A stretch of DNA of 64,000 bases from Moraxella sp. (GTDB taxonomy: Bacteria; Pseudomonadota; Gammaproteobacteria; Pseudomonadales; Moraxellaceae), in the NCBI GenBank assembly GCA_030528385.1, contig JAUMYZ010000004.1, positions 1 to 64,000 of the forward strand. Direction: 5' to 3'. Of the stretch, positions 1 to 64,000 are shown piece after piece. The translations under genes were made by a program, and so were the position numbers. The notes beneath the pieces are model-generated. The model was given only the letters and a program-made list of their open reading frames with translations, was not told the origin of the DNA and made no database searches. How positions within the stretch are numbered: the stretch's first letter is position 1; the number at the start of each line of letters is the position of its first letter.

Positions 1-778
1 CCAAACTACTGTCAGCAAAATCTTTGCCGTTTTCTAGCAATTTTTGTTCCACAAAGGCAAAACGCCGTCTAAATTTGCCAATCGCCCCCTGCAATGCCAA
101 CTCACTGTCCACGCCGACATGGCGAGCCAGATTGGTCAGCACAAACAGCACATCACCAAGTTCATCGGCGATTTTGGCTTGTTGCATGGGCGTGAGTTTG
201 TCCTTTTGATAATCAAATTCGCCTTGGGGTAATTCAGCGTATAACTCACTTAGCTCTTCTTTGAGCTTATCTAAAACACCTTGAATATCCCCCCAATCAA
301 AACCCACTTTGGCAGCGTGTTTTTGTAGGTTTTGGGCTTGGCTTAGGGCAGTGCCTGCTTTGACTTCGGACAATAACCGCTTGGGTCTGCCTGCGTTTTC
401 AAGTCGTTTAATCTCGTCCCAACGGCGTTTGACATCTTCGTCCGTTGTCAGATTTTCTTTATCAAACACATGGGGGTGGCGTCTGATGAGTTTGTCTTGT
501 AAGGCATAGATGACGTCCGCCATGTCAAAGCGACCTTGCTCATCGTACAACTGGGCGTGAAAGATGACTTGCAGCAACACATCGCCAAGCTCACCTTTAA
601 TGTCAGAGCTGGCAAGGGCTGAGCCATCGTCCGCTTGTATCGCCCCAATCAGCTCAAACACTTCTTCAATGGCGTATTTTTGTAAGGATTGGTTGGTCTG
701 TTTGGCGTCCCAAGGGCAATCGCTGCGAAGGCGTGCCATCAAAGCCAAAAGGTCAGAAAATTGGTCGGTGGGCTGCAT
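1..778 (-). CDS. mazG: Nucleoside triphosphate pyrophosphohydrolase MazG (partial, C-terminus outside window)
   Basis: House-cleaning enzyme that hydrolyses (d)NTPs to NMP and PPi and can lower ppGpp. The reading frame is open from an ATG at 778 (MQPTDQFSDLLALMARLR) and runs off the left edge, so about 259 residues are visible. The N-terminal MazG fold shows the metal-binding EEVFEL helix (residues 38-43) and GELGDVLLQVIFH (62-74). A second MazG unit near the edge repeats the pattern (KLKEELSELYAEL and ADELGDVLFVLTNLAR). Both units are expected for the two-domain E. coli-type protein of about 260-270 residues, so only a few C-terminal residues should be missing. It has a near-consensus promoter of its own just upstream. 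Confidence 0.93.
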   Translation of the reverse strand, partial: MQPTDQFSDLLALMARLRSDCPWDAKQTNQSLQKYAIEEVFELIGAIQADDGSALASSDIKGELGDVLLQVIFHAQLYDEQGRFDMADVIYALQDKLIRRHPHVFDKENLTTDEDVKRRWDEIKRLENAGRPKRLLSEVKAGTALSQAQNLQKHAAKVGFDWGDIQGVLDKLKEELSELYAELPQGEFDYQKDKLTPMQQAKIADELGDVLFVLTNLARHVGVDSELALQGAIGKFRRRFAFVEQKLLENGKDFADSSL

Positions 779-795
779 TTTTTATCCCAAAAAAC

Positions 796-824
796 AAAAC
801 CCCATTATAGCAAATCAGGGGCTT
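796..824 (-). terminator. Probable terminator of the GNAT gene, overlapping the mazG promoter
   Basis: On the minus strand AAGCCCC pairs with GGGGTTT around a 14-base loop, followed by a T-rich stretch (TTTGTTTTTT). It follows the GNAT gene stop at 863. The large loop contains the mazG -10 box, so the element may be a weak terminator. Confidence 0.45.
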
Positions 825-832
825 TACATCAA
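804..832 (-). promoter_or_regulatory. Sigma70 promoter of mazG
   Basis: On the minus strand, TTGATG (827-832) and TATAAT (804-809) are separated by 17 bases. The ATG of mazG lies about 26 bases downstream of the -10 box. The -10 box falls inside the loop of the hairpin described next. Confidence 0.65.
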
Positions 833-862
833 AAATCGGTCTTTTTATCTGTATTAATGGGT

Positions 863-1339
863 TTAAAATTGATAATCCATAATATAGTCCGTTTCATTTT
901 CACTGACCACCCGAAAACCCAATTGCAAATACCACTTAGAAGCATAATTAGCTTTTTGAACCGATAAGGAAACGCGTTGATAGCCTGCTGTTTTTAGATT
1001 GTCAAGCAAAGTTTTAAAAAGTTTTGTGCCGATACCTTTGTGCCGATATGCTGGCAATAATGAAATTGACAGTGAAGGTGTCTCATCATCCAAATGTCCA
1101 TAATCTTTCATCATCCTTGACCACGCCATCGCCACCACTGTTTCTTCCACTTCTGCCACCCAAGCCATATCGCCTTTTTGTTTGCCAAAATTTTCAATAT
1201 ATATCTGCAAATCAGGGTGTTTTATAATATCTCTTGGCGGAGCTTGTATGCCCTTAGGAACAAATATTGCTTCATACAAAAAATCTTCCATTAAAACATA
1301 TTCAGAAGATTTTATTGGTCTGATAATGACACTCATCAT
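863..1339 (-). CDS. GNAT family N-acetyltransferase
   Basis: Acetyl-CoA-dependent N-acyltransferase of unknown substrate, 158 residues, single GNAT domain. The central region has SLSISLLPAYRHKGIGTKLF, matching motif A with the acetyl-CoA pyrophosphate loop R-x-x-G-I-G (about residues 100-106). The following VSLSVQKANYASKWYLQLGF (about 126-145) matches motif B, including the N-x-x-A-x-x-x-Y pattern near the C-terminus. Two adjacent ATGs (1339 and 1336) are both possible starts. The gene stands alone between the secreted-protein gene and mazG. The family is certain; whether it acts on small molecules, peptides or antibiotics is not visible. Confidence 0.85.
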   Translation of the reverse strand: MMSVIIRPIKSSEYVLMEDFLYEAIFVPKGIQAPPRDIIKHPDLQIYIENFGKQKGDMAWVAEVEETVVAMAWSRMMKDYGHLDDETPSLSISLLPAYRHKGIGTKLFKTLLDNLKTAGYQRVSLSVQKANYASKWYLQLGFRVVSENETDYIMDYQF

Positions 1340-1527
1340 TTTGTTATTTAATTTTCCTATCCTTTCTAAATGTGTTTTTTATTGAAAAAGACATTTTCAG
1401 CCATTTTATTGACAAATAGGCGTACCTAATTTAAGCGACTTTTGAAACGCTTTTTGTAAGCAAACCGTCTTTGACGCGTTACTTTTATACTGGATTGGGA
1501 TTAAACACCAAAGTCGGTTTTTTAAAA

Positions 1528-1878
1528 TCAGTATTTATACAACGGTGCAACACACGGCTCGTCGTCAGCTCGGCAATTCATCTGTATCTTACCATCTTTG
1601 TCAACAGAAGCGATTTTATCTTTAGCGATGATTTTATAACACTCGCCATATTCATCACACATAATCGCTTTGTATTTGCCACGATAAACCACGCCGCTGA
1701 CAAATTTACCATGCAACTCAATCAGCGTATTGCCCGATTTATCAATACTGATGGTCTGCTCTGTGCCGTTACCCCCTGCAAGGTTAAAATAACGTCCGCC
1801 GACAAATGGCAACGCGTCCTTTGCCATTGCTGTTTGCCACATCAGCACACCAAGCAATATCATCACCAACTTTCTCAT
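1528..1878 (-). CDS. Small secreted protein of unknown function
   Basis: A 116-residue protein. It starts at the ATG at 1878 (MRKLVMILLGVLMWQTAMAK), preceded by a good AAGGAG site about 6 bases upstream; the GTG three bases earlier is less likely. The first 20 residues form a signal peptide with an AMA-K cleavage motif, so the mature part is periplasmic or secreted. The mature protein is about 96 residues with four cysteines in two pairs (CDEYGEC and C-R-A-D-D-E-P-C), suggesting two disulfides, and alternating hydrophobic strands typical of a small beta fold. I do not recognise a family. It sits downstream of cysK, from which it is separated by a terminator. Confidence 0.7.
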   Translation of the reverse strand: MRKLVMILLGVLMWQTAMAKDALPFVGGRYFNLAGGNGTEQTISIDKSGNTLIELHGKFVSGVVYRGKYKAIMCDEYGECYKIIAKDKIASVDKDGKIQMNCRADDEPCVAPLYKY

Positions 1879-1934
1879 CACACGCTCCTTTTATGATACT
1901 TTAAAAGATGGGTTAAATATATCAGCATAATATC

Positions 1935-1961
1935 AAAAAACCCAAGCAAAAACTTGGGTTT
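1935..1961 (-). terminator. Rho-independent terminator of cysK
   Basis: A 9-bp perfect stem, AAACCCAAG (1938-1946) with CTTGGGTTT (1953-1961), 6-base loop, followed on the minus strand by a T run. It lies 34 bases after the cysK stop. Confidence 0.8.
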
Positions 1962-1994
1962 GTTTGTTAAAATTTTGGGGCTGTCTGTTAAAAT

Positions 1995-2924
1995 TTATTG
2001 TGCCAAATCGGCAAACAACGCTGTGGACAAATAGCGTTCGCCCGATGATGGAATGATGACCGTGATGAGCTTGCCTGCGTTTTCGGGGCGTTTGGCGACT
2101 TGTAGTGCCGACCACACGGCAGCCCCTGCACTAATCCCCACCAAAATGCCTTCTTGGCTTGCCATCGCACGAGCAGTAGCAAAAGCGTCTTCGGTGCTTA
2201 CGGTGATGACTTCATCATAAATTTGTGTGTTTAAAATGCTGGGCACAAAGCCAGGGGCAAGCCCTTGTAGTTTATGAGCCCCTTTTTGTCCACCGCTAAA
2301 TACGGGCGAATCGGCAGGCTCTACGGCGATGATTTTTATGCTGTCTTTTTTGCTCTTTAACACTTCGCCCACACCTGTAATCGTGCCACCTGTGCCAATG
2401 CCTGCCACCACGATGTCCACCGCCCCATCGGTGTCATTCCAGATTTCAAGGGCGGTGGTCTCACGGTGGATTTTGGGATTGGCAAGATTATCAAACTGGC
2501 GGGGCATAAAATAGCCGTCTTGCTTGGCAAGCTCTTCGGCTTTGGCAATCGCCCCACCCATGCCGTCAGACGCTGGCGTTAGCACCAATTCTGCCCCATA
2601 AGCACGCAATAACGCTCTGCGTTCAAGGCTCATGCTCTCAGGCATGGTAATTACAAGACGATAACCACGAGCGGCACACACCATCGCCAGTCCAATGCCA
2701 GTATTGCCTGATGTGGCTTCTACGATGGTGGTATTTTGGTCAATCAGACCCGCCTTTTGGGCTTCATTTATCATAGACAGAGCAATGCGGTCTTTGACAC
2801 TGCTGGCGGGGTTAAAATATTCTAATTTGGCGACCACCCGAGCGGGCAAGCCTTGGCTTAGGCTTTGTAGCTCAAGCAAAGGGGTGTTGCCAATCAGGTC
2901 GGTGATACTATTTGCAATATTCAT
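1995..2924 (-). CDS. cysK: Cysteine synthase A (O-acetylserine sulfhydrylase)
   Basis: PLP enzyme making L-cysteine from O-acetylserine and sulfide, the last step of sulfate assimilation; cytoplasmic homodimer. 309 residues, the usual CysK length. Visible landmarks are the PLP lysine in NPASSVKDR (K44), the substrate loop TSGNTG (69-74), the PLP-phosphate loop [10 protein letters not shown] and the C-terminal [12 protein letters not shown] motif, whose PSSGERYLS form favours CysK over CysM. ATG at 2924. Monocistronic with its own terminator and divergent from the phosphomannomutase gene. No CysB-type box was identified. Confidence 0.94.
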
Positions 2925-3066
2925 GCGTGTTCCTTAATCAGTGCAATCAATGGACAAATTCTCAATCATCAAGCAGTGGTTTTAATTAGCATAGCAAATT
3001 TTTTAAAATTTTTATAGGCAAGATTAACCCTAATTTATGCCGTTTTGGAATTTACACAACAGTTAA

Positions 3067-3094
3067 TTGTTTGGTAAATAAATCATGATAAAAT
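3067..3094 (+). promoter_or_regulatory. Sigma70 promoter of the phosphomannomutase gene
   Basis: TTGTTT (3067-3072), 16-base spacer, TAAAAT (3089-3094), about 28 bases before the chosen ATG at 3123. Its position argues against the longer reading frame that would begin at 3093 inside the -10 box. Confidence 0.55.
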
Positions 3095-3122
3095 GGTAAT
3101 GACTATTTATTTTGGATATGTT

Positions 3123-4538
3123 ATGAAAACTTTTGACCCCATTTCCATCACCTGTTTTAAAGCCTATGACGTGCGTGGCGAGCTGGGCGTAAACTTGGAC
3201 GAAACCATCGCCTATCGCATTGGGCGTGCTTTTGCTCAAATTTTACTTGCTCAAAGCAATCAGCCTAAGCCCATCATCGTCATCGGCAGCGACATTCGCC
3301 CATCTAGCCACACGCTCAGACTTGCCGCCATAGACGGCATCACAGACGCAGGCGTAGACGTGCTTGACCTTGGCATGACAGGCACCGAAGAAGTGTATTT
3401 TGCCACCAGCCACCATCACGCCATCGGCGGTATTGAAGTTACTGCCAGCCACAACCCCATCAACTATAACGGGCTAAAACTGGTGCGTGAAAACTCTCGC
3501 CCCATCAGTGCCGATACGGGACTGGGCGACATTCGTGCTTTGGCAGAAAGTGGCGATTTTATCCCAAAAACCAAAGGCAAAGTTACGCCAAACACCGACA
3601 AGACCGCCTATATTGACAAGCTGATGAGCTTTGTGAACACTGCCAAATTCACCGCCAAAAAAATCGTCATCAACTCAGGCAATGGCTCGGCAGGCCCTGT
3701 GGTGGACGAGCTAGAAACACGCTTGGGGGCAAACATAGAGCTGATTAAAATCCACCACCAGCCAGATGGCACTTTCCCCAATGGCATTCCCAATCCGATG
3801 ATTGTCGCCAACCAACAGTCCACATCAGACGCTGTTTTGGCACACAAGGCTGACTTTGGCGTGGCGTTTGATGGCGATTTTGACCGCTGTTTTTTATTTG
3901 ATGAAGCGGGCAATTTTATTGACGGCAGTTATATTGTCGGTATGCTTGCCCAAGCCTTTTTAAACAAGCACCAAGGCGAGTCCATCGTCTATGACCCACG
4001 CGTGGTTTATAACACCCAAGATGTCATCAAAACGCACGCTGGCACGCCCCAAATCAGCAAATCAGGGCATTCTTTTATCAAACAAGTGATGCGTGAGACG
4101 GGGGCGATTTATGGTGGTGAAATGTCCGCTCATCATTATTTTCGTGAGTTTTTTTATTGCGACAGTGGCATGATACCGTGGCTGTTGGTGATTGAGCTGT
4201 TGTCGGTAACAGGCAAAACACTCTCCGAGCTGGTCAATGACTACATCACTCGTTTTCCCAGTTCAGGTGAGTTAAATTTTAGATTGGGCAATGTGAGTGC
4301 CCAGCAAATCGTTGAGCACTTAGAGAGCCACTTTGCCCCGCTCAGCCCCGCCAAAGACACCCTTGATGGGCTAAGCCTAGATTTTGGTGCGTGGCGGTTT
4401 AACTTGCGTTCTAGCAACACCGAGCCGCTCATTCGTCTCAATGTAGAAAGCAAGGGCGATAAGAGCCTGCTACAAGCCAAGATTGCTGAGATTATAGCAA
4501 TACTGACAAACAACGGGGCGGTGCGTGCTGACCATTAG
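3123..4538 (+). CDS. Phosphomannomutase/phosphoglucomutase (AlgC/ManB type)
   Basis: Interconverts mannose-6-P with mannose-1-P and/or glucose-6-P with glucose-1-P, supplying GDP-mannose or UDP-glucose for surface polysaccharides. The ATG at 3123 gives 471 residues, close to Pseudomonas AlgC; the upstream in-frame start at 3093 would overlap the likely promoter. The phosphoserine loop TASHNPINYNGLKL has the catalytic Ser at about 109. The metal loop is DGDFDRC, the sugar-binding loop GGEMSAHHYFRE, and the phosphate-binding loop LRSSNTEPLIRLNVE is near the C-terminus. It may feed capsule or LOS synthesis, but no sugar-nucleotide genes adjoin it. Specificity between Man and Glc cannot be read from sequence. 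Confidence 0.92.
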   Translation: MKTFDPISITCFKAYDVRGELGVNLDETIAYRIGRAFAQILLAQSNQPKPIIVIGSDIRPSSHTLRLAAIDGITDAGVDVLDLGMTGTEEVYFATSHHHAIGGIEVTASHNPINYNGLKLVRENSRPISADTGLGDIRALAESGDFIPKTKGKVTPNTDKTAYIDKLMSFVNTAKFTAKKIVINSGNGSAGPVVDELETRLGANIELIKIHHQPDGTFPNGIPNPMIVANQQSTSDAVLAHKADFGVAFDGDFDRCFLFDEAGNFIDGSYIVGMLAQAFLNKHQGESIVYDPRVVYNTQDVIKTHAGTPQISKSGHSFIKQVMRETGAIYGGEMSAHHYFREFFYCDSGMIPWLLVIELLSVTGKTLSELVNDYITRFPSSGELNFRLGNVSAQQIVEHLESHFAPLSPAKDTLDGLSLDFGAWRFNLRSSNTEPLIRLNVESKGDKSLLQAKIAEIIAILTNNGAVRADH

Positions 4539-4571
4539 TGCTATACTAAAAGAAATATAAAATTAGTACGC

Positions 4572-4610
4572 TTTTCGTTCATGGTGGGCTCAGTTAAACC
4601 ATAACGAAAA
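4572..4610. repeat. Imperfect inverted repeat downstream of the phosphomannomutase gene
   Basis: TTTTCGTT (4572-4579) pairs with AACGAAAA (4603-4610), and ATGG (4581-4584) with CCAT (4599-4602), giving 12 bp with one bulged C and a 14-base loop. No T run follows on either strand, so it is not a classical terminator. It could be an mRNA 3 prime stabilising hairpin. Confidence 0.6.
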
Positions 4611-4693
4611 ACTTAACCCAAGAGCAGGCTTAAGGGCGAACGGCTTTTTATGGCACTTTGCAAGTTTGTTTGTTATGCCAGTAAAAAGGCAAT

Positions 4694-4719
4694 AAAAAAG
4701 GACGACAATTCGTCCTTTT
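4694..4719 (-). terminator. Rho-independent terminator of aspA
   Basis: A 10-bp perfect stem, AAAAGGACGA (4696-4705) with TCGTCCTTTT (4710-4719), tetraloop, T run on the minus strand. It lies 17 bases after the aspA stop. Confidence 0.88.
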
Positions 4720-4735
4720 GTTTAATTTAAACTCA

Positions 4736-6130
4736 CTATTGTGATGGATAGACCATATTTTCTGGGGCGATGATTTTATCCAGCCCTTGTTTGTCCAGCA
4801 AGCCTTCGGACAAAACAACGTCATAAACGCCGCTGCCCGTTTCTTGGGCAGTTTTGGCAACGCGTGTCGCCGCCTTATAACCGATGTGCGGATTGAGCGC
4901 CGTCGCCAAACCGATGTTGGAGAGCACCTGCTCATGACAGTACGCTTCATTAAACTCAATGCCATCAACGCATTGGGTGGCAAAGGTCTCACAAGTATTG
5001 GTCAAAATCTTCAGACTGCTAAACAGATTGTACGCCATCACTGGCTCAAAAACGTTGAGTTGTAGCTGCCCTGCTTCGGACGCAAAAGCCACCGCTTGGT
5101 CGGCACCAATCACATGAAAACAGGCCTGATTGACCACTTCGGCAATCACAGGATTGACCTTACCCGGCATGATGGAACTGCCTGGTTGTTTTTCGGGCAG
5201 ACGATACTGAGCAAGTCCCGCACGCGGGCCTGACGCTTGCAGACGCAAATCGTTGGCAATCTTGGATAGGCGCACTGCCAAGAGACGCAAATTGCCCGAC
5301 AACGCCACATAGACACTGGTGTCTTGGGTGGCTTGCACCAAATCTTTGGCGGTGTGATAAGGCTTGCCCGTCAGCTCTGACAACACTTCGGCGCAGGCTT
5401 TGGCATAACCCTTGGGGGCGTTGAGCCCTGTGCCAATCGCCGTTGCTCCCATATTGATTTCGTATAGGTCTGCGCGCGTTTGGGAAATGCGTTTTATCTC
5501 AGCGGCAATCATTGTGGCAAAGGCACCAAACTCTTGTCCTGCGGTCATCGGCACCGCATCTTGTAAGTGGGTGCGTCCCATTTTAAGTTTGTCGGCAAAC
5601 GCTTGGCTTTTTTTGTCAAAACTGGCGTGCAAAAGCGCCATTTTATCAAGCAGTTTTTGTACATAACTGTCCAGCGCCACGTGCAGTGCCGTTGGATAGG
5701 CGTCGTTGGTGGACTGCGACAAATTGACATGGTCGTTGGGGTGTAGGTACTGATATTCACCTTTTTGATGACCGAGCAACTCTAGCGCGCGGTTGGCGAT
5801 GACTTCGTTGGCATTCATGTTGGTGGACGTGCCTGCGCCACCTTGAATCATGTCCACAATAAACTGCTCGTGCAACTTGCCGTCCAGCAGTTCATCACAC
5901 GCCGCGACGATGGCGTCTTTGATGTTACCATCTAGCGCCCCCACTCGGTGATTGGCGATGGCGGCTGTCTTTTTGGTGGTCGCCAGTGCGTTGATAAAGG
6001 TGGCAAACTGATTTAGGCGCACACCGCTGATGTTAAAGTTTTCGTAGGCACGCAAGGTTTGAATGCCGTAATAAGCGTCGCTGGGCACTTGGCGCTCACC
6101 CAGCAAATCTGATTCTAAACGCGTTGTCAT
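4736..6130 (-). CDS. aspA: Aspartate ammonia-lyase (aspartase)
   Basis: Reversible deamination of L-aspartate to fumarate and ammonia; cytoplasmic homotetramer linking amino-acid use to the TCA cycle. The start chosen is the ATG at 6130 (MTTRLESDLLGER), 11 bases after AAGGAG, giving 464 residues; an upstream GTG-type extension is possible but lacks a site. The superfamily signature GSSIMPGKVNP is present. Aspartase rather than fumarase is supported by DAYYGIQTLRAYENF near the N-terminus, GHQKGEYQYLHPNDHVN and GRTHLQDAVPMT. One oddity is GSSIMPG where E. coli AspA has GSSIMPA, a fumarase-like residue. A hairpin lies in the leader just before the Shine-Dalgarno. Confidence 0.92.
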   Translation of the reverse strand: MTTRLESDLLGERQVPSDAYYGIQTLRAYENFNISGVRLNQFATFINALATTKKTAAIANHRVGALDGNIKDAIVAACDELLDGKLHEQFIVDMIQGGAGTSTNMNANEVIANRALELLGHQKGEYQYLHPNDHVNLSQSTNDAYPTALHVALDSYVQKLLDKMALLHASFDKKSQAFADKLKMGRTHLQDAVPMTAGQEFGAFATMIAAEIKRISQTRADLYEINMGATAIGTGLNAPKGYAKACAEVLSELTGKPYHTAKDLVQATQDTSVYVALSGNLRLLAVRLSKIANDLRLQASGPRAGLAQYRLPEKQPGSSIMPGKVNPVIAEVVNQACFHVIGADQAVAFASEAGQLQLNVFEPVMAYNLFSSLKILTNTCETFATQCVDGIEFNEAYCHEQVLSNIGLATALNPHIGYKAATRVAKTAQETGSGVYDVVLSEGLLDKQGLDKIIAPENMVYPSQ

Positions 6131-6148
6131 CGTTACTAGTACTCCTTC

Positions 6149-6184
6149 GCCCAACCCACCGACACTTATGCGCCGATGTTGGGC
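6149..6184 (-). promoter_or_regulatory. Leader hairpin of aspA
   Basis: GCCCAAC (6149-6155) and GTTGGGC (6178-6184) form a 7-bp perfect stem with a 22-base loop. It ends 3 bases from the AAGGAG of aspA, so it would sit beside the ribosome-binding site in the mRNA. Function is inferred from position only. Confidence 0.45.
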
Positions 6185-6445
6185 AAAAATTTATTAAAGA
6201 CAAAAAGTGTGTTCTTATTATAGAGAGATTTTGGCGATAAAGTTAATGGAAAATTTTAATAAAAATATTATAAAAAGCAAAAAATCACCGCACAAACCCA
6301 GCGCCCATGTGTCAATCCAACAACAAAACACTAGATAGCCCAAGTAGCATTTGTTATACTAATCGGTCGTATTTTGCCACAACAAACGCCATCTTTAGAC
6401 CGCCAATCTTAATTTTACAAGCCACAAATCCCAAGGAATCTGTCA
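6185..6445. other. Divergent promoter region aspA/eptA
   Basis: No gene is seen. On the minus strand a TATAAT (6217-6222) is the likely -10 box of aspA. On the plus strand TGTTATACT (6352-6360) is an extended -10 box for eptA, about 85 bases before its ATG, implying a leader of roughly 80 bases. The rest is AT-rich with no recognised operator. Confidence 0.5.
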
Positions 6446-8104
6446 ATGACGCCACGCCAGATTTTTCGCGCCGTTTTTTCCAGACATCAGCTTTCTTATA
6501 GCCAACTGATTGTCATCAGTGCCGTTTATTTTACTGGCGTACTCAATCTGCCTTTTTTGCTTAAAGTCTTTGACTTATACCAACACAGCAGCAGTGCAGG
6601 CATTTATATTTATACCGTGCCCATCTTATTGCTGGCACTGTTGGCGCTGGTGTTTTGTGTGCTGATTGTGCCCTTTTTACACAAAGCACTCATGAGTTTT
6701 TTGATATTGGCGAGCTCGGCGGTAAGCTATAACACTTGGCTGTATAACGTCTATTTTAACCGTGATATGCTAGACAATGTGCTGCAAACCACGCCTGCCG
6801 AAAGCGTGCGCATGCTCAGTGTGTCTTTTATGCTGTGGCTTTTGTTTACTGGTGTGCTGCCTACTCTCTGGTACTGTCGGCTCAAGATGACACATGGCGT
6901 TTGGTATAAAGAACTCATCAAACGCCTAATGACAATGGGCGTTTCTTTGGCGGTGATTGCCGGCATTGCTGGGCTGTTTTATCAAGATTATGCGTCGTTT
7001 TTTAGAAACAACCTAAGCATTAAACACCAGATTGTGCCTTATAATTATCTGAATGCCATCAAAGGCAAAATCAAAGAACAACGCCGCAAAAATATTCCCT
7101 ACCAAGCGCTTGGCACAGGCGCAACCCTTGACAAAAAAGACGTCACACGCAGCATTGTGGTGTTGGTGGTCGGCGAAACCACCCGCAACCAAAACTGGGG
7201 CTTAAGTGGCTATGAGCGAGACACCACCCCCAAACTAAAGACTCGTCTACAACAAGGTGAACACTTGCTTAATTTTACCAACGCCAGCAGCTGTGGCACG
7301 TCCACCGCCCATTCTGTGCCGTGTATGTTTTCGTCCATGGCCCAACAAGACTACGACGCCGTTTATGCCACCCGCCAAGACAATCTGATGGACGTGTTTA
7401 AGCACGCAGGGCACGCCATCAACTGGGTGGAAAATAACAGCGACTGCAAGGGCGTATGCCAAAATGTACCAAACGTCAATGTTACTGAGCTTAATTTGCC
7501 CGAGTTTTGTCATCATGGGCACTGCCTAGACAACATCATGCTCCCCAAAATTGACGAAATCATCAAAAGTAGCGACCAAGACGTGGTGCTGGTACTGCAC
7601 ACCTTAGGCAATCATGGCCCAACTTATTATGAGCGCTACACTGACAATGAGCGCGTTTTTACGCCCACTTGCGACACCCAAGAGATTAACAACTGCAACA
7701 AAGAACAGCTCATCAACACCTATGACAATGGCGTGCTGTATGTTGACCAATTTTTGGACAAGGTCATCGGTGAGTTACAAAAATATCCCGAGTACAAAAC
7801 GGCAGTGTTTTATGCTTCTGACCACGGCGAAAGCCTAGGCGAAAACGGCTTTTACCTGCACGGAACTCCGCTTGCCATCGCCCCCAAAGAACAAACTGCC
7901 ATTCCCATGCTGATTTGGGTATCTGACACTTGGGCAAAGGCTCGCCAAGCCGACATCGCTTGCCTAAAAACCACCATCGCCAATGCCTACTCACACGACC
8001 ACTTTTTTCATACAGCATTGGCACTTAGCGATATTGACCTGACTACGGTAAAACAGTACGATAAGACGCTTGATATTTTAGCCCAATGCACCGCCCAAAG
8101 GTAA
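6446..8104 (+). CDS. eptA: Lipid A phosphoethanolamine transferase (EptA/MCR family)
   Basis: Inner-membrane enzyme that moves phosphoethanolamine from phosphatidylethanolamine to lipid A on the periplasmic side, releasing diacylglycerol and lowering polymyxin binding. 552 residues: about five TM helices in residues 15-180, then a sulfatase-fold domain. Catalytic and zinc residues are all present: E244 (VGETTRN), nucleophile T285 (CGTSTAHSVPCMFS), H390 (LGNHGP), D459-H460 (ASDHGES) and H472. Cysteine pairs C283/C293, C355/C360 and C409/C417 match the family disulfides. ATG at 6446 after AAGGA. dgkA follows 3 bases later. Clearly MCR/ICR-like in layout; which acquired MCR group is closest cannot be told here. 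Confidence 0.93.
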   Translation: MTPRQIFRAVFSRHQLSYSQLIVISAVYFTGVLNLPFLLKVFDLYQHSSSAGIYIYTVPILLLALLALVFCVLIVPFLHKALMSFLILASSAVSYNTWLYNVYFNRDMLDNVLQTTPAESVRMLSVSFMLWLLFTGVLPTLWYCRLKMTHGVWYKELIKRLMTMGVSLAVIAGIAGLFYQDYASFFRNNLSIKHQIVPYNYLNAIKGKIKEQRRKNIPYQALGTGATLDKKDVTRSIVVLVVGETTRNQNWGLSGYERDTTPKLKTRLQQGEHLLNFTNASSCGTSTAHSVPCMFSSMAQQDYDAVYATRQDNLMDVFKHAGHAINWVENNSDCKGVCQNVPNVNVTELNLPEFCHHGHCLDNIMLPKIDEIIKSSDQDVVLVLHTLGNHGPTYYERYTDNERVFTPTCDTQEINNCNKEQLINTYDNGVLYVDQFLDKVIGELQKYPEYKTAVFYASDHGESLGENGFYLHGTPLAIAPKEQTAIPMLIWVSDTWAKARQADIACLKTTIANAYSHDHFFHTALALSDIDLTTVKQYDKTLDILAQCTAQR

Positions 8105-8107
8105 CCC

Positions 8108-8470
8108 ATGTCTGAATTTAATAAAACCACTGGTATCAAACGCCTAATCAACACCGCCAGCTACTCCAAAGATGGCTTAGCTGCCGCCATCAAAGAACCT
8201 GCCGTTTATCAGCTGATTGTCTTGCACAGCGCGCTGATTGCGCTGGTATTTTATTTGGAGTTGGCGCTGGCGGTCAAGATGGTACTGGTATTTGCGTCCT
8301 TTTTTTCGCTGATTGTGGAGCTTATCAACACTGCCCTAGAAGCGGCAGTAGACCACACGTCTATGGAGATTCACCCGCTTGCCAAACGTGCCAAAGACAT
8401 CGGCTCAGCCGCGCAGTTGGTGGCATTGGGACTGCTGGCGGTATTGTGGCTGATGGCGCTGTGTTTATAG
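8108..8470 (+). CDS. dgkA: Diacylglycerol kinase DgkA
   Basis: Small integral-membrane kinase that phosphorylates diacylglycerol to phosphatidic acid using ATP. 120 residues, normal length, three TM helices (about 35-52, 57-75, 98-119). The signature ELINTALEAAVD (about 71-82) carries the catalytic Glu and metal-binding residues, and an N-terminal amphipathic helix contains the conserved A-x-x-S-x-x-G pattern. It begins 3 bases after eptA and is almost certainly co-transcribed. This fits recycling of the diacylglycerol that EptA releases. Confidence 0.93.
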   Translation: MSEFNKTTGIKRLINTASYSKDGLAAAIKEPAVYQLIVLHSALIALVFYLELALAVKMVLVFASFFSLIVELINTALEAAVDHTSMEIHPLAKRAKDIGSAAQLVALGLLAVLWLMALCL

Positions 8471-8820
8471 CTTGTGCTGCCAAGAAATGCCGCGCGGAGT
8501 GATGTTGACTTTTGGACACTTAGAACTGACAAACACCAAAAGCCCATGCAACTTTATTTATTTTGACAAGCAAATATACAAACATGGTTTTGCAATCAGT
8601 ATCTTACGTTGTCTTTCTTAAAACCTAGACCACATTAAAAGCGGTGTGTTTTGCCACGTCAATCCACGACATTGAGCAAAGCCACACAAAAGACTTAAGA
8701 CAAACCCAAAATAAACAGCAAAACGTTAAAATGGCTGTCTACCTGCTGATAAAACGCGCCGCAAAGAGCAAACAAAGGGCGCTGCGCCAATCTGCTGATT
8801 GTTTTGTTCTTGGTGGCAAT
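8471..8820. other. 350-bp gap between convergent dgkA and the oxidoreductase gene
   Basis: No convincing gene, promoter or strong terminator is seen. Short open frames exist but lack ribosome-binding sites and coding character. It may hold unrecognised 3 prime ends of the two convergent transcripts. Confidence 0.5.
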
Positions 8821-10128
8821 TTAACCGCTCACAAAAGCAAAATCCACAGGCGCGTTTTTCCCTTGCACCAGCAAACTTAACGCCAATGCCGAACCACAAG
8901 CGTGCGTAAAGCCCAAGGTGCCATGACCGGTGTTTAGCCACAAGTTATCAAACTTCTCACCCTGCGAGCCGTGTCGCACCTTACCTAAATGAGCTCTGCC
9001 GATAAGCGGCACATTTGACGGGGTCATCGGTCGCAGCCCTGTCCAATAATTGGGCGTTTGATAATCCAAAGCATCGCCAAACAATTCTTGTACTCTCTTT
9101 GTAATTGCATGACAACGCTTGTTGTCCAGCGCCAAATCATAGCCCGTCAGCTCTGCTGTGCCCGCCACGCGCAAAACATCGCGCCCACCACAAAAACGGC
9201 TCATCACCAATTTATATTCGTCATCAATCAAGCTGATGTGGGGCACGCGCCGAGTATCACGCACTTGATAGGTGGCAGAATACCCTTTAACAGGAAAAAT
9301 GGGCAAATCCACGCCAATGCCCTGCAACAACTGCCTGCCATAACTTGCCAAACACAGCACATAAACATCGCTCTGATGGGAAGATACTTGTCCATCACAC
9401 ACAAGGCTAAGATGACTGATATTGGTTGCTGAGCACGTATGTATTTGGGCGATGGTTGTATTGTACAAAAACTTGACGCCTTGTTGCGCACTGTGGCGCG
9501 CCAGCTCCTTGGCAAATAAATGGGCATTGCCTGACATGTCTTGATCGGTGTAGGTTGCGCCCACCAACTTATCGCCCAACACTGCTAGGGCAGGCTCAAG
9601 AGCAACCGCTTGGCTGGCGCCAATCACATCACGCCCACAACCCAATTCCTGCATGCGTTTGGCGGGAGCGATGGCGGCTTGATATTCTGCTTGACTGGTA
9701 TAAAAGTGCATAATACCGCACAATTTTTGTTCAAAGGACAAAGGCAGCCTTTCAAGCAACTGCTTTAGGGCATTTCTGGAATACAAACCCAAACGCACCA
9801 TCTGTAGCAAATTGTCATCGGCACATCTGGCGCGGCACTCGCACAAAAAACGCCCAATAAATTGCCACTGCTCAACATTGCCATTTAGACGACACAACAA
9901 TGGTGCGTCAGGCTGACCCAGCCACTTGAGCACTTTGATTGGTGTGCTGGGGTTTGCCCAAGGAGTGGCATGACACACCGAGATTTGTCCGCCGTTGGCA
10001 AAAGACGTTTCAAGGGCAGCGCTTGGTTGACGGTCAATCACCGTAACTGCAAAACCCGCCCGCGCCAAATACCAAGCGGTTGCCACGCCCGTAACACCCG
10101 CCCCCATGACGGTAGCGCTAGGTTTCAC
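8821..10128 (-). CDS. FAD-dependent D-amino-acid dehydrogenase-like oxidoreductase (DadA family)
   Basis: DAO-fold flavoenzyme, 435 residues, similar to DadA, which oxidatively deaminates D-amino acids at the membrane and passes electrons to quinone. The N-terminal Rossmann motif GAGVTGVATAWYLARAG is followed by VTVIDRQ, then the DadA-like SFANGGQISVCHATPWANP. The C-terminal FAD motif includes WTGLRPMTPSNVPLIGRA and NTGHGTLGFTHACGSA. The GTG start at 10128 leaves the usual 8 residues before the dinucleotide fold and overlaps the ygfZ stop by 11 bases, suggesting translational coupling; a second GTG at 10137 is possible. Exact substrate is uncertain. Confidence 0.82.
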   Translation of the reverse strand: MKPSATVMGAGVTGVATAWYLARAGFAVTVIDRQPSAALETSFANGGQISVCHATPWANPSTPIKVLKWLGQPDAPLLCRLNGNVEQWQFIGRFLCECRARCADDNLLQMVRLGLYSRNALKQLLERLPLSFEQKLCGIMHFYTSQAEYQAAIAPAKRMQELGCGRDVIGASQAVALEPALAVLGDKLVGATYTDQDMSGNAHLFAKELARHSAQQGVKFLYNTTIAQIHTCSATNISHLSLVCDGQVSSHQSDVYVLCLASYGRQLLQGIGVDLPIFPVKGYSATYQVRDTRRVPHISLIDDEYKLVMSRFCGGRDVLRVAGTAELTGYDLALDNKRCHAITKRVQELFGDALDYQTPNYWTGLRPMTPSNVPLIGRAHLGKVRHGSQGEKFDNLWLNTGHGTLGFTHACGSALALSLLVQGKNAPVDFAFVSG

Positions 10129-10831
10129 GAGCGACACTGCGCTGCAGGGCTGCTGGCAATGGCAAAATGGTCGCCATATCAGCCACGTCTTTGGGTGCAC
10201 CAATCACCAACGCATGTATGCCATCGGTCATCGGCATGGCATTGACGATGTGCACTTTGTTCAGTTTGTCGCCCGCTTGCACCACCAAATCTGCAGGCAA
10301 GCACACCCGATGTAAATAGGCTTTGGGGCTCGCCCTAAAATACAAACGAGCAACAATCTCTTGCCCCAAATAACAACCCTTATCATAGTCCACGCCACCA
10401 CGCTGGTGCAAACGCAGCTCTTGGGGCTGAAATAACTCTTGTGTTGCTTGGGTTATCCAGTAATTGCCCTGCTCAAGGCTTGCTTGCGCCCACGCCAAAA
10501 AATCCGCTTGGCGCTCATCGCTGTCAAACACAGGCGCGCCATCAACAACCGCTGGATACACAGACACAACACTGCTGACAAACTGAGAAAACGCCCCGTA
10601 TTTTTTGATATGCGCCTGCAAAGCGTCCACACAATCGCTGGCAGTAATCAACGTATAAGTATGCGCGTCGCTGCTGCTTGCCCACAACCCAAACAACACG
10701 CGCCCTTTTAGATTGACGATGGCACAGGCTTGTGGCGTGGGGGTGAGTTTGTGGACATTGATGGTCAGCTGTCCTTGTAAAAATTTACCAGCGTCCTTGC
10801 CAGTCAATGTCAATGCACTAAATGTTGTCAT
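10118..10831 (-). CDS. ygfZ: YgfZ/GcvT-domain folate-binding protein
   Basis: Tetrahydrofolate-dependent protein needed for repair or synthesis of certain Fe-S enzymes, such as the tRNA-modifying MiaB. 237 residues, shorter than E. coli YgfZ (about 326) but in line with compact homologs. The family signature KGCYLGQEIVARL with its key Cys is at about residues 151-163, preceded by LRLHQRGGVDYDKG. ATG at 10831 with GGAG 8 bases upstream. Its 3 prime end overlaps the next gene, so the two form a unit. A functional link between them is not obvious. Confidence 0.87.
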   Translation of the reverse strand: MTTFSALTLTGKDAGKFLQGQLTINVHKLTPTPQACAIVNLKGRVLFGLWASSSDAHTYTLITASDCVDALQAHIKKYGAFSQFVSSVVSVYPAVVDGAPVFDSDERQADFLAWAQASLEQGNYWITQATQELFQPQELRLHQRGGVDYDKGCYLGQEIVARLYFRASPKAYLHRVCLPADLVVQAGDKLNKVHIVNAMPMTDGIHALVIGAPKDVADMATILPLPAALQRSVARET

Positions 10832-10890
10832 GCTGTCTGCTCCTAAATTGCGCCAAAATTGTCAAAACAAGATGAGCTTCGCCCCAAACC

Positions 10891-10910
10891 CAACCACCAG
10901 TCGGTGGTTG
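10891..10910. repeat. Perfect 8-bp hairpin in the ygfZ/phnA intergenic region
   Basis: CAACCACC (10891-10898), loop AGTC, GGTGGTTG (10903-10910). It lies about 60 bases upstream of ygfZ and 146 bases upstream of phnA, divergent genes, without a T run. Role unknown. Confidence 0.55.
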
Positions 10911-11019
10911 CTTACTTATTTGACATACCCGATTGTGCAACAGGCGTTTTATGTTCAAAAATGTGGTTGGCGAAATGCTTTTTCAAGACAATGGGCAGAT
11001 TTTAAAGTTTGACACAATT

Positions 11020-11028
11020 TGCTATAAT
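11020..11028 (+). promoter_or_regulatory. Extended -10 promoter of phnA
   Basis: TG-C-TATAAT at 11020-11028, 27 bases before the phnA ATG. There is no good -35 at 17 bases, as expected for an extended -10 promoter. Confidence 0.55.
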
Positions 11029-11055
11029 AATCGGTTCACAGTATCGGAAATCACC

Positions 11056-11394
11056 ATGAAATTACCTGCCTGCCCCAGTTGCAACGAAAACTACACCTAC
11101 CAAGATAGCGCGCTGCTTATCTGCCCGATGTGTGCCCACGAATGGTCGCCAAACGAAGCTAGTAGCGACACCCCCACCATCAAAGACGCCGTGGGCAATG
11201 TGCTCAATGATGGCGACAGCGTTACGGTGATTAAAGACCTAAAAGTCAAAGGCGCTAGCACCCCCATCAAGGTCGGCACAAAGGTAAAGTCCATTCGCCT
11301 GATTTATGACGCACCTGACGACCATGACATTGATTGCAAGATTGACGGCTTTGGGGCGATGAAGCTCAAATCCAGCGTGGTCAAAAAAGCCTAA
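11056..11394 (+). CDS. phnA: PhnA/YjdM-type zinc-ribbon protein
   Basis: 112 residues from the ATG at 11056. The N-terminal zinc ribbon has CPSC (6-9) and CPMC (about 24-27). The PhnA core contains [18 protein letters not shown] and [10 protein letters not shown], ending in the conserved [14 protein letters not shown]. The old name links it to phosphonate use, but the family is present where no phosphonate pathway exists and its true role is unclear. The stop overlaps the stop of the convergent ADP-ribosylglycohydrolase gene by 4 bases, with no terminator between them. Confidence 0.92.
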
Positions 11395-12407
11395 TAAGGC
11401 GGCAACAAACGGCGAAAGCCATGCAGCAGCACCAACAACAAAAACAGCAAGTTTCTGATGAAGGTTATCACACCGCCAAAGCGTGCAGGTCTTTGGGGTG
11501 TGCCACTGTCATAAACTTGCGCAGCTTGCCCAGCAAGACAAAAAAAGAAACTGGGCTTGAGCTTGGGCTCGCACCATACGCCCTGTAGCTGTTGCAATTT
11601 ATCGGCATGACACACCCCAGTAATACCACCAAAAATGGCGCAGGTGGTGTCTGTATCGCCACCCATCGCCAGCAGTGCTTGCATGCCTTGTACAGGTCGG
11701 TGGCGGTATGTTTGCCAAGTCTGTACCACCGCTGGCACAGTGTGATACATATAACCCGAGACGCCTTTGGGGAAGTGCGTTGGCTGCCCTACCAGTGCCA
11801 CCAGTTCACTGTCCACATGACTTTGTACAAACGACCAGATTTGCTCACCAGACAAATGATGATAGCGACACTCCGCCCACGCCAGCAGTGCGATTGTCAG
11901 TGCGCCTTGTTCTGCTTTGGGGTCGGTGTGGGTAAGTCGGCTGCTGACGGCGACAAATTGCTTGAGTTTTTCTATGTCATCACACAGCACCCCAAGCACA
12001 CTGGCACGCATGGCAGCACCGTTGCCCGCCGAAAACACCCCAGCGTGCTTGACTCCCAAACACATCTTGATGATACTGCGTGCCGTTGCCAGCCCCACGC
12101 CCGCAGGCAAACTCAAAAACCACAACATCAGCCGCCGCTTGAGTGCGCGCTCAAAACTGTCAATCTCACCACCGCTATGGATATAGGCTTGGACGGTCAT
12201 CACCGCATGTTCGGTATCGTCTGAGACCATCGCACCTTGAATGACTGGCACCAGCATAAAAGACGTTGGCACGCCAAACTTAACAATGCGTCTGGGCGAG
12301 AGATTCTCAAAAGGCAATCCATAAGCGTCGCCAATGGCTTGACCCAGCAGACTGCCATACAAGGCGTGAGTAAGACGTGTCAAAACCACCCCCAAAGCAC
12401 CAATCAA
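11391..12407 (-). CDS. ADP-ribosylglycohydrolase (DraG family) with hydrophobic C-terminus
   Basis: Di-magnesium hydrolase fold that removes ADP-ribose from proteins or small molecules. Up to 338 residues. Metal-site motifs are in order: GQAIGDAYG (about 22-30), SDDTEHAVM (about 62-70), GNGAAMRAS and GGDTDTTCA (about 250). The last 35 residues contain a hydrophobic helix ([16 protein letters not shown]) and basic end, unusual for DraG and suggestive of membrane attachment. The start is uncertain: the frame opens with TTG at 12407, and another TTG at 12383 follows GGGGGTGG; no ATG precedes the first motif. There is no DraT or nitrogenase nearby, so the substrate is unknown. Confidence 0.82.
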
Positions 12408-12422
12408 TCCTAAGTTTGCATA

Positions 12423-14306
<1,884 letters not shown>

Positions 14307-14376
14307 CTAAACAAATCAAGCGAGTAAAAGGAAAAATAGCCATCATCATAAAGGCAATGTGGATTTTACTTTGTTC

Positions 14377-14463
14377 ACTTGATTCCTACGCAGGTATTAA
14401 CCTTGTCAGGTTCGGCGGATTTTGCAACAGCAATCTCAACAGCTAAACTGTACTCCGTCAAGT
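14377..14463 (-). promoter_or_regulatory. TPP riboswitch controlling thiC
   Basis: On the minus strand the P1 helix is ACTTGA (14458-14463) with TCAAGT (14377-14382). Between them are TTGAGA, a variant of the conserved CTGAGA, and the highly conserved thi-box sequence from GAACCTGACAAGGTT to TAATACCTGCGTAGGAA. Binding of thiamine pyrophosphate is expected to repress thiC. The start codon lies about 85 bases downstream. Confidence 0.93.
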
Positions 14464-14772
14464 TCAGCTATTATAAGGGATTTATCAGAGAATAGATAGT
14501 ATTATTCACTGGCCCAAAGAAAGTAACTTTGGGCTTGCTTGCCACTGCGTCGCTTGCTGCTTTTGTGATTGTGCTTAGGTCTTAACTTACCAATGGCAAA
14601 ATAAGCAAGACAAGCCACAGCGCTTTAACAAGCGGGTGGTCTGTATGTGATGTCCCCATCAATGGCTTGGTGGATATTAAAAGCCATTTCTTGCAAAGCT
14701 GCGTGGATTTTCATTGGTGTCATCACCGCCATAATCCAGAATTGTGATGACCTAACATACCCCACGCCACCG
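14464..14772. other. Intergenic region upstream of the TPP riboswitch
   Basis: No gene is seen. It must carry the thiC promoter and the 3 prime end of the HTH-FW gene. It contains a perfect 8-bp inverted repeat, GCCCAAAG (14512-14519) with CTTTGGGC (14527-14534), loop 7, without a T run on the minus strand. Confidence 0.5.
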
Positions 14773-15432
14773 CTAAAAACTCACTCCAGAAGCAATCACC
14801 AGAACAGACACCGACAATCCAATGCCATGAGCAAAGCAAATGTTTTTGTGTTCGTCCACCATTTTCCAATAAGAAATGTATCTGCCCGCCAGTCTTGGCG
14901 CCGTATAATCCACCGACAAAGTAACCATTTCACCAGGTCTGGTGGTGGCGATGGGAATAAGGGCGCTGTGCGGAATGAGCATATGGTCTTTAATGCTTTG
15001 ATTTTTTGGATAATTATTTTGCACAACGGGCATGTCGTCCATGCACATCAGACAGCGGTTTTCCCATACCGTTTGTCCTGTGTTTTGTATCGTCCATGTT
15101 TTGGTAAAAGGCGTGCCAGCATTAAATATTGAGCCATCTGGTATGGTTTCATCAATAAAACCACTAGAGTCTTGCCAGTCGGTTTGTTCGTCCTGCACCG
15201 TCGCTTGGTTGGACACGTCAAAATCACGCCACTTTAGGCGCATCAATACCGTATGATGCACACCCATCGCGTGCGCAATTTTTAATATTTGCTGCGTGCT
15301 TGGGCGGCTGCCGTCTTCAAACAAATTGTATAACGTGCTGCGAGAAACCCCCACTTTGTTGGCAAACTCTTTAATAGACAACGAATTGCGCCGACAATAT
15401 TGACGAATAAAGTCTTCAAAACGAACATTCAC
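14773..15432 (-). CDS. XRE-type HTH regulator fused to an NBR1-like FW (Ig-like) domain
   Basis: 219 residues. Residues about 5-62 are a Cro/C1 helix-turn-helix with SIKEFANKVGVSRSTLYNLF (19-38) and PSTQQILKIAHAMGV. Residues about 95-215 match the FW domain of eukaryotic NBR1/ILRUN: DGSIFNAGTPFTKTWTIQNT, a second Trp in TVWE (W123), then TTRPGEMVTLSVDYTAP and GRYISYWKM (W189). Three of the four family tryptophans (W113, W123, W189) are visible; the fourth is not. The GTG start at 15432 follows a GGGGGTG-like site. No TM segment is evident, although the last 15 residues are hydrophobic. It is a predicted DNA-binding regulator; ligand unknown. Confidence 0.8.
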   Translation of the reverse strand: MNVRFEDFIRQYCRRNSLSIKEFANKVGVSRSTLYNLFEDGSRPSTQQILKIAHAMGVHHTVLMRLKWRDFDVSNQATVQDEQTDWQDSSGFIDETIPDGSIFNAGTPFTKTWTIQNTGQTVWENRCLMCMDDMPVVQNNYPKNQSIKDHMLIPHSALIPIATTRPGEMVTLSVDYTAPRLAGRYISYWKMVDEHKNICFAHGIGLSVSVLVIASGVSF

Positions 15433-16004
15433 AGAAACACCCCCATCAGTTCTCTGCTTTACTTTTTATTATTTAAAAATGACAGCGCCACACCCCAAAC
15501 AAGCAATCGCCTTACCCACTCAAACCATGATAAAAGACAACAATGATTATCTTGATTGTAAGCAAACACCGCTGTATGGCTGTTGCTCATTTCTGTACTC
15601 TCTATGTCTTTATTGTTATCATATCACATTTGCAAATAAGCATGAAGTCAAAATTGTTTACCATCTGTATTAAGCGTGCTGTCTTGCAAACCGATGTCCA
15701 CCACAGTCGCACCAACCAAAAAATCCAAAGTCAAGGCTGCCTAACGACGAGCAATTATCAGTGTAAAAAACGTACGCTAAACGCAAAGTTGTGAGTAGGA
15801 ACGTGGCAACGGCGGTGTTTTTTGGTCTGTGTCGCTTGACCCCATAAATGCCAAAGCAGCCATCAACGCCGCCAAATAACGTCGGCTGATGTTAACAAAC
15901 ATTGGGCACAAAATCGCCATTTATCCAAACCACAAAGACATTGACCGCTTTGGTGTTTTATCAATTGGTGCTTTGGCACGCTTTTGTTGTGTTGGTATTT
16001 ATAG
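15433..16004. other. 570-bp gap between the HTH-FW gene and pnp
   Basis: No convincing gene. The promoter of the HTH-FW gene should be here. A 41-codon minus-strand frame (15777-15902) starting MFVNISRRYLAALMAALA has a signal-like N-terminus but no clear ribosome-binding site or family. The stretch may be decayed coding sequence. Confidence 0.45.
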
Positions 16005-16033
16005 CAAAAAAAAGCGACCATCACAGTCGCTTT
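16005..16033 (-). terminator. Rho-independent terminator of pnp
   Basis: AAAGCGAC (16011-16018) pairs with GTCGCTTT (16026-16033), loop 7, followed on the minus strand by a T run. It lies 20 bases past the pnp stop. Confidence 0.88.
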
Positions 16034-16053
16034 AGGGGTGGTTGATGGGGCAG

Positions 16054-18141
16054 TCAAAGCACGCCTTTCATCGTCAATTTGATGCGACCACGACTGTCAA
16101 TGTCTTGAACCTGTACTCTGACCGCCTGACCTTCTTTTAGGTAGTCTTCTACTTTTTCTACGCGCTCATCAGAAATTTGGCTGATGTGCACCAAACCATC
16201 TGTACCTGGCAAAATGGTGATAAAGGCACCAAACTCCACAATGCGCGCCACCACACCATCATAAACCGCGCCCACTTCCACTTCAGCGGTAAGCGCTTCA
16301 ATTTTTGCCATCGCAGCACGCGTAGATGCTTTGCTTTCACCAAAAATACGAATGGCACCATTGTCGTCAATATCAATGATTGCACCCGTCTCTTCGGTAA
16401 GCTGACGAATGGTTGCGCCACCCTTACCAATGACATCGCGGATTTTTTCGGGATTGATTTGTAAGGTGGCATAATTTGGTGCGTGCGCGCTGATTTCGGT
16501 GCGACTGCTGGCAAGCACTTCGTTCATGGCATTAAGAATGTGAATGCGTCCTGCATGTGCCTGTTTGAGTGCCTGCTCCATGATGTCAGCGGTGATGCCT
16601 TCAATTTTAATGTCCATCTGCAGCGCCGTAATGCCATTGGCAGTGCCTGCAACCTTAAAGTCCATGTCGCCCAAATGGTCTTCATCACCCAAGATGTCAG
16701 ACAATACCGCAAAGCGCTCGCCTTCTTTGACCAAGCCCATAGCAATGCCCGCCACTGGTGCTTTTAGGGGCACACCCGCGTCCATCAGAGCCAATGACGC
16801 ACCACAAACCGATGCCATGCTTGATGAGCCGTTGGACTCGGTAATGTCTGACACCACACGAATGGTGTATGGAAAACGCTCAGGCGTTGGCAACACCGCT
16901 TGTACGCCGCGACGCGCCAAACGACCATGCCCAATTTCACGGCGTTTTGGGCCACCTTCGCGACCTGTCTCACCCACCGAATACTGTGGAAAATTATAAT
17001 GCAGCATAAAATGGTCTTGTTTGGTGCCTGCCAATGTGTCCACCAAATTGACATCGCGCGTTGTGCCAAGGGTGGTGGTAACCAGTGCTTGGGTTTCACC
17101 ACGCGTAAACAACGCCGAACCATGCGTGCAAGACAACACACCCACCTGAATGTCTAGCGCACGCACGGTTTGTAAATCACGCCCATCAATGCGCGGCTTA
17201 CCCGACAAAATGTTATCGCGCACTGTGCGGTATTTTAGCACTTCAAACAATTCTTTGATTTGAGCGACTTTGTCTGCATAATCGTCAGCCGTTTCATCAC
17301 CTGCCAGCGCCAACGCTTCGTTTTGCAGTTCATCAAGACGTGCATAACGCTCCTGCTTAACGGTGATGGTATAAGCCGCACTGACTTTATCGGTAAATTG
17401 TGCTTTTAGCGCGTCATTAAGCGCTTGATTGATACTGGGAGCAACAAACGCCTGCTTGGCATTGCCCACCGCTTGAGCAAAAGCATTGATGTTGTCAATC
17501 ACCACTTGCTGTTGGGCATGACCATAAAGCACCGCTCCCAACATTTGGTCTTCGGACAACTCGTTGGCTTCAGACTCCACCATCAAAACCGCAGATTGCG
17601 TGCCAGCCACCACCAAGTCCAGCTCGCTTTGCTTCATCTGCGCCAGCGTTGGGTTTAGCACATATTCATTGCCAATGAAGCCCACGCGCGCTGCACCGAT
17701 TGGACCGTGAAATGGTGCAGGAGAAATCGCCAAAGCCGCCGAAGCACCAATCATCGCCGCAATGTCAGCGTCTTGGGTTTTGTCTGATGAAATCACTGTG
17801 GCAGTAATCTGAATTTCGTTATAATATCCTTCTGGAAATAAGGGGCGAATTGGGCGGTCAATCAGACGCGACGTGAGCGTTTCAAACTCGCTGGCGCGCC
17901 CTTCGCGCTTGCCATAGCCCCCTGGAATCTTGCCAGATGCGTACATTTTTTCTTGATAATTGACCGTCAAGGGAAAGAAATTTTGTCCTGCTACGGCTTC
18001 TGGACGCACCACCACCGCAACCAATACCGACACCCCCCCCATGTGCACAAGCACGCTATTGGCTTGACGCGCAATGCGTCCAGTTTCCAAAACCACTTGT
18101 TGATTGCCATACTGAAATTCTTGACGAATGATGTTAAACAT
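16054..18141 (-). CDS. pnp: Polyribonucleotide nucleotidyltransferase (PNPase)
   Basis: Phosphorolytic 3 prime to 5 prime exoribonuclease of the RNA degradosome. 695 residues, normal. Order: RNase PH domain 1 (from [15 protein letters not shown]), an all-alpha linker, RNase PH domain 2 with the catalytic region including [15 protein letters not shown] domain ([18 protein letters not shown], about 550-600) and S1 domain ([18 protein letters not shown]) to the end. ATG at 18141 after AAAGGA. It follows rpsO as in E. coli, with a terminator and a large leader hairpin between, consistent with partly independent expression and RNase III control. A run of eight G residues lies in the coding frame near the N-terminus. 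Confidence 0.97.
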
Positions 18142-18181
18142 AGTTTTTCCTTTATTTTTGCTTAAATCGGTTTTGTTAAAG

Positions 18182-18233
18182 CTCTAAAGCATGCACCAAC
18201 AACAAATACGGTCAAAGCGCACATGCTTTAGAG
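18182..18233 (-). promoter_or_regulatory. Leader hairpin of pnp (candidate RNase III site)
   Basis: CTCTAAAGCATG (18182-18193) and CATGCTTTAGAG (18222-18233) form a 12-bp perfect stem with a 28-base loop, 41 bases before the pnp ATG. In E. coli an RNase III-cleaved leader duplex in this position mediates PNPase autoregulation. Homology of function is inferred from position and structure. Confidence 0.6.
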
Positions 18234-18276
18234 TTCTAAACAAACACCAAAATAAGCCAATTTACAAAAATCACAC

Positions 18277-18306
18277 AAAAAACGGCACGCCAAAGCATAC
18301 CGTTTT
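18277..18306 (-). terminator. Terminator after rpsO
   Basis: AAAACGG (18279-18285) with CCGTTTT (18300-18306), 14-base loop, followed on the minus strand by a T run. Located 30 bases past rpsO. Likely leaky, since pnp lies downstream in the same direction. Confidence 0.6.
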
Positions 18307-18335
18307 ACAAGCCATACAGGGCAAACCCAGCCAGA

Positions 18336-18602
18336 TTAACGACGCAAGCCCAAAGAGCCAATCAAACTGGTATAACGGTTGACATCTTTGGTTTTGAGAT
18401 AATCAAGCAATTTACGGCGTTGGTTCACCATACGAATCAAGCCGCGGCGGCTGTGGTGGTCAGCTTTATGAGCCTTAAAATGGTCTTGTAGGTCATTGAT
18501 ACGCGCCGTCAAAAGCGCCACCTGCACTTCTGGGCTGCCAGTGTCGTTTTCGCCACGCTGATATTTAGCGATGATTTCTTCGCGGTCTTTATTGGTTAGC
18601 AT
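18336..18602 (-). CDS. rpsO: 30S ribosomal protein S15
   Basis: Primary 16S rRNA-binding protein of the small-subunit platform. 88 residues, the usual length (about 89). Conserved features include [20 protein letters not shown] (about 22-41), [20 protein letters not shown] (51-70) and the C-terminal [16 protein letters not shown] at 18602 preceded by AGGAAA. It is followed by pnp as in most Gammaproteobacteria but separated from truB by an outer-membrane protein gene. The structured leader described next suggests autoregulation. Confidence 0.97.
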
Positions 18603-18695
18603 AAAATTTTCCTAAAAAAAAGCAATGCGATACATTCAGGCAGGCATTGCATTGCCAAAGCCTACCTAAGCCTAATGGCACAATAGGTTATTATA
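18603..18695 (-). promoter_or_regulatory. Promoter and structured leader of rpsO (candidate S15 operator)
   Basis: A TATAAT (-10, 18690-18695, minus strand) precedes a leader of about 80 bases. In the leader, GCAATGC (18622-18628) can pair with either of two overlapping copies of GCATTGC (18644-18650 or 18649-18655), giving mutually exclusive hairpins that end just before the AGGAAA site. S15 represses its own translation through leader structures in many bacteria. That this is such an operator is inference. Confidence 0.5.
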
Positions 18696-18726
18696 ACAAA
18701 TGTTTTATCATAAGTCATCTAAAATC

Positions 18727-18751
18727 AAAACCCCCTTAGCAAACAAGGGGG
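18727..18751 (-). terminator. Rho-independent terminator of the Opa-family gene
   Basis: CCCCCTT (18731-18737) with AAGGGGG (18745-18751), loop 7, then a T-rich tail on the minus strand. 20 bases past the stop. Confidence 0.87.
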
Positions 18752-18770
18752 CAATCTCTGATGTTAAGAT

Positions 18771-19304
18771 TTAGAAATTGTAGCGCACACCAACTTTGGC
18801 ACCATATTGGTCATCAGCAACACCCTTGCCAAGATAGTTGTATTCTACGCCACCGTCAACGGCAATCTTGGGGTTGATGTGATATTGTGCGCCTACAGAA
18901 ACGCCAGCCGCCATTTTGTATTCGTCTGTTTTGTCATACTTAACAGCGCCTTTGGCTCTGGTTTTGACATAATTTACGCCCACTCTGACACCTGCATAGG
19001 GAGTCAGGTTAGAAGTGGTTTGAAAATCATAAATAGCAGACGCACCGATAGAATCTGAGCTGACTTCAAGACCCTTTTTGTGTTCGGCTCTGCCAAAATG
19101 GGTATAATCGGCAACATAACGCACATTGCCCATGTCCTTACCCACTGCCACGCGCGCGCCAATTTCTGTGTCGTTGTCCTTGTCAAAGCCAGTTGCGCGC
19201 ATGCTTAAGTTTGACGACATCACATCACCTTGCACATAAGTAGAAGCATTGGCAGTCATCATCGCTGATAAGCCCAACAGAGCTAATACCATCATCTTTT
19301 TCAT
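18771..19304 (-). CDS. Opacity-family outer-membrane beta-barrel protein
   Basis: Predicted eight-stranded outer-membrane barrel of the Opa/OmpW-like type. From the ATG at 19304 (MKKMMVLALLGLSAMMTANA, AGGA 7 bases upstream) it has 177 residues; the GTG 15 bases further up lacks a site. A signal peptide is cleaved after ANA. Alternating amphipathic strands are seen throughout (IGARVAVGKD, LTPYAGVRVGVNYVKT, MAAGVSVGAQYHINP), ending in the aromatic barrel terminus YGAKVGVRYNF with C-terminal Phe as required for BAM recognition. Monocistronic with its own terminator, inserted between rpsO and truB. Whether it is an adhesin like neisserial Opa is unknown; no phase-variable repeats were seen in it. 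Confidence 0.8.
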   Translation of the reverse strand: MKKMMVLALLGLSAMMTANASTYVQGDVMSSNLSMRATGFDKDNDTEIGARVAVGKDMGNVRYVADYTHFGRAEHKKGLEVSSDSIGASAIYDFQTTSNLTPYAGVRVGVNYVKTRAKGAVKYDKTDEYKMAAGVSVGAQYHINPKIAVDGGVEYNYLGKGVADDQYGAKVGVRYNF

Positions 19305-19400
19305 AAGAAATCCTAGCACATGAGTTTAACCTGAAACATATGGACATTCTACTAAGCGAACACCAAGCGCACAAGCACATCTTACAAAAGTTTACCAGAT

Positions 19401-19426
19401 AAAAAATGCGATACACAAAAAGTATC
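19401..19426 (-). terminator. Possible terminator after truB
   Basis: GATAC (19410-19414) with GTATC (19422-19426), loop 7, then GCATTTTTT on the minus strand. The stem is only 5 bp. Confidence 0.35.
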
Positions 19427-19460
19427 CTGTGCGGCAAAATACCAAAGCAGCATTTACAAT

Positions 19461-20375
19461 TTAACCGCTCAGTATTCTTATCGGCTGCAATCTGCCCGTT
19501 GCTGACAGCTCGCCCAGTCCCACAAAACGCCCATCATGGTACAAACGCACTTGATGGTCATTGCTCACGTCATAATTTTTGTGGCGCACATTGAGCCGTT
19601 GCCCCATACAAACGCGCTTTGCTTCATGCGTATCTAAGTGCATTTTGGGCAGATGACTTACCATCGCATCAACTGGCAGCAATCTTGCCAAGCGCTCATC
19701 AAAACCGAGCGCCCCAAGCGCTTCAAGCCCAATGGCATCGTCAAGCAAAAACCCACCCGTCAAGGTGCGCTGCAAAACACTTAAATGTCCCACCGTACCC
19801 AAAGCGTCGGCAACACACTCACCCAGCACGCGCACATAGGTGCCTTTGGAGCAATTGACCACCAACTCAATCTCATCATCACTGATTTTGTTTAATGACA
19901 GCCGATGAATGTGTATTGGGCGGGCTTGGCGCTCAACATCAATACCCAAACGTGCATATTCATAGAGCTTTTTGCCATCTTTTTTGAGCGCCGAATACAT
20001 GGGCGGCACCTGCTTTTGCTGACCCAAAAACTGCCGAGCAACCGCGTCTAACTCATCTTGGGTGATGTTCAAGATGGGTGCTGTGGCCATCACCTGACCT
20101 GTCGCATCGCCTGTGTCGGTTTGGCTGCCCAGCTTAATCACGGCTTTATAACCCTTATTGGCATCTAAGCCAAACTGGCTAAACTTGGTGGCTTCCCCCA
20201 AACAAATCGGCAAAAGCCCTGTTGCCATCGGGTCAAGCGTGCCTGTGTGCCCAGCCTTTTTGCTGTCAAATTCTGCCGACATCAACAAACGCTTTGCTTG
20301 AGACAGCGCAGTGTGTGAACTCATGCCCGCTGGCTTGTCCAATAGCAACACCCCAGAAACAACGCGCTTAGCCAT
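19461..20375 (-). CDS. truB: tRNA pseudouridine(55) synthase TruB
   Basis: Makes pseudouridine 55 in the T-arm of tRNAs. 304 residues. The catalytic Asp is in GHTGTLDPMATGLLPICLGE (D48). Further core motifs are GSQTDTGDATG, CSKGTYVRVLGECVADAL and the C-terminal PUA-like region ending in RLQPIRILSG. ATG at 20375, overlapping the rbfA stop by 8 bases, so the two are translationally coupled. Last gene of the rimP-nusA-infB-rbfA-truB operon. Confidence 0.96.
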   Translation of the reverse strand: MAKRVVSGVLLLDKPAGMSSHTALSQAKRLLMSAEFDSKKAGHTGTLDPMATGLLPICLGEATKFSQFGLDANKGYKAVIKLGSQTDTGDATGQVMATAPILNITQDELDAVARQFLGQQKQVPPMYSALKKDGKKLYEYARLGIDVERQARPIHIHRLSLNKISDDEIELVVNCSKGTYVRVLGECVADALGTVGHLSVLQRTLTGGFLLDDAIGLEALGALGFDERLARLLPVDAMVSHLPKMHLDTHEAKRVCMGQRLNVRHKNYDVSNDHQVRLYHDGRFVGLGELSATGRLQPIRILSG

Positions 20376-20757
20376 TGTGATTGTCAGTTTGACTCTTTTG
20401 ATTGGCTGTTTGGATAAGTGCCATCATGTGATTGGCGCGCGCCGTTATTTCGTCATAATGAAAGCGTAAACGCGGTGTGGTGCGTGTTTTCATCACTTGC
20501 GACAGCTGCGTGCGCAAAAAACCTGCGGCATTTTTTAGCACATGAACACTCTCAATATGGCTGTCTTTGTTCATGCCCCCATCTTGGCTGGGTTCCAAAA
20601 TGGTTACATAAACGTCAGCATAACCCAAATCAGGGCTGACCTTAACGCTTGAAATGGTTACAAAACCTGTCAAACGTGGGTCGTTAATTTCATCACGAAT
20701 CAATACCGCCAATGTACGCTGAATTTGGTCGGCAAGTCGTTGCAAACGTTGACTCAT
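20368..20757 (-). CDS. rbfA: Ribosome-binding factor A
   Basis: KH-fold protein that helps mature the 16S rRNA 5 prime end and is important in the cold. The start chosen is the ATG at 20757 (MSQRLQRLADQIQRTLAVLI) with GGA 7 bases upstream, giving 129 residues; the upstream TTG frame adds only six residues. The family core INDPRLTGFVTISSVKVSPD is at about 28-47, followed by DVYVTILEP. Sits between infB and truB as is standard. Confidence 0.93.
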   Translation of the reverse strand: MSQRLQRLADQIQRTLAVLIRDEINDPRLTGFVTISSVKVSPDLGYADVYVTILEPSQDGGMNKDSHIESVHVLKNAAGFLRTQLSQVMKTRTTPRLRFHYDEITARANHMMALIQTANQKSQTDNHNG

Positions 20758-20790
20758 CTTTTTTCCAAAAATCAAAAAATCATGATAACC

Positions 20791-20813
20791 AAACCCCGCA
20801 ATCGGCAGGGTTT
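20791..20813 (-). terminator. Weak hairpin terminator between infB and rbfA
   Basis: AAACCC (20791-20796) with GGGTTT (20808-20813), extended by a wobble pair and GC pairs. The T tail is poor (TTTGG). It may be an attenuator or processing site within the operon. Confidence 0.4.
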
Positions 20814-20822
20814 GGACAATAA

Positions 20823-23594
20823 TTACAATTCACGCTTCACTTCGTGAATTTCAAAGACTTCAATCAAATCGCCAACCGCCACTTCATAGCCTTTGACCGC
20901 CAGACCACATTCCATGCCTGCTTTGACTTCGGTAACATCGTCTTTGTAACGGCGCAGTGATTGTAATTGACCGGTAAAAATTACCTTATCATCGCGCAAA
21001 ACACGAATTGGTTTGTTGCGATAAATGGTGCCTTCTTGCACCATACAGCCAGCCGCCGCACCAAACTTGCTTGAGCGAAACACTTCACGCACCTGCGCAA
21101 TGCCCAAGATTTGTTCGCGGTGCTCTGGAGCAAGCATGCCACTCATCGCCGCTTTGACATCGTCTATCAGACCATAAATGACGCTATAGTAACGAATGTC
21201 CAGCCCTGCTTCGTCCGCCTTACGTCTGCCTGCGCTGTCAGCACGCACATTAAAACCAAGCAGCACCGCTTCGCCCGACTCCGCCAAAATCACATCAGAT
21301 TCGCTGATTGCACCCACGCCAGAACTGATGACACGCACCTTAACTTCATCGGTGGAAAGCTCATCAAGCGCATTTAATAAGGCTTCTAGCGAACCACGCA
21401 CATCAGTTTTTAAAATGATGTTCAAAGTCGCTGCTTCTTTGCCCATGCTCTCAAACATATTCTCTAAACGCAGTTTATTTTGGCGCTCAAGCACTCTGTC
21501 GCGCTCACGAGCCATACGAAAATCCGCCACTTCGCGAGCCTTTTTCTCATCAGACACCACAATAAATTCAGAACCTGCCGCAGGCGCATCGGGCAAACCC
21601 AAAATCTCCACAGGAATGGAAGGGCCTGCTGTCTTGATACGCGCGCCGTTTTCGTCAGTCATTGCACGTACCTTGCCATAAAACTCGCCCGCCAACACCA
21701 AATCGCCTTGGTTGAGCGTGCCTTTTTTGACCAACAAACTGGCAACCGCGCCGCGTCCCTTATCCACACGGGATTCAATAACCACCCCTTGAGCCGCGCC
21801 ATCCACAGGAGCAGTCAGCTCCATGATTTCAGCTTGAATGCTGATGGTCTCCAAAAGTTCATCAATGCCCGCGCCTGTTTTGGCAGACACTTTGACCATT
21901 GATGTATCGCCACCCCAAGCGTCAGTGATGATTTCTTTGACAGACAATTCGGTTAAAACACGCTCAGGGTCAGCGGTGTCTTTGTCAATTTTGTTCATTG
22001 CCACAATGATTGGTGTGCCAGCGGCGCGGGCATGGTCAATGGCTTCTTCGGTTTGTGGCATCACACCATCATCGGCCGCCACCACCAACACCACAATGTC
22101 GGTTGCCTGCGCACCGCGCGAACGCATGGCAGTAAAAGCGGCGTGTCCTGGGGTGTCCAAGAAAGTAATCACACCACGTTCTGTAGTTACGTGGTAAGCA
22201 CCAATATGCTGAGTAATGCCGCCCGCTTCACCGCCTGCCACTTTGGTTTCACGAATTTTATCCAGCAGCGATGTTTTGCCGTGGTCAACGTGTCCCATGA
22301 TGGTAACCACAGGTGGGCGCGCCTGTACATTGCCCATTTTTTCGTCAGCCGCTTCTTGCAAGTCATCTTCTAGCTTGGTGTCGCTTACCAGCACCAAATT
22401 GTGCCCAAACTCTTCCACCACAAGCGCCGCCGTTGTTTGGTCAATGACATCAGACTCGCGCACCATCTCGCCCATTTTCATCAGCGCTTTGATAACTTCG
22501 CGCACTTTGACCGCCATCTTTTGGGCAAGGTCAGACACCACGATGGACTCGCCAACTTCCACGCTATAAACAATTTTCTCAACAGGCATTTCAAATTTGT
22601 GCTGGTTGGCTTGTGATGATTTTAGACCGCGCGCTTTGGTTTTGATTTCGCGCTCTTCTTGTTGTCCTTTGCGTTTAGCGGTCTTGGTGCGGTTGCCAGA
22701 TGTGCTGCCACGCTTAATTTCACGGCGCTCTTTTTCAAAGGATTCTTCTAAGGCAACTCCCACCAAGCCCTTAGCAAGCGGCTCGTCTTTACGCACCACT
22801 GAGCTTGCCGCTTCTTCTTTTTCACTGTATTTGCTCGCCATTTGTTTCATTTGCTCAAGCGTGCGGTTTTGGGCATCGATGGCAGCCTTGCGACGAGTTT
22901 CGGCTTCTATTTGGCGCAGACGCTCTTCTTGAGCTTCACGCGCTTTGCGCGCTTCTTTGTCTTCAGGGCACGTGGTTTTGTTAGGCACTGGTTTGGCGGT
23001 CGCCTTTTTCTTGGCGGCCGATTTGTCGGCTTTTTTGACTTGGGTCTTGACCACTTCACTGCTTTGGACAATGGCGGCGGTCTCTTCTTTTTTGATTTTT
23101 TTGACTACTACAGACGTTGCTGGCGCAGACGCTGCTTGACTTGCCTGACTGTTGGCACGCATGGCAGCCAAAGTAGCTTCTTGACGCTTAGCGGCTTCTT
23201 GTTTGCGTCGCTCTTCTGCTTGTTTGATTTCAGCAGCTTTTAAGCGCGCTTCTTCGGCAGCCTTGGCTTTGGCGGCAACTTCTTCGGCAATTTTTGATGT
23301 GTCTGGTTTTTCAAAGACTTTTTTCTTGGCTTTAACGACGTTGATGTTTTTGGCTTTGCCTGTGGTGTCGGTGATTTTGGCGGTGGTGGTGGTTTTGGCT
23401 TTTAAGCTGATGCGAGATTTTTGAGCTTGTCCATGACTGCGCTTTAAAAAAGCCACCAGTTGTTCTTGTTCGCTTTCGCTGACAATGTCGTTTTCGCTGC
23501 GAGTGGGCAATCCTGCATCAACGAGTTGTTTGAGCAAGACATCGGGGGTTTTGTTAGAAAGTTTAGCAAGTTCTTTAACGGTTTTTTCTGCCAT
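20823..23594 (-). CDS. infB: Translation initiation factor IF-2
   Basis: GTPase that places fMet-tRNA on the 30S subunit. Start at the ATG at 23594 ([20 protein letters not shown]), giving 923 residues; the upstream in-frame start at 23630 is not conserved. Layout: IF2_N module (1-60), a long charged Lys/Glu/Ala-rich linker rich in [14 protein letters not shown]-type helix (about 80-330), a second IF2_N-like module, then the G domain with [14 protein letters not shown] (G1), DTPGHAAF (G3), NKIDK (G4) and SAKTG (G5), and domains II-IV. A single CDS is visible; internal start sites for shorter isoforms are possible. nusA precedes it. Confidence 0.97.
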
Positions 23595-23626
23595 TGTTTT
23601 ACCTAAATTTGTTATGAATTTGACTG

Positions 23627-23689
23627 GCACAAAGCCAAACTTTGTGCACCCAACAGATTTGCCAAATCACACAAATTTAAGGATTTGGC
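23627..23689 (-). promoter_or_regulatory. Two hairpins in the nusA-infB spacer
   Basis: Stem 1: GCACAAAG (23627-23634) with CTTTGTGC (23640-23647), 8 bp perfect, 5-base loop. Stem 2: GCCAAAT (23661-23667) with ATTTGGC (23683-23689), 7 bp, 15-base loop. They stand 33 and 67 bases before the infB ATG, without T runs. A processing or translational-control role is inferred only. Confidence 0.45.
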
Positions 23690-23745
23690 AACTATAATTG
23701 CAACGTACCCATCACAGTACATTTATATAAAAGTTACACATGGCG

Positions 23746-25227
23746 TCATTCAAACCACGATTGACGCGCATTCATAATCAGCTTGGCAGCAAGCGCACTG
23801 TCCAAACCTTCAATGTCTTCAATATCAAAAACCGCCTGTTCAGCAAGGTCATCTAACGTAATGATGTCTCGCTCTGCCAGCTTATAAGCCACTGCGGTGG
23901 TCATCTCTTCCAAAGCAAGCAGCTCGGCGCTTGGTTCTTTGATGTTTTGTTGTTTGATAAGCTCATCACTGATAACCACTTCTTTGGCGCGCTCTTGAAT
24001 TAGGGCAATGGCTTCATCGTCAAGCCCATCAATCTCATAAAAAGTCTCAGCAGGCACATACGCCACTTCTTCAATGGTGGTAAAGCCCACTTCCACCAAG
24101 GCTTCTGCCAAATCCTTGTCCACTTCTAAACGCTCATAAAACAAATCCACCAACACTTGGGTTTCGGACGCTTGGCGCTCTTGGTAGTCAGATTCCAACA
24201 TCATATTGAGCCTATACCCTGTCAAATCCGATGCCAAACGCACGTTTTGACCTTGAGCGCCAATAGCACGCGCCAGTTGTTCATTGGTCTTAAAGATGAT
24301 GTCGGCGGTTTTGTTGTCTTCGTCCAAAAACAAACTAGAAACATCAGCAGGCTCCAACGCGCTGATGATGTATTGCACAGGGTCATCGCTCCAGACCACC
24401 ACGTCAATGCGCTCACCATCTAACTCTTGTTGCACCGCCTGAATGCGCGTGCCACGCATGCCAATGCACGCACCGACTGGGTCAATACGATGGTCGTTGG
24501 TTTTGACAGAGATTTTGGCGCGCAATCCTGGCAGACGCGCCACATCGCGCACTTCAATAATCCCTTCGGCAATCTCTGGCACTTCTTTGGTCATCAACGC
24601 AATGAGCATTTCTTTATTGGCACGCGACAACAACAGCTGCGCGCCACGCCCATCACGATTGACTTGGTATAACAGCGAAGTAATGCGGCTTTTGGGACGC
24701 AACATTTCTCTGGGCAGTGCTTGGTCTTTGGCAAGATAGCCTTCAGCGCCATCACCCAAGTCAATCACATAGCCATCGCGGCTTTGCTTTTTGACTTCCC
24801 CCATCAACAGCTCACCAACACGCGCTTCAAACGCATCGGCAATCAACGCGCGCTCAGCCTCACGAATCTTTTGGATAATGACTTGCTTGGCTTGAGTGGC
24901 AGCAATGCGTCCAAACTCAATAGATTCAATTTGCTCTTCTTTGATGTCGCCAATCTGCCATTCATTGGCATCCAAATCACTGATGGCAAGCTGGCAAGCT
25001 GGCATTTCATGGTCTTCATCGGCAACCACCGTCCAATAACGATAGGTGTCATAATCGCCTGTTTTGCGGTCAATGCTAACACGAATGGCAACTTCTGGCT
25101 GGTCGGTATAGACTTTTTTCTTGGTTGAAAACACCAAAGCCTGTTCAATGGCGACAAAAACATCTTCAGGATTTAGCCCTTTTTCGTTGCTGACAGTCTC
25201 CACAACGGTTAAAATCTCACGGCTCAT
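23746..25227 (-). CDS. nusA: Transcription termination/antitermination factor NusA
   Basis: Binds RNA polymerase and nascent RNA, modulating pausing, termination and rRNA antitermination. 493 residues, the long gammaproteobacterial form. Order: N-terminal RNAP-binding domain (1-130), S1 domain (about 135-200, VKKQSRDGYVIDLGDGAEGY), KH1/KH2 (ACIGMRGTRIQAVQQEL and ARAIGAQGQNVRLASDLTG), and two C-terminal acidic repeats (from about 360, with TTIEEVAYVPAETFYEIDG and DIITLDDLAEQAVFDIEDIE). ATG at 25227. Between rimP and infB as in E. coli. Confidence 0.97.
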   Translation of the reverse strand: MSREILTVVETVSNEKGLNPEDVFVAIEQALVFSTKKKVYTDQPEVAIRVSIDRKTGDYDTYRYWTVVADEDHEMPACQLAISDLDANEWQIGDIKEEQIESIEFGRIAATQAKQVIIQKIREAERALIADAFEARVGELLMGEVKKQSRDGYVIDLGDGAEGYLAKDQALPREMLRPKSRITSLLYQVNRDGRGAQLLLSRANKEMLIALMTKEVPEIAEGIIEVRDVARLPGLRAKISVKTNDHRIDPVGACIGMRGTRIQAVQQELDGERIDVVVWSDDPVQYIISALEPADVSSLFLDEDNKTADIIFKTNEQLARAIGAQGQNVRLASDLTGYRLNMMLESDYQERQASETQVLVDLFYERLEVDKDLAEALVEVGFTTIEEVAYVPAETFYEIDGLDDEAIALIQERAKEVVISDELIKQQNIKEPSAELLALEEMTTAVAYKLAERDIITLDDLAEQAVFDIEDIEGLDSALAAKLIMNARQSWFE

Positions 25228-25316
25228 GTTGTTATCCTTTCATTATCGGGTTAAATAAAGGGGGAAAGTGCGGCTACCAATCAATCACGGACATTTTTAC
25301 AAATAAGACAACAAAC

Positions 25317-25814
25317 TCAGTCTTGGTACACCAAATTTGCTTTATCCACATTATCAAAAGCGATGTCAAATTCAAGATTGTCGCCAGTGAGCACTTTCAT
25401 GCTGACATCACTGACTGCCAGCAGACGACCTGTTACCTTGCGGCGTTTATGCTCGCCTGAAACGATGGCATGAATCAGACGCAAATTAACCATCTCACCA
25501 ACAAACTGTCCTACTTGAGATGGGCTAAATAACGGACGGTCAAACCCAGGTGATGACACTTCAAGCACATACTCACCAGCGATTGGGTCATGCACATCTA
25601 ACACACCCGACACTTGATGGGTAACCGCCGAACAATCGTCAATGGTGATGTACTTGTCCGCTTGTTTGTTCTCTGGCAAAACTTCAATATAAATTCTTAG
25701 CAGCGATTTGCGCCCTTGTGGCATAAACTCAATCCCCCAAAGCTCAACGCCACAGGCAGCCACTGCAGGAGCAATGATTTGGGTCAATTCTAAAACTTTA
25801 CTTGACGGTTTCAT
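25317..25814 (-). CDS. rimP: Ribosome maturation factor RimP
   Basis: Assists 30S subunit assembly. 165 residues. The N-terminal domain has WGIEFMPQGRKSLLRIYIE, the DCSAVTHQVSGVLDVHDPI stretch and the hallmark YVLEVSSPGFDRPL (about 83-96), followed by the C-terminal SH3-like domain. ATG at 25814. First protein gene of the nusA operon, 174 bases downstream of the initiator tRNA, from which it is separated by a terminator-like hairpin. Confidence 0.95.
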   Translation of the reverse strand: MKPSSKVLELTQIIAPAVAACGVELWGIEFMPQGRKSLLRIYIEVLPENKQADKYITIDDCSAVTHQVSGVLDVHDPIAGEYVLEVSSPGFDRPLFSPSQVGQFVGEMVNLRLIHAIVSGEHKRRKVTGRLLAVSDVSMKVLTGDNLEFDIAFDNVDKANLVYQD

Positions 25815-25900
25815 GTAAGTGCATTTATCCTTTTAATACACAATCATTCTAACATACAATCATGAGTGGTCAGCCAGCAATTTGACAAATTGCAAATACA

Positions 25901-25924
25901 AAAAAACCCAACACATGGTGGGCT
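25901..25924 (-). terminator. Terminator after the initiator tRNA gene
   Basis: On the minus strand AGCCCA pairs with TGGGTT around an 8-base loop, then a run of seven T residues. It probably limits readthrough from the strong tRNA promoter into rimP. Confidence 0.6.
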
Positions 25925-25988
25925 TAAAGTTATTCTGCCAGCCTTTTCCTTATCTTGGGAAAACATCTCTCAAGATAGGATTTTAAAA

Positions 25989-26065
25989 TGGTAGCGGGGG
26001 CTGGATTTGAACCAACGACCTTCGGGTTATGAGCCCGACGAGCTTCCAGACTGCTCCACCCCGCA
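25989..26065 (-). tRNA. metY: tRNA-fMet (CAT), initiator
   Basis: 77 bases including an encoded CCA. The anticodon stem carries the three G-C pairs (GGG-CTCATAA-CCC) and the 5 prime end TGCGGGGTGGAGCAG has the initiator-type mismatched first pair. It matches E. coli fMet tRNA over most of its length. As in E. coli metY, it is upstream of rimP-nusA-infB. Confidence 0.96.
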
Positions 26066-26080
26066 TCAATTTAGAACTCC

Positions 26081-26108
26081 ATTATAACAAAAAAATTGTA
26101 TTTGTCAA
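26081..26108 (-). promoter_or_regulatory. Consensus sigma70 promoter of the initiator tRNA gene
   Basis: Perfect TTGACA (26103-26108) and perfect TATAAT (26081-26086), 16-base spacer, 15 bases before the tRNA 5 prime end. Confidence 0.85.
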
Positions 26109-26435
26109 GCATGATTTAAAAATATTGCCAAATAAAGTTAGGATTGACCATATTTGCTCTTGCTTTATGCAAACCACCACCTATAAATTTAGCCAACACC
26201 TAAATGTTTTTATTTGATACTTTACAATGCACCCACCCATCGTTCATGTTGTACCGTGTCGCACAGGCGGACATTTTCCAGCATTGAGCCAAAGCCAATA
26301 TGCCAACACATCTATAATTTTGGCAGTTTTATTTTGAGCAATCTTAGCGTAAATTTCTCTTTATTTTACGCATTTTTCGTCCAAAATGTACATTTCAACC
26401 AAGATTATTTTATTGTAATTTTGTTGCGAAAAAAC
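26109..26435. other. Spacer between the tRNA quartet and the initiator tRNA
   Basis: No gene. In Enterobacteria tufB follows this tRNA quartet; nothing resembling an EF-Tu fragment is visible here. The sequence is AT-rich with no recognised motif. Confidence 0.5.
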
Positions 26436-26466
26436 AAAAACCCTTGAAATGTATAAGTTTCAAAGG
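26436..26466 (-). terminator. Terminator of the tRNA Thr-Tyr-Gly-Thr operon
   Basis: Nine-pair stem, CCCTTGAAA (26441-26449) with TTTCAAAGG (26458-26466) including one wobble, loop 8, followed on the minus strand by a T run. It lies 8 bases past the last tRNA. Confidence 0.8.
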
Positions 26467-26474
26467 CTTAGATA

Positions 26475-26549
<75 letters not shown>

Positions 26550-26556
26550 AATGAAC

Positions 26557-26630
26557 TGGAGCGGGTGGCGGGAATCGAACCCGCACCATCAGCTTGGAAG
26601 GCTGAGGTTCTACCACTAAACTACACCCGC
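26557..26630 (-). tRNA. tRNA-Gly (TCC)
   Basis: 74 bases with encoded CCA. Acceptor GCGGGTG/CACCCGC, anticodon loop CTTCCAA, T-loop GTTCGATTC. Position of E. coli glyT. Confidence 0.95.
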
Positions 26631-26653
26631 AAGGGCATCTATGGGTAGATGGA

Positions 26654-26737
26654 TGGTGGTGGGGGAAGGATTCGAACCTTCGAAGCTTTCGCGACAGAGT
26701 TACAGTCTGTTGGGTTTGACCGCTCCCCAACCCCACC
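26654..26737 (-). tRNA. tRNA-Tyr (GTA)
   Basis: 84 bases with encoded CCA and a long variable arm as expected for bacterial Tyr. Acceptor GGTGGGG/CCCCACC, anticodon loop CTGTAAC. Position of E. coli tyrU. Confidence 0.95.
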
Positions 26738-26800
26738 TAGATGGTTTAGGTATGCCTAAAAAGAAAAGCACCAAATTCGGGCTCTACCTAAATATAGGAA

Positions 26801-26876
<76 letters not shown>

Positions 26877-26897
26877 GGTGTTTCCTAAGTGCTGCGT

Positions 26898-26925
26898 ATA
26901 ATAACATATTTTTTAAATTGCGCAA
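26898..26925 (-). promoter_or_regulatory. Promoter of the four-tRNA operon
   Basis: TTGCGC (26920-26925), 16-base spacer, TATTAT (26898-26903), then a GC-containing discriminator (ACGCAGC) as in stringently controlled stable-RNA promoters. AT-rich sequence upstream could act as an UP element. Confidence 0.6.
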
Positions 26926-26998
26926 GCCATTTTTTAATAAAAATTTGATAAATTTTATAACTATTTGTTTTTATTAAAAAATTTTATTCCTTGTTATC

Positions 26999-27032
26999 TT
27001 TATTTGGATTTGTTATGATAAATCCAAATAAA
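26999..27032. repeat. 13-bp perfect inverted repeat upstream of the membrane-protein gene
   Basis: TTTATTTGGATTT (26999-27011), 8-base spacer, AAATCCAAATAAA (27020-27032). It ends 25 bases before the ATG at 27058 and about 75 bases upstream of the divergent tRNA promoter. It is a candidate operator or leader hairpin; neither strand has a T tail. Confidence 0.65.
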
Positions 27033-27057
27033 AAATACAGTAAAATCAAGGAATATT

Positions 27058-27432
27058 ATGTACACCATTGCTTCATTGATAACACTGATTTATTTTGTGG
27101 TAACTGCAATTTTTTTGTTGCCCGATGCCTATATGTGGTTGATATTTGTGATATTCATCATTAGTCAAACCACAGTGTACTGGACATTTAAATGGTTTTT
27201 TCCCAAACATCTGTCGGCACTTGACGTTGCTAGCACCCACCGCTTTATCAGCAGTGGCATTGGGGCTTTGCTAGGATATTTACTGGCTTTTAATGCCCAC
27301 AGCCCCGTGCCAAATGAGTGGCGATGGACTGCTGTCGCACTGCTATCCATCATTGGCAGTAGCGTCATACCACGCCTATGGTCAAAACAAGTCAAACAAC
27401 CAAGCCCTGACAAGCCATCTCAACGGCCTTGA
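27058..27432 (+). CDS. Small inner-membrane protein of unknown function
   Basis: 124 residues from the ATG at 27058, with AAGGA 6 bases upstream. Three or four hydrophobic segments (about 4-22, 25-43, 66-82, 91-106) and a basic, proline-rich C-terminal tail (SKQVKQPSPDKPSQRP). No known family recognised. It is transcribed away from the tRNA operon, and its last 41 bases overlap the 3 prime end of convergent trpE, so both tails share sequence. The palindrome just upstream may regulate it. Confidence 0.7.
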   Translation: MYTIASLITLIYFVVTAIFLLPDAYMWLIFVIFIISQTTVYWTFKWFFPKHLSALDVASTHRFISSGIGALLGYLLAFNAHSPVPNEWRWTAVALLSIIGSSVIPRLWSKQVKQPSPDKPSQRP

Positions 27433-28891
27433 CCACTGCCAGCGCCTTTTTGTTGGTTTCGTCCCACTCTGCCACAGGGTCGGAGTCTGCCACCACGCCT
27501 GCGCCAGCTTGAATATGGATTTTGTTGTCTGTGAGCACAGCAGTGCGAATGGCAATCGCCGTGTCCATATTGCCATGCCAGCCCAAATAACCCACCGCCC
27601 CACCAAAGACACTGCGGCGCACAGGTTCTACTTCGTCAATAATCTGCATGGCACGCACTTTGGGTGCTCCTGTCAAAGTCCCCGCTGGAAAAGTGGCACA
27701 AAACACATCCAAAGCGTCCTTATCATCGCGGATTTGCCCTTCTACGTTGCTGGCGATGTGCATAACCTGCGAGTAGCGCTCAACAAACATCTTGTCAGTT
27801 ACTTTAACGCTGCCCACCTTGCACACTTTGCCAATGTCATTGCGCCCCAAATCAATCAACATCAAATGTTCAGCGATTTCTTTTTGGTCGGATAACAGCT
27901 CCTTTTCTAGTGCCATATCTTCGTCAGTCGTTGCGCCGCGATGACGTGTCCCCGCCAAAGGTCGCACCACCACCTTAGCATCTTCAATGCGGGATAAAAT
28001 CTCAGGCGACGCCCCAACAATATTAAAAGATTTATCATTGCTTAACAAGCCTTGTATCAAAAACAAATACGGCGATGGGTTCAGATAACGCAGCGCCCGA
28101 TACACCGCCAACGCGTCGCCAGCAAACTCAGCACTTAGACGCTGAGCTGGCACCACCTGCATGACATCGCCTGCCAAAATGTATTCCTTGATTTTATTGA
28201 CATCGGCGCAGTATTTTTGTTGTCCTGTCTGAGAAACAAACTGTGGAGCGCTTTGAGCAGTTACTGACAAATCAGGCTTGTGCGACAACAAATTCTCAAT
28301 GATGTCCAAAGTGCGTTTGGCCTTTTTGTAACCGTCTGCCAAAGCGCAATCGGCATATACCACCACCGACAAGGTATGTTCTAAATTATCAAACACCACC
28401 ACCTGTTGTGATAATGTCAGCCACATATCAGGCAATCCCATCGGATTGGGCGTACTTCCTTGTCCCACGCTCGGCTCTATCACGCGGATTAAATCGTACC
28501 CAAAATACCCCACCAATCCCCCACTAAAGGCAGGCAAATTGGCAATCTCATCTTTGGTAGGCATGCAAAAATCTGCCATAAACCGACGCAAAAATTCAAA
28601 AGGATTGTCATCGCATACTTTTTGGCATTGATGGTGGGGGCGGTTGTCCTGATAGGTGATTTGACCGTCTTGATACTCAATCACCACATCACAGCCCAGC
28701 CCAATCATAGAATACCTTGCCCAGCGCTCGCCGCCCACAACCGACTCAAACAAATACGCCGATGTAAAAAACTTACGCAAATTGGCAAACACCGACACAG
28801 GCGTGGCGTCGTCCATCAGGCGCTTTTTAATTAAAGGAATATGGGTATAACCTTGTCGCTTGAGCGCGTCAAACTCATCTTGGGTTAGCAT
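27392..28891 (-). CDS. trpE: Anthranilate synthase component I
   Basis: Converts chorismate and glutamine (or ammonia) to anthranilate, the first committed step of tryptophan synthesis, in complex with TrpG. 499 residues. N-terminal domain with the Trp feedback-site region LFESVVGGERWARYSMIG (about 48-65). Catalytic chorismate-binding domain with VVPAQRLSAEF, ASPEILSRIEDAKVVVRPLA, GTRHRGATTDEDMALE, LIDLGRNDIGKVC, TFPAGTLTGAPKVRAM and GAVGYLGWHGNMDTAIAIRT. ATG at 28891. A TATAAT (28916-28921, minus strand) lies only about 25 bases upstream, leaving no room for a Trp leader peptide. trpG is not adjacent. Confidence 0.96.
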   Translation of the reverse strand: MLTQDEFDALKRQGYTHIPLIKKRLMDDATPVSVFANLRKFFTSAYLFESVVGGERWARYSMIGLGCDVVIEYQDGQITYQDNRPHHQCQKVCDDNPFEFLRRFMADFCMPTKDEIANLPAFSGGLVGYFGYDLIRVIEPSVGQGSTPNPMGLPDMWLTLSQQVVVFDNLEHTLSVVVYADCALADGYKKAKRTLDIIENLLSHKPDLSVTAQSAPQFVSQTGQQKYCADVNKIKEYILAGDVMQVVPAQRLSAEFAGDALAVYRALRYLNPSPYLFLIQGLLSNDKSFNIVGASPEILSRIEDAKVVVRPLAGTRHRGATTDEDMALEKELLSDQKEIAEHLMLIDLGRNDIGKVCKVGSVKVTDKMFVERYSQVMHIASNVEGQIRDDKDALDVFCATFPAGTLTGAPKVRAMQIIDEVEPVRRSVFGGAVGYLGWHGNMDTAIAIRTAVLTDNKIHIQAGAGVVADSDPVAEWDETNKKALAVVKAVEMACQGLVV

Positions 28892-29121
28892 AACAGTCGT
28901 CCAAAAATAAAATAAATTATAGCTTAAATTGGTGTCTCTTGTGGGGACTATTTAAGCGTTTATTTTAAATATTTATCCTACACCAAATCTAACAGCCCTT
29001 TATCACCAGCTGCAACACAAACATGCTGATAAAAAGCGATTTTAAGAATTGACAAAAGGTCATACCACTCTTATCAAAAATTGTCCATCAAAACAAACTT
29101 TTACTCCCAGCCGATGACAAG

Positions 29122-29145
29122 AAAAACCACCCTAAACAGAGTGGT
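29122..29145 (-). terminator. Rho-independent terminator of the acyl-CoA synthetase gene
   Basis: ACCAC (29126-29130) with GTGGT (29141-29145), extended inward to 8 pairs with one wobble around a 4-base loop, T run on the minus strand. Confidence 0.82.
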
Positions 29146-29157
29146 CTGGACAAAACA

Positions 29158-30813
29158 CTAATGAGCAATCTTATCAATCTCATGCGCCAACGATTTGACC
29201 GCTTGACGCAGTTCAAATTTTTGCACCTTGCCTGTGCTGGTTTTGGGAATTTGGGCAAAAATAACGTGTTTTGGCACTTGAAAGCCCGCCAAATGCCGAC
29301 GACAATGCTCAGTTACGCGCGCCTTATCCAAGGTGCAACCTTCGGCAATTTCTACAAAAGCCACAGGCACTTCGCCCCATTTGTCGTGTGGCGCTGCCAC
29401 CACCGCACAGCTGACTATCTCGGGCATGCGATACAAAACGTTTTCTATTTCAATGCTGGAGATATTCTCGCCGCCAGAGATGATGATGTCCTTTGACCTG
29501 TCCATAATTTTGATGTAACCATCAGGATATTTTACTCCCAAATCGCCCGTGCGAAACCACCCATCTTTAAATGCCGCTTCGGTGGCTTTACGACTTTTTA
29601 GGTAGCCTTTCATCACCATATTGCCACGCAGTGCCAACTCACCCATCTCAGTGCCATCAGCCTCCACAGGAATGCTCGTGCCTTGTTTAAACACCTCAAA
29701 CCCTGTCATCAAATGCGATTTTAGACCCTGACGAGATTTTTTGCTGGCGCGCTCAGCAACCGTCAACTGTGCCCACTCATCATGCTCCACACAAATCGTT
29801 ACAGGTCCATACACTTCGGTCAAACCATAAACATGACTGATGGCAAAACCCATCGCTTCCATTTTTTCTAACATGGCTTCTGATGGGGGTGCGCCCGCGA
29901 CCCAACCTTTGACCTGATGGTTGATGGCGCGTTTTAGGTCTTCATCACCACCTGCAATCATGCTGTGGACAATCGGCGCGGCGCAATAATGGCTGACTTG
30001 GTATTTGGCAATTAACCCCAAAATCAAATTGGCATCAATCTTGCGCAAACACACATTGACCCCAGCACGCTCAGCAAGCGTCCATGCAAAACACCAACCA
30101 TTACAATGAAATAAAGGCAGCGTCCATAAGTAAGTGGCGTGCTTGGGCATGTCCCAATCTAAGATATTAGAAATGGCGTTGAGTGCCGCTCCACGATGAT
30201 GGTAAACCACGCCTTTGGGAATGCCTGTCGTGCCTGATGTGTAATTTAGACTGATGGCCTCCCATTCGTCTTCGGGCTTTTCCCAAGCGGTCAAATCATC
30301 ACCACTGTTTATCAGCGCTTCATAAGTCATCTGCCCAAAACTTGGCACATGTATTGCGTTGTCAGTGGCATGAATGACCATCAAATCGGGGAAGGTTTCT
30401 TCTATCAATTCAGCATGGCGCACAAATTCACTGTCCAAAATCAGCACTTTGGCTTCTGAATGCTGCAAACAAAAGGTAATGGCGTTGATGTCTAGGCGTG
30501 TGTTTAGCGTACACAGCACCGCTCCTGCCATCGGCACGCCAAACGCCACTTCTACCATCGCGGGGGTATTGGGCAGCATGACCGCCACGGTGTCGTTTTT
30601 GTCAATGCCCAAGTTTTTGAGCCCTGACGCCAGCTTTTGACAACGCACAAAGGTCTCACCCCACGTCTGGGTCAGCTGATTGTGTCCCAAATCGTCATAA
30701 ATAATTGCCACTTTGTCAGGATACACCTGCGCGGTGCGCTCAATAAAATCAATGGGGGTAAGTGGTTGATAGTTGGCGCTATTTTTGCCAAGCCCTGTGT
30801 GAAAGTCCGTCAT
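29158..30813 (-). CDS. AMP-forming acyl-CoA synthetase (AlkK-like)
   Basis: ANL-superfamily enzyme activating a carboxylic acid, probably a medium- or long-chain fatty acid, to its CoA thioester through an acyl-adenylate. 551 residues from the ATG at 30813, which follows AAGGAG by 5 bases. The P-loop motif is YTSGTTGIPKGVVYHHRG (about 189-206), then ISHVYGLTEVYGP, the hinge FRTGDLGVKYPDGYIKIMDR and the C-terminal Lys in PKTSTGKVQKFELR. Monocistronic. With fadBA elsewhere in the window it suggests fatty-acid use. Substrate chain length cannot be read. Confidence 0.88.
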   Translation of the reverse strand: MTDFHTGLGKNSANYQPLTPIDFIERTAQVYPDKVAIIYDDLGHNQLTQTWGETFVRCQKLASGLKNLGIDKNDTVAVMLPNTPAMVEVAFGVPMAGAVLCTLNTRLDINAITFCLQHSEAKVLILDSEFVRHAELIEETFPDLMVIHATDNAIHVPSFGQMTYEALINSGDDLTAWEKPEDEWEAISLNYTSGTTGIPKGVVYHHRGAALNAISNILDWDMPKHATYLWTLPLFHCNGWCFAWTLAERAGVNVCLRKIDANLILGLIAKYQVSHYCAAPIVHSMIAGGDEDLKRAINHQVKGWVAGAPPSEAMLEKMEAMGFAISHVYGLTEVYGPVTICVEHDEWAQLTVAERASKKSRQGLKSHLMTGFEVFKQGTSIPVEADGTEMGELALRGNMVMKGYLKSRKATEAAFKDGWFRTGDLGVKYPDGYIKIMDRSKDIIISGGENISSIEIENVLYRMPEIVSCAVVAAPHDKWGEVPVAFVEIAEGCTLDKARVTEHCRRHLAGFQVPKHVIFAQIPKTSTGKVQKFELRQAVKSLAHEIDKIAH

Positions 30814-30880
30814 CGCCACTCCTTGTATTCCTTGCTTATGACAGGGTTATGGTAGCAGGTATGATGGGTATTGGCAAGGG

Positions 30881-31045
30881 TTAGTTGGGCTTGTCTTTGT
30901 AAGTTTGTAGCAACTCTTTTAATAAAGCGATTTCATTGTCTTTTTGTACAAGCAGTTCATCTTTGTGAGCGATGATAAGGTGGAGTTTTTCTATTTGCTG
31001 TTTATCAGCGTAATGACTGTTTAAAAAATTACTATAATTATCCAC
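30881..31045 (-). pseudogene. Coiled-coil C-terminal gene relic
   Basis: An open frame of 54 codons from a GTG at 31045, reading MDNYSNFLNSHYADKQQIEK, then a heptad-like coiled coil rich in Leu, Lys and Glu (IAHKDELLVQKDNEIALLKE) and ending TYKDKPN. It has no ATG and no ribosome-binding site, and a stop stands just upstream in frame. It looks like the 3 prime end of a longer lost gene, such as a regulator with a C-terminal coiled coil. Family not recognised. Confidence 0.35.
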
Positions 31046-31585
31046 CAATAAAATACATTAAAATCCTTATTATTTTTTTAATAAATCCGCAACATCAATA
31101 TTAAATACTTAAGTGAATTTTTTTAGTTTTATTTCTAAAATTGAAGTGAAAAGACGATGATTTTTAATGCGGTCAAATAATATCTTATTTTTATCAATTT
31201 CGTCAATGAATTGCTTATGAAAATTTTACAAATTTTCTATGTTGACGCTCTTATATGGCATAAAAAAAGAAAGCTTACGTGCACCAGAAATGTCGCACAT
31301 TTAAAATAATTTAAATAGCATAAACAATCAGAAATGACAAATTAAAATTATTACTGCAATAGAATACCATATGGTGTAAAAATATTAGACATCTGTCATT
31401 TTAACAAATACCAAAAATGCACAAACAGTCAAATTCTGACACCAAAAAATAATTAAAAAATCAGTCAATTAATAAACAAAGAACCCCAAAAAATAAAAAA
31501 TGACTTGAACAATATTTTAGATATTGCTAATATAAGCCTGATAGCAAATGTCTGATTAACCATTTTCATCTTTTAGGATAAAGTC
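31046..31585. other. AT-rich gap upstream of the M15 peptidase gene
   Basis: Very AT-rich with no intact gene. On the minus strand about 31100-31230 reads HKQFIDEIDKNKILFDRIKN and on through LFTSILEIKLKKFT, then an in-frame TAA, then VFNIDVADLLKK and another stop, so it resembles decayed coding sequence. The promoter of the peptidase gene must lie near the right end. Confidence 0.45.
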
Positions 31586-32362
31586 ATGCGGTCACTTTTT
31601 ATGATGGTGATATGTGGTGTGGTTGCCCTACCAGCTTATGCCCAAATCAATATCGCCAACTGCCTAATCAAAGCCTATCCTGACAGCATTAACGCCGTAC
31701 AAGATGACACCATCATTTTTAAAAATGGCAAAACTCTGCCCATTGGCAAAGTTGCTAATACGCCATTTACCGAACGTTTAAAAAGGGCTTCTGTTGCCGA
31801 CCAGCTCTCCCAAACCTATCCTTTGGACTTTAAAATACCCCAACAATACCAAGATGCAGGACGCTTACGAAACGATGAATTTTTTATCAATATGTATGGT
31901 GGCACGTCATCAGCAGTCAGCAGTCAGTTAGTTAAAGTTTATTGGCAACCTGCCAAGAAAAACCTACAATTTACCAAAGTCAATGGGGCTGCCAACCAAC
32001 TTAAAAAAGTCGGTGATGAGATTGCCCAAAATCCTGTGCTGAGCAGATATGTCGCCATCTCATTAGGCACCTTCAACTTTCGCAAAATCGCCGGCACAAA
32101 CCGCCTAAGCACCCACAGTTTTGGTATTGCCGTAGATTTTCGTCTGCCCAAACATCTGCACAAATATTGGCGTTGGGACGGCTGCAAAAGCGAAAATCAA
32201 GCCTGCCCATTCCCACAAGCCATACTGCAAGACCAAAACCTAAACCAAGTGGTACAAATTTTTGAAAAACACGGCTTCATTTGGGGTGGCAAATGGGCAA
32301 GTTATGACACGCCACATTTTGAATATCGCCCTGAATTACTGATTAAAGAATGTCGTTCTTAG
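31586..32362 (+). CDS. Secreted M15-family peptidase (LD/DD-carboxypeptidase-like)
   Basis: Zinc peptidase of the VanY/M15_4 group expected to cut peptidoglycan peptides in the periplasm. 258 residues from the ATG at 31586 (AGGATAA upstream). Signal peptide 1-19 (ending PAYA-Q). Zinc and catalytic residues are visible in STHSFGIAVDFR (H177, D184) and GFIWGGKWASYDTPHFEYRP (H244). Four cysteines in the mature part could form disulfides. Monocistronic, flanked on the left by an AT-rich gap and on the right by a terminator shared with prfC. Exact bond specificity is unknown. Confidence 0.85.
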   Translation: MRSLFMMVICGVVALPAYAQINIANCLIKAYPDSINAVQDDTIIFKNGKTLPIGKVANTPFTERLKRASVADQLSQTYPLDFKIPQQYQDAGRLRNDEFFINMYGGTSSAVSSQLVKVYWQPAKKNLQFTKVNGAANQLKKVGDEIAQNPVLSRYVAISLGTFNFRKIAGTNRLSTHSFGIAVDFRLPKHLHKYWRWDGCKSENQACPFPQAILQDQNLNQVVQIFEKHGFIWGGKWASYDTPHFEYRPELLIKECRS

Positions 32363-32377
32363 CCAATACACACAACC

Positions 32378-32406
32378 AAAAAAGCCAAGATTAAACTTGG
32401 CTTTTT
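32378..32406. terminator. Bidirectional terminator between the M15 peptidase gene and prfC
   Basis: AAAAAGCCAAG (32379-32389) with CTTGGCTTTTT (32396-32406), 11 bp, 6-base loop. A/T runs on both sides serve both convergent transcripts. Confidence 0.92.
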
Positions 32407-32418
32407 ATATCAATTATA

Positions 32419-33999
32419 TCAATGCTCCCGTGTCGCTCTAAACACCACTTCTGGATAGCGCTCTTGCATGAGCTGTAAGTTCACACGACTTGGAGCCAGA
32501 TAAGTCAGATAGCCACCGCCATCTATGGAAAGCTGGTCGTGGGCTTTTTTCTTAAATTTTTCAAAAGCCACTTTGTCATCACAATGCACCCACCGCACCG
32601 TGGCGATACTAATCGGCTCAAAAGTGCATTGCACTTTATATTCTTCTAACAATCTGTGTGCCACCACTTCAAATTGCAGTACGCCCACCGCCCCCAAAAT
32701 CAAATCATTGTTAATCTGGGGCATAAACACCTGCGTTGCCCCTTCTTCACTAAGCTGCTGCAAACCTTTTTGTAGCTGTTTGGATTTCATCGGGTCTTTT
32801 AGCACCACACGGCGAAACAGCTCAGGGGCAAAATGGGGAATGCCCGTAAAATTTAAGGTCTCACCTGCGGTAAAGCTGTCGCCAATCTGTATCGTGCCAT
32901 GATTGTGCAGACCAATGATATCGCCAGCGTAGGCTTCGTCCAGCGTCTCACGGTCGCCCGCCAAAAACATCAGTGCGTCCGACACACGCACTTCTTTACC
33001 AATACGCACATGATTCATTTTCATGCCCCGCTCATACCTGCCTGAACAAATCCGCAAAAACGCCACACGGTCGCGGTGCTTGGGGTCCATGTTGGCTTGG
33101 ATTTTAAAGACAAAGCCGCTAAACGCTGGCTCGTCCGCCTTAACGGTACGCTCTAGTGCCACATGGTCTTTGGGCGATGGGGCATACTCGGTCAGTACAT
33201 CCAAAATCATATTGACCCCAAAATTACCCAGTGCCGTACCAAACAGCACAGGCGTCTGCTTGCCTGCTAAAAACTCGTCCACGTCCCAGTCTTCATACGC
33301 CATCTGAGCCAGTTCAATATTTTCTAAAAACTCGTCCCATAGGATTTGTCCTAGGCGTGCTTTGATGTCGTCATGCTCATAGCCATCACGGCTTTCTATG
33401 TCGGTGATTTGTGAGCCAAAGCCTTTTTTATAAAGGTAAGTTTTGCCGTCCACAAAACTATACACCCCCACAAAATCCTGCCCCATGCCAATGGGATAAG
33501 CAAAGGGCACGCACTTGATTTTTAGCACACTTTCTATTTCATCAAGTAGTGCCAGTGGGTTTTGGATTTCACGGTCAAGTTTATTGACAAAGCTGATAAT
33601 CGGCGTATCGCGCATACGACACACGTCCATGAGCTTAATCGTCCGCTCTTCTACACCCTTTGCCCCATCTATCACCATCAAGGCACTGTCCACCGCGGTG
33701 AGCGTGCGATAGGTGTCTTCTGAAAAGTCGGCGTGCCCTGGGGTGTCAAGCAGATTTACCATGTGGTCTTTGTAAGGAAACTGCATGACCGACGTGGTGA
33801 TGGAAATGCCCCGCTCCTGCTCCATGCTCATCCAGTCAGATGTGGCATGGCGGTCAGCTTTACGTCCACGCACTTCGCCAGCGACTTGGATTGCTTGCCC
33901 CCACAAAAGCAGTTTTTCGGTCATGGTGGTTTTACCCGCGTCAGGGTGGCTGATGATAGCAAAAGTACGGCGGGTGTTGATTTGGTTGGTGTATGTCAT
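32419..33999 (-). CDS. prfC: Peptide chain release factor 3
   Basis: GTPase that recycles RF1/RF2 after termination. 526 residues. G motifs: [18 protein letters not shown] (G1, about 14-31), [16 protein letters not shown] (G3), FVNKLDRE (G4). The RF3-specific C-terminal domain follows EF-Tu-like domain 2. ATG at 33999. Monocistronic; the shared terminator lies 13 bases beyond the stop. Confidence 0.96.
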
Positions 34000-34150
34000 T
34001 TTTATTTCTCTTAAAAATTATTATGTACACATATTTGCACACAAGACAAATGACTAATAAAAGCGTGAACAAAAGTTATTTATTATACTTGAAATGAGAA
34101 AAATGGGCAAAATAAAACCGCATGGCACGGGAGTGCAGCTTCTATCGCGC

Positions 34151-34894
34151 TCAAATTTTACCCCGAATAGCTTGTGCCATCATTGCCATGTCATTCATTG
34201 TGACTTGTAACCCATCTACAATTCTTGGGGCATGACTATTACCATTGACATAATTGACATTCATGCTTCTTGCAATATCAGACATCTCACCAAACCTGTG
34301 ATGACGACTTCCCATGAATAAAACTTTGACACGCCACAAAACTTCTATGAGTGTCGGCGTTTTCACATAAATCTGGCGGAAAACAGACAATGGTACGGTT
34401 AAAGGCATTAAAAGTGTTGCAAGTGTGATTAACGGTTTGGTTAAACCGATGAAGGCATGATTGGTCTGACCCCAATAATCGCCAATAATTCTGTCATACA
34501 AGTTTGCAACTTCAACAATGCGGCAGCGCATCATCTTTGGTTGCCATCCATTGGGAAAATACACTCTTAAAATCGTTATCAATTTGACTTACTTGTCTTT
34601 GATTTTTTGCTGAGTATGCTCTTTTTGGGGTCAATATTTTGGTTGAATAACCGATGACAATCCACACAAAGCGTGCAAGTATCTGATAATGACGCAGTAG
34701 GACAATTTTTGTCGTAATGGGGTGTTTGTATGCAAATACCAACATTTACCACCATTGGGCGCAACATTAAGATTAAGCACAAATCCATGACCATATATAG
34801 GCAACAGAGCTTTTCTTTGGGTTTGGCTTTTTCTATTTCTATTAAACAGGAGAAGGGTTTGATATGAACAGTACGTAGCAAATATGCTGTTCAT
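34151..34894 (-). pseudogene. Cluster of fragmentary ORFs, probably one decayed accessory gene
   Basis: Three minus-strand frames abut or overlap between 34894 and 34151. The upstream part (ATG at 34894, MNSIFATYCSYQTLLLFNRN) changes frame near 34720, where another frame continues with HYDKNCPTASLSDTCTLC and VDCHRLFN, a C-x-x-C-type metal or HNH-like motif. The downstream part (TTG at 34582) encodes about 143 residues with a hydrophobic segment (PLITLATLLMPLTVPLSVF). No frame has a good start. Likely a frameshifted remnant inserted between prfC and the 3 prime side of tRNA-Leu. Function unknown. Confidence 0.35.
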
Positions 34895-34995
34895 CACACT
34901 GTTATTATTGGTAGATTTTAATAGACGTCAAAAAAACCTAAATCTATATAACTTGGAGCTTCATAGGTGTTAATAGACATCTGTAGACGATTATT

Positions 34996-35079
34996 TGGTG
35001 CGAACGGAGGGACTTGAACCCTCACGCCGTAGGCACCACCCCCTCAAGATGGCGTGTCTACCAATTCCACCACGTTCGC
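34996..35079 (-). tRNA. tRNA-Leu (GAG)
   Basis: 84 bases with encoded CCA and the long variable arm of class II tRNAs. Acceptor GCGAACG/CGTTCGC, anticodon loop TTGAGGG (GAG), T-loop GTTCAAGTC. It overlaps the 3 prime end of the macro-like ORF on the same strand. Confidence 0.94.
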
Positions 35080-35655
35080 AGATAAGTGCGTATTGTAGCC
35101 AGTTTGCGACCGATTTTCAAGTGTTTTTTGGGGCAATGTGATTTCTTTGGAAAAATGCAACAAAATGGTCAGCTTTGGCACATCAGCAAACACAAGTTGC
35201 CAACCATCAAAAATCTGCTGAGCGGTCAAATTGGGTGCTTGCACGCATTTTGCCATCAAAAGTGGCGATGCCACAAAGGACAATCGGCGCAGACCCTGAT
35301 AACGCATCAATTGATACACCATGGGTTTTAGCGCTTTTAAACAAGTCAGCAGCATACGCTCACTCACTGGGTGATATACAAATTTTTGTAACATCAGATT
35401 GGCGATATAAGCCACATTGCTTGTCCGCACGCCCAGACCCGTTTGTTGTTTGGCAACAGGATTGAGCATGACTTGCCCAAGTGATAATTCACCCATCATC
35501 GCACTTTGGTAATAGCGTTGATAGTTGTCCAAAAACAGCGTCTTGCAACGCGCAACCACAGGGTGCACAATATTGCCGTCGGTGCTGACAGGCAAAACAA
35601 ACAACTGGGCTTGGCTGTGCAAAAACGGGTCATGTGTCGCTAAAATCTGTGCCAT
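35044..35655 (-). CDS. Macro-domain-like protein whose 3 prime end overlaps tRNA-Leu
   Basis: Up to 203 residues from the ATG at 35655 (MAQILATHDPFLHSQAQLFV). The pattern resembles a macro (ADP-ribose-binding) fold such as DarG: an LPVSTDGNIVHPVVARCKTL stretch in the position of the LVNTVNTVGVMGKGIA loop, then FLDNYQRYYQSAMMGELSLG, a central VAYIANLMLQKFVYHP strand, and LTAQQIFDGWQLVFADVPKL near the end. The glycine-rich catalytic loops are eroded, so it may bind without hydrolysing or may be decaying. The last about 12 codons are tRNA-Leu sequence, so the natural C-terminus may have been replaced. Identification is by pattern only. Confidence 0.5.
   Translation of the reverse strand: MAQILATHDPFLHSQAQLFVLPVSTDGNIVHPVVARCKTLFLDNYQRYYQSAMMGELSLGQVMLNPVAKQQTGLGVRTSNVAYIANLMLQKFVYHPVSERMLLTCLKALKPMVYQLMRYQGLRRLSFVASPLLMAKCVQAPNLTAQQIFDGWQLVFADVPKLTILLHFSKEITLPQKTLENRSQTGYNTHLSANVVELVDTPS
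35092..35120 (-). promoter_or_regulatory. Promoter of tRNA-Leu, inside the upstream ORF
   Basis: TTGAAA (35115-35120), 17-base spacer, TACAAT (35092-35097), 12 bases before the tRNA. It lies within the last codons of the macro-like gene. Confidence 0.7.
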
Positions 35656-35925
35656 CCGATTATCCACCCAAAACAGCCATCACGCCAAGCTGGCGCAACA
35701 AAAAGCCACCCCATTGGCTCTGATATTTGACAGGGGTTATTTTGCAGCAAGCCAAAGACAACTTAAGCGCTTGCTTTGCTTGATTTTTGTAAAATATGGC
35801 AGATTGCACAGATGACACACCACTCTTCCAACTTATTGACCAGTTCTTTTATTATAAAACAAAATCTCGCTGCTGTGCCTTTGCTTGCCGTATTTTGAGC
35901 CAATTTTTTATCTGCTGACATTCCG

Positions 35926-35934
35926 TGTTATAAT
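35926..35934 (+). promoter_or_regulatory. Extended -10 promoter of rlmD
   Basis: TG-T-TATAAT at 35926-35934, 32 bases before the rlmD ATG. The remainder of the 35656-35925 gap shows no gene. Confidence 0.55.
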
Positions 35935-35966
35935 AAGCGATTTACCCACCTATTTGGCAGGCAATC

Positions 35967-37442
35967 ATGACCATCACTTATGCTCCCAAAAAAGCAGGCA
36001 AACCCACCAAAAAAACAAGGCAGCGCCTAAGCGAAGCTGCGCCCATCACCTTTGGTATCACGGGATTGGCACACGATGGACGGGCTGTTGGCAGCTATGG
36101 CATTGGTGCATGCGACCACCCCGCTGACAAAATCGGCAAAAAAGTCTTTATCAGCCATGCTTTGCCCGATGAAGTGGTCAGCGTCAAAATCAAATCAGCC
36201 AAAAAATCCTTTGAAGAAGGCGACGCCCTAACAGTCATTGGCAATCCCAATCCCCAACGCCAAACGCCGCCTTGTGCGCATTTTGGGGTATGCGGTGGTT
36301 GCAGCTTACAACATTGGCAAGCCGATGGACAAATCGCCTTTAAGCAAACGGTGCTGTCAGAGCTGCTCAAACACCACGCCAATGCAGAACCACAAACGTG
36401 GCTACCCCCTTTGGTTGGTGAGCGATTAGGCTATCGCACCAAAGCACGCATGGGCGTGCGCTACGTAGAAAAAAAAGGTACGGCACTGGTTGGATTTCGT
36501 GAGCGCGCCAGCAATTTTTTGGCAGAGTTGAATGAGTGCCATATTTTGGACAGTCGCGTTGGGCAGCACATCAATGCGCTAAAAACACTGATTGGCACCC
36601 TAGAAGGCAGACAACACATCGCCCAACTAGAGCTGGCCATGGGCGAAAGTCTGCCTGACATTGCCGACAGCCAAAAGTCCGTTGCCATCATTGTACGCCA
36701 TTTACAACCCCTTGGTGGTCATGACATAGACGCACTGCAAGCATTTTTTGCCAAACAAAACTGGCAGCTTTTTTTGCAACCCAAAGGTTCTGACAGCGTT
36801 CACCGTATTGATGACCCACAAGGCAGAGCCAGCAGTTTGACCGTGCCACCAAGCGGGGGATTATTTTATCGTCTGCCTGATTTTGATGTTACTTTTGAAT
36901 TTTCACCCCTTGATTTTACTCAAGTTAATTTGTCGGTCAATCGCCAAATGACCAAACTGGCGTGTGAGCTGCTCAATTTACAAAAAGGCGAACGGGTGCT
37001 GGATTTGTTTTGTGGGCTGGGCAATTTTAGTTTGCCTTTGGCGCGCTGCGTGGGCGAAACTGGCTTTGTGGTTGGCGTTGAAGGCAGTAGCCAGATGACC
37101 GAGCGCGCCTACGCCAACGCCCTTGCCAATGGTATCAGCCATGCCCAGTTTTACGCCCAAGATTTGACCCAAGATTTCAGCCATCAGCCGTGGGCAACTG
37201 GCGAAAACAGCTTTGACGCGTTACTGATTGACCCGCCACGCTCAGGCGCCGCCGAAGTGATGTCTTATTTGGGCAAATTCAATGCCAAACGTATTGTTTA
37301 TGTGTCGTGCAATCCTGCCACGCTGGCGCGCGACACAGCACTGTTACTAGAGCAAGGTTACAAACTTACCCACGCTGGGGTAATGGACATGTTTTGTCAT
37401 ACAGCCCACGTAGAGAGCATTGCCCGTTTTGAAAAAATCTAA
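35967..37442 (+). CDS. rlmD: 23S rRNA (uracil-1939-C5)-methyltransferase
   Basis: SAM-dependent enzyme making m5U1939 in 23S rRNA. 491 residues. N-terminal TRAM region ([20 protein letters not shown]), [4Fe-4S] cysteines C103, C109, C112 ([17 protein letters not shown]) and C191 (ELNECHIL). SAM site is [20 protein letters not shown], then [17 protein letters not shown] and the catalytic-Cys motif [15 protein letters not shown] at 35967. RlmD rather than TrmA or RlmC is favoured by length and the Fe-S cluster with TRAM. A strong hairpin follows the stop. Confidence 0.95.
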
Positions 37443-37472
37443 AAAACACCCCAAGACTTCGGCTTGGGGTGT
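37441..37472. terminator. Terminator between rlmD and mscL
   Basis: ACACCCCAAG (37446-37455) with CTTGGGGTGT (37463-37472), 10 bp, 7-base loop. The T run is on the minus strand, so it terminates mscL best, but the hairpin also follows rlmD directly. Confidence 0.88.
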
Positions 37473-37486
37473 CAAAATGCACTTGC

Positions 37487-37927
37487 TTATTTTTTATCCA
37501 GTTTGGCGCTGATTTCACGCAACAGCAAAATGTCTTCTGATGGCTCGGCTGGCGCTGGGGGCGCGGCTGGTTCTTCGGCTTGACGGCGCATTTTATTCAT
37601 GGCTTTGACCAACATAAAGACAATAAATGCCAAGATAATAAAGTTAATCAAAATGGTGATAAAATTACCATACGCCAACAGTGGCACACCCGCTGCTTTT
37701 AGTGCTTCGTAAGTCATTTCGGTGTCTGCTGGCACATCGCCAAGCACCACAAACATATTGGTAAAATCAATCTTACCACCCATCATCGCCGAAATAATGG
37801 GCATAATCACGTCTTCTACCAGCGATGTGGTGATTTTACCAAAAGCGCCACCAATGATGACACCCACCGCCAAATCCATCACATTGCCTTTGACAGCAAA
37901 TTCTTTAAACTCTTGAATAATGCTCAT
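37487..37927 (-). CDS. mscL: Large-conductance mechanosensitive channel
   Basis: Pentameric inner-membrane channel that opens under extreme membrane tension to release solutes on osmotic downshock. 146 residues. The N-terminal amphipathic helix [20 protein letters not shown] is followed by TM1 [20 protein letters not shown] (about 21-40). TM2 is [20 protein letters not shown] (about 90-110). A Pro/Ala-rich spacer ([15 protein letters not shown]) precedes the cytoplasmic helix. ATG at 37927. Monocistronic. Confidence 0.95.
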
Positions 37928-38035
37928 AGCTAAACCTTAATTTCTTAAAATATTGTTGCGACCAATTATCATTTAGTAGTAACCATTGTAAAAAATTTAT
38001 GAAATAAATACAATGATAAACACTGTATAAAATAT

Positions 38036-39880
38036 TCAGTCTTTTTTGCGACTGTGGCGTTTGCGTTCGTTTTCTGTTAAATAACGCTTACGAATTCGGA
38101 CAGATTTTGGAGTAACTTCCACCAGCTCATCGTCTTCAATAAACTCTAAGGCTTGTTCTAGTGTGTACTCCAAAGCAGGCGTCAAAATAATCGCATCGTC
38201 TGAGCCTGAAGCGCGAATGTTGGTCAGCTGTTTGGCTTTGGTGGGATTGACCACCATGTCATCACCGCGTGAGTTGATGCCCACAATCATGCCTTCATAG
38301 ACTTCCAGCTGTGGTTTGGCAAACAATCGTCCACGCTCTTGCAAGCTAAATAACGCATACGCCAAGCAAGTGCCTGTTACCATAGACACCAGCACACCAT
38401 TTTGACGTTTGGCAACCGTGCCGTCTTTGACCGCCCCATAATGGCTAAAACTTGATGTCATGATGCCTGTGCCAGACGTCAAGGTCAAAAACTCTGAGCG
38501 AAAGCCAATCAAACCACGGGATGGCACAATCGCTTCAATACGCATACGCCCTTTACCGTCCACTTCCATGTTGGTCATCTCGCCTTTGCGATTACCCATC
38601 TCTTGCATGACCACGCCTTGATGTTGCTCTTCCACATCAAAGGTTACACTCTCAAAAGGCTCGCACATCACGCCATCAATCTCTTTGACGATGACTTCTG
38701 GGCGAGACACGCCAAGCTCAAAACCTTCTCGTCTCATGTTTTCAATGAGCACCGACAAATGTAGCTCGCCACGCCCCGATACCTTAAAACGGTCTGGGCT
38801 GTCGGTATCTTCCACACGCAAGGCAACGTTGTGAATAAGCTCACGCTCCAAACGCTCGCGAATATTACGCGAAGTTACAAATTTGCCTTCACGCCCTGCA
38901 AAGGGGCTGTCATTGACTTGAAAGGTCATAGAAACGGTTGGTTCATCTACCGACAAAGGTGGCAGGGCTTCCACCACTTTGGGGTCGCAAAGCGTGTCAG
39001 AAATGTTTAGATTGTCAATGCCTGTTACGCACACAATATCGCCTGCAGTGGCACTGTCCACGTCCACACGGTCAAGCCCGTGATAGCCCATGATTTTTAA
39101 AATACGTCCATTGCGTTTGTTGCCATCTTTGTCCACAACAACCACAGGCGTGTTGGTTTTGACCAAGCCACGCTGGATACGCCCCACGCCAATCACACCG
39201 ACAAAGCTGTTATAATCAAGACTGGAAATTTGCATTTGAAACGCACCGTCCACATCTACTTTGGGTGGCTCAACAACATCTATAATGGTCTCAAACAAAG
39301 GTGTCATGTCCTGTGCCAAATCATCAGGCTCACGCCCCGCAATGCCGTTAATGCCAGAAGCATAAACGATGGGAAAATCCAGCTGTTCGTCTGTACCACC
39401 CAGATTATCAAACAAATCAAACACTTGGTCTATGACCCAATCAGCACGGGCAGCAGGTTTATCAATTTTATTGATAACCACAATCGGTTTTAGACCGCGA
39501 GCAAACGCTTTTTGGGTAACAAAACGCGTCTGGGGCATTGGGCCTTCTTGGCTGTCCACCAAAAGTAGCACACAATCCACCATAGACAACACGCGTTCTA
39601 CCTCGCCACCAAAATCAGCGTGTCCGGGGGTATCAACAATGTTAATGCGATAAGTGGTGTCGGTACGTTTGTCCAGCCAAGTGATGGCGGTGTTTTTGGC
39701 AAGAATGGTGATACCGCGCTCACTTTCCAAGGCATTAGAATCCATCACGCGTTCAATCTCACCTGCTCGCTCACCCAAAGCACCAGACTGTTGTAACAGC
39801 TTGTCCACCAAAGTGGTTTTACCGTGGTCAACGTGGGCAATGATAGCGATGTTGCGTAAATGTTGAATGTTGTTTGACAT
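38036..39880 (-). CDS. typA: Ribosome-associated GTPase TypA/BipA
   Basis: Translational GTPase acting in 50S assembly and stress adaptation. 614 residues. G1 [16 protein letters not shown] (about 14-29), G3 [17 protein letters not shown]4 [11 protein letters not shown], then domains II, III and V and the BipA-specific C-terminal domain ending in a basic tail ([18 protein letters not shown]). ATG at 39880. Monocistronic. Confidence 0.96.
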
Positions 39881-40003
39881 AAGTACTCAAATATAAAAGA
39901 CGCTATCAAGCCACATCTTCGGCAGACAGCCAGTTTATCAATCAAAAGGGAAGAATTATAGCACAACCCAACAATAAATTATATTAAGAATATGAATAAT
40001 AAC

Positions 40004-40026
40004 AAAAAAGCCGCCCGAAGGCAGCT
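40004..40026 (-). terminator. Rho-independent terminator of ompA
   Basis: AGCCGCC (40009-40015), tetraloop CGAA, GGCAGCT (40020-40026), seven pairs with one wobble, T run on the minus strand. Confidence 0.88.
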
Positions 40027-40057
40027 CTTTTGTAAGACATAATATTCCCTAAAAGAA

Positions 40058-41371
40058 TTATTGCATGTCTTTGGTTTGTTCTACAGTTCTGGTCTTGTTG
40101 CCTTGAATCACTGCATACACACGGCGGTTCAACGCTCTGCCTTCAGCAGTGTCGTTTGGCGCTACTGGACGGTCAAAACCATAACCTACAGCATTTAAAC
40201 GATTTGGCGCAATACCAAACTCATTAGACAACACAGATTTCACAGCATTGGCACGCGCTTCTGACAAGCGTTGGTTGTACTTGGCGTTTGAACGCTTGCT
40301 GTCTTTAGAAGCATGACCTTCAATGTTGGCTGTGGCGTTTGGATATTCGCGCATCTTCTCAGCAACTTTGGCAATCTCAGCGCGGTACTGTGGCTTGATG
40401 TTAGACTTGTCATAGTCAAAGAACACACGCAATTCTAGGCGCAGATTTTCAACTTCTTCTACGTAAGTTGGGCAACCACGCGCATCAACCACCAAATTGC
40501 GTGGAGTGCCTGGGCAAGCATCCAGATGGTCAGCCACACCATCACCATCACTGTCAACAACAGCTGGAGTAACATCAACAATGGTCTCAACCACGTCTGG
40601 AACTTCAGGAGTTACAGGCTCAACTGGTGGAACAACTGCTGCAGCTGGCTTCAAACGACCGCCAAGCGTTACTTCCAATCCAGCCAACGCTTGACCTTCC
40701 CACCAGTTATTATCAAAGTTGTGCACCGCACGCGCTTCACCACGCAGTGCCAATGCGTCATTGATTAGATAACGAGCACCCAGACCGACATTACCAATGG
40801 TGTCTTTTGATTGAGCAACTTGGGTGCCAGCTTTTACAAGCTCACCTCTAACAATGCCTTGACCATTGGTTGAGTCAGCGATATATTCCTTTTGGTTTTT
40901 TACCTTGGTTTTAGATTGACCTGCACCAACCAACACATAAGGCTTAAACTTGCCGTCAGTATAACCTGTGAACTGCTGAGTGCCAATCAAGAAGTTACCA
41001 GAAATGTTTTCTTCTTTGGCATCAAATCTGTTGGCTGGGTTTCTTGCAGAAGTTTTAGAAGCGCGCGCTTCGGTATCAGTTACACCATATTCTACTTGGA
41101 ATTGGGTAGAAGGAGTTAATTCAAGACCCAACGCAACACCTGTATAAAGGTCGCTTTTTAGAGCCACACCACCATTTCTTGGCTGTGCAATACCCCCTAC
41201 TTCTCCTGCGCGAACCTGATTTAGGTGCTTACCTGTACGCAACACGCCACGTTGCTCTTTGTGCGCTTCATCAAAATGCGTATAACCTGCCAATGGTGTT
41301 ACAGTTACACCTGCTGACGCGGCAGTTGCTACAGTGGCAAAAATTGCTATAGCAATCTTGTTTAATTTCAT
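40058..41371 (-). CDS. ompA: OmpA-family outer-membrane protein
   Basis: Outer-membrane barrel anchored to peptidoglycan. The start chosen is the ATG at 41371 (MKLNKIAIAIFATVATAASA), 6 bases after a perfect GGAGG, giving 437 residues. Signal peptide 1-20. N-terminal barrel of about 220 residues, then a Pro/Val linker (VVPPVEPVTPEVPDVVETI), a calcium-binding thrombospondin type-3-like repeat (DSDGDGVADHLDACPGTP) and the C-terminal OmpA/Pal domain with VFFDYDKSNIKPQYRAEI and NIEGHASKDSKRSNAKYNQR (around 310-420). A general porin/adhesin-type surface antigen in Moraxella. Monocistronic. Confidence 0.93.
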   Translation of the reverse strand: MKLNKIAIAIFATVATAASAGVTVTPLAGYTHFDEAHKEQRGVLRTGKHLNQVRAGEVGGIAQPRNGGVALKSDLYTGVALGLELTPSTQFQVEYGVTDTEARASKTSARNPANRFDAKEENISGNFLIGTQQFTGYTDGKFKPYVLVGAGQSKTKVKNQKEYIADSTNGQGIVRGELVKAGTQVAQSKDTIGNVGLGARYLINDALALRGEARAVHNFDNNWWEGQALAGLEVTLGGRLKPAAAVVPPVEPVTPEVPDVVETIVDVTPAVVDSDGDGVADHLDACPGTPRNLVVDARGCPTYVEEVENLRLELRVFFDYDKSNIKPQYRAEIAKVAEKMREYPNATANIEGHASKDSKRSNAKYNQRLSEARANAVKSVLSNEFGIAPNRLNAVGYGFDRPVAPNDTAEGRALNRRVYAVIQGNKTRTVEQTKDMQ

Positions 41372-41621
41372 AAATTCCTCCAAGGAACGGTTGGGGTAGT
41401 TAATAAACAGTCAATTACTACTTTCTATTTTAACACCAAAGCCAAACAATGCCAACAAAAATTCATTGGCGTTAACAACGCTTAGGGGTCTAAACTTGCT
41501 TTTAGCCTAACAATAAATAATAAATTTTGCAACCTTTATTTCATTAAAACCACAAGTTTAATACATAAAATGCTTTGTTTTTATACCTTATGTTATTTAT
41601 TTGAAAATAAACGGCATTGTT

Positions 41622-42365
41622 TTAGTGATAAAAGGCAGATTTCATGGATTTGACCGCTTGGGTCAGACCAACAAAAACCGCATCAGCAATAATGCTATGA
41701 CCGATATTTAACTCATGAATGCCATCTATTTGAGCGATGGGAGCGACATTGTCCAAGGTCAGTCCATGCCCTGCATTGGTCAAAAGATTAAAATTTTTGG
41801 CGTGTGCAACCGCCTTTTGAATACGCACCAGTTCATTTTTAACCCGCTCATCAGCCAAAGGCTCACCATCGCAAGCAAGCCAAACTTGGGCATACGCCCC
41901 AGTATGCAGCTCAATGGCGTCCGCACCAAGAGCGACCGCCCTATCAATCTGGGCAACATCAGGGTCTATAAACAGCGACACTTTGATGCCTAAATCTTGT
42001 AAGTATTTGATAAACTTAGGTAATTCATCATGAGCGATGACATCAAGCCCACCTTCGGTGGTTACTTCTTGACGTTTTTCGGGCACCAAACACACCCAGT
42101 CAGGACGGACATCACCAGCAATGGCAAGCATTTCGTCCGTTACCGCCATTTCTAGATTCATCGGAATGCTGATGGCTTGTTTGATGGCATACACGTCGCT
42201 GTCTTTGATGTGTCGGCGGTCTTCTCGTAAATGCAAAGTAATGCCGTCCGCCCCTGCCTGCTCACAAATCTTTGCTCCCTTGATGGGACACGGATAGCCC
42301 ACACCACGAGCGTTACGGAGCGTAGCGATGTGGTCAATATTAACCCCCAAACGTGGCACATTCAT
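41622..42365 (-). CDS. pdxJ: Pyridoxine 5'-phosphate synthase
   Basis: Condenses 1-deoxyxylulose-5-P with 3-amino-2-oxopropyl phosphate in vitamin B6 synthesis. 247 residues, TIM barrel. Starts [17 protein letters not shown] and contains [39 protein letters not shown] and the phosphate site [14 protein letters not shown] at 42365. Last gene of the lepA-lepB-DUF4845-rnc-era-recO-pdxJ run, the usual gammaproteobacterial order. Confidence 0.96.
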
Positions 42366-42370
42366 CGTGG

Positions 42371-43057
42371 TTACCTATATTTTAATTGTTCTGCCCATAA
42401 TTTTCGGCTATTTAAAGGGCGATAGTCAAGCAAAAAATCAATCAGCGTGCGGTAAATTTGCCCCACATCGTTTAAATAGGCATCATACACGCCATCGTTT
42501 TGGGCAATCGCCAATATGCTTTTACCCAAAAGTTTGCCATTTGCCATACTGACAAAACCCTGATTGGGGACAAATTCATAATACGCCACGGGGTCAATCG
42601 CTCTGCCTGTGCTGTCAGCCCCCCAATCAATGCTCACACCAAGCTCATCAAACAACACCGTTTCAAAGCGTCTTAAAATACATTTTATGACGGTCAGCTC
42701 ATCGGTTGTGTGTAGAGCTTGCACGCTTTGATGATAACATTGCCACAAAGTAGGGCAAGGGTTTTCTTGGCTGATAAGCCTAATGATGATTTCATTAAGA
42801 TACAATAAAGCGTATTGGCTTTGTCCAAATGCGTTTTTTGGGGTGATATCTGGGGGGTTGGTTAAGTTTATTTGGCTAAAATTTTTAAGTGAATTTTGCC
42901 CACTGGCAAAGAGCTCCATCAAGACAAAAGATGGCATACCACGCACCCCCACCCCATGCACCACACCATGTTCCATACTAAAAAAACGATAAATCGCTCG
43001 TCTTTCTTGGTAAGCTCTGGCGTGTAATAAGTAGCCTGTGAGTGGAGTGTTTTTCAC
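42371..43057 (-). CDS. recO: DNA repair protein RecO
   Basis: Recombination mediator that helps RecR load RecA on SSB-coated DNA. 228 residues. N-terminal OB fold ([20 protein letters not shown], then [11 protein letters not shown]) and a helical C-terminal part. Translation starts with GTG at 43057, overlapping the era stop by one base, which suggests coupling. Sequence is diverged, as usual for RecO; assignment rests on the N-terminal pattern, length and position between era and pdxJ. Confidence 0.9.
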
Positions 43058-44052
43058 TAGTATCCCAAACTCGTCAATGCCCGCTCATCATCACTCCACC
43101 CTTTTTTGACTTTCACCCACAGGGTGAGCATGATTTTACGGTCAAAGAGTTTTTCCATGTCCATACGGGCGTCAATGCCGATTTGTTTGATACGACTGCC
43201 TTTATCGCCGATGATGATGGTTTTTTGACCCGCTCGTTCCACAAAAATGGTGGCGTCAATAAAGGTGCACGCCTTACGCCATTTGCCTGTCTCGGGGTCT
43301 TTGTGGGCGGGTTCGTCTTTAAAAGCGTCAATCTGCACCGTCAAATCATACGGCACTTCATCGCCTGACGCTCGCATGATTTTTTCACGGATAATCTCAC
43401 TCGCCAAAAAGCGCTCACTTCGGTCGGTGATTTGCTCAGGGTCAAAAATCGGTGGTCGCACAGGCAAATACTCACCAATCACCGTTTGTAATCTGTCTAA
43501 ATTTTGACCACGCAGGGCAGATACAGGGATGATGTCAGCAAATTCAAAACTTTCTTGGTATTCTGCCATCAAAGGCAACAGCTTGTCTTTTTCTTTGATG
43601 GTGTCGGTTTTGTTAATCACCAACACCACAGGCAAGTTGGTGGCTGCCAGCTTTTCTAGGGTCAATAAATCGTCTTCTTGCCATTTTAAGCCGTCCACCA
43701 CAAACAGCACCAAATCCACGTCCGCCAAGGCAGAAATGGCAGCTTTGTTCATGCGTTCATTGATGGCTTTGACTTCTTTTTTGTGAATACCGGGGGTGTC
43801 CACAAAGACAATCTGCATGGCTTCATCGCTCAAAATGCCATGAATACGATGGCGGGTGGTTTGTGGTTTGCGACTGGTAATGGATAATTTTTGTCCAAGC
43901 AAATGGTTCATCAGCGTGGATTTGCCGACATTGGGTCTGCCGACAATCGCCACAAAGCCCGCTTTAAAATCATCAGCAATCACAGGTGTGGCATTGTCAT
44001 TAAAAAAGGCGTTGATGGTGTCTTCATTGCTCGGGGTAGATTGATCGCTCAT
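43057..44052 (-). CDS. era: GTPase Era
   Basis: GTPase that binds the 3 prime end of 16S rRNA in 30S assembly. 331 residues with an N-terminal extension of about 28 residues. G1 GRPNVGKSTLMNHLLGQ (about 37-53), G2 region RKPQTTRHRIHGI, G3 DTPGIHKK, G4 NKTDTI, then the C-terminal KH domain with IIGDKGSRIKQIGIDARMDM. ATG at 44052. Follows rnc as in E. coli. Confidence 0.96.
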   Translation of the reverse strand: MSDQSTPSNEDTINAFFNDNATPVIADDFKAGFVAIVGRPNVGKSTLMNHLLGQKLSITSRKPQTTRHRIHGILSDEAMQIVFVDTPGIHKKEVKAINERMNKAAISALADVDLVLFVVDGLKWQEDDLLTLEKLAATNLPVVLVINKTDTIKEKDKLLPLMAEYQESFEFADIIPVSALRGQNLDRLQTVIGEYLPVRPPIFDPEQITDRSERFLASEIIREKIMRASGDEVPYDLTVQIDAFKDEPAHKDPETGKWRKACTFIDATIFVERAGQKTIIIGDKGSRIKQIGIDARMDMEKLFDRKIMLTLWVKVKKGWSDDERALTSLGY

Positions 44053-44131
44053 GGCTGTCCTGTTGTTATTTTATGGTCAAAAATTGGCAAAATATGTGAA
44101 TTTATCAAACACTTAGCCCAGTAAACTTGGC

Positions 44132-44884
44132 TTAAATAGCTTTGGGTTTTTCTAATTTGTTGAGCTGATTTATCATGCGTTCGGCACATTTTTGCTCGGC
44201 AATTCGCCGACTTTCGCCACGCTCGGTGATGGGTTGACAGTCTTTGACCGCCACTTGGCATTCTACCACAAAGGTTTGGTTGGGGGCGTTGCCAATGGTG
44301 TCCATCAAAGTGTAAATCGGCAAAGGCAGTTTGTTGCCTTGTAGCCACTCTTGTAAGCGAGATTTGGCGTCTTTTAAAACTTGCTCTTGCCCCACTTCGT
44401 CTAACAAATCGCCATACCAAGACAGCACCAAAGTTTTGGTTAAAAAACCATCATTGCTGTCCAAATAAATCGCCCCAATCAGTGCTTCCACCGCATCTGC
44501 CAAAATGGACGCCCGATGTCGCCCGCCGCCTTTGCGTTCGCCCACCCCCAAAATCAAATGTGCCGACAATCCCAATTTTTCGGCAATTTGCACCAGTGTT
44601 TCTTGACGCACAAGCGTGGCTCGCATACGGGTGAGCTTGCCTTCGTCATGATGTGGATATTTAACAAACAAAGCACCAGCAATAATCACCCCCAGCAACG
44701 CGTCGCCCAAAAACTCAAGGCGTTCATAGCTCATCTTGGGGTCATAAGAGCGGTGGGTCAAGGCACGTTTTAACACCTTAATGTCATTAAAGGTATAGCC
44801 AAGTTTTTGACTAAGCGCTGACACACCTTGCTCAAAATTGACAAAATATTGCGGCGGATTGGTTATGCTGGTTTGTTTTGCCAT
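44132..44884 (-). CDS. rnc: Ribonuclease III
   Basis: Double-strand-specific endoribonuclease that processes rRNA precursors and controls mRNAs such as pnp. 250 residues. Signature ERLEFLGDALLG with catalytic E57 and D61, a second catalytic patch DAVEALIGAIYLDS, and the C-terminal dsRNA-binding domain (DAKSRLQEWLQG, then AEQKCAERMINQL). ATG at 44884, 3 bases after the DUF4845 gene stop. The hairpin upstream of pnp in this window is a candidate substrate. Confidence 0.96.
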   Translation of the reverse strand: MAKQTSITNPPQYFVNFEQGVSALSQKLGYTFNDIKVLKRALTHRSYDPKMSYERLEFLGDALLGVIIAGALFVKYPHHDEGKLTRMRATLVRQETLVQIAEKLGLSAHLILGVGERKGGGRHRASILADAVEALIGAIYLDSNDGFLTKTLVLSWYGDLLDEVGQEQVLKDAKSRLQEWLQGNKLPLPIYTLMDTIGNAPNQTFVVECQVAVKDCQPITERGESRRIAEQKCAERMINQLNKLEKPKAI

Positions 44885-44887
44885 TGC

Positions 44888-45277
44888 TTATTCTGCTGCT
44901 GGGTCAATGTTTTTTTCAAAGCGATTGACAATGTAGGTTTGTCCATAAAATCTGTTTTCTACTTCGTATTGGCTTTTTACTGCCAACGCCCCAGGAGTTT
45001 TATTGGTAAAAACAAGCATCTCTTCAGGCTTGCTGTCATAATTGGCATTGATGGATAATTGTTGACTTAGGCTGTTTAAAAACTGCTTATCGGTCTGCTT
45101 GGCGTCATTGGCTCTTTTGAGCTCTTTGGCGACCAATTTGGTAAACTGATAATCACCCACATAAGCGGGAATGACGCTCACACCCAATTTTGCCAGCAAT
45201 CCCAGCGCAATCAAAAACAGCACAATGGACGTTACGCTGGCGCCACGTTGCTTGGATAACATTGATAAATTTTGCAT
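44888..45277 (-). CDS. DUF4845 membrane protein
   Basis: 129 residues with one N-terminal TM helix (about 14-36, SIVLFLIALGLLAKLGVSVIP) and an exported C-terminal part. The position between lepB and rnc is where the DUF4845 family is regularly found in Gammaproteobacteria. It has a pilin-like N-terminus (KQRGASVTSIVLF) but no evidence of processing. Function unknown; the link to signal peptidase and RNase III may be only positional. Confidence 0.82.
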   Translation of the reverse strand: MQNLSMLSKQRGASVTSIVLFLIALGLLAKLGVSVIPAYVGDYQFTKLVAKELKRANDAKQTDKQFLNSLSQQLSINANYDSKPEEMLVFTNKTPGALAVKSQYEVENRFYGQTYIVNRFEKNIDPAAE

Positions 45278-45314
45278 ATCACTTACCTATGGTTGATTGG
45301 CAAACTGCCAACAC

Positions 45315-46421
45315 TCAATCAATCTTGCCTGCCCGTGCAAAAGTGGGCAATTTAAAACCTGACTCTTTGTGCATCCAGATGTACGTCGCTTTACCCGCCA
45401 AATTGGCTTCGGGCACAAAGCCCCAAAACCGACCGTCTTCACTTTTGTCGCGGTTATCTCCCAGCACAAAATATTGCCCTTGTGGCACGACCACTTGCCA
45501 TGTTGTCCCACCCGAGACAGCAACTTCTTTGGACTGCTGGTGCAAAAACTCTGCAAACTGAGCGCTGTTTAAATCGCCCAAATAACGCACTTTATAACTG
45601 TGCTCACCCAAACGTTCGGTATAATAATGGGCGTGGCTTTCTTCTTGTTTGCCGTATTTGGCGCGCTCATCATCACCAATGGAAACGCCTTGAATGACGC
45701 TGGGCACAATGTTGGCATTGAGTTTGTCGGGCATCTCATAAGACACTGGGCGCGTGTCCACTTTTTGACCATTGACAAACAGCACGCCACCGACAAAACG
45801 CACCGTGTCCCCTGGCAATCCAATCACACGCTTGATGTAATAAAGTTTTTCGTTCAGTGGATAACGAAACACCACCACATCGCCGCGTTTTGGCTCGCCT
45901 GTGCTTAAAATTTTGGTGTGCGTCAGGGGCAAACGCAGTCCATAAGACGCCTTATTGACGACAATAAAATCGCCTGTATAAAGCGTGGGCACCATAGAAG
46001 ATGACGGAATGTTAAAGGGCTCAATCACAAAAGAACGCACCAGCACAATCACGAGCAAAATCGGCAAATATTCGTACGCCCAACGCACCAAAAAAAACTC
46101 TTTGGGTTTGTCGTCGGTCAAAATGCCTTGGGCTTGCACCAAGCTGCGTTTGGCTTCTTGGTAGGCAATGCTGGCGTTGATGAGCATTTGCGGGGTGTGC
46201 TCTGTGCCAATAAACTCATCAGGAGCTTCGTCGTGCCCAAACTTTTGTAAAATTTGGGCAAATTCTTTTTGGGTGTTGTCAAAATGCGACTGTGCTAACG
46301 CCACTTTGCGGTTTTGACCAGCGACCCGTTTGTGCTGTTTGAGCCAAAATTTATCCGCCAGCCACACCAGCAAAAACACCAAAGTAACAGGCACAAGAAT
46401 CAGGTTAATGTCAAATTCCAT
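45315..46421 (-). CDS. lepB: Signal peptidase I (long form)
   Basis: Membrane serine protease that removes signal peptides at the periplasmic face. 368 residues, longer than E. coli LepB (324). TM1 at about 5-23, a cytoplasmic loop of about 90 residues, TM2 at about 115-133, then the periplasmic catalytic domain with nucleophile S142 in NIPSSSMVPTL and the general base K197 in YYIKRVIGLPGD, and the box E motif GDNRDKSEDGRFWGFVPE. ATG at 46421, 16 bases after lepA. Confidence 0.95.
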   Translation of the reverse strand: MEFDINLILVPVTLVFLLVWLADKFWLKQHKRVAGQNRKVALAQSHFDNTQKEFAQILQKFGHDEAPDEFIGTEHTPQMLINASIAYQEAKRSLVQAQGILTDDKPKEFFLVRWAYEYLPILLVIVLVRSFVIEPFNIPSSSMVPTLYTGDFIVVNKASYGLRLPLTHTKILSTGEPKRGDVVVFRYPLNEKLYYIKRVIGLPGDTVRFVGGVLFVNGQKVDTRPVSYEMPDKLNANIVPSVIQGVSIGDDERAKYGKQEESHAHYYTERLGEHSYKVRYLGDLNSAQFAEFLHQQSKEVAVSGGTTWQVVVPQGQYFVLGDNRDKSEDGRFWGFVPEANLAGKATYIWMHKESGFKLPTFARAGKID

Positions 46422-46437
46422 CAGTTTTTACCTTATT

Positions 46438-48237
46438 CTAGCCGTCCACCTTTAACACTGCCAAAAACGCTTCTTGGGGAATTTCCACCGAGCCGACTTG
46501 TTTCATGCGTTTTTTGCCTGCTTTTTGTTTTTCAAGTAGTTTCTTTTTACGGCTCACGTCCCCGCCATAACACTTGGCAAGCACGTCTTTACGCATGGCT
46601 TTGACCGTTGAGCGGGCGATAATCTGACTGCCAATCGCTGCTTGAATGGCGACATCAAACATCTGACGGGGGATAAGCTCTTTCATCTTTTCAACCAGCT
46701 GATTGCCACGGCGGCGAGCGTGCTCTTGATGGCAAATCATCGCCAACGCGTCCACTTTTTCGCCGTTAATCAGCACGTCCACACGAGCCAGTTTATCCGC
46801 CTGATAACGCTCAAAACTATAATCCAATGACGCAAAACCGCGACTGGCGGATTTTAATTTGTCAAAAAAGTCCATCACCACTTCGCCCATGGGTATGTCA
46901 AAGACCACTTGCACTTGACGAGCCATAAACTTCATGTCCACCTGCACGCCACGCCGCTCCATCGCAAGGGTGATGACGTTGCCCAAATACTCTTGGGGCA
47001 CGAGAATATGACAGCGGGCAATCGGCTCACGAAACTCCGCTATCAGCCCTGTGTCAGGCAAACGAGACGGGTTGTCCACATAGATGATGTCGCCATTTTT
47101 TTTGACAATTTCATAAATCACACTCGGGGCGGTGGTAATCAAATCTAGGTTGTACTCACGCTCAAGCCGCTCTTGGATAATCTCCATGTGCAGCATGCCC
47201 AAAAAGCCACAGCGAAAACCAAAGCCCAAGGCGTCCGATGTGTCTGGCTCAAAAAACAAGGCAGCGTCGTTGATTTGCAGTTTTTGTAAGGCTTCACGAA
47301 ACTTTTCAAAGTCGGACGAATCAATGGGAAACATACCCGCGTAGACTTGCGGTGTTACTTTTTGAAAGCCAGCAATGCTCTCCACTTCGGGTGTTTTGGC
47401 AAGGGTGATGGTATCACCTACGGGCGCCCCTGCAATGTCTTTAATCCCTGCGATAATAAAGCCCACTTCGCCTGCTTGCAACACGCCTGTTTCTAGCGAC
47501 TTTGGTGTAAACACACCGATAGATGTTACCAAGTGGCTTTCAGACGTGGATTTGATAAAAATCTTATCGCCTGTTTTGACTTGCCCTTCACGCACCCGCA
47601 CCAAAGACACCACGCCCAAATAATTGTCAAACCAGCTGTCAATAATTAAGGCTTGTAGCGGTGCGTCTCGGTCGCCCGTGGGTGCGGGGATTTTTTCTAC
47701 CAAGGTTTGTAATAACTCATCAATGCCAAGCCCTGTTTTGGCGGACACTCTGGGGGCGTCTATGGCTTCAATGCCGATGATGTCTTCTATCTCTTCTATC
47801 ACTCGCTCAGGCTCAACCTGTGGCAAATCAATTTTATTGAGCACAGGCAACACTTCTAACCCCTGTTCCACCGCCGTATAACAGTTGGCAACGCTTTGGG
47901 CTTCCACGCCTTGGGCGGCGTCCACAACCAAGAGTGCCCCTTCACACGCCGCCAGAGAGCGAGACACTTCATAACTAAAATCCACGTGCCCAGGGGTGTC
48001 AATAAAATTGAGCTGATATTTTTGTCCGTTAGGGTGGGTGTAATACAGTGTAACCGATTGGGCTTTGATGGTAATGCCCCGCTCTCGCTCAATATCCATG
48101 CTGTCTAGCACTTGTGCTTGCATTTCACGGTCAGACAGACCACCACACACCTGTATAAAACGGTCGGCAAGCGTACTTTTACCATGGTCAATATGGGCGA
48201 TGATGGAGAAGTTACGGATATTAGCAAGGTCGGTCAT
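46438..48237 (-). CDS. lepA: Elongation factor 4 (LepA)
   Basis: Ribosomal GTPase affecting initiation and back-translocation. 599 residues. G1 [15 protein letters not shown] (about 13-27), G3 [17 protein letters not shown]4 NKIDLP, and the LepA-specific C-terminal domain ending [23 protein letters not shown] at 48237. First gene of the lepA-lepB-rnc-era-recO-pdxJ run. Confidence 0.97.
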
Positions 48238-48317
48238 AATTTTTCAAAAATTAAAATAATAACCGCTTATTCTAACAGTTTTTAAAGCAAAAATACATAT
48301 TGTCCATCACGATGAAA

Positions 48318-48801
48318 TCATAAAACCATCAACATATGCACAGTAAGCATGCCACCAATCATCTCTTCGCCAATCACATCAAAGCCTTGTACTTGCCAAA
48401 AGGTTTGAGCATTTGGCAAGGTTGGGTGCGTGTGCAGATATAGCTTTTGCACGCCGTCATTTTTGGCATCTTGCTTTAAATATTGAAATAGTTGTGTTGC
48501 ATGACCTTGACGGCGTTTATTAACATCAATATACAAATGCACCACTTCCATCACGCCAGTATTTAGCCCAAAAACATCATCAATGCTGCCAAAACGTGGC
48601 TCATAAACACGTCTGCCAATCACGCCCACCATATCAGACTATCAGCACATATAACGCTCCCTGCCTGCCCAAATAATGCTGTTTGGCATTGACCAAATCG
48701 GCAGGCATGGCGTTTTTATACACTTGTGGCAGACTTTTTCTGTTATCAACAATGGCTTGAACCGCCCACTTAATGGTGTCATGGTTGATTTTTTTAATCA
48801 T
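48318..48801 (-). pseudogene. Frameshifted GNAT acetyltransferase
   Basis: The first part (ATG at 48801, MIKKINHDTIKWAVQAIVDN) reads to a TGA at 48634-48636. Deleting one T there joins VLIV to DMVGVIGRRVYEP and restores a single GNAT of about 160 residues. The downstream part has the acetyl-CoA loop NKRRQGHATQLF and FWQVQGFDVIGEE. It starts 5 bases before the kpsS stop, at the end of the capsule operon. It is either a pseudogene or a sequencing error; no repeat tract is seen at the break, so phase variation is unlikely. Confidence 0.75.
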
Positions 48802-48805
48802 CACA

Positions 48806-50011
48806 TTATCCCTTATCTTCTTTTGTATAAAATTCGCCCACCCAAGGCGATGTGCCATAAAATGAGCCGTTAAGCTGAGTTTGTTCTATCAGATATTCAC
48901 GAAATTTTAAATAAAAACCACGATTGGGTGCGGTGGGATTTGCCCAAAATTCGTCCAACGGTTTTTGGTCAGTCAAGCCCTTGATGTCATAAAGTGCCCG
49001 CCCCATAACTTTGGTGGGTTTTTGGTGATAAATGGACTGCAATCCTGTGGTGCTATTGACCGTAACCATACCAATGCTTGCTCTGATTAAGCTGGGCAGG
49101 TGCATATCACAGCCATAAAACACCCGCCCTGTTATGCCGAGTTTTTTGGCATATTGGTCAATCAACGTACGATAGTTGCGGTGTCCACGGTCTAGTGGGT
49201 GGTGCTTAAAAACAATCGTTGTGCCCTGCGGCGCGTGGCTGGCAAAAGACGTCAACACTTCTGTAATAAAATCTTTAACATCGGCATAATTGCTGTGATG
49301 GGTGATTTGTGAATCATTATGCACTTGTAAGCCAACCAAATAAAAACGACCCCGAGCAACCAACCGCCGCTGCAGACGCTTGTCAGGATAGTACCACAGC
49401 CATTTGTACACAGGATATCTTATCCACGCCACCATCTCTTGGACAATATTGAGCCCACGATAATGTTTGTAATGTGGATAACGCCATTGCCACAAAAACA
49501 CCATCAAATAATATATAATGCTCGCCACGCACATACGCCAAAAACGGTTGGCGGTGTATTTGGGCTGACTGTTGGTGGCTGGTGGTTGTGCGCCGATTAA
49601 CTTAGGGTTTAGGCACGAATAGCCATTGATGCCATGTTCTTCAAAGGTGATATAGTCAGGTCTTAGGTAACCTTCTTCAAAAACAAAAAACCCAGCGCCC
49701 AGCCTTTGACACACAGCCTTGGCAAGCATATGATAAGGGCGACAATCATTAAAACAAACGACGGCATCAATCTGATGCGCGTCCATCACACCGCACAAAA
49801 ATTGCTCAAAATCTTCTAAACGACCGCGATAATTATCCACCGCTTGCTTGTGGCAATAAAAAAAGGCATCGCCTGCGTTGAAGTTGATTTTGTGGACGTA
49901 TTTGCCCTGCGTCTTTAAAAAGGTAGCAAAACGGCAAAAAAATGTGCCCATTTTACCTTGTAAAAGCAGAATGTTTTTATGGGACATCAGGCGTTTCATG
50001 TGAGCTGACAT
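48806..50011 (-). CDS. kpsS: Capsule polysaccharide export protein KpsS (beta-Kdo transferase)
   Basis: Cytoplasmic membrane-associated glycosyltransferase that, with KpsC, builds the poly-Kdo linker on lysophosphatidylglycerol for ABC-exported capsules. 401 residues from the ATG at 50011. In-frame ATGs at 49999 and 49987 are alternatives; the conserved part begins KNILLLQGKMGTFFCRFATF. The family region TIVFKHHPLDRGHRNY and VNSTTGLQSIYHQKPTKVMG (around 270-330) is present. The 12-C tract directly before the first ATG makes the start and expression level uncertain. Last intact gene of the kpsMTEDCS operon. Confidence 0.9.
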   Translation of the reverse strand: MSAHMKRLMSHKNILLLQGKMGTFFCRFATFLKTQGKYVHKINFNAGDAFFYCHKQAVDNYRGRLEDFEQFLCGVMDAHQIDAVVCFNDCRPYHMLAKAVCQRLGAGFFVFEEGYLRPDYITFEEHGINGYSCLNPKLIGAQPPATNSQPKYTANRFWRMCVASIIYYLMVFLWQWRYPHYKHYRGLNIVQEMVAWIRYPVYKWLWYYPDKRLQRRLVARGRFYLVGLQVHNDSQITHHSNYADVKDFITEVLTSFASHAPQGTTIVFKHHPLDRGHRNYRTLIDQYAKKLGITGRVFYGCDMHLPSLIRASIGMVTVNSTTGLQSIYHQKPTKVMGRALYDIKGLTDQKPLDEFWANPTAPNRGFYLKFREYLIEQTQLNGSFYGTSPWVGEFYTKEDKG

Positions 50012-50023
50012 GGGGGGGGGGGG
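50012..50023. repeat. Homopolymeric tract (12 G plus strand / 12 C minus strand) at the kpsS start
   Basis: Twelve identical bases lie directly against the first ATG of kpsS. On the mRNA strand AAAGG (putative Shine-Dalgarno) is followed by TCT, the 12 C and then ATG, so tract length sets the spacing (15 bases now). It is the longest homopolymer noticed in the window and of the type that changes length by slipped-strand mispairing. Confidence 0.85.
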
Positions 50024-50055
50024 AGACCTTTGTTCAAAAAAACTTTATGATTGTA

Positions 50056-52341
50056 TCATATTTGGTTATGGTGATTTTTACTGCTTGTTACATTGCGTAA
50101 TCGCATGACGTAAGTTTTTATCATTTGGGATAATTGTTGAGCAAATTTGGCATAAGGTTCGCTATCTTCTTGATAATTATACAGATAATCAATCACATTT
50201 TCAGCAGTAGCAAGCCCTGCGCCATGCGGTAAATGATAAATGGGATATGCAATTAACGTACCAAAAATCAGTTCATTTAAGGTCAAAGGTGGTAAATTGC
50301 GGCGAGCACGGCGATTGAGCGCTTGTATTTTTAGGGTGTTTTGTGTCTCTATCACATCATCGGTTAGCCCAAAGCCTGCATAAAAGGGCACGCCATAACA
50401 CACCACGTCCAGCCCACGCACCAAGGCTTCAAAACCTGTCAGCGAACTGATGGTGTGCACCACCTGACACACGTCCAAACAATCTGGCATGGCAACATGG
50501 CGCGCCACCAAATCTGCTTGCTGCAACGTGCATTCATCAACCTTGCCCACCCTTAAACCAGCTTCCACATCAGGATGGGGCTTATAAATCACAATGTCTG
50601 TGGCAAAATCGGCACGCACTCGGCTCAGCAGCTCAGCGTTGGTGCAAATTTGGCTGGCGCAGTTTTGTACAGAAGCGTCGTCTTCCACCTGTCCGACCAC
50701 CAAGCGGATTTTGCTGTTGGGTCTGGCGGTCTTTAGTTGGGTCAATTGTTGCAAAAAATTTGTGTCTGTCGCACCTACGTTGTATTTGCTGACACGTTTG
50801 TTGAGCAACAAAGCACGCAGTTGTTTGGCTTGGGCTCGTTGAGCGTCGTCAAGCAACAAATCGGTCAAAATCTGCTCAAGTCGCGATGGCGCGGTGGCAT
50901 CAAAATAAATGCCCACATCGTCCACCACCACCGACAAGGGCGCAAGCAAACTCGCCCCCAAGCCATTGGAGCGAATAAAACCGTCTTCCATACACAAGAT
51001 TTTGGGCACGTGTGGGACATCTTGTAGATGGCTGATGGTCTGTGCTAGGCGGCGTTTGGCGGACAACCCCCAAACCAAGTATTGTTGGTCGGGCTTATTT
51101 ATCAGCGGCATTAGCGCACGCCGATTGTCCTTTTGGGCGCGCTGATGATTGTACTTGTCGCTAAACAACAGTCGCGTTTTGGTTTTGGCTTTAAATTGTA
51201 AGTGCACCTTAGGCAATCCCAAAAAACCCCGCACAAAAGGCACTTTCCAGCGACTAAATTCATAAGCTAACACATCACCTGCCCAACGCTGTTGCCACTG
51301 ACGGTTTAGTATCAAATAATTCATCACTTCATCAATGCCACACGCTTGCAAGGTGGCAGGATTGGCATAATGACTGTAGGCAATATAGGCAGCATAAAAC
51401 AGCTGATGAAGGCTTGCCGTGTCCACAGCAAGCACCCGATGATGGGCTTTGACTTGGGTGTATAAGGGTGTGTCCGCCACCGCCGTATCCACAGTCAAAC
51501 CAAAACCTACATACCAGCTCACCCCAAAGCAATGCACAGTCTTACCCAACATCAGCGCTTCAAAGCCCATATGCGAACTGACGCTATACACATCACTGAC
51601 CTGCGCCAACAACGCAATGGGATTGACGTTGTCTGACAAAATACGCACAGCACCGCCATCAATGCCTTGTTTGGACAAATGGGCTGTTGCAGGCGCGGAC
51701 AATGCCCCTTGGTAAGTCAAAACGCCCATGCCTGCTGGGTGCGCCTTAATCCAAACAGTCGCCGCCGGATTGTCTTTGATGGCACAAGCAAGCATGGCAT
51801 AAAAAGCGTCATCGCCCACGCCCGCTCCAGCGATGGACGCGTCGTTTGCCACTTGGTCAATGACCAACACATGCAACCGACTTGCCGACAGCTGACTAAG
51901 TTTGGGTGCGTCAATGCTGGCGTTGTATTTGGACAGCCGATAACCAACGATTTTATCAATGGCTTGGGCAGCTTGAGCAGCCTTGTTGTCATTCCATTCG
52001 CCAACGGTCTGGGCAATCAGCCGCTGCAGGCGATTGGGGCAAGTCAAATCAAAATAAATCCCCAAATCGTCTAACACAAAGCTCGCCCCATAACGACTGG
52101 CTGTGCCACTATCAAGCGAGCGTAAAAAGCCGTCTTCTGCTGTCAAAATGGGCAGCGCCAATTTATCAGCAAGTTTTAGTGCCTTGTGGCGACTGGGTTT
52201 TTGTCCCCATGCCAAGACTGCCTGCGGAGCATTTTTGGCAGAATACAGAGCAATGTCCGCCTGCAAAGCCACGCCAAGCAAGCGGTTGTTGTTTAAAATA
52301 CCTTTGGTGGCGACCGCCAAAGATTTGGGCACAGCCATCAT
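50056..52341 (-). CDS. kpsC: Capsule polysaccharide export protein KpsC (dual beta-Kdo transferase)
   Basis: Adds alternating beta-Kdo residues of the capsule lipid linker. 761 residues with two homologous GT modules, as in E. coli KpsC. The N-module (about 15-340) has LTAEDGFLRSLDSGTASRYG and LDDLGIYFDLTCPNRLQRLI. The C-module (about 385-710) has MEDGFIRSNGLGASLLAPLS and VDDVGIYFDATAPSRLEQIL. Both modules carry a KAHP or KPHP motif (VWIKAHPAGMG and VIYKPHPDVEAGLR) and a S-S-x-x-G-F-E-A-L motif (SSHMGFEALMLG and SSLTGFEALVRG). Inner-membrane associated. Separated from kpsS by 44 bases that include the C tract. Confidence 0.95.
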   Translation of the reverse strand: MMAVPKSLAVATKGILNNNRLLGVALQADIALYSAKNAPQAVLAWGQKPSRHKALKLADKLALPILTAEDGFLRSLDSGTASRYGASFVLDDLGIYFDLTCPNRLQRLIAQTVGEWNDNKAAQAAQAIDKIVGYRLSKYNASIDAPKLSQLSASRLHVLVIDQVANDASIAGAGVGDDAFYAMLACAIKDNPAATVWIKAHPAGMGVLTYQGALSAPATAHLSKQGIDGGAVRILSDNVNPIALLAQVSDVYSVSSHMGFEALMLGKTVHCFGVSWYVGFGLTVDTAVADTPLYTQVKAHHRVLAVDTASLHQLFYAAYIAYSHYANPATLQACGIDEVMNYLILNRQWQQRWAGDVLAYEFSRWKVPFVRGFLGLPKVHLQFKAKTKTRLLFSDKYNHQRAQKDNRRALMPLINKPDQQYLVWGLSAKRRLAQTISHLQDVPHVPKILCMEDGFIRSNGLGASLLAPLSVVVDDVGIYFDATAPSRLEQILTDLLLDDAQRAQAKQLRALLLNKRVSKYNVGATDTNFLQQLTQLKTARPNSKIRLVVGQVEDDASVQNCASQICTNAELLSRVRADFATDIVIYKPHPDVEAGLRVGKVDECTLQQADLVARHVAMPDCLDVCQVVHTISSLTGFEALVRGLDVVCYGVPFYAGFGLTDDVIETQNTLKIQALNRRARRNLPPLTLNELIFGTLIAYPIYHLPHGAGLATAENVIDYLYNYQEDSEPYAKFAQQLSQMIKTYVMRLRNVTSSKNHHNQI

Positions 52342-52388
52342 AAATACATCGCTACTATAAACACACAGTCATTACAAATGCCAAGCCA

Positions 52389-54095
52389 TCACAAACGCAC
52401 AATCACGCCTGTGGCAACCGCCAACTGATAAATCACCTGAGCAATGCCACGGGCAATCTCTACGCGGCGTGTTTTGACTTTGGGTAGCACCATGATTTCA
52501 TCGCCTTGTTGGATATAATAAGCGGTGTTTACCACGCTACTTTCGCCATTTTGGTGCATGACCAAAATTTGTTCTTTGTCGGCGTTGTCATCAAAACCAC
52601 CCGACTTGGCAATATAGTCGCCGACAGTCAAATTGGCATTATAGGTCAAAGCCCCTTGGTTTCTGACCTGTCCGTTGACGGTGATGACCGAAGTTTGTTC
52701 AGGAATGTGAATAATGTCGCCTTGCTCTAGGATAATATCCTGCCATGAATTGGGCACGACCACCACACGTCCTGTGGGCTCTGCTTGACGTGCTTTGGCA
52801 ATAAACTGCTCAATGAGCTTGGCGTCTTCGCTTCGCAACTGGGCTTCTTCACGAGTGGTAGACTGGGTGGCAAGGGTCATCTCTTGTAGGCGGTCAAGCG
52901 CAGCATTGATGGACGCTTTTTGTTGGGTAATGATGGATTTGCGATAAATGCTCAAATTATTGACGTTCGCCAAACTTGATGGTTCAAGCTGAGCAATCAC
53001 GTCCTTTAGGCGCGCACCATAAGGCAAAATCAGCGCGCCATGTCCGCGATGAGCGCCCGTAACTTGCACGGCGATTGAGCCTGCGTAGCGGTCTGAAGTT
53101 ACCACCAGCGTATCGCCATTATTGACAGGCACATTGCGCGCCGCCGCCAGCGTATAATACTCTGCCGTTTGTGCCCTGCCCGACGCTCGGGTAATGCTGA
53201 TGTTGGTGGCGTCTGCCAAGGGGTTTGCCACCGCCAACACATCACCGATGGTCAAATCATTGACATTAAATTCAAAAGTGTACTCGTTTTGTACCCTACC
53301 TGAAATATTAAAGGTCTTTTTTTGTGGCGCAACGGCAATCACATCGCCATCACGAAACGAAAACGGCAACAAACGCCCCACAATCAAAAAGTCATACAAG
53401 TTAATTTTTTGGACGATTTGACCATCGCGTAGGACTTGGATGTCAATATAACTGCCGCGCTTGGGGTCAATGCCGCCTGCCCTGTCCAAATAAGACAGCA
53501 CCGAATCGGCAGCCAGCCCGCCATAATAACCTGGTTGATTGACAAAGCCCGTAACAAAGACTTTGACAGGTTGGGCTTCTTCTAAGGAAGCGTACACCCC
53601 CACATTGGAGCGATAAATGCGACTGATGGCAGATTGCACCACGTTTTGTAAGTTGCCGTTTTGTACGCCTGCCACCCTTACAGGTCCAACATTGGGCAAA
53701 AAGATGTTGCCTTGTGGGTCAACCGTCATAGTGGCAGCGTATTGATACGCTCCCCACATACGCACTTGTACGTTGTCGCCAGCATTGATGACATAGCTGT
53801 CGTTAAAGGTTGAACCCGATGTGGTGGCAAACGCCCCACGAAACAGCTGCTCACCAAAAATTTGTGCCTTGGTGTTGACCGCTTGATAAGGGCGAGTGCT
53901 TTGGATAATGGCGTTGGATTTAAGACTGGCAGCGGCCACCGCTTCGGCAGTGGTTGCTTCTGATGGCACTTGGTTGCTGTTTATCACGCCTGCCAATCTG
54001 CCTGTGTTGTTGTCTGCATAAGTATTTGCCCAAGCGGCCTGCGCCAACACCAATGAGACAAACAGTACTGAGATTTTGTTTTGATGTTTTTTCAT
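52389..54095 (-). CDS. kpsD: Capsule polysaccharide export periplasmic/outer-membrane protein (KpsD/CtrA-like)
   Basis: Outer-membrane polysaccharide export (OPX) component that carries capsule chains to the surface. 568 residues, close to KpsD (558). Signal peptide 1-23 (ending AAWA-N), no lipobox Cys. Poly-export domain at about 95-190 (SYVINAGDNVQVRMWGAYQY), then several SLBB-type units (VFVTGFVNQPGYYGG, FNISGRVQNEYTFEF, ITVNGQVRNQGALTY), each followed by a T/S-V-x-D-x-L/I-type helix. ATG at 54095. Between kpsE and kpsC. Confidence 0.92.
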   Translation of the reverse strand: MKKHQNKISVLFVSLVLAQAAWANTYADNNTGRLAGVINSNQVPSEATTAEAVAAASLKSNAIIQSTRPYQAVNTKAQIFGEQLFRGAFATTSGSTFNDSYVINAGDNVQVRMWGAYQYAATMTVDPQGNIFLPNVGPVRVAGVQNGNLQNVVQSAISRIYRSNVGVYASLEEAQPVKVFVTGFVNQPGYYGGLAADSVLSYLDRAGGIDPKRGSYIDIQVLRDGQIVQKINLYDFLIVGRLLPFSFRDGDVIAVAPQKKTFNISGRVQNEYTFEFNVNDLTIGDVLAVANPLADATNISITRASGRAQTAEYYTLAAARNVPVNNGDTLVVTSDRYAGSIAVQVTGAHRGHGALILPYGARLKDVIAQLEPSSLANVNNLSIYRKSIITQQKASINAALDRLQEMTLATQSTTREEAQLRSEDAKLIEQFIAKARQAEPTGRVVVVPNSWQDIILEQGDIIHIPEQTSVITVNGQVRNQGALTYNANLTVGDYIAKSGGFDDNADKEQILVMHQNGESSVVNTAYYIQQGDEIMVLPKVKTRRVEIARGIAQVIYQLAVATGVIVRL

Positions 54096-54118
54096 GTCGT
54101 TATCCTAGTTTTATCCCA

Positions 54119-55228
54119 TTATTTGGCGTGGTCGCGAATCACCGCCAGTACCAGCACCATAAAACCATACAAAATCAAAAGCAACACAAAAGACGTGCCC
54201 AAGACATAAGGGACACGTGGATACAAGGCTTCTTGGGCTTGGTGGGGCGAAGTGATGACCACCAAATTTTTCATTTTGCGCAACACTTCCACGCGCGAGC
54301 TCTCAAGCGATGTCAAAGCGATTTTATACAATTCAGTGGCAAATTCAACATCGGCTTTAATGCTTTCAAATTCTGCCGTCTTTTCGTTGAGTTTGGCGTC
54401 TTTGGGCGATGTCAGCTTAGATTGTTCATCCTTGATTTGTTTTTCAACGGCGCTGATTTGGCTGCGCAAACTGACCACTTGGGGCGCTTCGGGGTTAAGA
54501 TAGCTGAGCAGCTGTCGTTCTTCGGTGCGCAAACTGCTTAGCTGACCTTGCAGCCCTGCTATCACCTGATTGACGATTTGGGCGTTGGTTTGTGGGTCAA
54601 AAATCTCATTTTGATTTTGGTAATCAAGCAGACGTTTTTTGCTGTCATTGAGCCTTGCTTCAGCTTCTTCGGTTTGTGCAATCACAAAAGCAAGTTGCTC
54701 GGTGGCGGCGCGTTTTGAAATGTCATTGACAAAGTTTTCAGACTCTGCCAAGATGGCACGGTTGAGTTTTAGAGCATATTCAGGCTCAAAGCCTTCGGTG
54801 GTTACTGTCAGCACATAGCTGAGCTCATCAAGACTGACCGAAACGCGCTTTTTAAAGTACTCTTGGAGCTCTTCGGCGGTGGCGTCGGCTTTGATTTCAT
54901 TGATAAAGTCAGAGCCAGTAACGCGGTAATTGTCGCGAAACTTAAACTCGCTGTCCAACTTGGCAATCATGTCATTGGACAAGATGTATTCTTTTAGGTA
55001 CAAAGCGTCTTCGCGGTTGGTGTTGTTTGTGCCAAGCAATGCCGAAATACCAGTAGCGCTGACGCCTTGTTCGGAGACTTGCTTGATGACCACATTGGCG
55101 GTACTGACATATCTTGGATTGGTCAATAACAGTGTATAACCAGTAATCAACAGCCAAGGCACAATCACTACGCCACCAAAGAGCAAAACATTGGTGAGTT
55201 TACGTTTATTTTTTAATTTGATGGACAT
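54119..55228 (-). CDS. kpsE: Capsule polysaccharide export inner-membrane protein KpsE (PCP-3)
   Basis: Polysaccharide co-polymerase/adaptor linking the ABC exporter to KpsD. The ATG at 55228 (MSIKLKNKRKLTNVLLFGGV) gives 369 residues; the longer frame from 55267 lies inside kpsT and is unlikely. TM1 at about 13-33 and TM2 near the C-terminus (PYVLGTSFVLLLILYGFMVL), with a periplasmic part containing long coiled coils (about 170-290). The Wzz-like stretch LTNPRYVSTANVVIKQ follows TM1. Start overlaps the kpsT stop by 23 bases. Confidence 0.93.
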   Translation of the reverse strand: MSIKLKNKRKLTNVLLFGGVVIVPWLLITGYTLLLTNPRYVSTANVVIKQVSEQGVSATGISALLGTNNTNREDALYLKEYILSNDMIAKLDSEFKFRDNYRVTGSDFINEIKADATAEELQEYFKKRVSVSLDELSYVLTVTTEGFEPEYALKLNRAILAESENFVNDISKRAATEQLAFVIAQTEEAEARLNDSKKRLLDYQNQNEIFDPQTNAQIVNQVIAGLQGQLSSLRTEERQLLSYLNPEAPQVVSLRSQISAVEKQIKDEQSKLTSPKDAKLNEKTAEFESIKADVEFATELYKIALTSLESSRVEVLRKMKNLVVITSPHQAQEALYPRVPYVLGTSFVLLLILYGFMVLVLAVIRDHAK

Positions 55229-55877
55229 GTTCTTTATACACCTCAACTGCTTGTTTTGGGTCATCAAAAACTTGGGCGGTTTGGTTCATTAGCACAATGC
55301 CAATATCACAGTTGCGCTCAATATCGCCAAGATTATGCGACACCATCAAAAAACCCGCTTGCTCACGGCGTGCCTGCAGTATCTCTTCACTGCGTTTACG
55401 AAAAGCGGCATCACCCACTGCCCCTGCTTCATCTAACATATAATAATCAAAATCAAAGGCAAGCGACAAACCAAAGGTCAGCCGTGAACGCATACCCGAT
55501 GAATAACTGCGTACGGGCATATCAAAATATTTGCCAATGTCGGCAAACTCTTCTACAAAACGAATCTTTTCATCAATATAAGCCCCGCTTGAATAGAGCC
55601 GACACACAAAACGCACGTTTTGCCGACCTGTCAGACTGCCCTGAAAGCCCCCAGCCACACCCACTGGCCAAGAAATGGTGCTGTTGGTAATCACTTCGCC
55701 ACTGTCAGGCTCATCAAGCCCACAAATAATGCGCAGCAAGGTGGATTTGCCCGCGCCATTTCGCCCCAGCAGACCCACCGATTGTTTGTCGGCGATGGTT
55801 AAATTTAAATCTTTAAACAGATAATGACGCCCATGCGGGGTCATAAAAGATTTGGTGATGTTCTTAATATGTATCAT
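55206..55877 (-). CDS. kpsT: Capsule ABC transporter ATP-binding protein KpsT
   Basis: ATPase of the capsule exporter. 223 residues, normal. Walker A GRNGAGKST (38-46), signature YSSGMRS (125-131), Walker B YYMLDE (D149, E150), switch His H181. The GVAGGFQGSLTGRQN stretch is typical of polysaccharide-exporting ABC proteins. ATG at 55877, directly after kpsM. Confidence 0.96.
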   Translation of the reverse strand: MIHIKNITKSFMTPHGRHYLFKDLNLTIADKQSVGLLGRNGAGKSTLLRIICGLDEPDSGEVITNSTISWPVGVAGGFQGSLTGRQNVRFVCRLYSSGAYIDEKIRFVEEFADIGKYFDMPVRSYSSGMRSRLTFGLSLAFDFDYYMLDEAGAVGDAAFRKRSEEILQARREQAGFLMVSHNLGDIERNCDIGIVLMNQTAQVFDDPKQAVEVYKEHVHQIKK

Positions 55878-55879
55878 AA

Positions 55880-56692
55880 CTACTTACTGCGGATTAAATC
55901 ACGCTCACAGGCTTTATAAAGTAACAAACCCAAAAAGTTCACACCAACGGTCCACTTGATAAAATACAGCATACTGGCATGATAAATGGGGTAGGTGGGC
56001 GACAAAGCGTGGCGCAGTATTTCAAGCACATGAATAAAAGGATTGTACATCAGATAGCTTAAATAAGGCTCTGGCACAACATGCACCGAATATAGCACCC
56101 CAGAAATAAAATACAAAATGGTAAAAATAATGCTGATGATTTTGCTAATCTCACCGCCATAATGCCCGACAATCATCAGCACCATTGCCAGCCCAAAGGC
56201 AAACAAAAACATCATCAGCCAACAAAACAGCACTATGTCCAAATGCGCCAAACTAAAGCCAATACCAAAAAAAGCAAGCCCCAACAACAAAATCACAAAG
56301 GTGCTAAAATAAATCACCAACTCCAAAAACGAGCGCGCAATAATCACATCAATATGACGCACCGCCCGATACATCAAAAGCCCCGCATTGGCAGCGACCG
56401 CGCCCAATGAGCGTGTGGCGATTTTTTGCATCATAAAAAACGGCGTAAAACCCGACACCAAAAACAACATATAGTCTATGCCAGGCAGAACGCGCTTCAT
56501 CAGTGCACCAAAAATCACCAAAAAAATCGCCATCTGCAAAATCACGTCCAAAGGCGCCCACAAATAGCCCAAACGATAACTGCCAAAACGGGTCTGCAGC
56601 TCACGCATGAGCAGCGCATGAAACGCCGCCACCATCACCGCAAGACCGCTGCGGCGCTTGATGGGACGATAGGGGGGTAATGATATGGACAT
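55880..56692 (-). CDS. kpsM: Capsule ABC transporter permease KpsM
   Basis: Membrane subunit that translocates lipid-linked capsule polysaccharide. 270 residues, ABC-2 type. N-terminal amphipathic segment (LMRELQTRFGSYRLGYLWA), then about six TM helices between residues 45 and 262. The conserved YNPFIHVLEILRHAL lies between the last two helices. ATG at 56692 without a clear Shine-Dalgarno. First gene of the operon. Confidence 0.95.
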   Translation of the reverse strand: MSISLPPYRPIKRRSGLAVMVAAFHALLMRELQTRFGSYRLGYLWAPLDVILQMAIFLVIFGALMKRVLPGIDYMLFLVSGFTPFFMMQKIATRSLGAVAANAGLLMYRAVRHIDVIIARSFLELVIYFSTFVILLLGLAFFGIGFSLAHLDIVLFCWLMMFLFAFGLAMVLMIVGHYGGEISKIISIIFTILYFISGVLYSVHVVPEPYLSYLMYNPFIHVLEILRHALSPTYPIYHASMLYFIKWTVGVNFLGLLLYKACERDLIRSK

Positions 56693-56720
56693 AAGGTGCT
56701 AAGCTGACAAAGATTTGCTT

Positions 56721-56751
56721 ATTTTAACACAACTTACTCAAATTGTTGCAA
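56721..56751 (-). promoter_or_regulatory. Possible promoter of the kps operon
   Basis: TTGCAA (56746-56751) and TAAAAT (56721-56726) on the minus strand, spaced 19 bases, longer than ideal. 28 bases before the kpsM ATG. Confidence 0.35.
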
Positions 56752-56788
56752 AAAAACAAAACCCAAGCACCTAAACTTGAGTTTTGTT
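56751..56788 (-). terminator. Rho-independent terminator of fadA
   Basis: AACAAAACCCAAG (56755-56767) with CTTGAGTTTTGTT (56776-56788), 13 pairs with one wobble, 8-base loop, then T run on the minus strand. Confidence 0.9.
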
Positions 56789-56794
56789 AATGTT

Positions 56795-57985
<1,191 letters not shown>

Positions 57986-57989
57986 TTAA

Positions 57990-60140
57990 TTATTGATAAA
58001 ACGTCTCACCACGCTCTGCCATGTCTCTTAGCAGTTTTGGAGCTTCATACGCTTTGCCCAGATGAGCATATTTATCGCACAAAGCGACAAACTCGCTTAA
58101 GCCCACTTGGTCAATATAGCGACATGGTCCGCCACGAAACGGTGGGAAACCCAGCCCCATCAGCATTGCCATGTCCGCTTCGCCAGCACTTGCCACGATG
58201 TTATCTTCTAGGCAACGCACCGTTTCATTGCAAAACGCCACCATCAAACGCTCGCTAATCTCGTTCTCACCGACCTGCTTTTGACCGTCTTGCACGGGCG
58301 ATAACAGCTCATAAACAGCAGGGTCTACGCTCTTTTTGGGTTTGCCTTTTTTGTCGGTTTCGTATTTATAGAAGCCTGCGCCGTTTTTTTGTCCCAAGCG
58401 ATGGTTGTCAAACATCACGGTGGTGGCGGTTTTATAATCGGGTTTCATACGCTCAGGGAAAGCATTTGCCATAACATCGCTTGCGTGTACCCCTGTATCA
58501 ATGCCCACCACATCAAGCAAATAAGCAGGACCCATCGGCCAGCCAAATTTTTCCATGACTTTGTCAATCACGGCAAAATCCACGCCTTCTTTGACCAGCA
58601 AATCAAACGCTCCAAAGTAGGGAAACAACACACGATTGACCAAAAATCCTGCACAGTCATTGACAACAATCGGTGTTTTGCCCATTTTTTGAGCCAGAGC
58701 CACAGTGGTGGCGACCGCTTCATCACTGCTTTTTTCGCCACGGATAATCTCCACCAACGGCATACGGTGTACAGGATTAAAAAAGTGCATACCGACAAAA
58801 TTTTCGGGGCGTTTTAGCGATTTGGCAAGCTCAGTAATACTGATGGTGGACGTGTTGGACGCCAAAATGGCAGTGTCTTTTATCAAACTTTCGGTCTCGG
58901 CTAATACCGCTTTTTTGATGGTTTCGTTTTCTACCACCGCTTCAATGACGATGTCAGGCGTACCAAAATCGCCATAATTTAGAGTTGGGCGGATTTTAGA
59001 AAGCGTTTGTCCCATTTTGGCAGGGGTGATTTTGCCACGCTCCACTTCTTTGGCAAGCAGTTTGGTGGCTTCGTTCATGCCCAGCTCCAACTGCTCAGCC
59101 TTGATGTCTTTCATGATGATGGGCAAGCCCTTGACCGCCGACTGATAAGCGATACCGCCACCCATGATACCCGCACCAAGCACCGCCATCTCGCTGATGT
59201 CATGGGCGTTTTTGGCTTGGTCTTTGGCACGTTTTTTGACCAATTGGTCGTTTAAAAAAACCCCCACCAACGCTGTTGCCTGCGGCGTGGTTGCCGCTTT
59301 GGCAAAGTTATGGGCTTCTATTTTGATGGCTTCATCACGAGCCAAATTGGCGTGTTTTTCAATCGCTTCTAGTGCCAGTGCCACCGCAGGATAATGTTTG
59401 GGATTGGCTTTGGCAAAAATCACCCCTTTGGCGGAGTTAAACGCCATCGCTTGCTCAATGTCGCTTAGCTTAACGGCTGCCAACTTTTCGGCATGTTTGG
59501 CTTGCCAATCAATTTCGCCGCTGATACAACGCTTTAGCAAGTCAATGCTTGCCTGCTCCAACATCTCATCGGCGACCACCGCGTCCACCAAACCAATCTT
59601 TAAGGCTTCGTCTGGCTTGTAGGCTTTGGCGGTGGCGATGGCTTCTAGGGCGTTGTCCACACCGATAATGCGGGGCGTACGCACGCTGCCACCAAAGCCT
59701 GGGAAAATGCCCAGTTTGGTCTCGGGCAAGCCAATCTGTGCCGACTGCCCCATAATGCGATACTCACACACCAAGGTCATCTCACAGCCACCGCCAAGGG
59801 CTGCACCATTGATGGCACACACTTTGGGAAATGGCAAATCTTCAAAGCGGTTAAAAATACTGTTGATGTCAAGCAGCCAGTTTTCCAGCTCATCGGCGGG
59901 GCGTTTAAAATTTTCTACAAATTCGGTGATGTCCGCCCCTGCGATAAAGACTTTTTTGCCCGATGTAACAATAAGACCCTTGATGTCTTTGGTGTTCTCT
60001 AGGGCGGTTACCGCTTGGGCAAATTCGCTGTTGGTGGCTTGGTCAAATTTATTGACACTCTCAGCTTGGGCGTCAAAACACATTTTGGCAATGCCATCAT
60101 CAAGCATGCTGATGCTGATGCGATTTCCCTGATAAATCAT
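57990..60140 (-). CDS. fadB: Multifunctional fatty acid oxidation complex alpha subunit FadB
   Basis: Enoyl-CoA hydratase, 3-hydroxyacyl-CoA dehydrogenase and isomerase of beta-oxidation. The ATG at 60140 ([20 protein letters not shown]) lies 6 bases after AGGAG, giving 716 residues; the longer upstream frame is not conserved. N-terminal crotonase domain ([20 protein letters not shown] and [20 protein letters not shown]). NAD-binding [14 protein letters not shown] (about 320), [17 protein letters not shown] and the C-terminal dehydrogenase repeats with [11 protein letters not shown] and GFPPFRGGP. Operon with fadA. Confidence 0.96.
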
Positions 60141-60180
60141 AATCTCTCCTATACTAGGTTGTGGGGCGCCAAATCGCCTG

Positions 60181-60207
60181 TGTTCACTATAACACAATTT
60201 ATGAACA
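60181..60207. promoter_or_regulatory. Inverted repeat over the probable fadB promoter
   Basis: TGTTCA (60181-60186) and TGAACA (60202-60207), 15-base spacer, enclosing a TATAGT -10-like box on the minus strand. Candidate operator for a fatty-acid-responsive repressor; it does not match the E. coli FadR consensus closely. Confidence 0.4.
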
Positions 60208-60289
60208 AGATTAAGGCGCTATCCCGACTTGTTGGTCAAATTTATCCAAGCCATCGCTTAGGCAGAACACAAGTGTTCATTAGCAACGC

Positions 60290-60889
60290 TCATTTAAATT
60301 GGCTTTTGTGCACAAAGCCTGTGCCCACCAAATGTTTGTCATAATTAAAATACAACACTTCTTTGTAGGGGTTGCTGGTGCTGTTATGCTCAGAGTGTTC
60401 GGCGATGATGATGTTGGTGCCGTTGGGGATTTGGCGGATAATGGCGTGCTTATTTGACGCGCCACGGCGAACATTGGTATAACCTTCGGGCGAGTAGATG
60501 ACGTGCACATCATCGGCACTTAGGCGAGCCGACCCTGTCATGCGACAACCCTTGTCGTCAACTCCCACAATCTCTTTGACGTTTGTGTCATAGCCCAAAT
60601 AATGCCCATCATCAACCTTTACAAAAGTGCCATTTTTCATCATTTTTATGGGGGTTTTGCTGTATTTACCTTCATCAAAATGGTACTGCACAAACAGCCA
60701 ATTTTTGCCTTCAGGGCGAATGTCAAAAATCCCCGTTGCTTCTTGCTCAAACACCCACAGTCCTTGTAATTGTTTAAAATTTTGTGTTTTGGGTGGCACA
60801 AAGTTGCCCCAACTGGCGCATTTGCCAAAAGCAGAGTTCCCAAACAGCAAACAAAGCGCCACAAGACTTGCGATTACAGATTGCTTCAT
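60290..60889 (-). CDS. Secreted protein with C-terminal SH3-like domain
   Basis: 199 residues, ATG at 60889 after GGAGAAA. Signal peptide 1-22 (ending SAFG-K). An unassigned middle part (QGLWVFEQEATGIFDIRPEG) is followed by a bacterial SH3-like domain at about 135-199 with YTNVRRGASNKHAIIRQIPN and the final VGTGFVHKSQFK, a pattern common in periplasmic cell-wall-binding proteins. Monocistronic, between fadB and clpX. The partner is unknown; peptidoglycan is the usual target. Confidence 0.75.
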   Translation of the reverse strand: MKQSVIASLVALCLLFGNSAFGKCASWGNFVPPKTQNFKQLQGLWVFEQEATGIFDIRPEGKNWLFVQYHFDEGKYSKTPIKMMKNGTFVKVDDGHYLGYDTNVKEIVGVDDKGCRMTGSARLSADDVHVIYSPEGYTNVRRGASNKHAIIRQIPNGTNIIIAEHSEHNSTSNPYKEVLYFNYDKHLVGTGFVHKSQFK

Positions 60890-60955
60890 CGTTTTTCTCC
60901 CAAAAGTGTTTGGTTAATAATGGCAGTTTTGCCCAATCCACCCAAGTATATCACA

Positions 60956-60989
60956 TAAAAAAACAGACATGGCACATACCACGTCTGTT
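60956..60989 (-). terminator. Rho-independent terminator of clpX
   Basis: AACAGAC (60962-60968) with GTCTGTT (60983-60989), extended inward to 12 pairs with wobbles around a 4-base loop, T run on the minus strand. Confidence 0.88.
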
Positions 60990-61005
60990 CTGAGCACCAC
61001 ATCGC

Positions 61006-62244
61006 TCATCGGGTCTGGGGGGCTTTGCTCTGCATAATCACATCAGCGTCCACAATGACTTCTTTGACGTCGGTCATGCTCGGCAGCTCATACATGGTGT
61101 CAAGCAGGGCGTTTTCTATGATAGAACGCAAACCCCGCGCCCCTGTTTTGCGTTTCATGGCTTGCTTGGCAATGGCAATGAGCGCGTCTTTGTCAAAACT
61201 TAGGCTCACTCCTTCCATTTCAAACAAATACTGATACTGTTTGGTCAAGGCGTTTTTGGGCTCGGTCAAAATCTCAATCAGCGCCGCTTCATCAAGCTCA
61301 TCAAGCGTGGCAATCACTGGCAAACGACCAATAAACTCTGGAATGATACCAAAACGGATTAAATCTTCGGGCTCAACTTCTTTAAACAGCTCGCTGATTT
61401 TGGTGTCTTCTTTGGCCTTGACAGACGCATTAAAACCAATGCCTGTGGTCTCGGTGCGCTGCTGGATGATTTTATCAAGCCCTGCAAATGCCCCGCCAAC
61501 AATCATCAAGATGTTGCTGGTATCCACCTGTATCATCTCTTGGTTGGGGTGCTTGCGTCCGCCTTGTGGGGGGATATTGGCGACCGTGCCTTCAATGAGT
61601 TTGAGCAGTGCTTGCTGAACGCCTTCGCCCGACACATCACGTGTGATAGAAACGTTTTCGCCCTTTTTGGTGATTTTGTCAATCTCATCAATATAAATAA
61701 TACCGCGCTGAGTGCGTTCCACATCATAATCTGCCGCTTGCAGCAGTTTTTGAATGATGTTTTCTACGTCTTCGCCCACATAACCTGCTTCGGTCAGCGT
61801 GGTGGCGTCCGCCATGGCAAAGGGCACATCAAGCAAACGCGCCAACGTTTGCGCCAGCAGCGTCTTGCCTGAACCTGTAGGCCCAATCAGCAAGATGTTG
61901 CTTTTGGCAAGCTCCACAGGCGCATTGTCCTTGCCGCCTTCTTTGACTTTAAGACGCTTATAATGGTTGTATACCGCCACCGACAGCGCCTTTTTGGCAG
62001 TGTCTTGACCAATCACATAATCGTCCAGATGGGCACGGATTTGCTTGGGTGTTGGTAAGGTGGCGCTCGCCCATTTGGTCTCCTTGCCTTGGTGCGCGAC
62101 ACTCTGACCAGAGAGCATATCACCACACAACTCAATGCACTCATTACAGATATTGGTCTTGGGGTCAATGCCTGCGATGAGTTTTTTGACCTGTTCTTTG
62201 CGCTTGCCACAAAACGCACAGCTTGGGCTTAATTTGTCATTCAT
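61006..62244 (-). CDS. clpX: ATP-dependent Clp protease ATP-binding subunit ClpX
   Basis: AAA+ unfoldase that feeds substrates, including SsrA-tagged proteins, to ClpP. 412 residues. N-terminal zinc-binding domain with CAFC (9-12) and CNEC (33-36). Walker [16 protein letters not shown] (about 120), Walker [11 protein letters not shown], sensor/pore region GYVGEDVE, and the ClpP-contacting IGF loop region [11 protein letters not shown] at 62244. Order tig-clpP-clpX as in E. coli. Confidence 0.97.
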
Positions 62245-62269
62245 GAACCTTTCCTAAATTGACTTGCAA

Positions 62270-62911
62270 TTATGCGGGGCGTTTTTCTAGCACTTTATCC
62301 ACCAAACCGTACTCACACGCCACCGCTGCGCTCATAAAATTATCACGGTCGGTGTCTTTTTCAATGCGCTCTAGCGGCTGTCCTGTGTGCTTGGCAAGCA
62401 GCTCGTTAAGTTTGGCTTTTAGGGCGATGATTTCACGGGCATGAATCTCAATGTCGCTGGCTTGTCCACGAAAACCACCCAAAGGCTGATGAATCATAAT
62501 GCGGGAGTTGGCAAGGGCGTAGCGTTTGCCTTTTTCGCCTGCCGACAACAAAAACGACCCCATAGAACATGCCTGCCCCAAACAGATGGTAGAAACATCA
62601 GGCTTGATAAAATTCATGGTGTCATAAATCGCCATACCAGCCGTTACCACACCACCGGGGGAGTTGATGTACAGATGTATGTCTTTTTCAGGATTGTCCG
62701 CTTCCAAAAACAGCATTTGGGCGACAATTAAGTTTGCCATGTTGTCTTCTACTTCGCCTGTCAAAAAAATCACCCGCTCACGCAACAGACGCGAAAAAAT
62801 GTCAAACGAACGCTCGCCGCGACCAGATTGCTCAATGACCACCGGCACAAGCGCGTTGGTGGGAGCATGATAAAGGTCAGCTAACTGGTCATAATAAGGA
62901 TTGTTTTTCAT
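62270..62911 (-). CDS. clpP: ATP-dependent Clp protease proteolytic subunit ClpP
   Basis: Serine protease forming a tetradecameric chamber. 213 residues including a short propeptide. Catalytic triad S116 ([11 protein letters not shown]), H141 ([10 protein letters not shown]) and D190 ([11 protein letters not shown]). ATG at 62911 after AGGAA. 25 bases upstream of clpX, so co-transcribed. Confidence 0.97.
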
Positions 62912-62997
62912 CTTGGTTCCTAAGTTATTCTTGGCACAGAAACGCTTTATTGTATCACAATTAAATGACGGGTAAAACTTGCGCCACTGCCGACAGA

Positions 62998-63025
62998 CAA
63001 AAATACCCCAACCAAAGTCGGGGCA
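62998..63025 (-). terminator. Terminator of tig
   Basis: TACCCCAAC (63004-63012) with GTCGGGGCA (63017-63025), 9 pairs with two wobbles, 4-base loop, T run on the minus strand. It separates tig from clpP. Confidence 0.8.
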
Positions 63026-63043
63026 TCGTGTGCGCTTGGCAGT

Positions 63044-64000
63044 TTATGCCAACTGCGATTTTTGGGCAGCGGCAAGCAAGTCTTGGTATCTGACTTCTTT
63101 TTCGCTCACCCTGCCTTGTGATAGGATATAATCCACCACTTGGTCTTCTAACACCACCGCTTCAATGCTGGCACGTTGCTCTTTGTCGTTGCTGTAGTAG
63201 TCAATCACTTCGCTTGGGTCTTCGTAGTTTTCGGCAGCGTCATTGATAAAGGCCGTAACGCGCTCTTGGTCAACTTCCAGTTTTTGTTTGTCAATGATTT
63301 GACCAACCAACACGCCCAAGCGCACCGCACGCAAAGCCTGCTCTTCAAAGAGCTCATCGGGCAACATGGATTTGTCAAAAGTCTTAGGGTCGGTGCCAAA
63401 CTGCTGAGCAAAACGGTTGAGCATAAGCTGACGCTGACGCTCAATTTCTTGGGTAAGCATGGCGTTGGGTACGTTAAACTCGTTTTTTTCTACCAACGCG
63501 TCAAAGGCGGCTTGTTTGACTTGGTTGCGCGTGGCGTTTTTAATCTCACGCTCCATGTTTTTTCTTACGTCGGCTTTTAGTTTGTCAAGACCGCCTTCTT
63601 TAATGCCAAACACTTCAAAAAACGCTTCGTCAAGCTCTGGCAGTTTTGGCGTTTTGACTTCTTTGACATGGATTTTAAATTGTGCTGCCTTGCCTTTTAG
63701 GTGCTCGGCTTGATAGTCTTCTGGGAAAGTTACGTCAATGGTTCTTTCTTCGCCCGCTCTCATGCCTTTCATGCCATCTTCAAAGCCAGCAATCATATTG
63801 CCCGAGCCAATGATAAGGCGATAGTTCTCAGCGCTGCCACCATCAAACTTCTCACCATCAATAGAACCTTCAAAGTCAAAAGTTGCTTCGTCGCCATCAA
63901 CCAGTTCGCCATCTTTGGCTTCAAAAGTTTGGCGCTGCTTTTGTAGATTTTCAATCATCACGTCCACATCGCTGTCCGCCACAGTTGCCACTTGGCGTTC
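63044..64000 (-). CDS. tig: Trigger factor (partial, N-terminus outside window)
   Basis: Ribosome-bound chaperone and peptidyl-prolyl isomerase. The frame is open to the right edge ([20 protein letters not shown]), giving 318 visible residues; about 120 N-terminal residues, the ribosome-binding domain, are missing. The PPIase domain starts near the edge ([20 protein letters not shown], then [20 protein letters not shown]). The C-terminal helical chaperone arms follow to the stop. Upstream of clpP-clpX as in E. coli. Confidence 0.95.

Follow-up and report, generated by a model that had tools for sequence, protein, structure and literature searches.

A C12 tract abutting the kpsS start codon of a Moraxella capsule cluster is a candidate lineage-specific contingency tract

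A group 2/3 ABC-transporter capsule cluster, recognized by Pfam matches and gene order, lies on the minus strand of the window analyzed here, a stretch of 64,000 nucleotides (C5:1-64000) from a Moraxella genome of 2,046,605 bases in 20 contigs. The export portion of the cluster (52389..56692) comprises a gene for a kpsD/ctrA-like export protein, a kpsE/ctrB-like gene, kpsT (ABC_tran) and kpsM (ABC2_membrane). The kpsE-like ORF has no Pfam match and takes its name from position only. The remaining two genes are kpsC (50056..52341), whose 761-amino acid product matches the Capsule_synth family (PF05159) in two stretches, and kpsS (48806..50011), whose 401-amino acid product matches the same family with 271 bits. 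The distance from the kpsC stop to the kpsS ATG is 44 nucleotides. Both KpsC and KpsS are Kdo-adding enzymes that act on the lipid carrier, and in E. coli the K96 capsule is lost when kpsS carries insertions (PMC13410964).

A polysaccharide cluster is found roughly 8 kb beyond kpsM (C5 65-87 kb) and includes genes for GDP-mannose dehydratase, a GDP-fucose synthase-like protein, ManC, UDP-sugar dehydrogenase, family-2 glycosyltransferases and CMP-sugar synthetase. The gmd gene of this cluster is intact and contains a G8 run (C5:76647-76654; L139:13647), the length of which falls in the background class for this genome. In M. bovis, where the polysaccharides are polysialic or chondroitin-like, kpsMTEDCS and the synthesis genes also occupy separate clusters (PMC12797221). 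A polysialyltransferase (PF07388), which was sought to identify the capsule type, has no match in the present genome. In another Moraxella genome (G010:C1:147957-149118; L016-L022), matches to kpsS are fragments in several frames with stops, which suggests that its capsule locus has decayed.

The kpsS start codon (ATG, 50011..50009) is directly preceded by 12 consecutive C residues on the mRNA (minus) strand (50023..50012), corresponding to G12 on the plus strand. The minus-strand order is ...TGATACAATCATAAAGTTTTTTTGAACAAAGG-TCT-CCCCCCCCCCCC-ATGTCAGCTCACATG..., and the exact tract length is that of one draft assembly in 20 contigs. A first-pass annotation had described such a tract between a Shine-Dalgarno (SD) sequence and the kpsS ATG with a spacing of 15 nucleotides, and both statements hold. 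The SD-like AAAGG occupies 50031..50027 and has an anti-SD duplex energy of -3.4 kcal/mol; its distance to the ATG is 15 nucleotides, compared with 10 in the sister species. C12 thus lies between AAAGG and a conserved ATG, a location from which it could alter expression.

The ATG adjoining C12 is, on comparative grounds, the real start of kpsS, because Moraxella relatives have the same start (M-S-x-x or M-N-A-S) ahead of a conserved I/VLLLQGKMG motif. The same annotation had imagined that slippage shifts initiation among ATGs at 50011, 49999 and 49987. The latter two are in frame with kpsS as codons 5 and 9, but relatives do not consistently have methionine at these codons, and neither ATG is accompanied by a ribosome site. 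Only the ATG at 50011 is conserved across Moraxella, and the anatomy of the region together with this conservation rules out the internal ATGs as alternative starts.

An extended -10 element, TGATACAAT (50050..50058, minus strand), overlaps the kpsC stop codon. It ends 38 nucleotides before the kpsS ATG, and C12 begins 26 nucleotides downstream of it. The conserved form of the element, TGNTANAAT, occurs in the 110 nucleotides preceding kpsS in all 14 Moraxella loci (the window and 13 other genomes, L003-L015), while its background frequency in the window is 2.5% of all 110-nucleotide stretches and 10% of AT-rich ones. Because the element is present in all of these Moraxella loci, kpsS probably has its own promoter between kpsC and kpsS. 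Psychrobacter kpsS loci mostly lack the motif. The kpsS -10 escaped a consensus promoter scan, since it is not accompanied by a -35. Transcription of kpsS may start near 50043, which would place C12 at about +21 to +32, as the 3' part of a predicted leader of about 32 nucleotides. E. coli group 2 clusters also produce a separate kpsS transcript, but there it is made by processing (PMC8960920). When the native leader and the sister leader were folded, the predicted structures were not exceptional relative to shuffles (z of -1.45 and -0.31). A switch based on RNA structure was rejected because folding of the leader is not notably stronger than that of shuffled sequences.

The closest relative found is Moraxella sp. 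VT-16-12, whose KpsS is 80% identical. Its leader reads TGATACAAT-...-TAAAAGG-TTTCTTTTGC-ATG, and thus has the same AAAGG ribosome site and start as the window, with nearly identical first codons, and a mixed, non-repetitive spacer of 10 nucleotides. In this VT-16-12 leader (L003:2676-2710), AAAAGG is within a predicted small hairpin, GUAAAAG-GUUU-CUUUUGC, beside the AUG; the C tract of the window replaces one arm of this hairpin. G/C runs of at least eight are absent from every other kpsS locus that was fetched, which included Moraxella, Psychrobacter and a few distant loci. By this comparison, C12 arose or was retained in this lineage only, and the absence of the tract in all other species is an argument against a conserved switch. 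C9 followed by ATG in three other genomes was considered as a possible recurrence of the layout and rejected, as the frames that follow encode 9-10 amino acids in two of them and an unsupported 117 amino acids in the third. Among the Moraxella genomes searched, the kpsS locus of the window is the sole example of poly-C ahead of a conserved start.

No other G/C run in the 2.05-Mb genome is as long as C12, according to run-length statistics that combine window counts with genome pattern searches. After pattern hits were collapsed, G/C runs of at least eight numbered 13 genome-wide: one of 12, one of 11, two of nine and nine of eight. The window contains one run of 12 and one of eight, with none of seven or of 9-11. 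Extrapolation of the run-length decay predicts about 0.02-0.3 runs of at least 12 per genome, and C12 clearly exceeds the homopolymer length expected by chance. In contrast, no A10 or T10 was found by pattern search anywhere in the genome, where the decay of shorter A/T runs would predict 20-50. This makes C12 an outlier in a genome where long homopolymers otherwise appear to be avoided.

MutS (TIGR01070) was not detected in any of 22 Moraxella genomes, including this one, whereas 11 of 14 controls were positive. Similarly, MutL (TIGR00585) was not detected in this genome, whereas all 14 controls were positive. These results point to an apparent loss of mismatch repair in this genome, and possibly across the genus. 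In the absence of mismatch repair, slips of one base within a run of 12 are expected to persist at a high rate. Given that neither protein is detectable, such slips probably go unrepaired here, and the presence of other long tracts likewise indicates a background permissive for slippage. We infer from sequence that C12 very likely slips.

Poly-G runs of at least 10 are found in 17 of 22 Moraxella genomes. In the present genome, a G11 run (C20:175971-175981; L099:7972-7982) is located between TTGACA and TAAGAT, with a spacer of 19, upstream of a gene encoding a 632-amino acid DUF4407 protein. This tract likely mediates promoter-spacer phase variation. Its layout is that of the porA-type promoter-spacer tracts of N. 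meningitidis, reportedly described by van der Ende in 1995, whereas the kpsS tract is downstream of its predicted promoter, outside any -35/-10 spacer, and thus is not of the porA type. A G9 run (C4:28263-28271; L100:6264-6272) lies where a 105-amino acid ORF ends and an overlapping 504-amino acid ORF continues in another frame. The 504-amino acid ORF has no Pfam match, and the arrangement makes this a candidate contingency gene of the frameshift type. Both the G11 and the G9 tract look like classic contingency loci. In another Moraxella genome, a G9 run (G003:C10:48368-48379; L132) lies just upstream of an extended -10 (TGGTACAAT), which is consistent with a poly-G promoter tract.

Our preferred explanation, to which we assign a probability of about 0.48, is that the slippage-prone C12, within the short 5' leader of kpsS, serves as a lineage-specific contingency tract and tunes KpsS by altering ribosome-site spacing. 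In this model, transcription of the kps cluster would be one source of kpsS mRNA, and the extended -10 promoter immediately upstream of the gene would probably be another; both mRNAs would carry the C tract between AAAGG, the SD-like sequence, and the AUG. Slippage of DNA polymerase, left uncorrected where MutS and MutL are undetectable, would shift the tract by single bases. Each slip would move the ribosome site relative to the AUG and thereby adjust the amount of KpsS, with shorter tracts probably giving more, and graded KpsS would in turn lead to graded priming of capsule chains. Among 14 genes with an upstream AAGG in sequence examined from this genome, eight have an AAGG-to-start spacing of 7-9, and the value for kpsS is 15. 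The first-pass annotation had proposed that slips change this spacing, and indeed 15 is past the optimum and is altered by each slip. A clean on/off effect is not expected, since slips of one to three bases give spacings of 12-18, all of which exceed 7-9. Consequently, the most likely effect is a graded adjustment of kpsS translation, and not a frame switch.

This effect may be small, because the spacing is already past the optimum and because most relatives do not have a clear ribosome site. Most other kpsS leaders in Moraxella have either a poor SD or none; this weakens the spacing model, and perhaps kpsS initiation is independent of the SD. A modest change in KpsS may leave the capsule unaltered, although a strong change would affect it. 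We regard the chance that C12 has a biologically meaningful effect as roughly even to somewhat better. Overall, the earlier proposal of a phase switch is partly supported: the position of the tract between an SD-like sequence and the start, its outlier length, its restriction to one lineage, the second poly-G tract and the undetectable MutS all favor it, but switching among ATGs, a frame switch from an upstream TTG and on/off spacing are not supported. The conserved extended -10, the apparent loss of mismatch repair and the G11 promoter-spacer tract were not part of that proposal.

It is somewhat unlikely that C12 slips with no useful regulatory effect, as an expansion of neutral or mildly deleterious effect that a tolerant leader has retained by chance in this lineage. 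Such an expansion would fit with the absence of the tract from all other species, the lack of a clear SD in most relatives and a spacing that is past the optimum at every plausible length, and homopolymers change easily when mismatch repair is missing. However, the genome's extreme outlier is situated exactly between the ribosome site and the start of a surface-polysaccharide gene, which is a typical contingency target, and other long homopolymers seem to have been purged. An action of C12 on transcription, through promoter escape, early elongation or mRNA stability, is unlikely, although it is a serious rival to the spacing model. The conserved extended -10 does imply that C12 (about +21 to +32) falls within the part of the transcript that is made first, and uspA1 mRNA depends on tract length (PMC7302503), but C12 is not between promoter elements, the start site is a predicted one, and read-through transcripts from kpsC would bypass an effect on promoter escape. 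A transcriptional effect should alter only promoter-derived mRNA, whereas an effect of spacing should be seen with read-through mRNA as well as with promoter mRNA.

Long homopolymers are prone to sequencing errors, and the assembly is a draft of 20 contigs, so C12 or its exact length might be an assembly or sequencing error. This is very unlikely, since both flanks align to the sister species, whose spacer differs and is non-repetitive, the tract is internal to a 204-kb contig, and A/T homopolymers are not inflated in the assembly. Least credible is a frame-type switch in which a TTG (50037..50035) initiates an N-terminally extended KpsS. The frame arithmetic given for this proposal is correct, in that the TTG reaches the kpsS frame only with 13 C residues (or 10 or 16). 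However, the TTG lies only about 6 nucleotides from the predicted transcription start and has no SD, translation from it would encode poly-Pro, and the conserved ATG after the tract is usable at every length. The TTG was judged to be non-functional because of its distance to the -10 and the absence of an SD.

Capsule switches that act by frameshift include the poly-C tract of N. meningitidis siaD and the poly-G tract of Campylobacter kpsM, both of which are inside coding sequences. The kpsS tract resembles these in being a slippery G/C homopolymer at a capsule gene. In contrast to them, it is in the leader, precedes the conserved start and cannot shift the frame of that start, so it does not belong to the coding-frame type. 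In E. coli K96, a reversible A7/A6 frameshift in kpsC abolishes the capsule (PMC13410964). The parallel is slippage of a homopolymer at a gene for the Kdo linker of a capsule exported by an ABC transporter, but the A7 tract is coding, the events are rare, and the gene is kpsC rather than kpsS. Within the same genus, the G(n) tract upstream of M. catarrhalis uspA1 alters mRNA levels about 21-fold between G10 and G12 (PMC7302503). Both are G/C homopolymers of about 8-13 upstream of an ORF for a surface factor, with graded output in the case of uspA1. However, the uspA1 effect is at the mRNA level, whereas the kpsS tract directly adjoins the start codon for a cytoplasmic enzyme of capsule priming, and its variation is predicted. 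In M. tuberculosis espR, a single-base slip in a 5' UTR homopolymer changes translation (PMC11898584). The location is comparable, but the proposed action in espR is through folding from the 5' end of the leader, and not through ribosome-site spacing. No description of a homopolymer between the ribosome site and the start codon of a capsule gene was found in open-licence literature.

A broader interpretation, which is doubtful, is that the distance from the SD to the start of a capsule-priming gene serves as a capsule rheostat in a genus whose mismatch repair has been lost and which uses G/C homopolymers at the promoter-spacer, leader and coding levels. A wider question that is directly testable is whether poly-G/C contingency loci across Moraxella are a consequence of the apparent lack of MutS in the genus. 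Known capsule homopolymer switches mostly involve a frameshift inside a coding sequence. If the preferred explanation is true, a tract placed ahead of the start codon of the linker-priming gene would adjust how many capsule chains are made, without shifting a reading frame or producing a broken protein.
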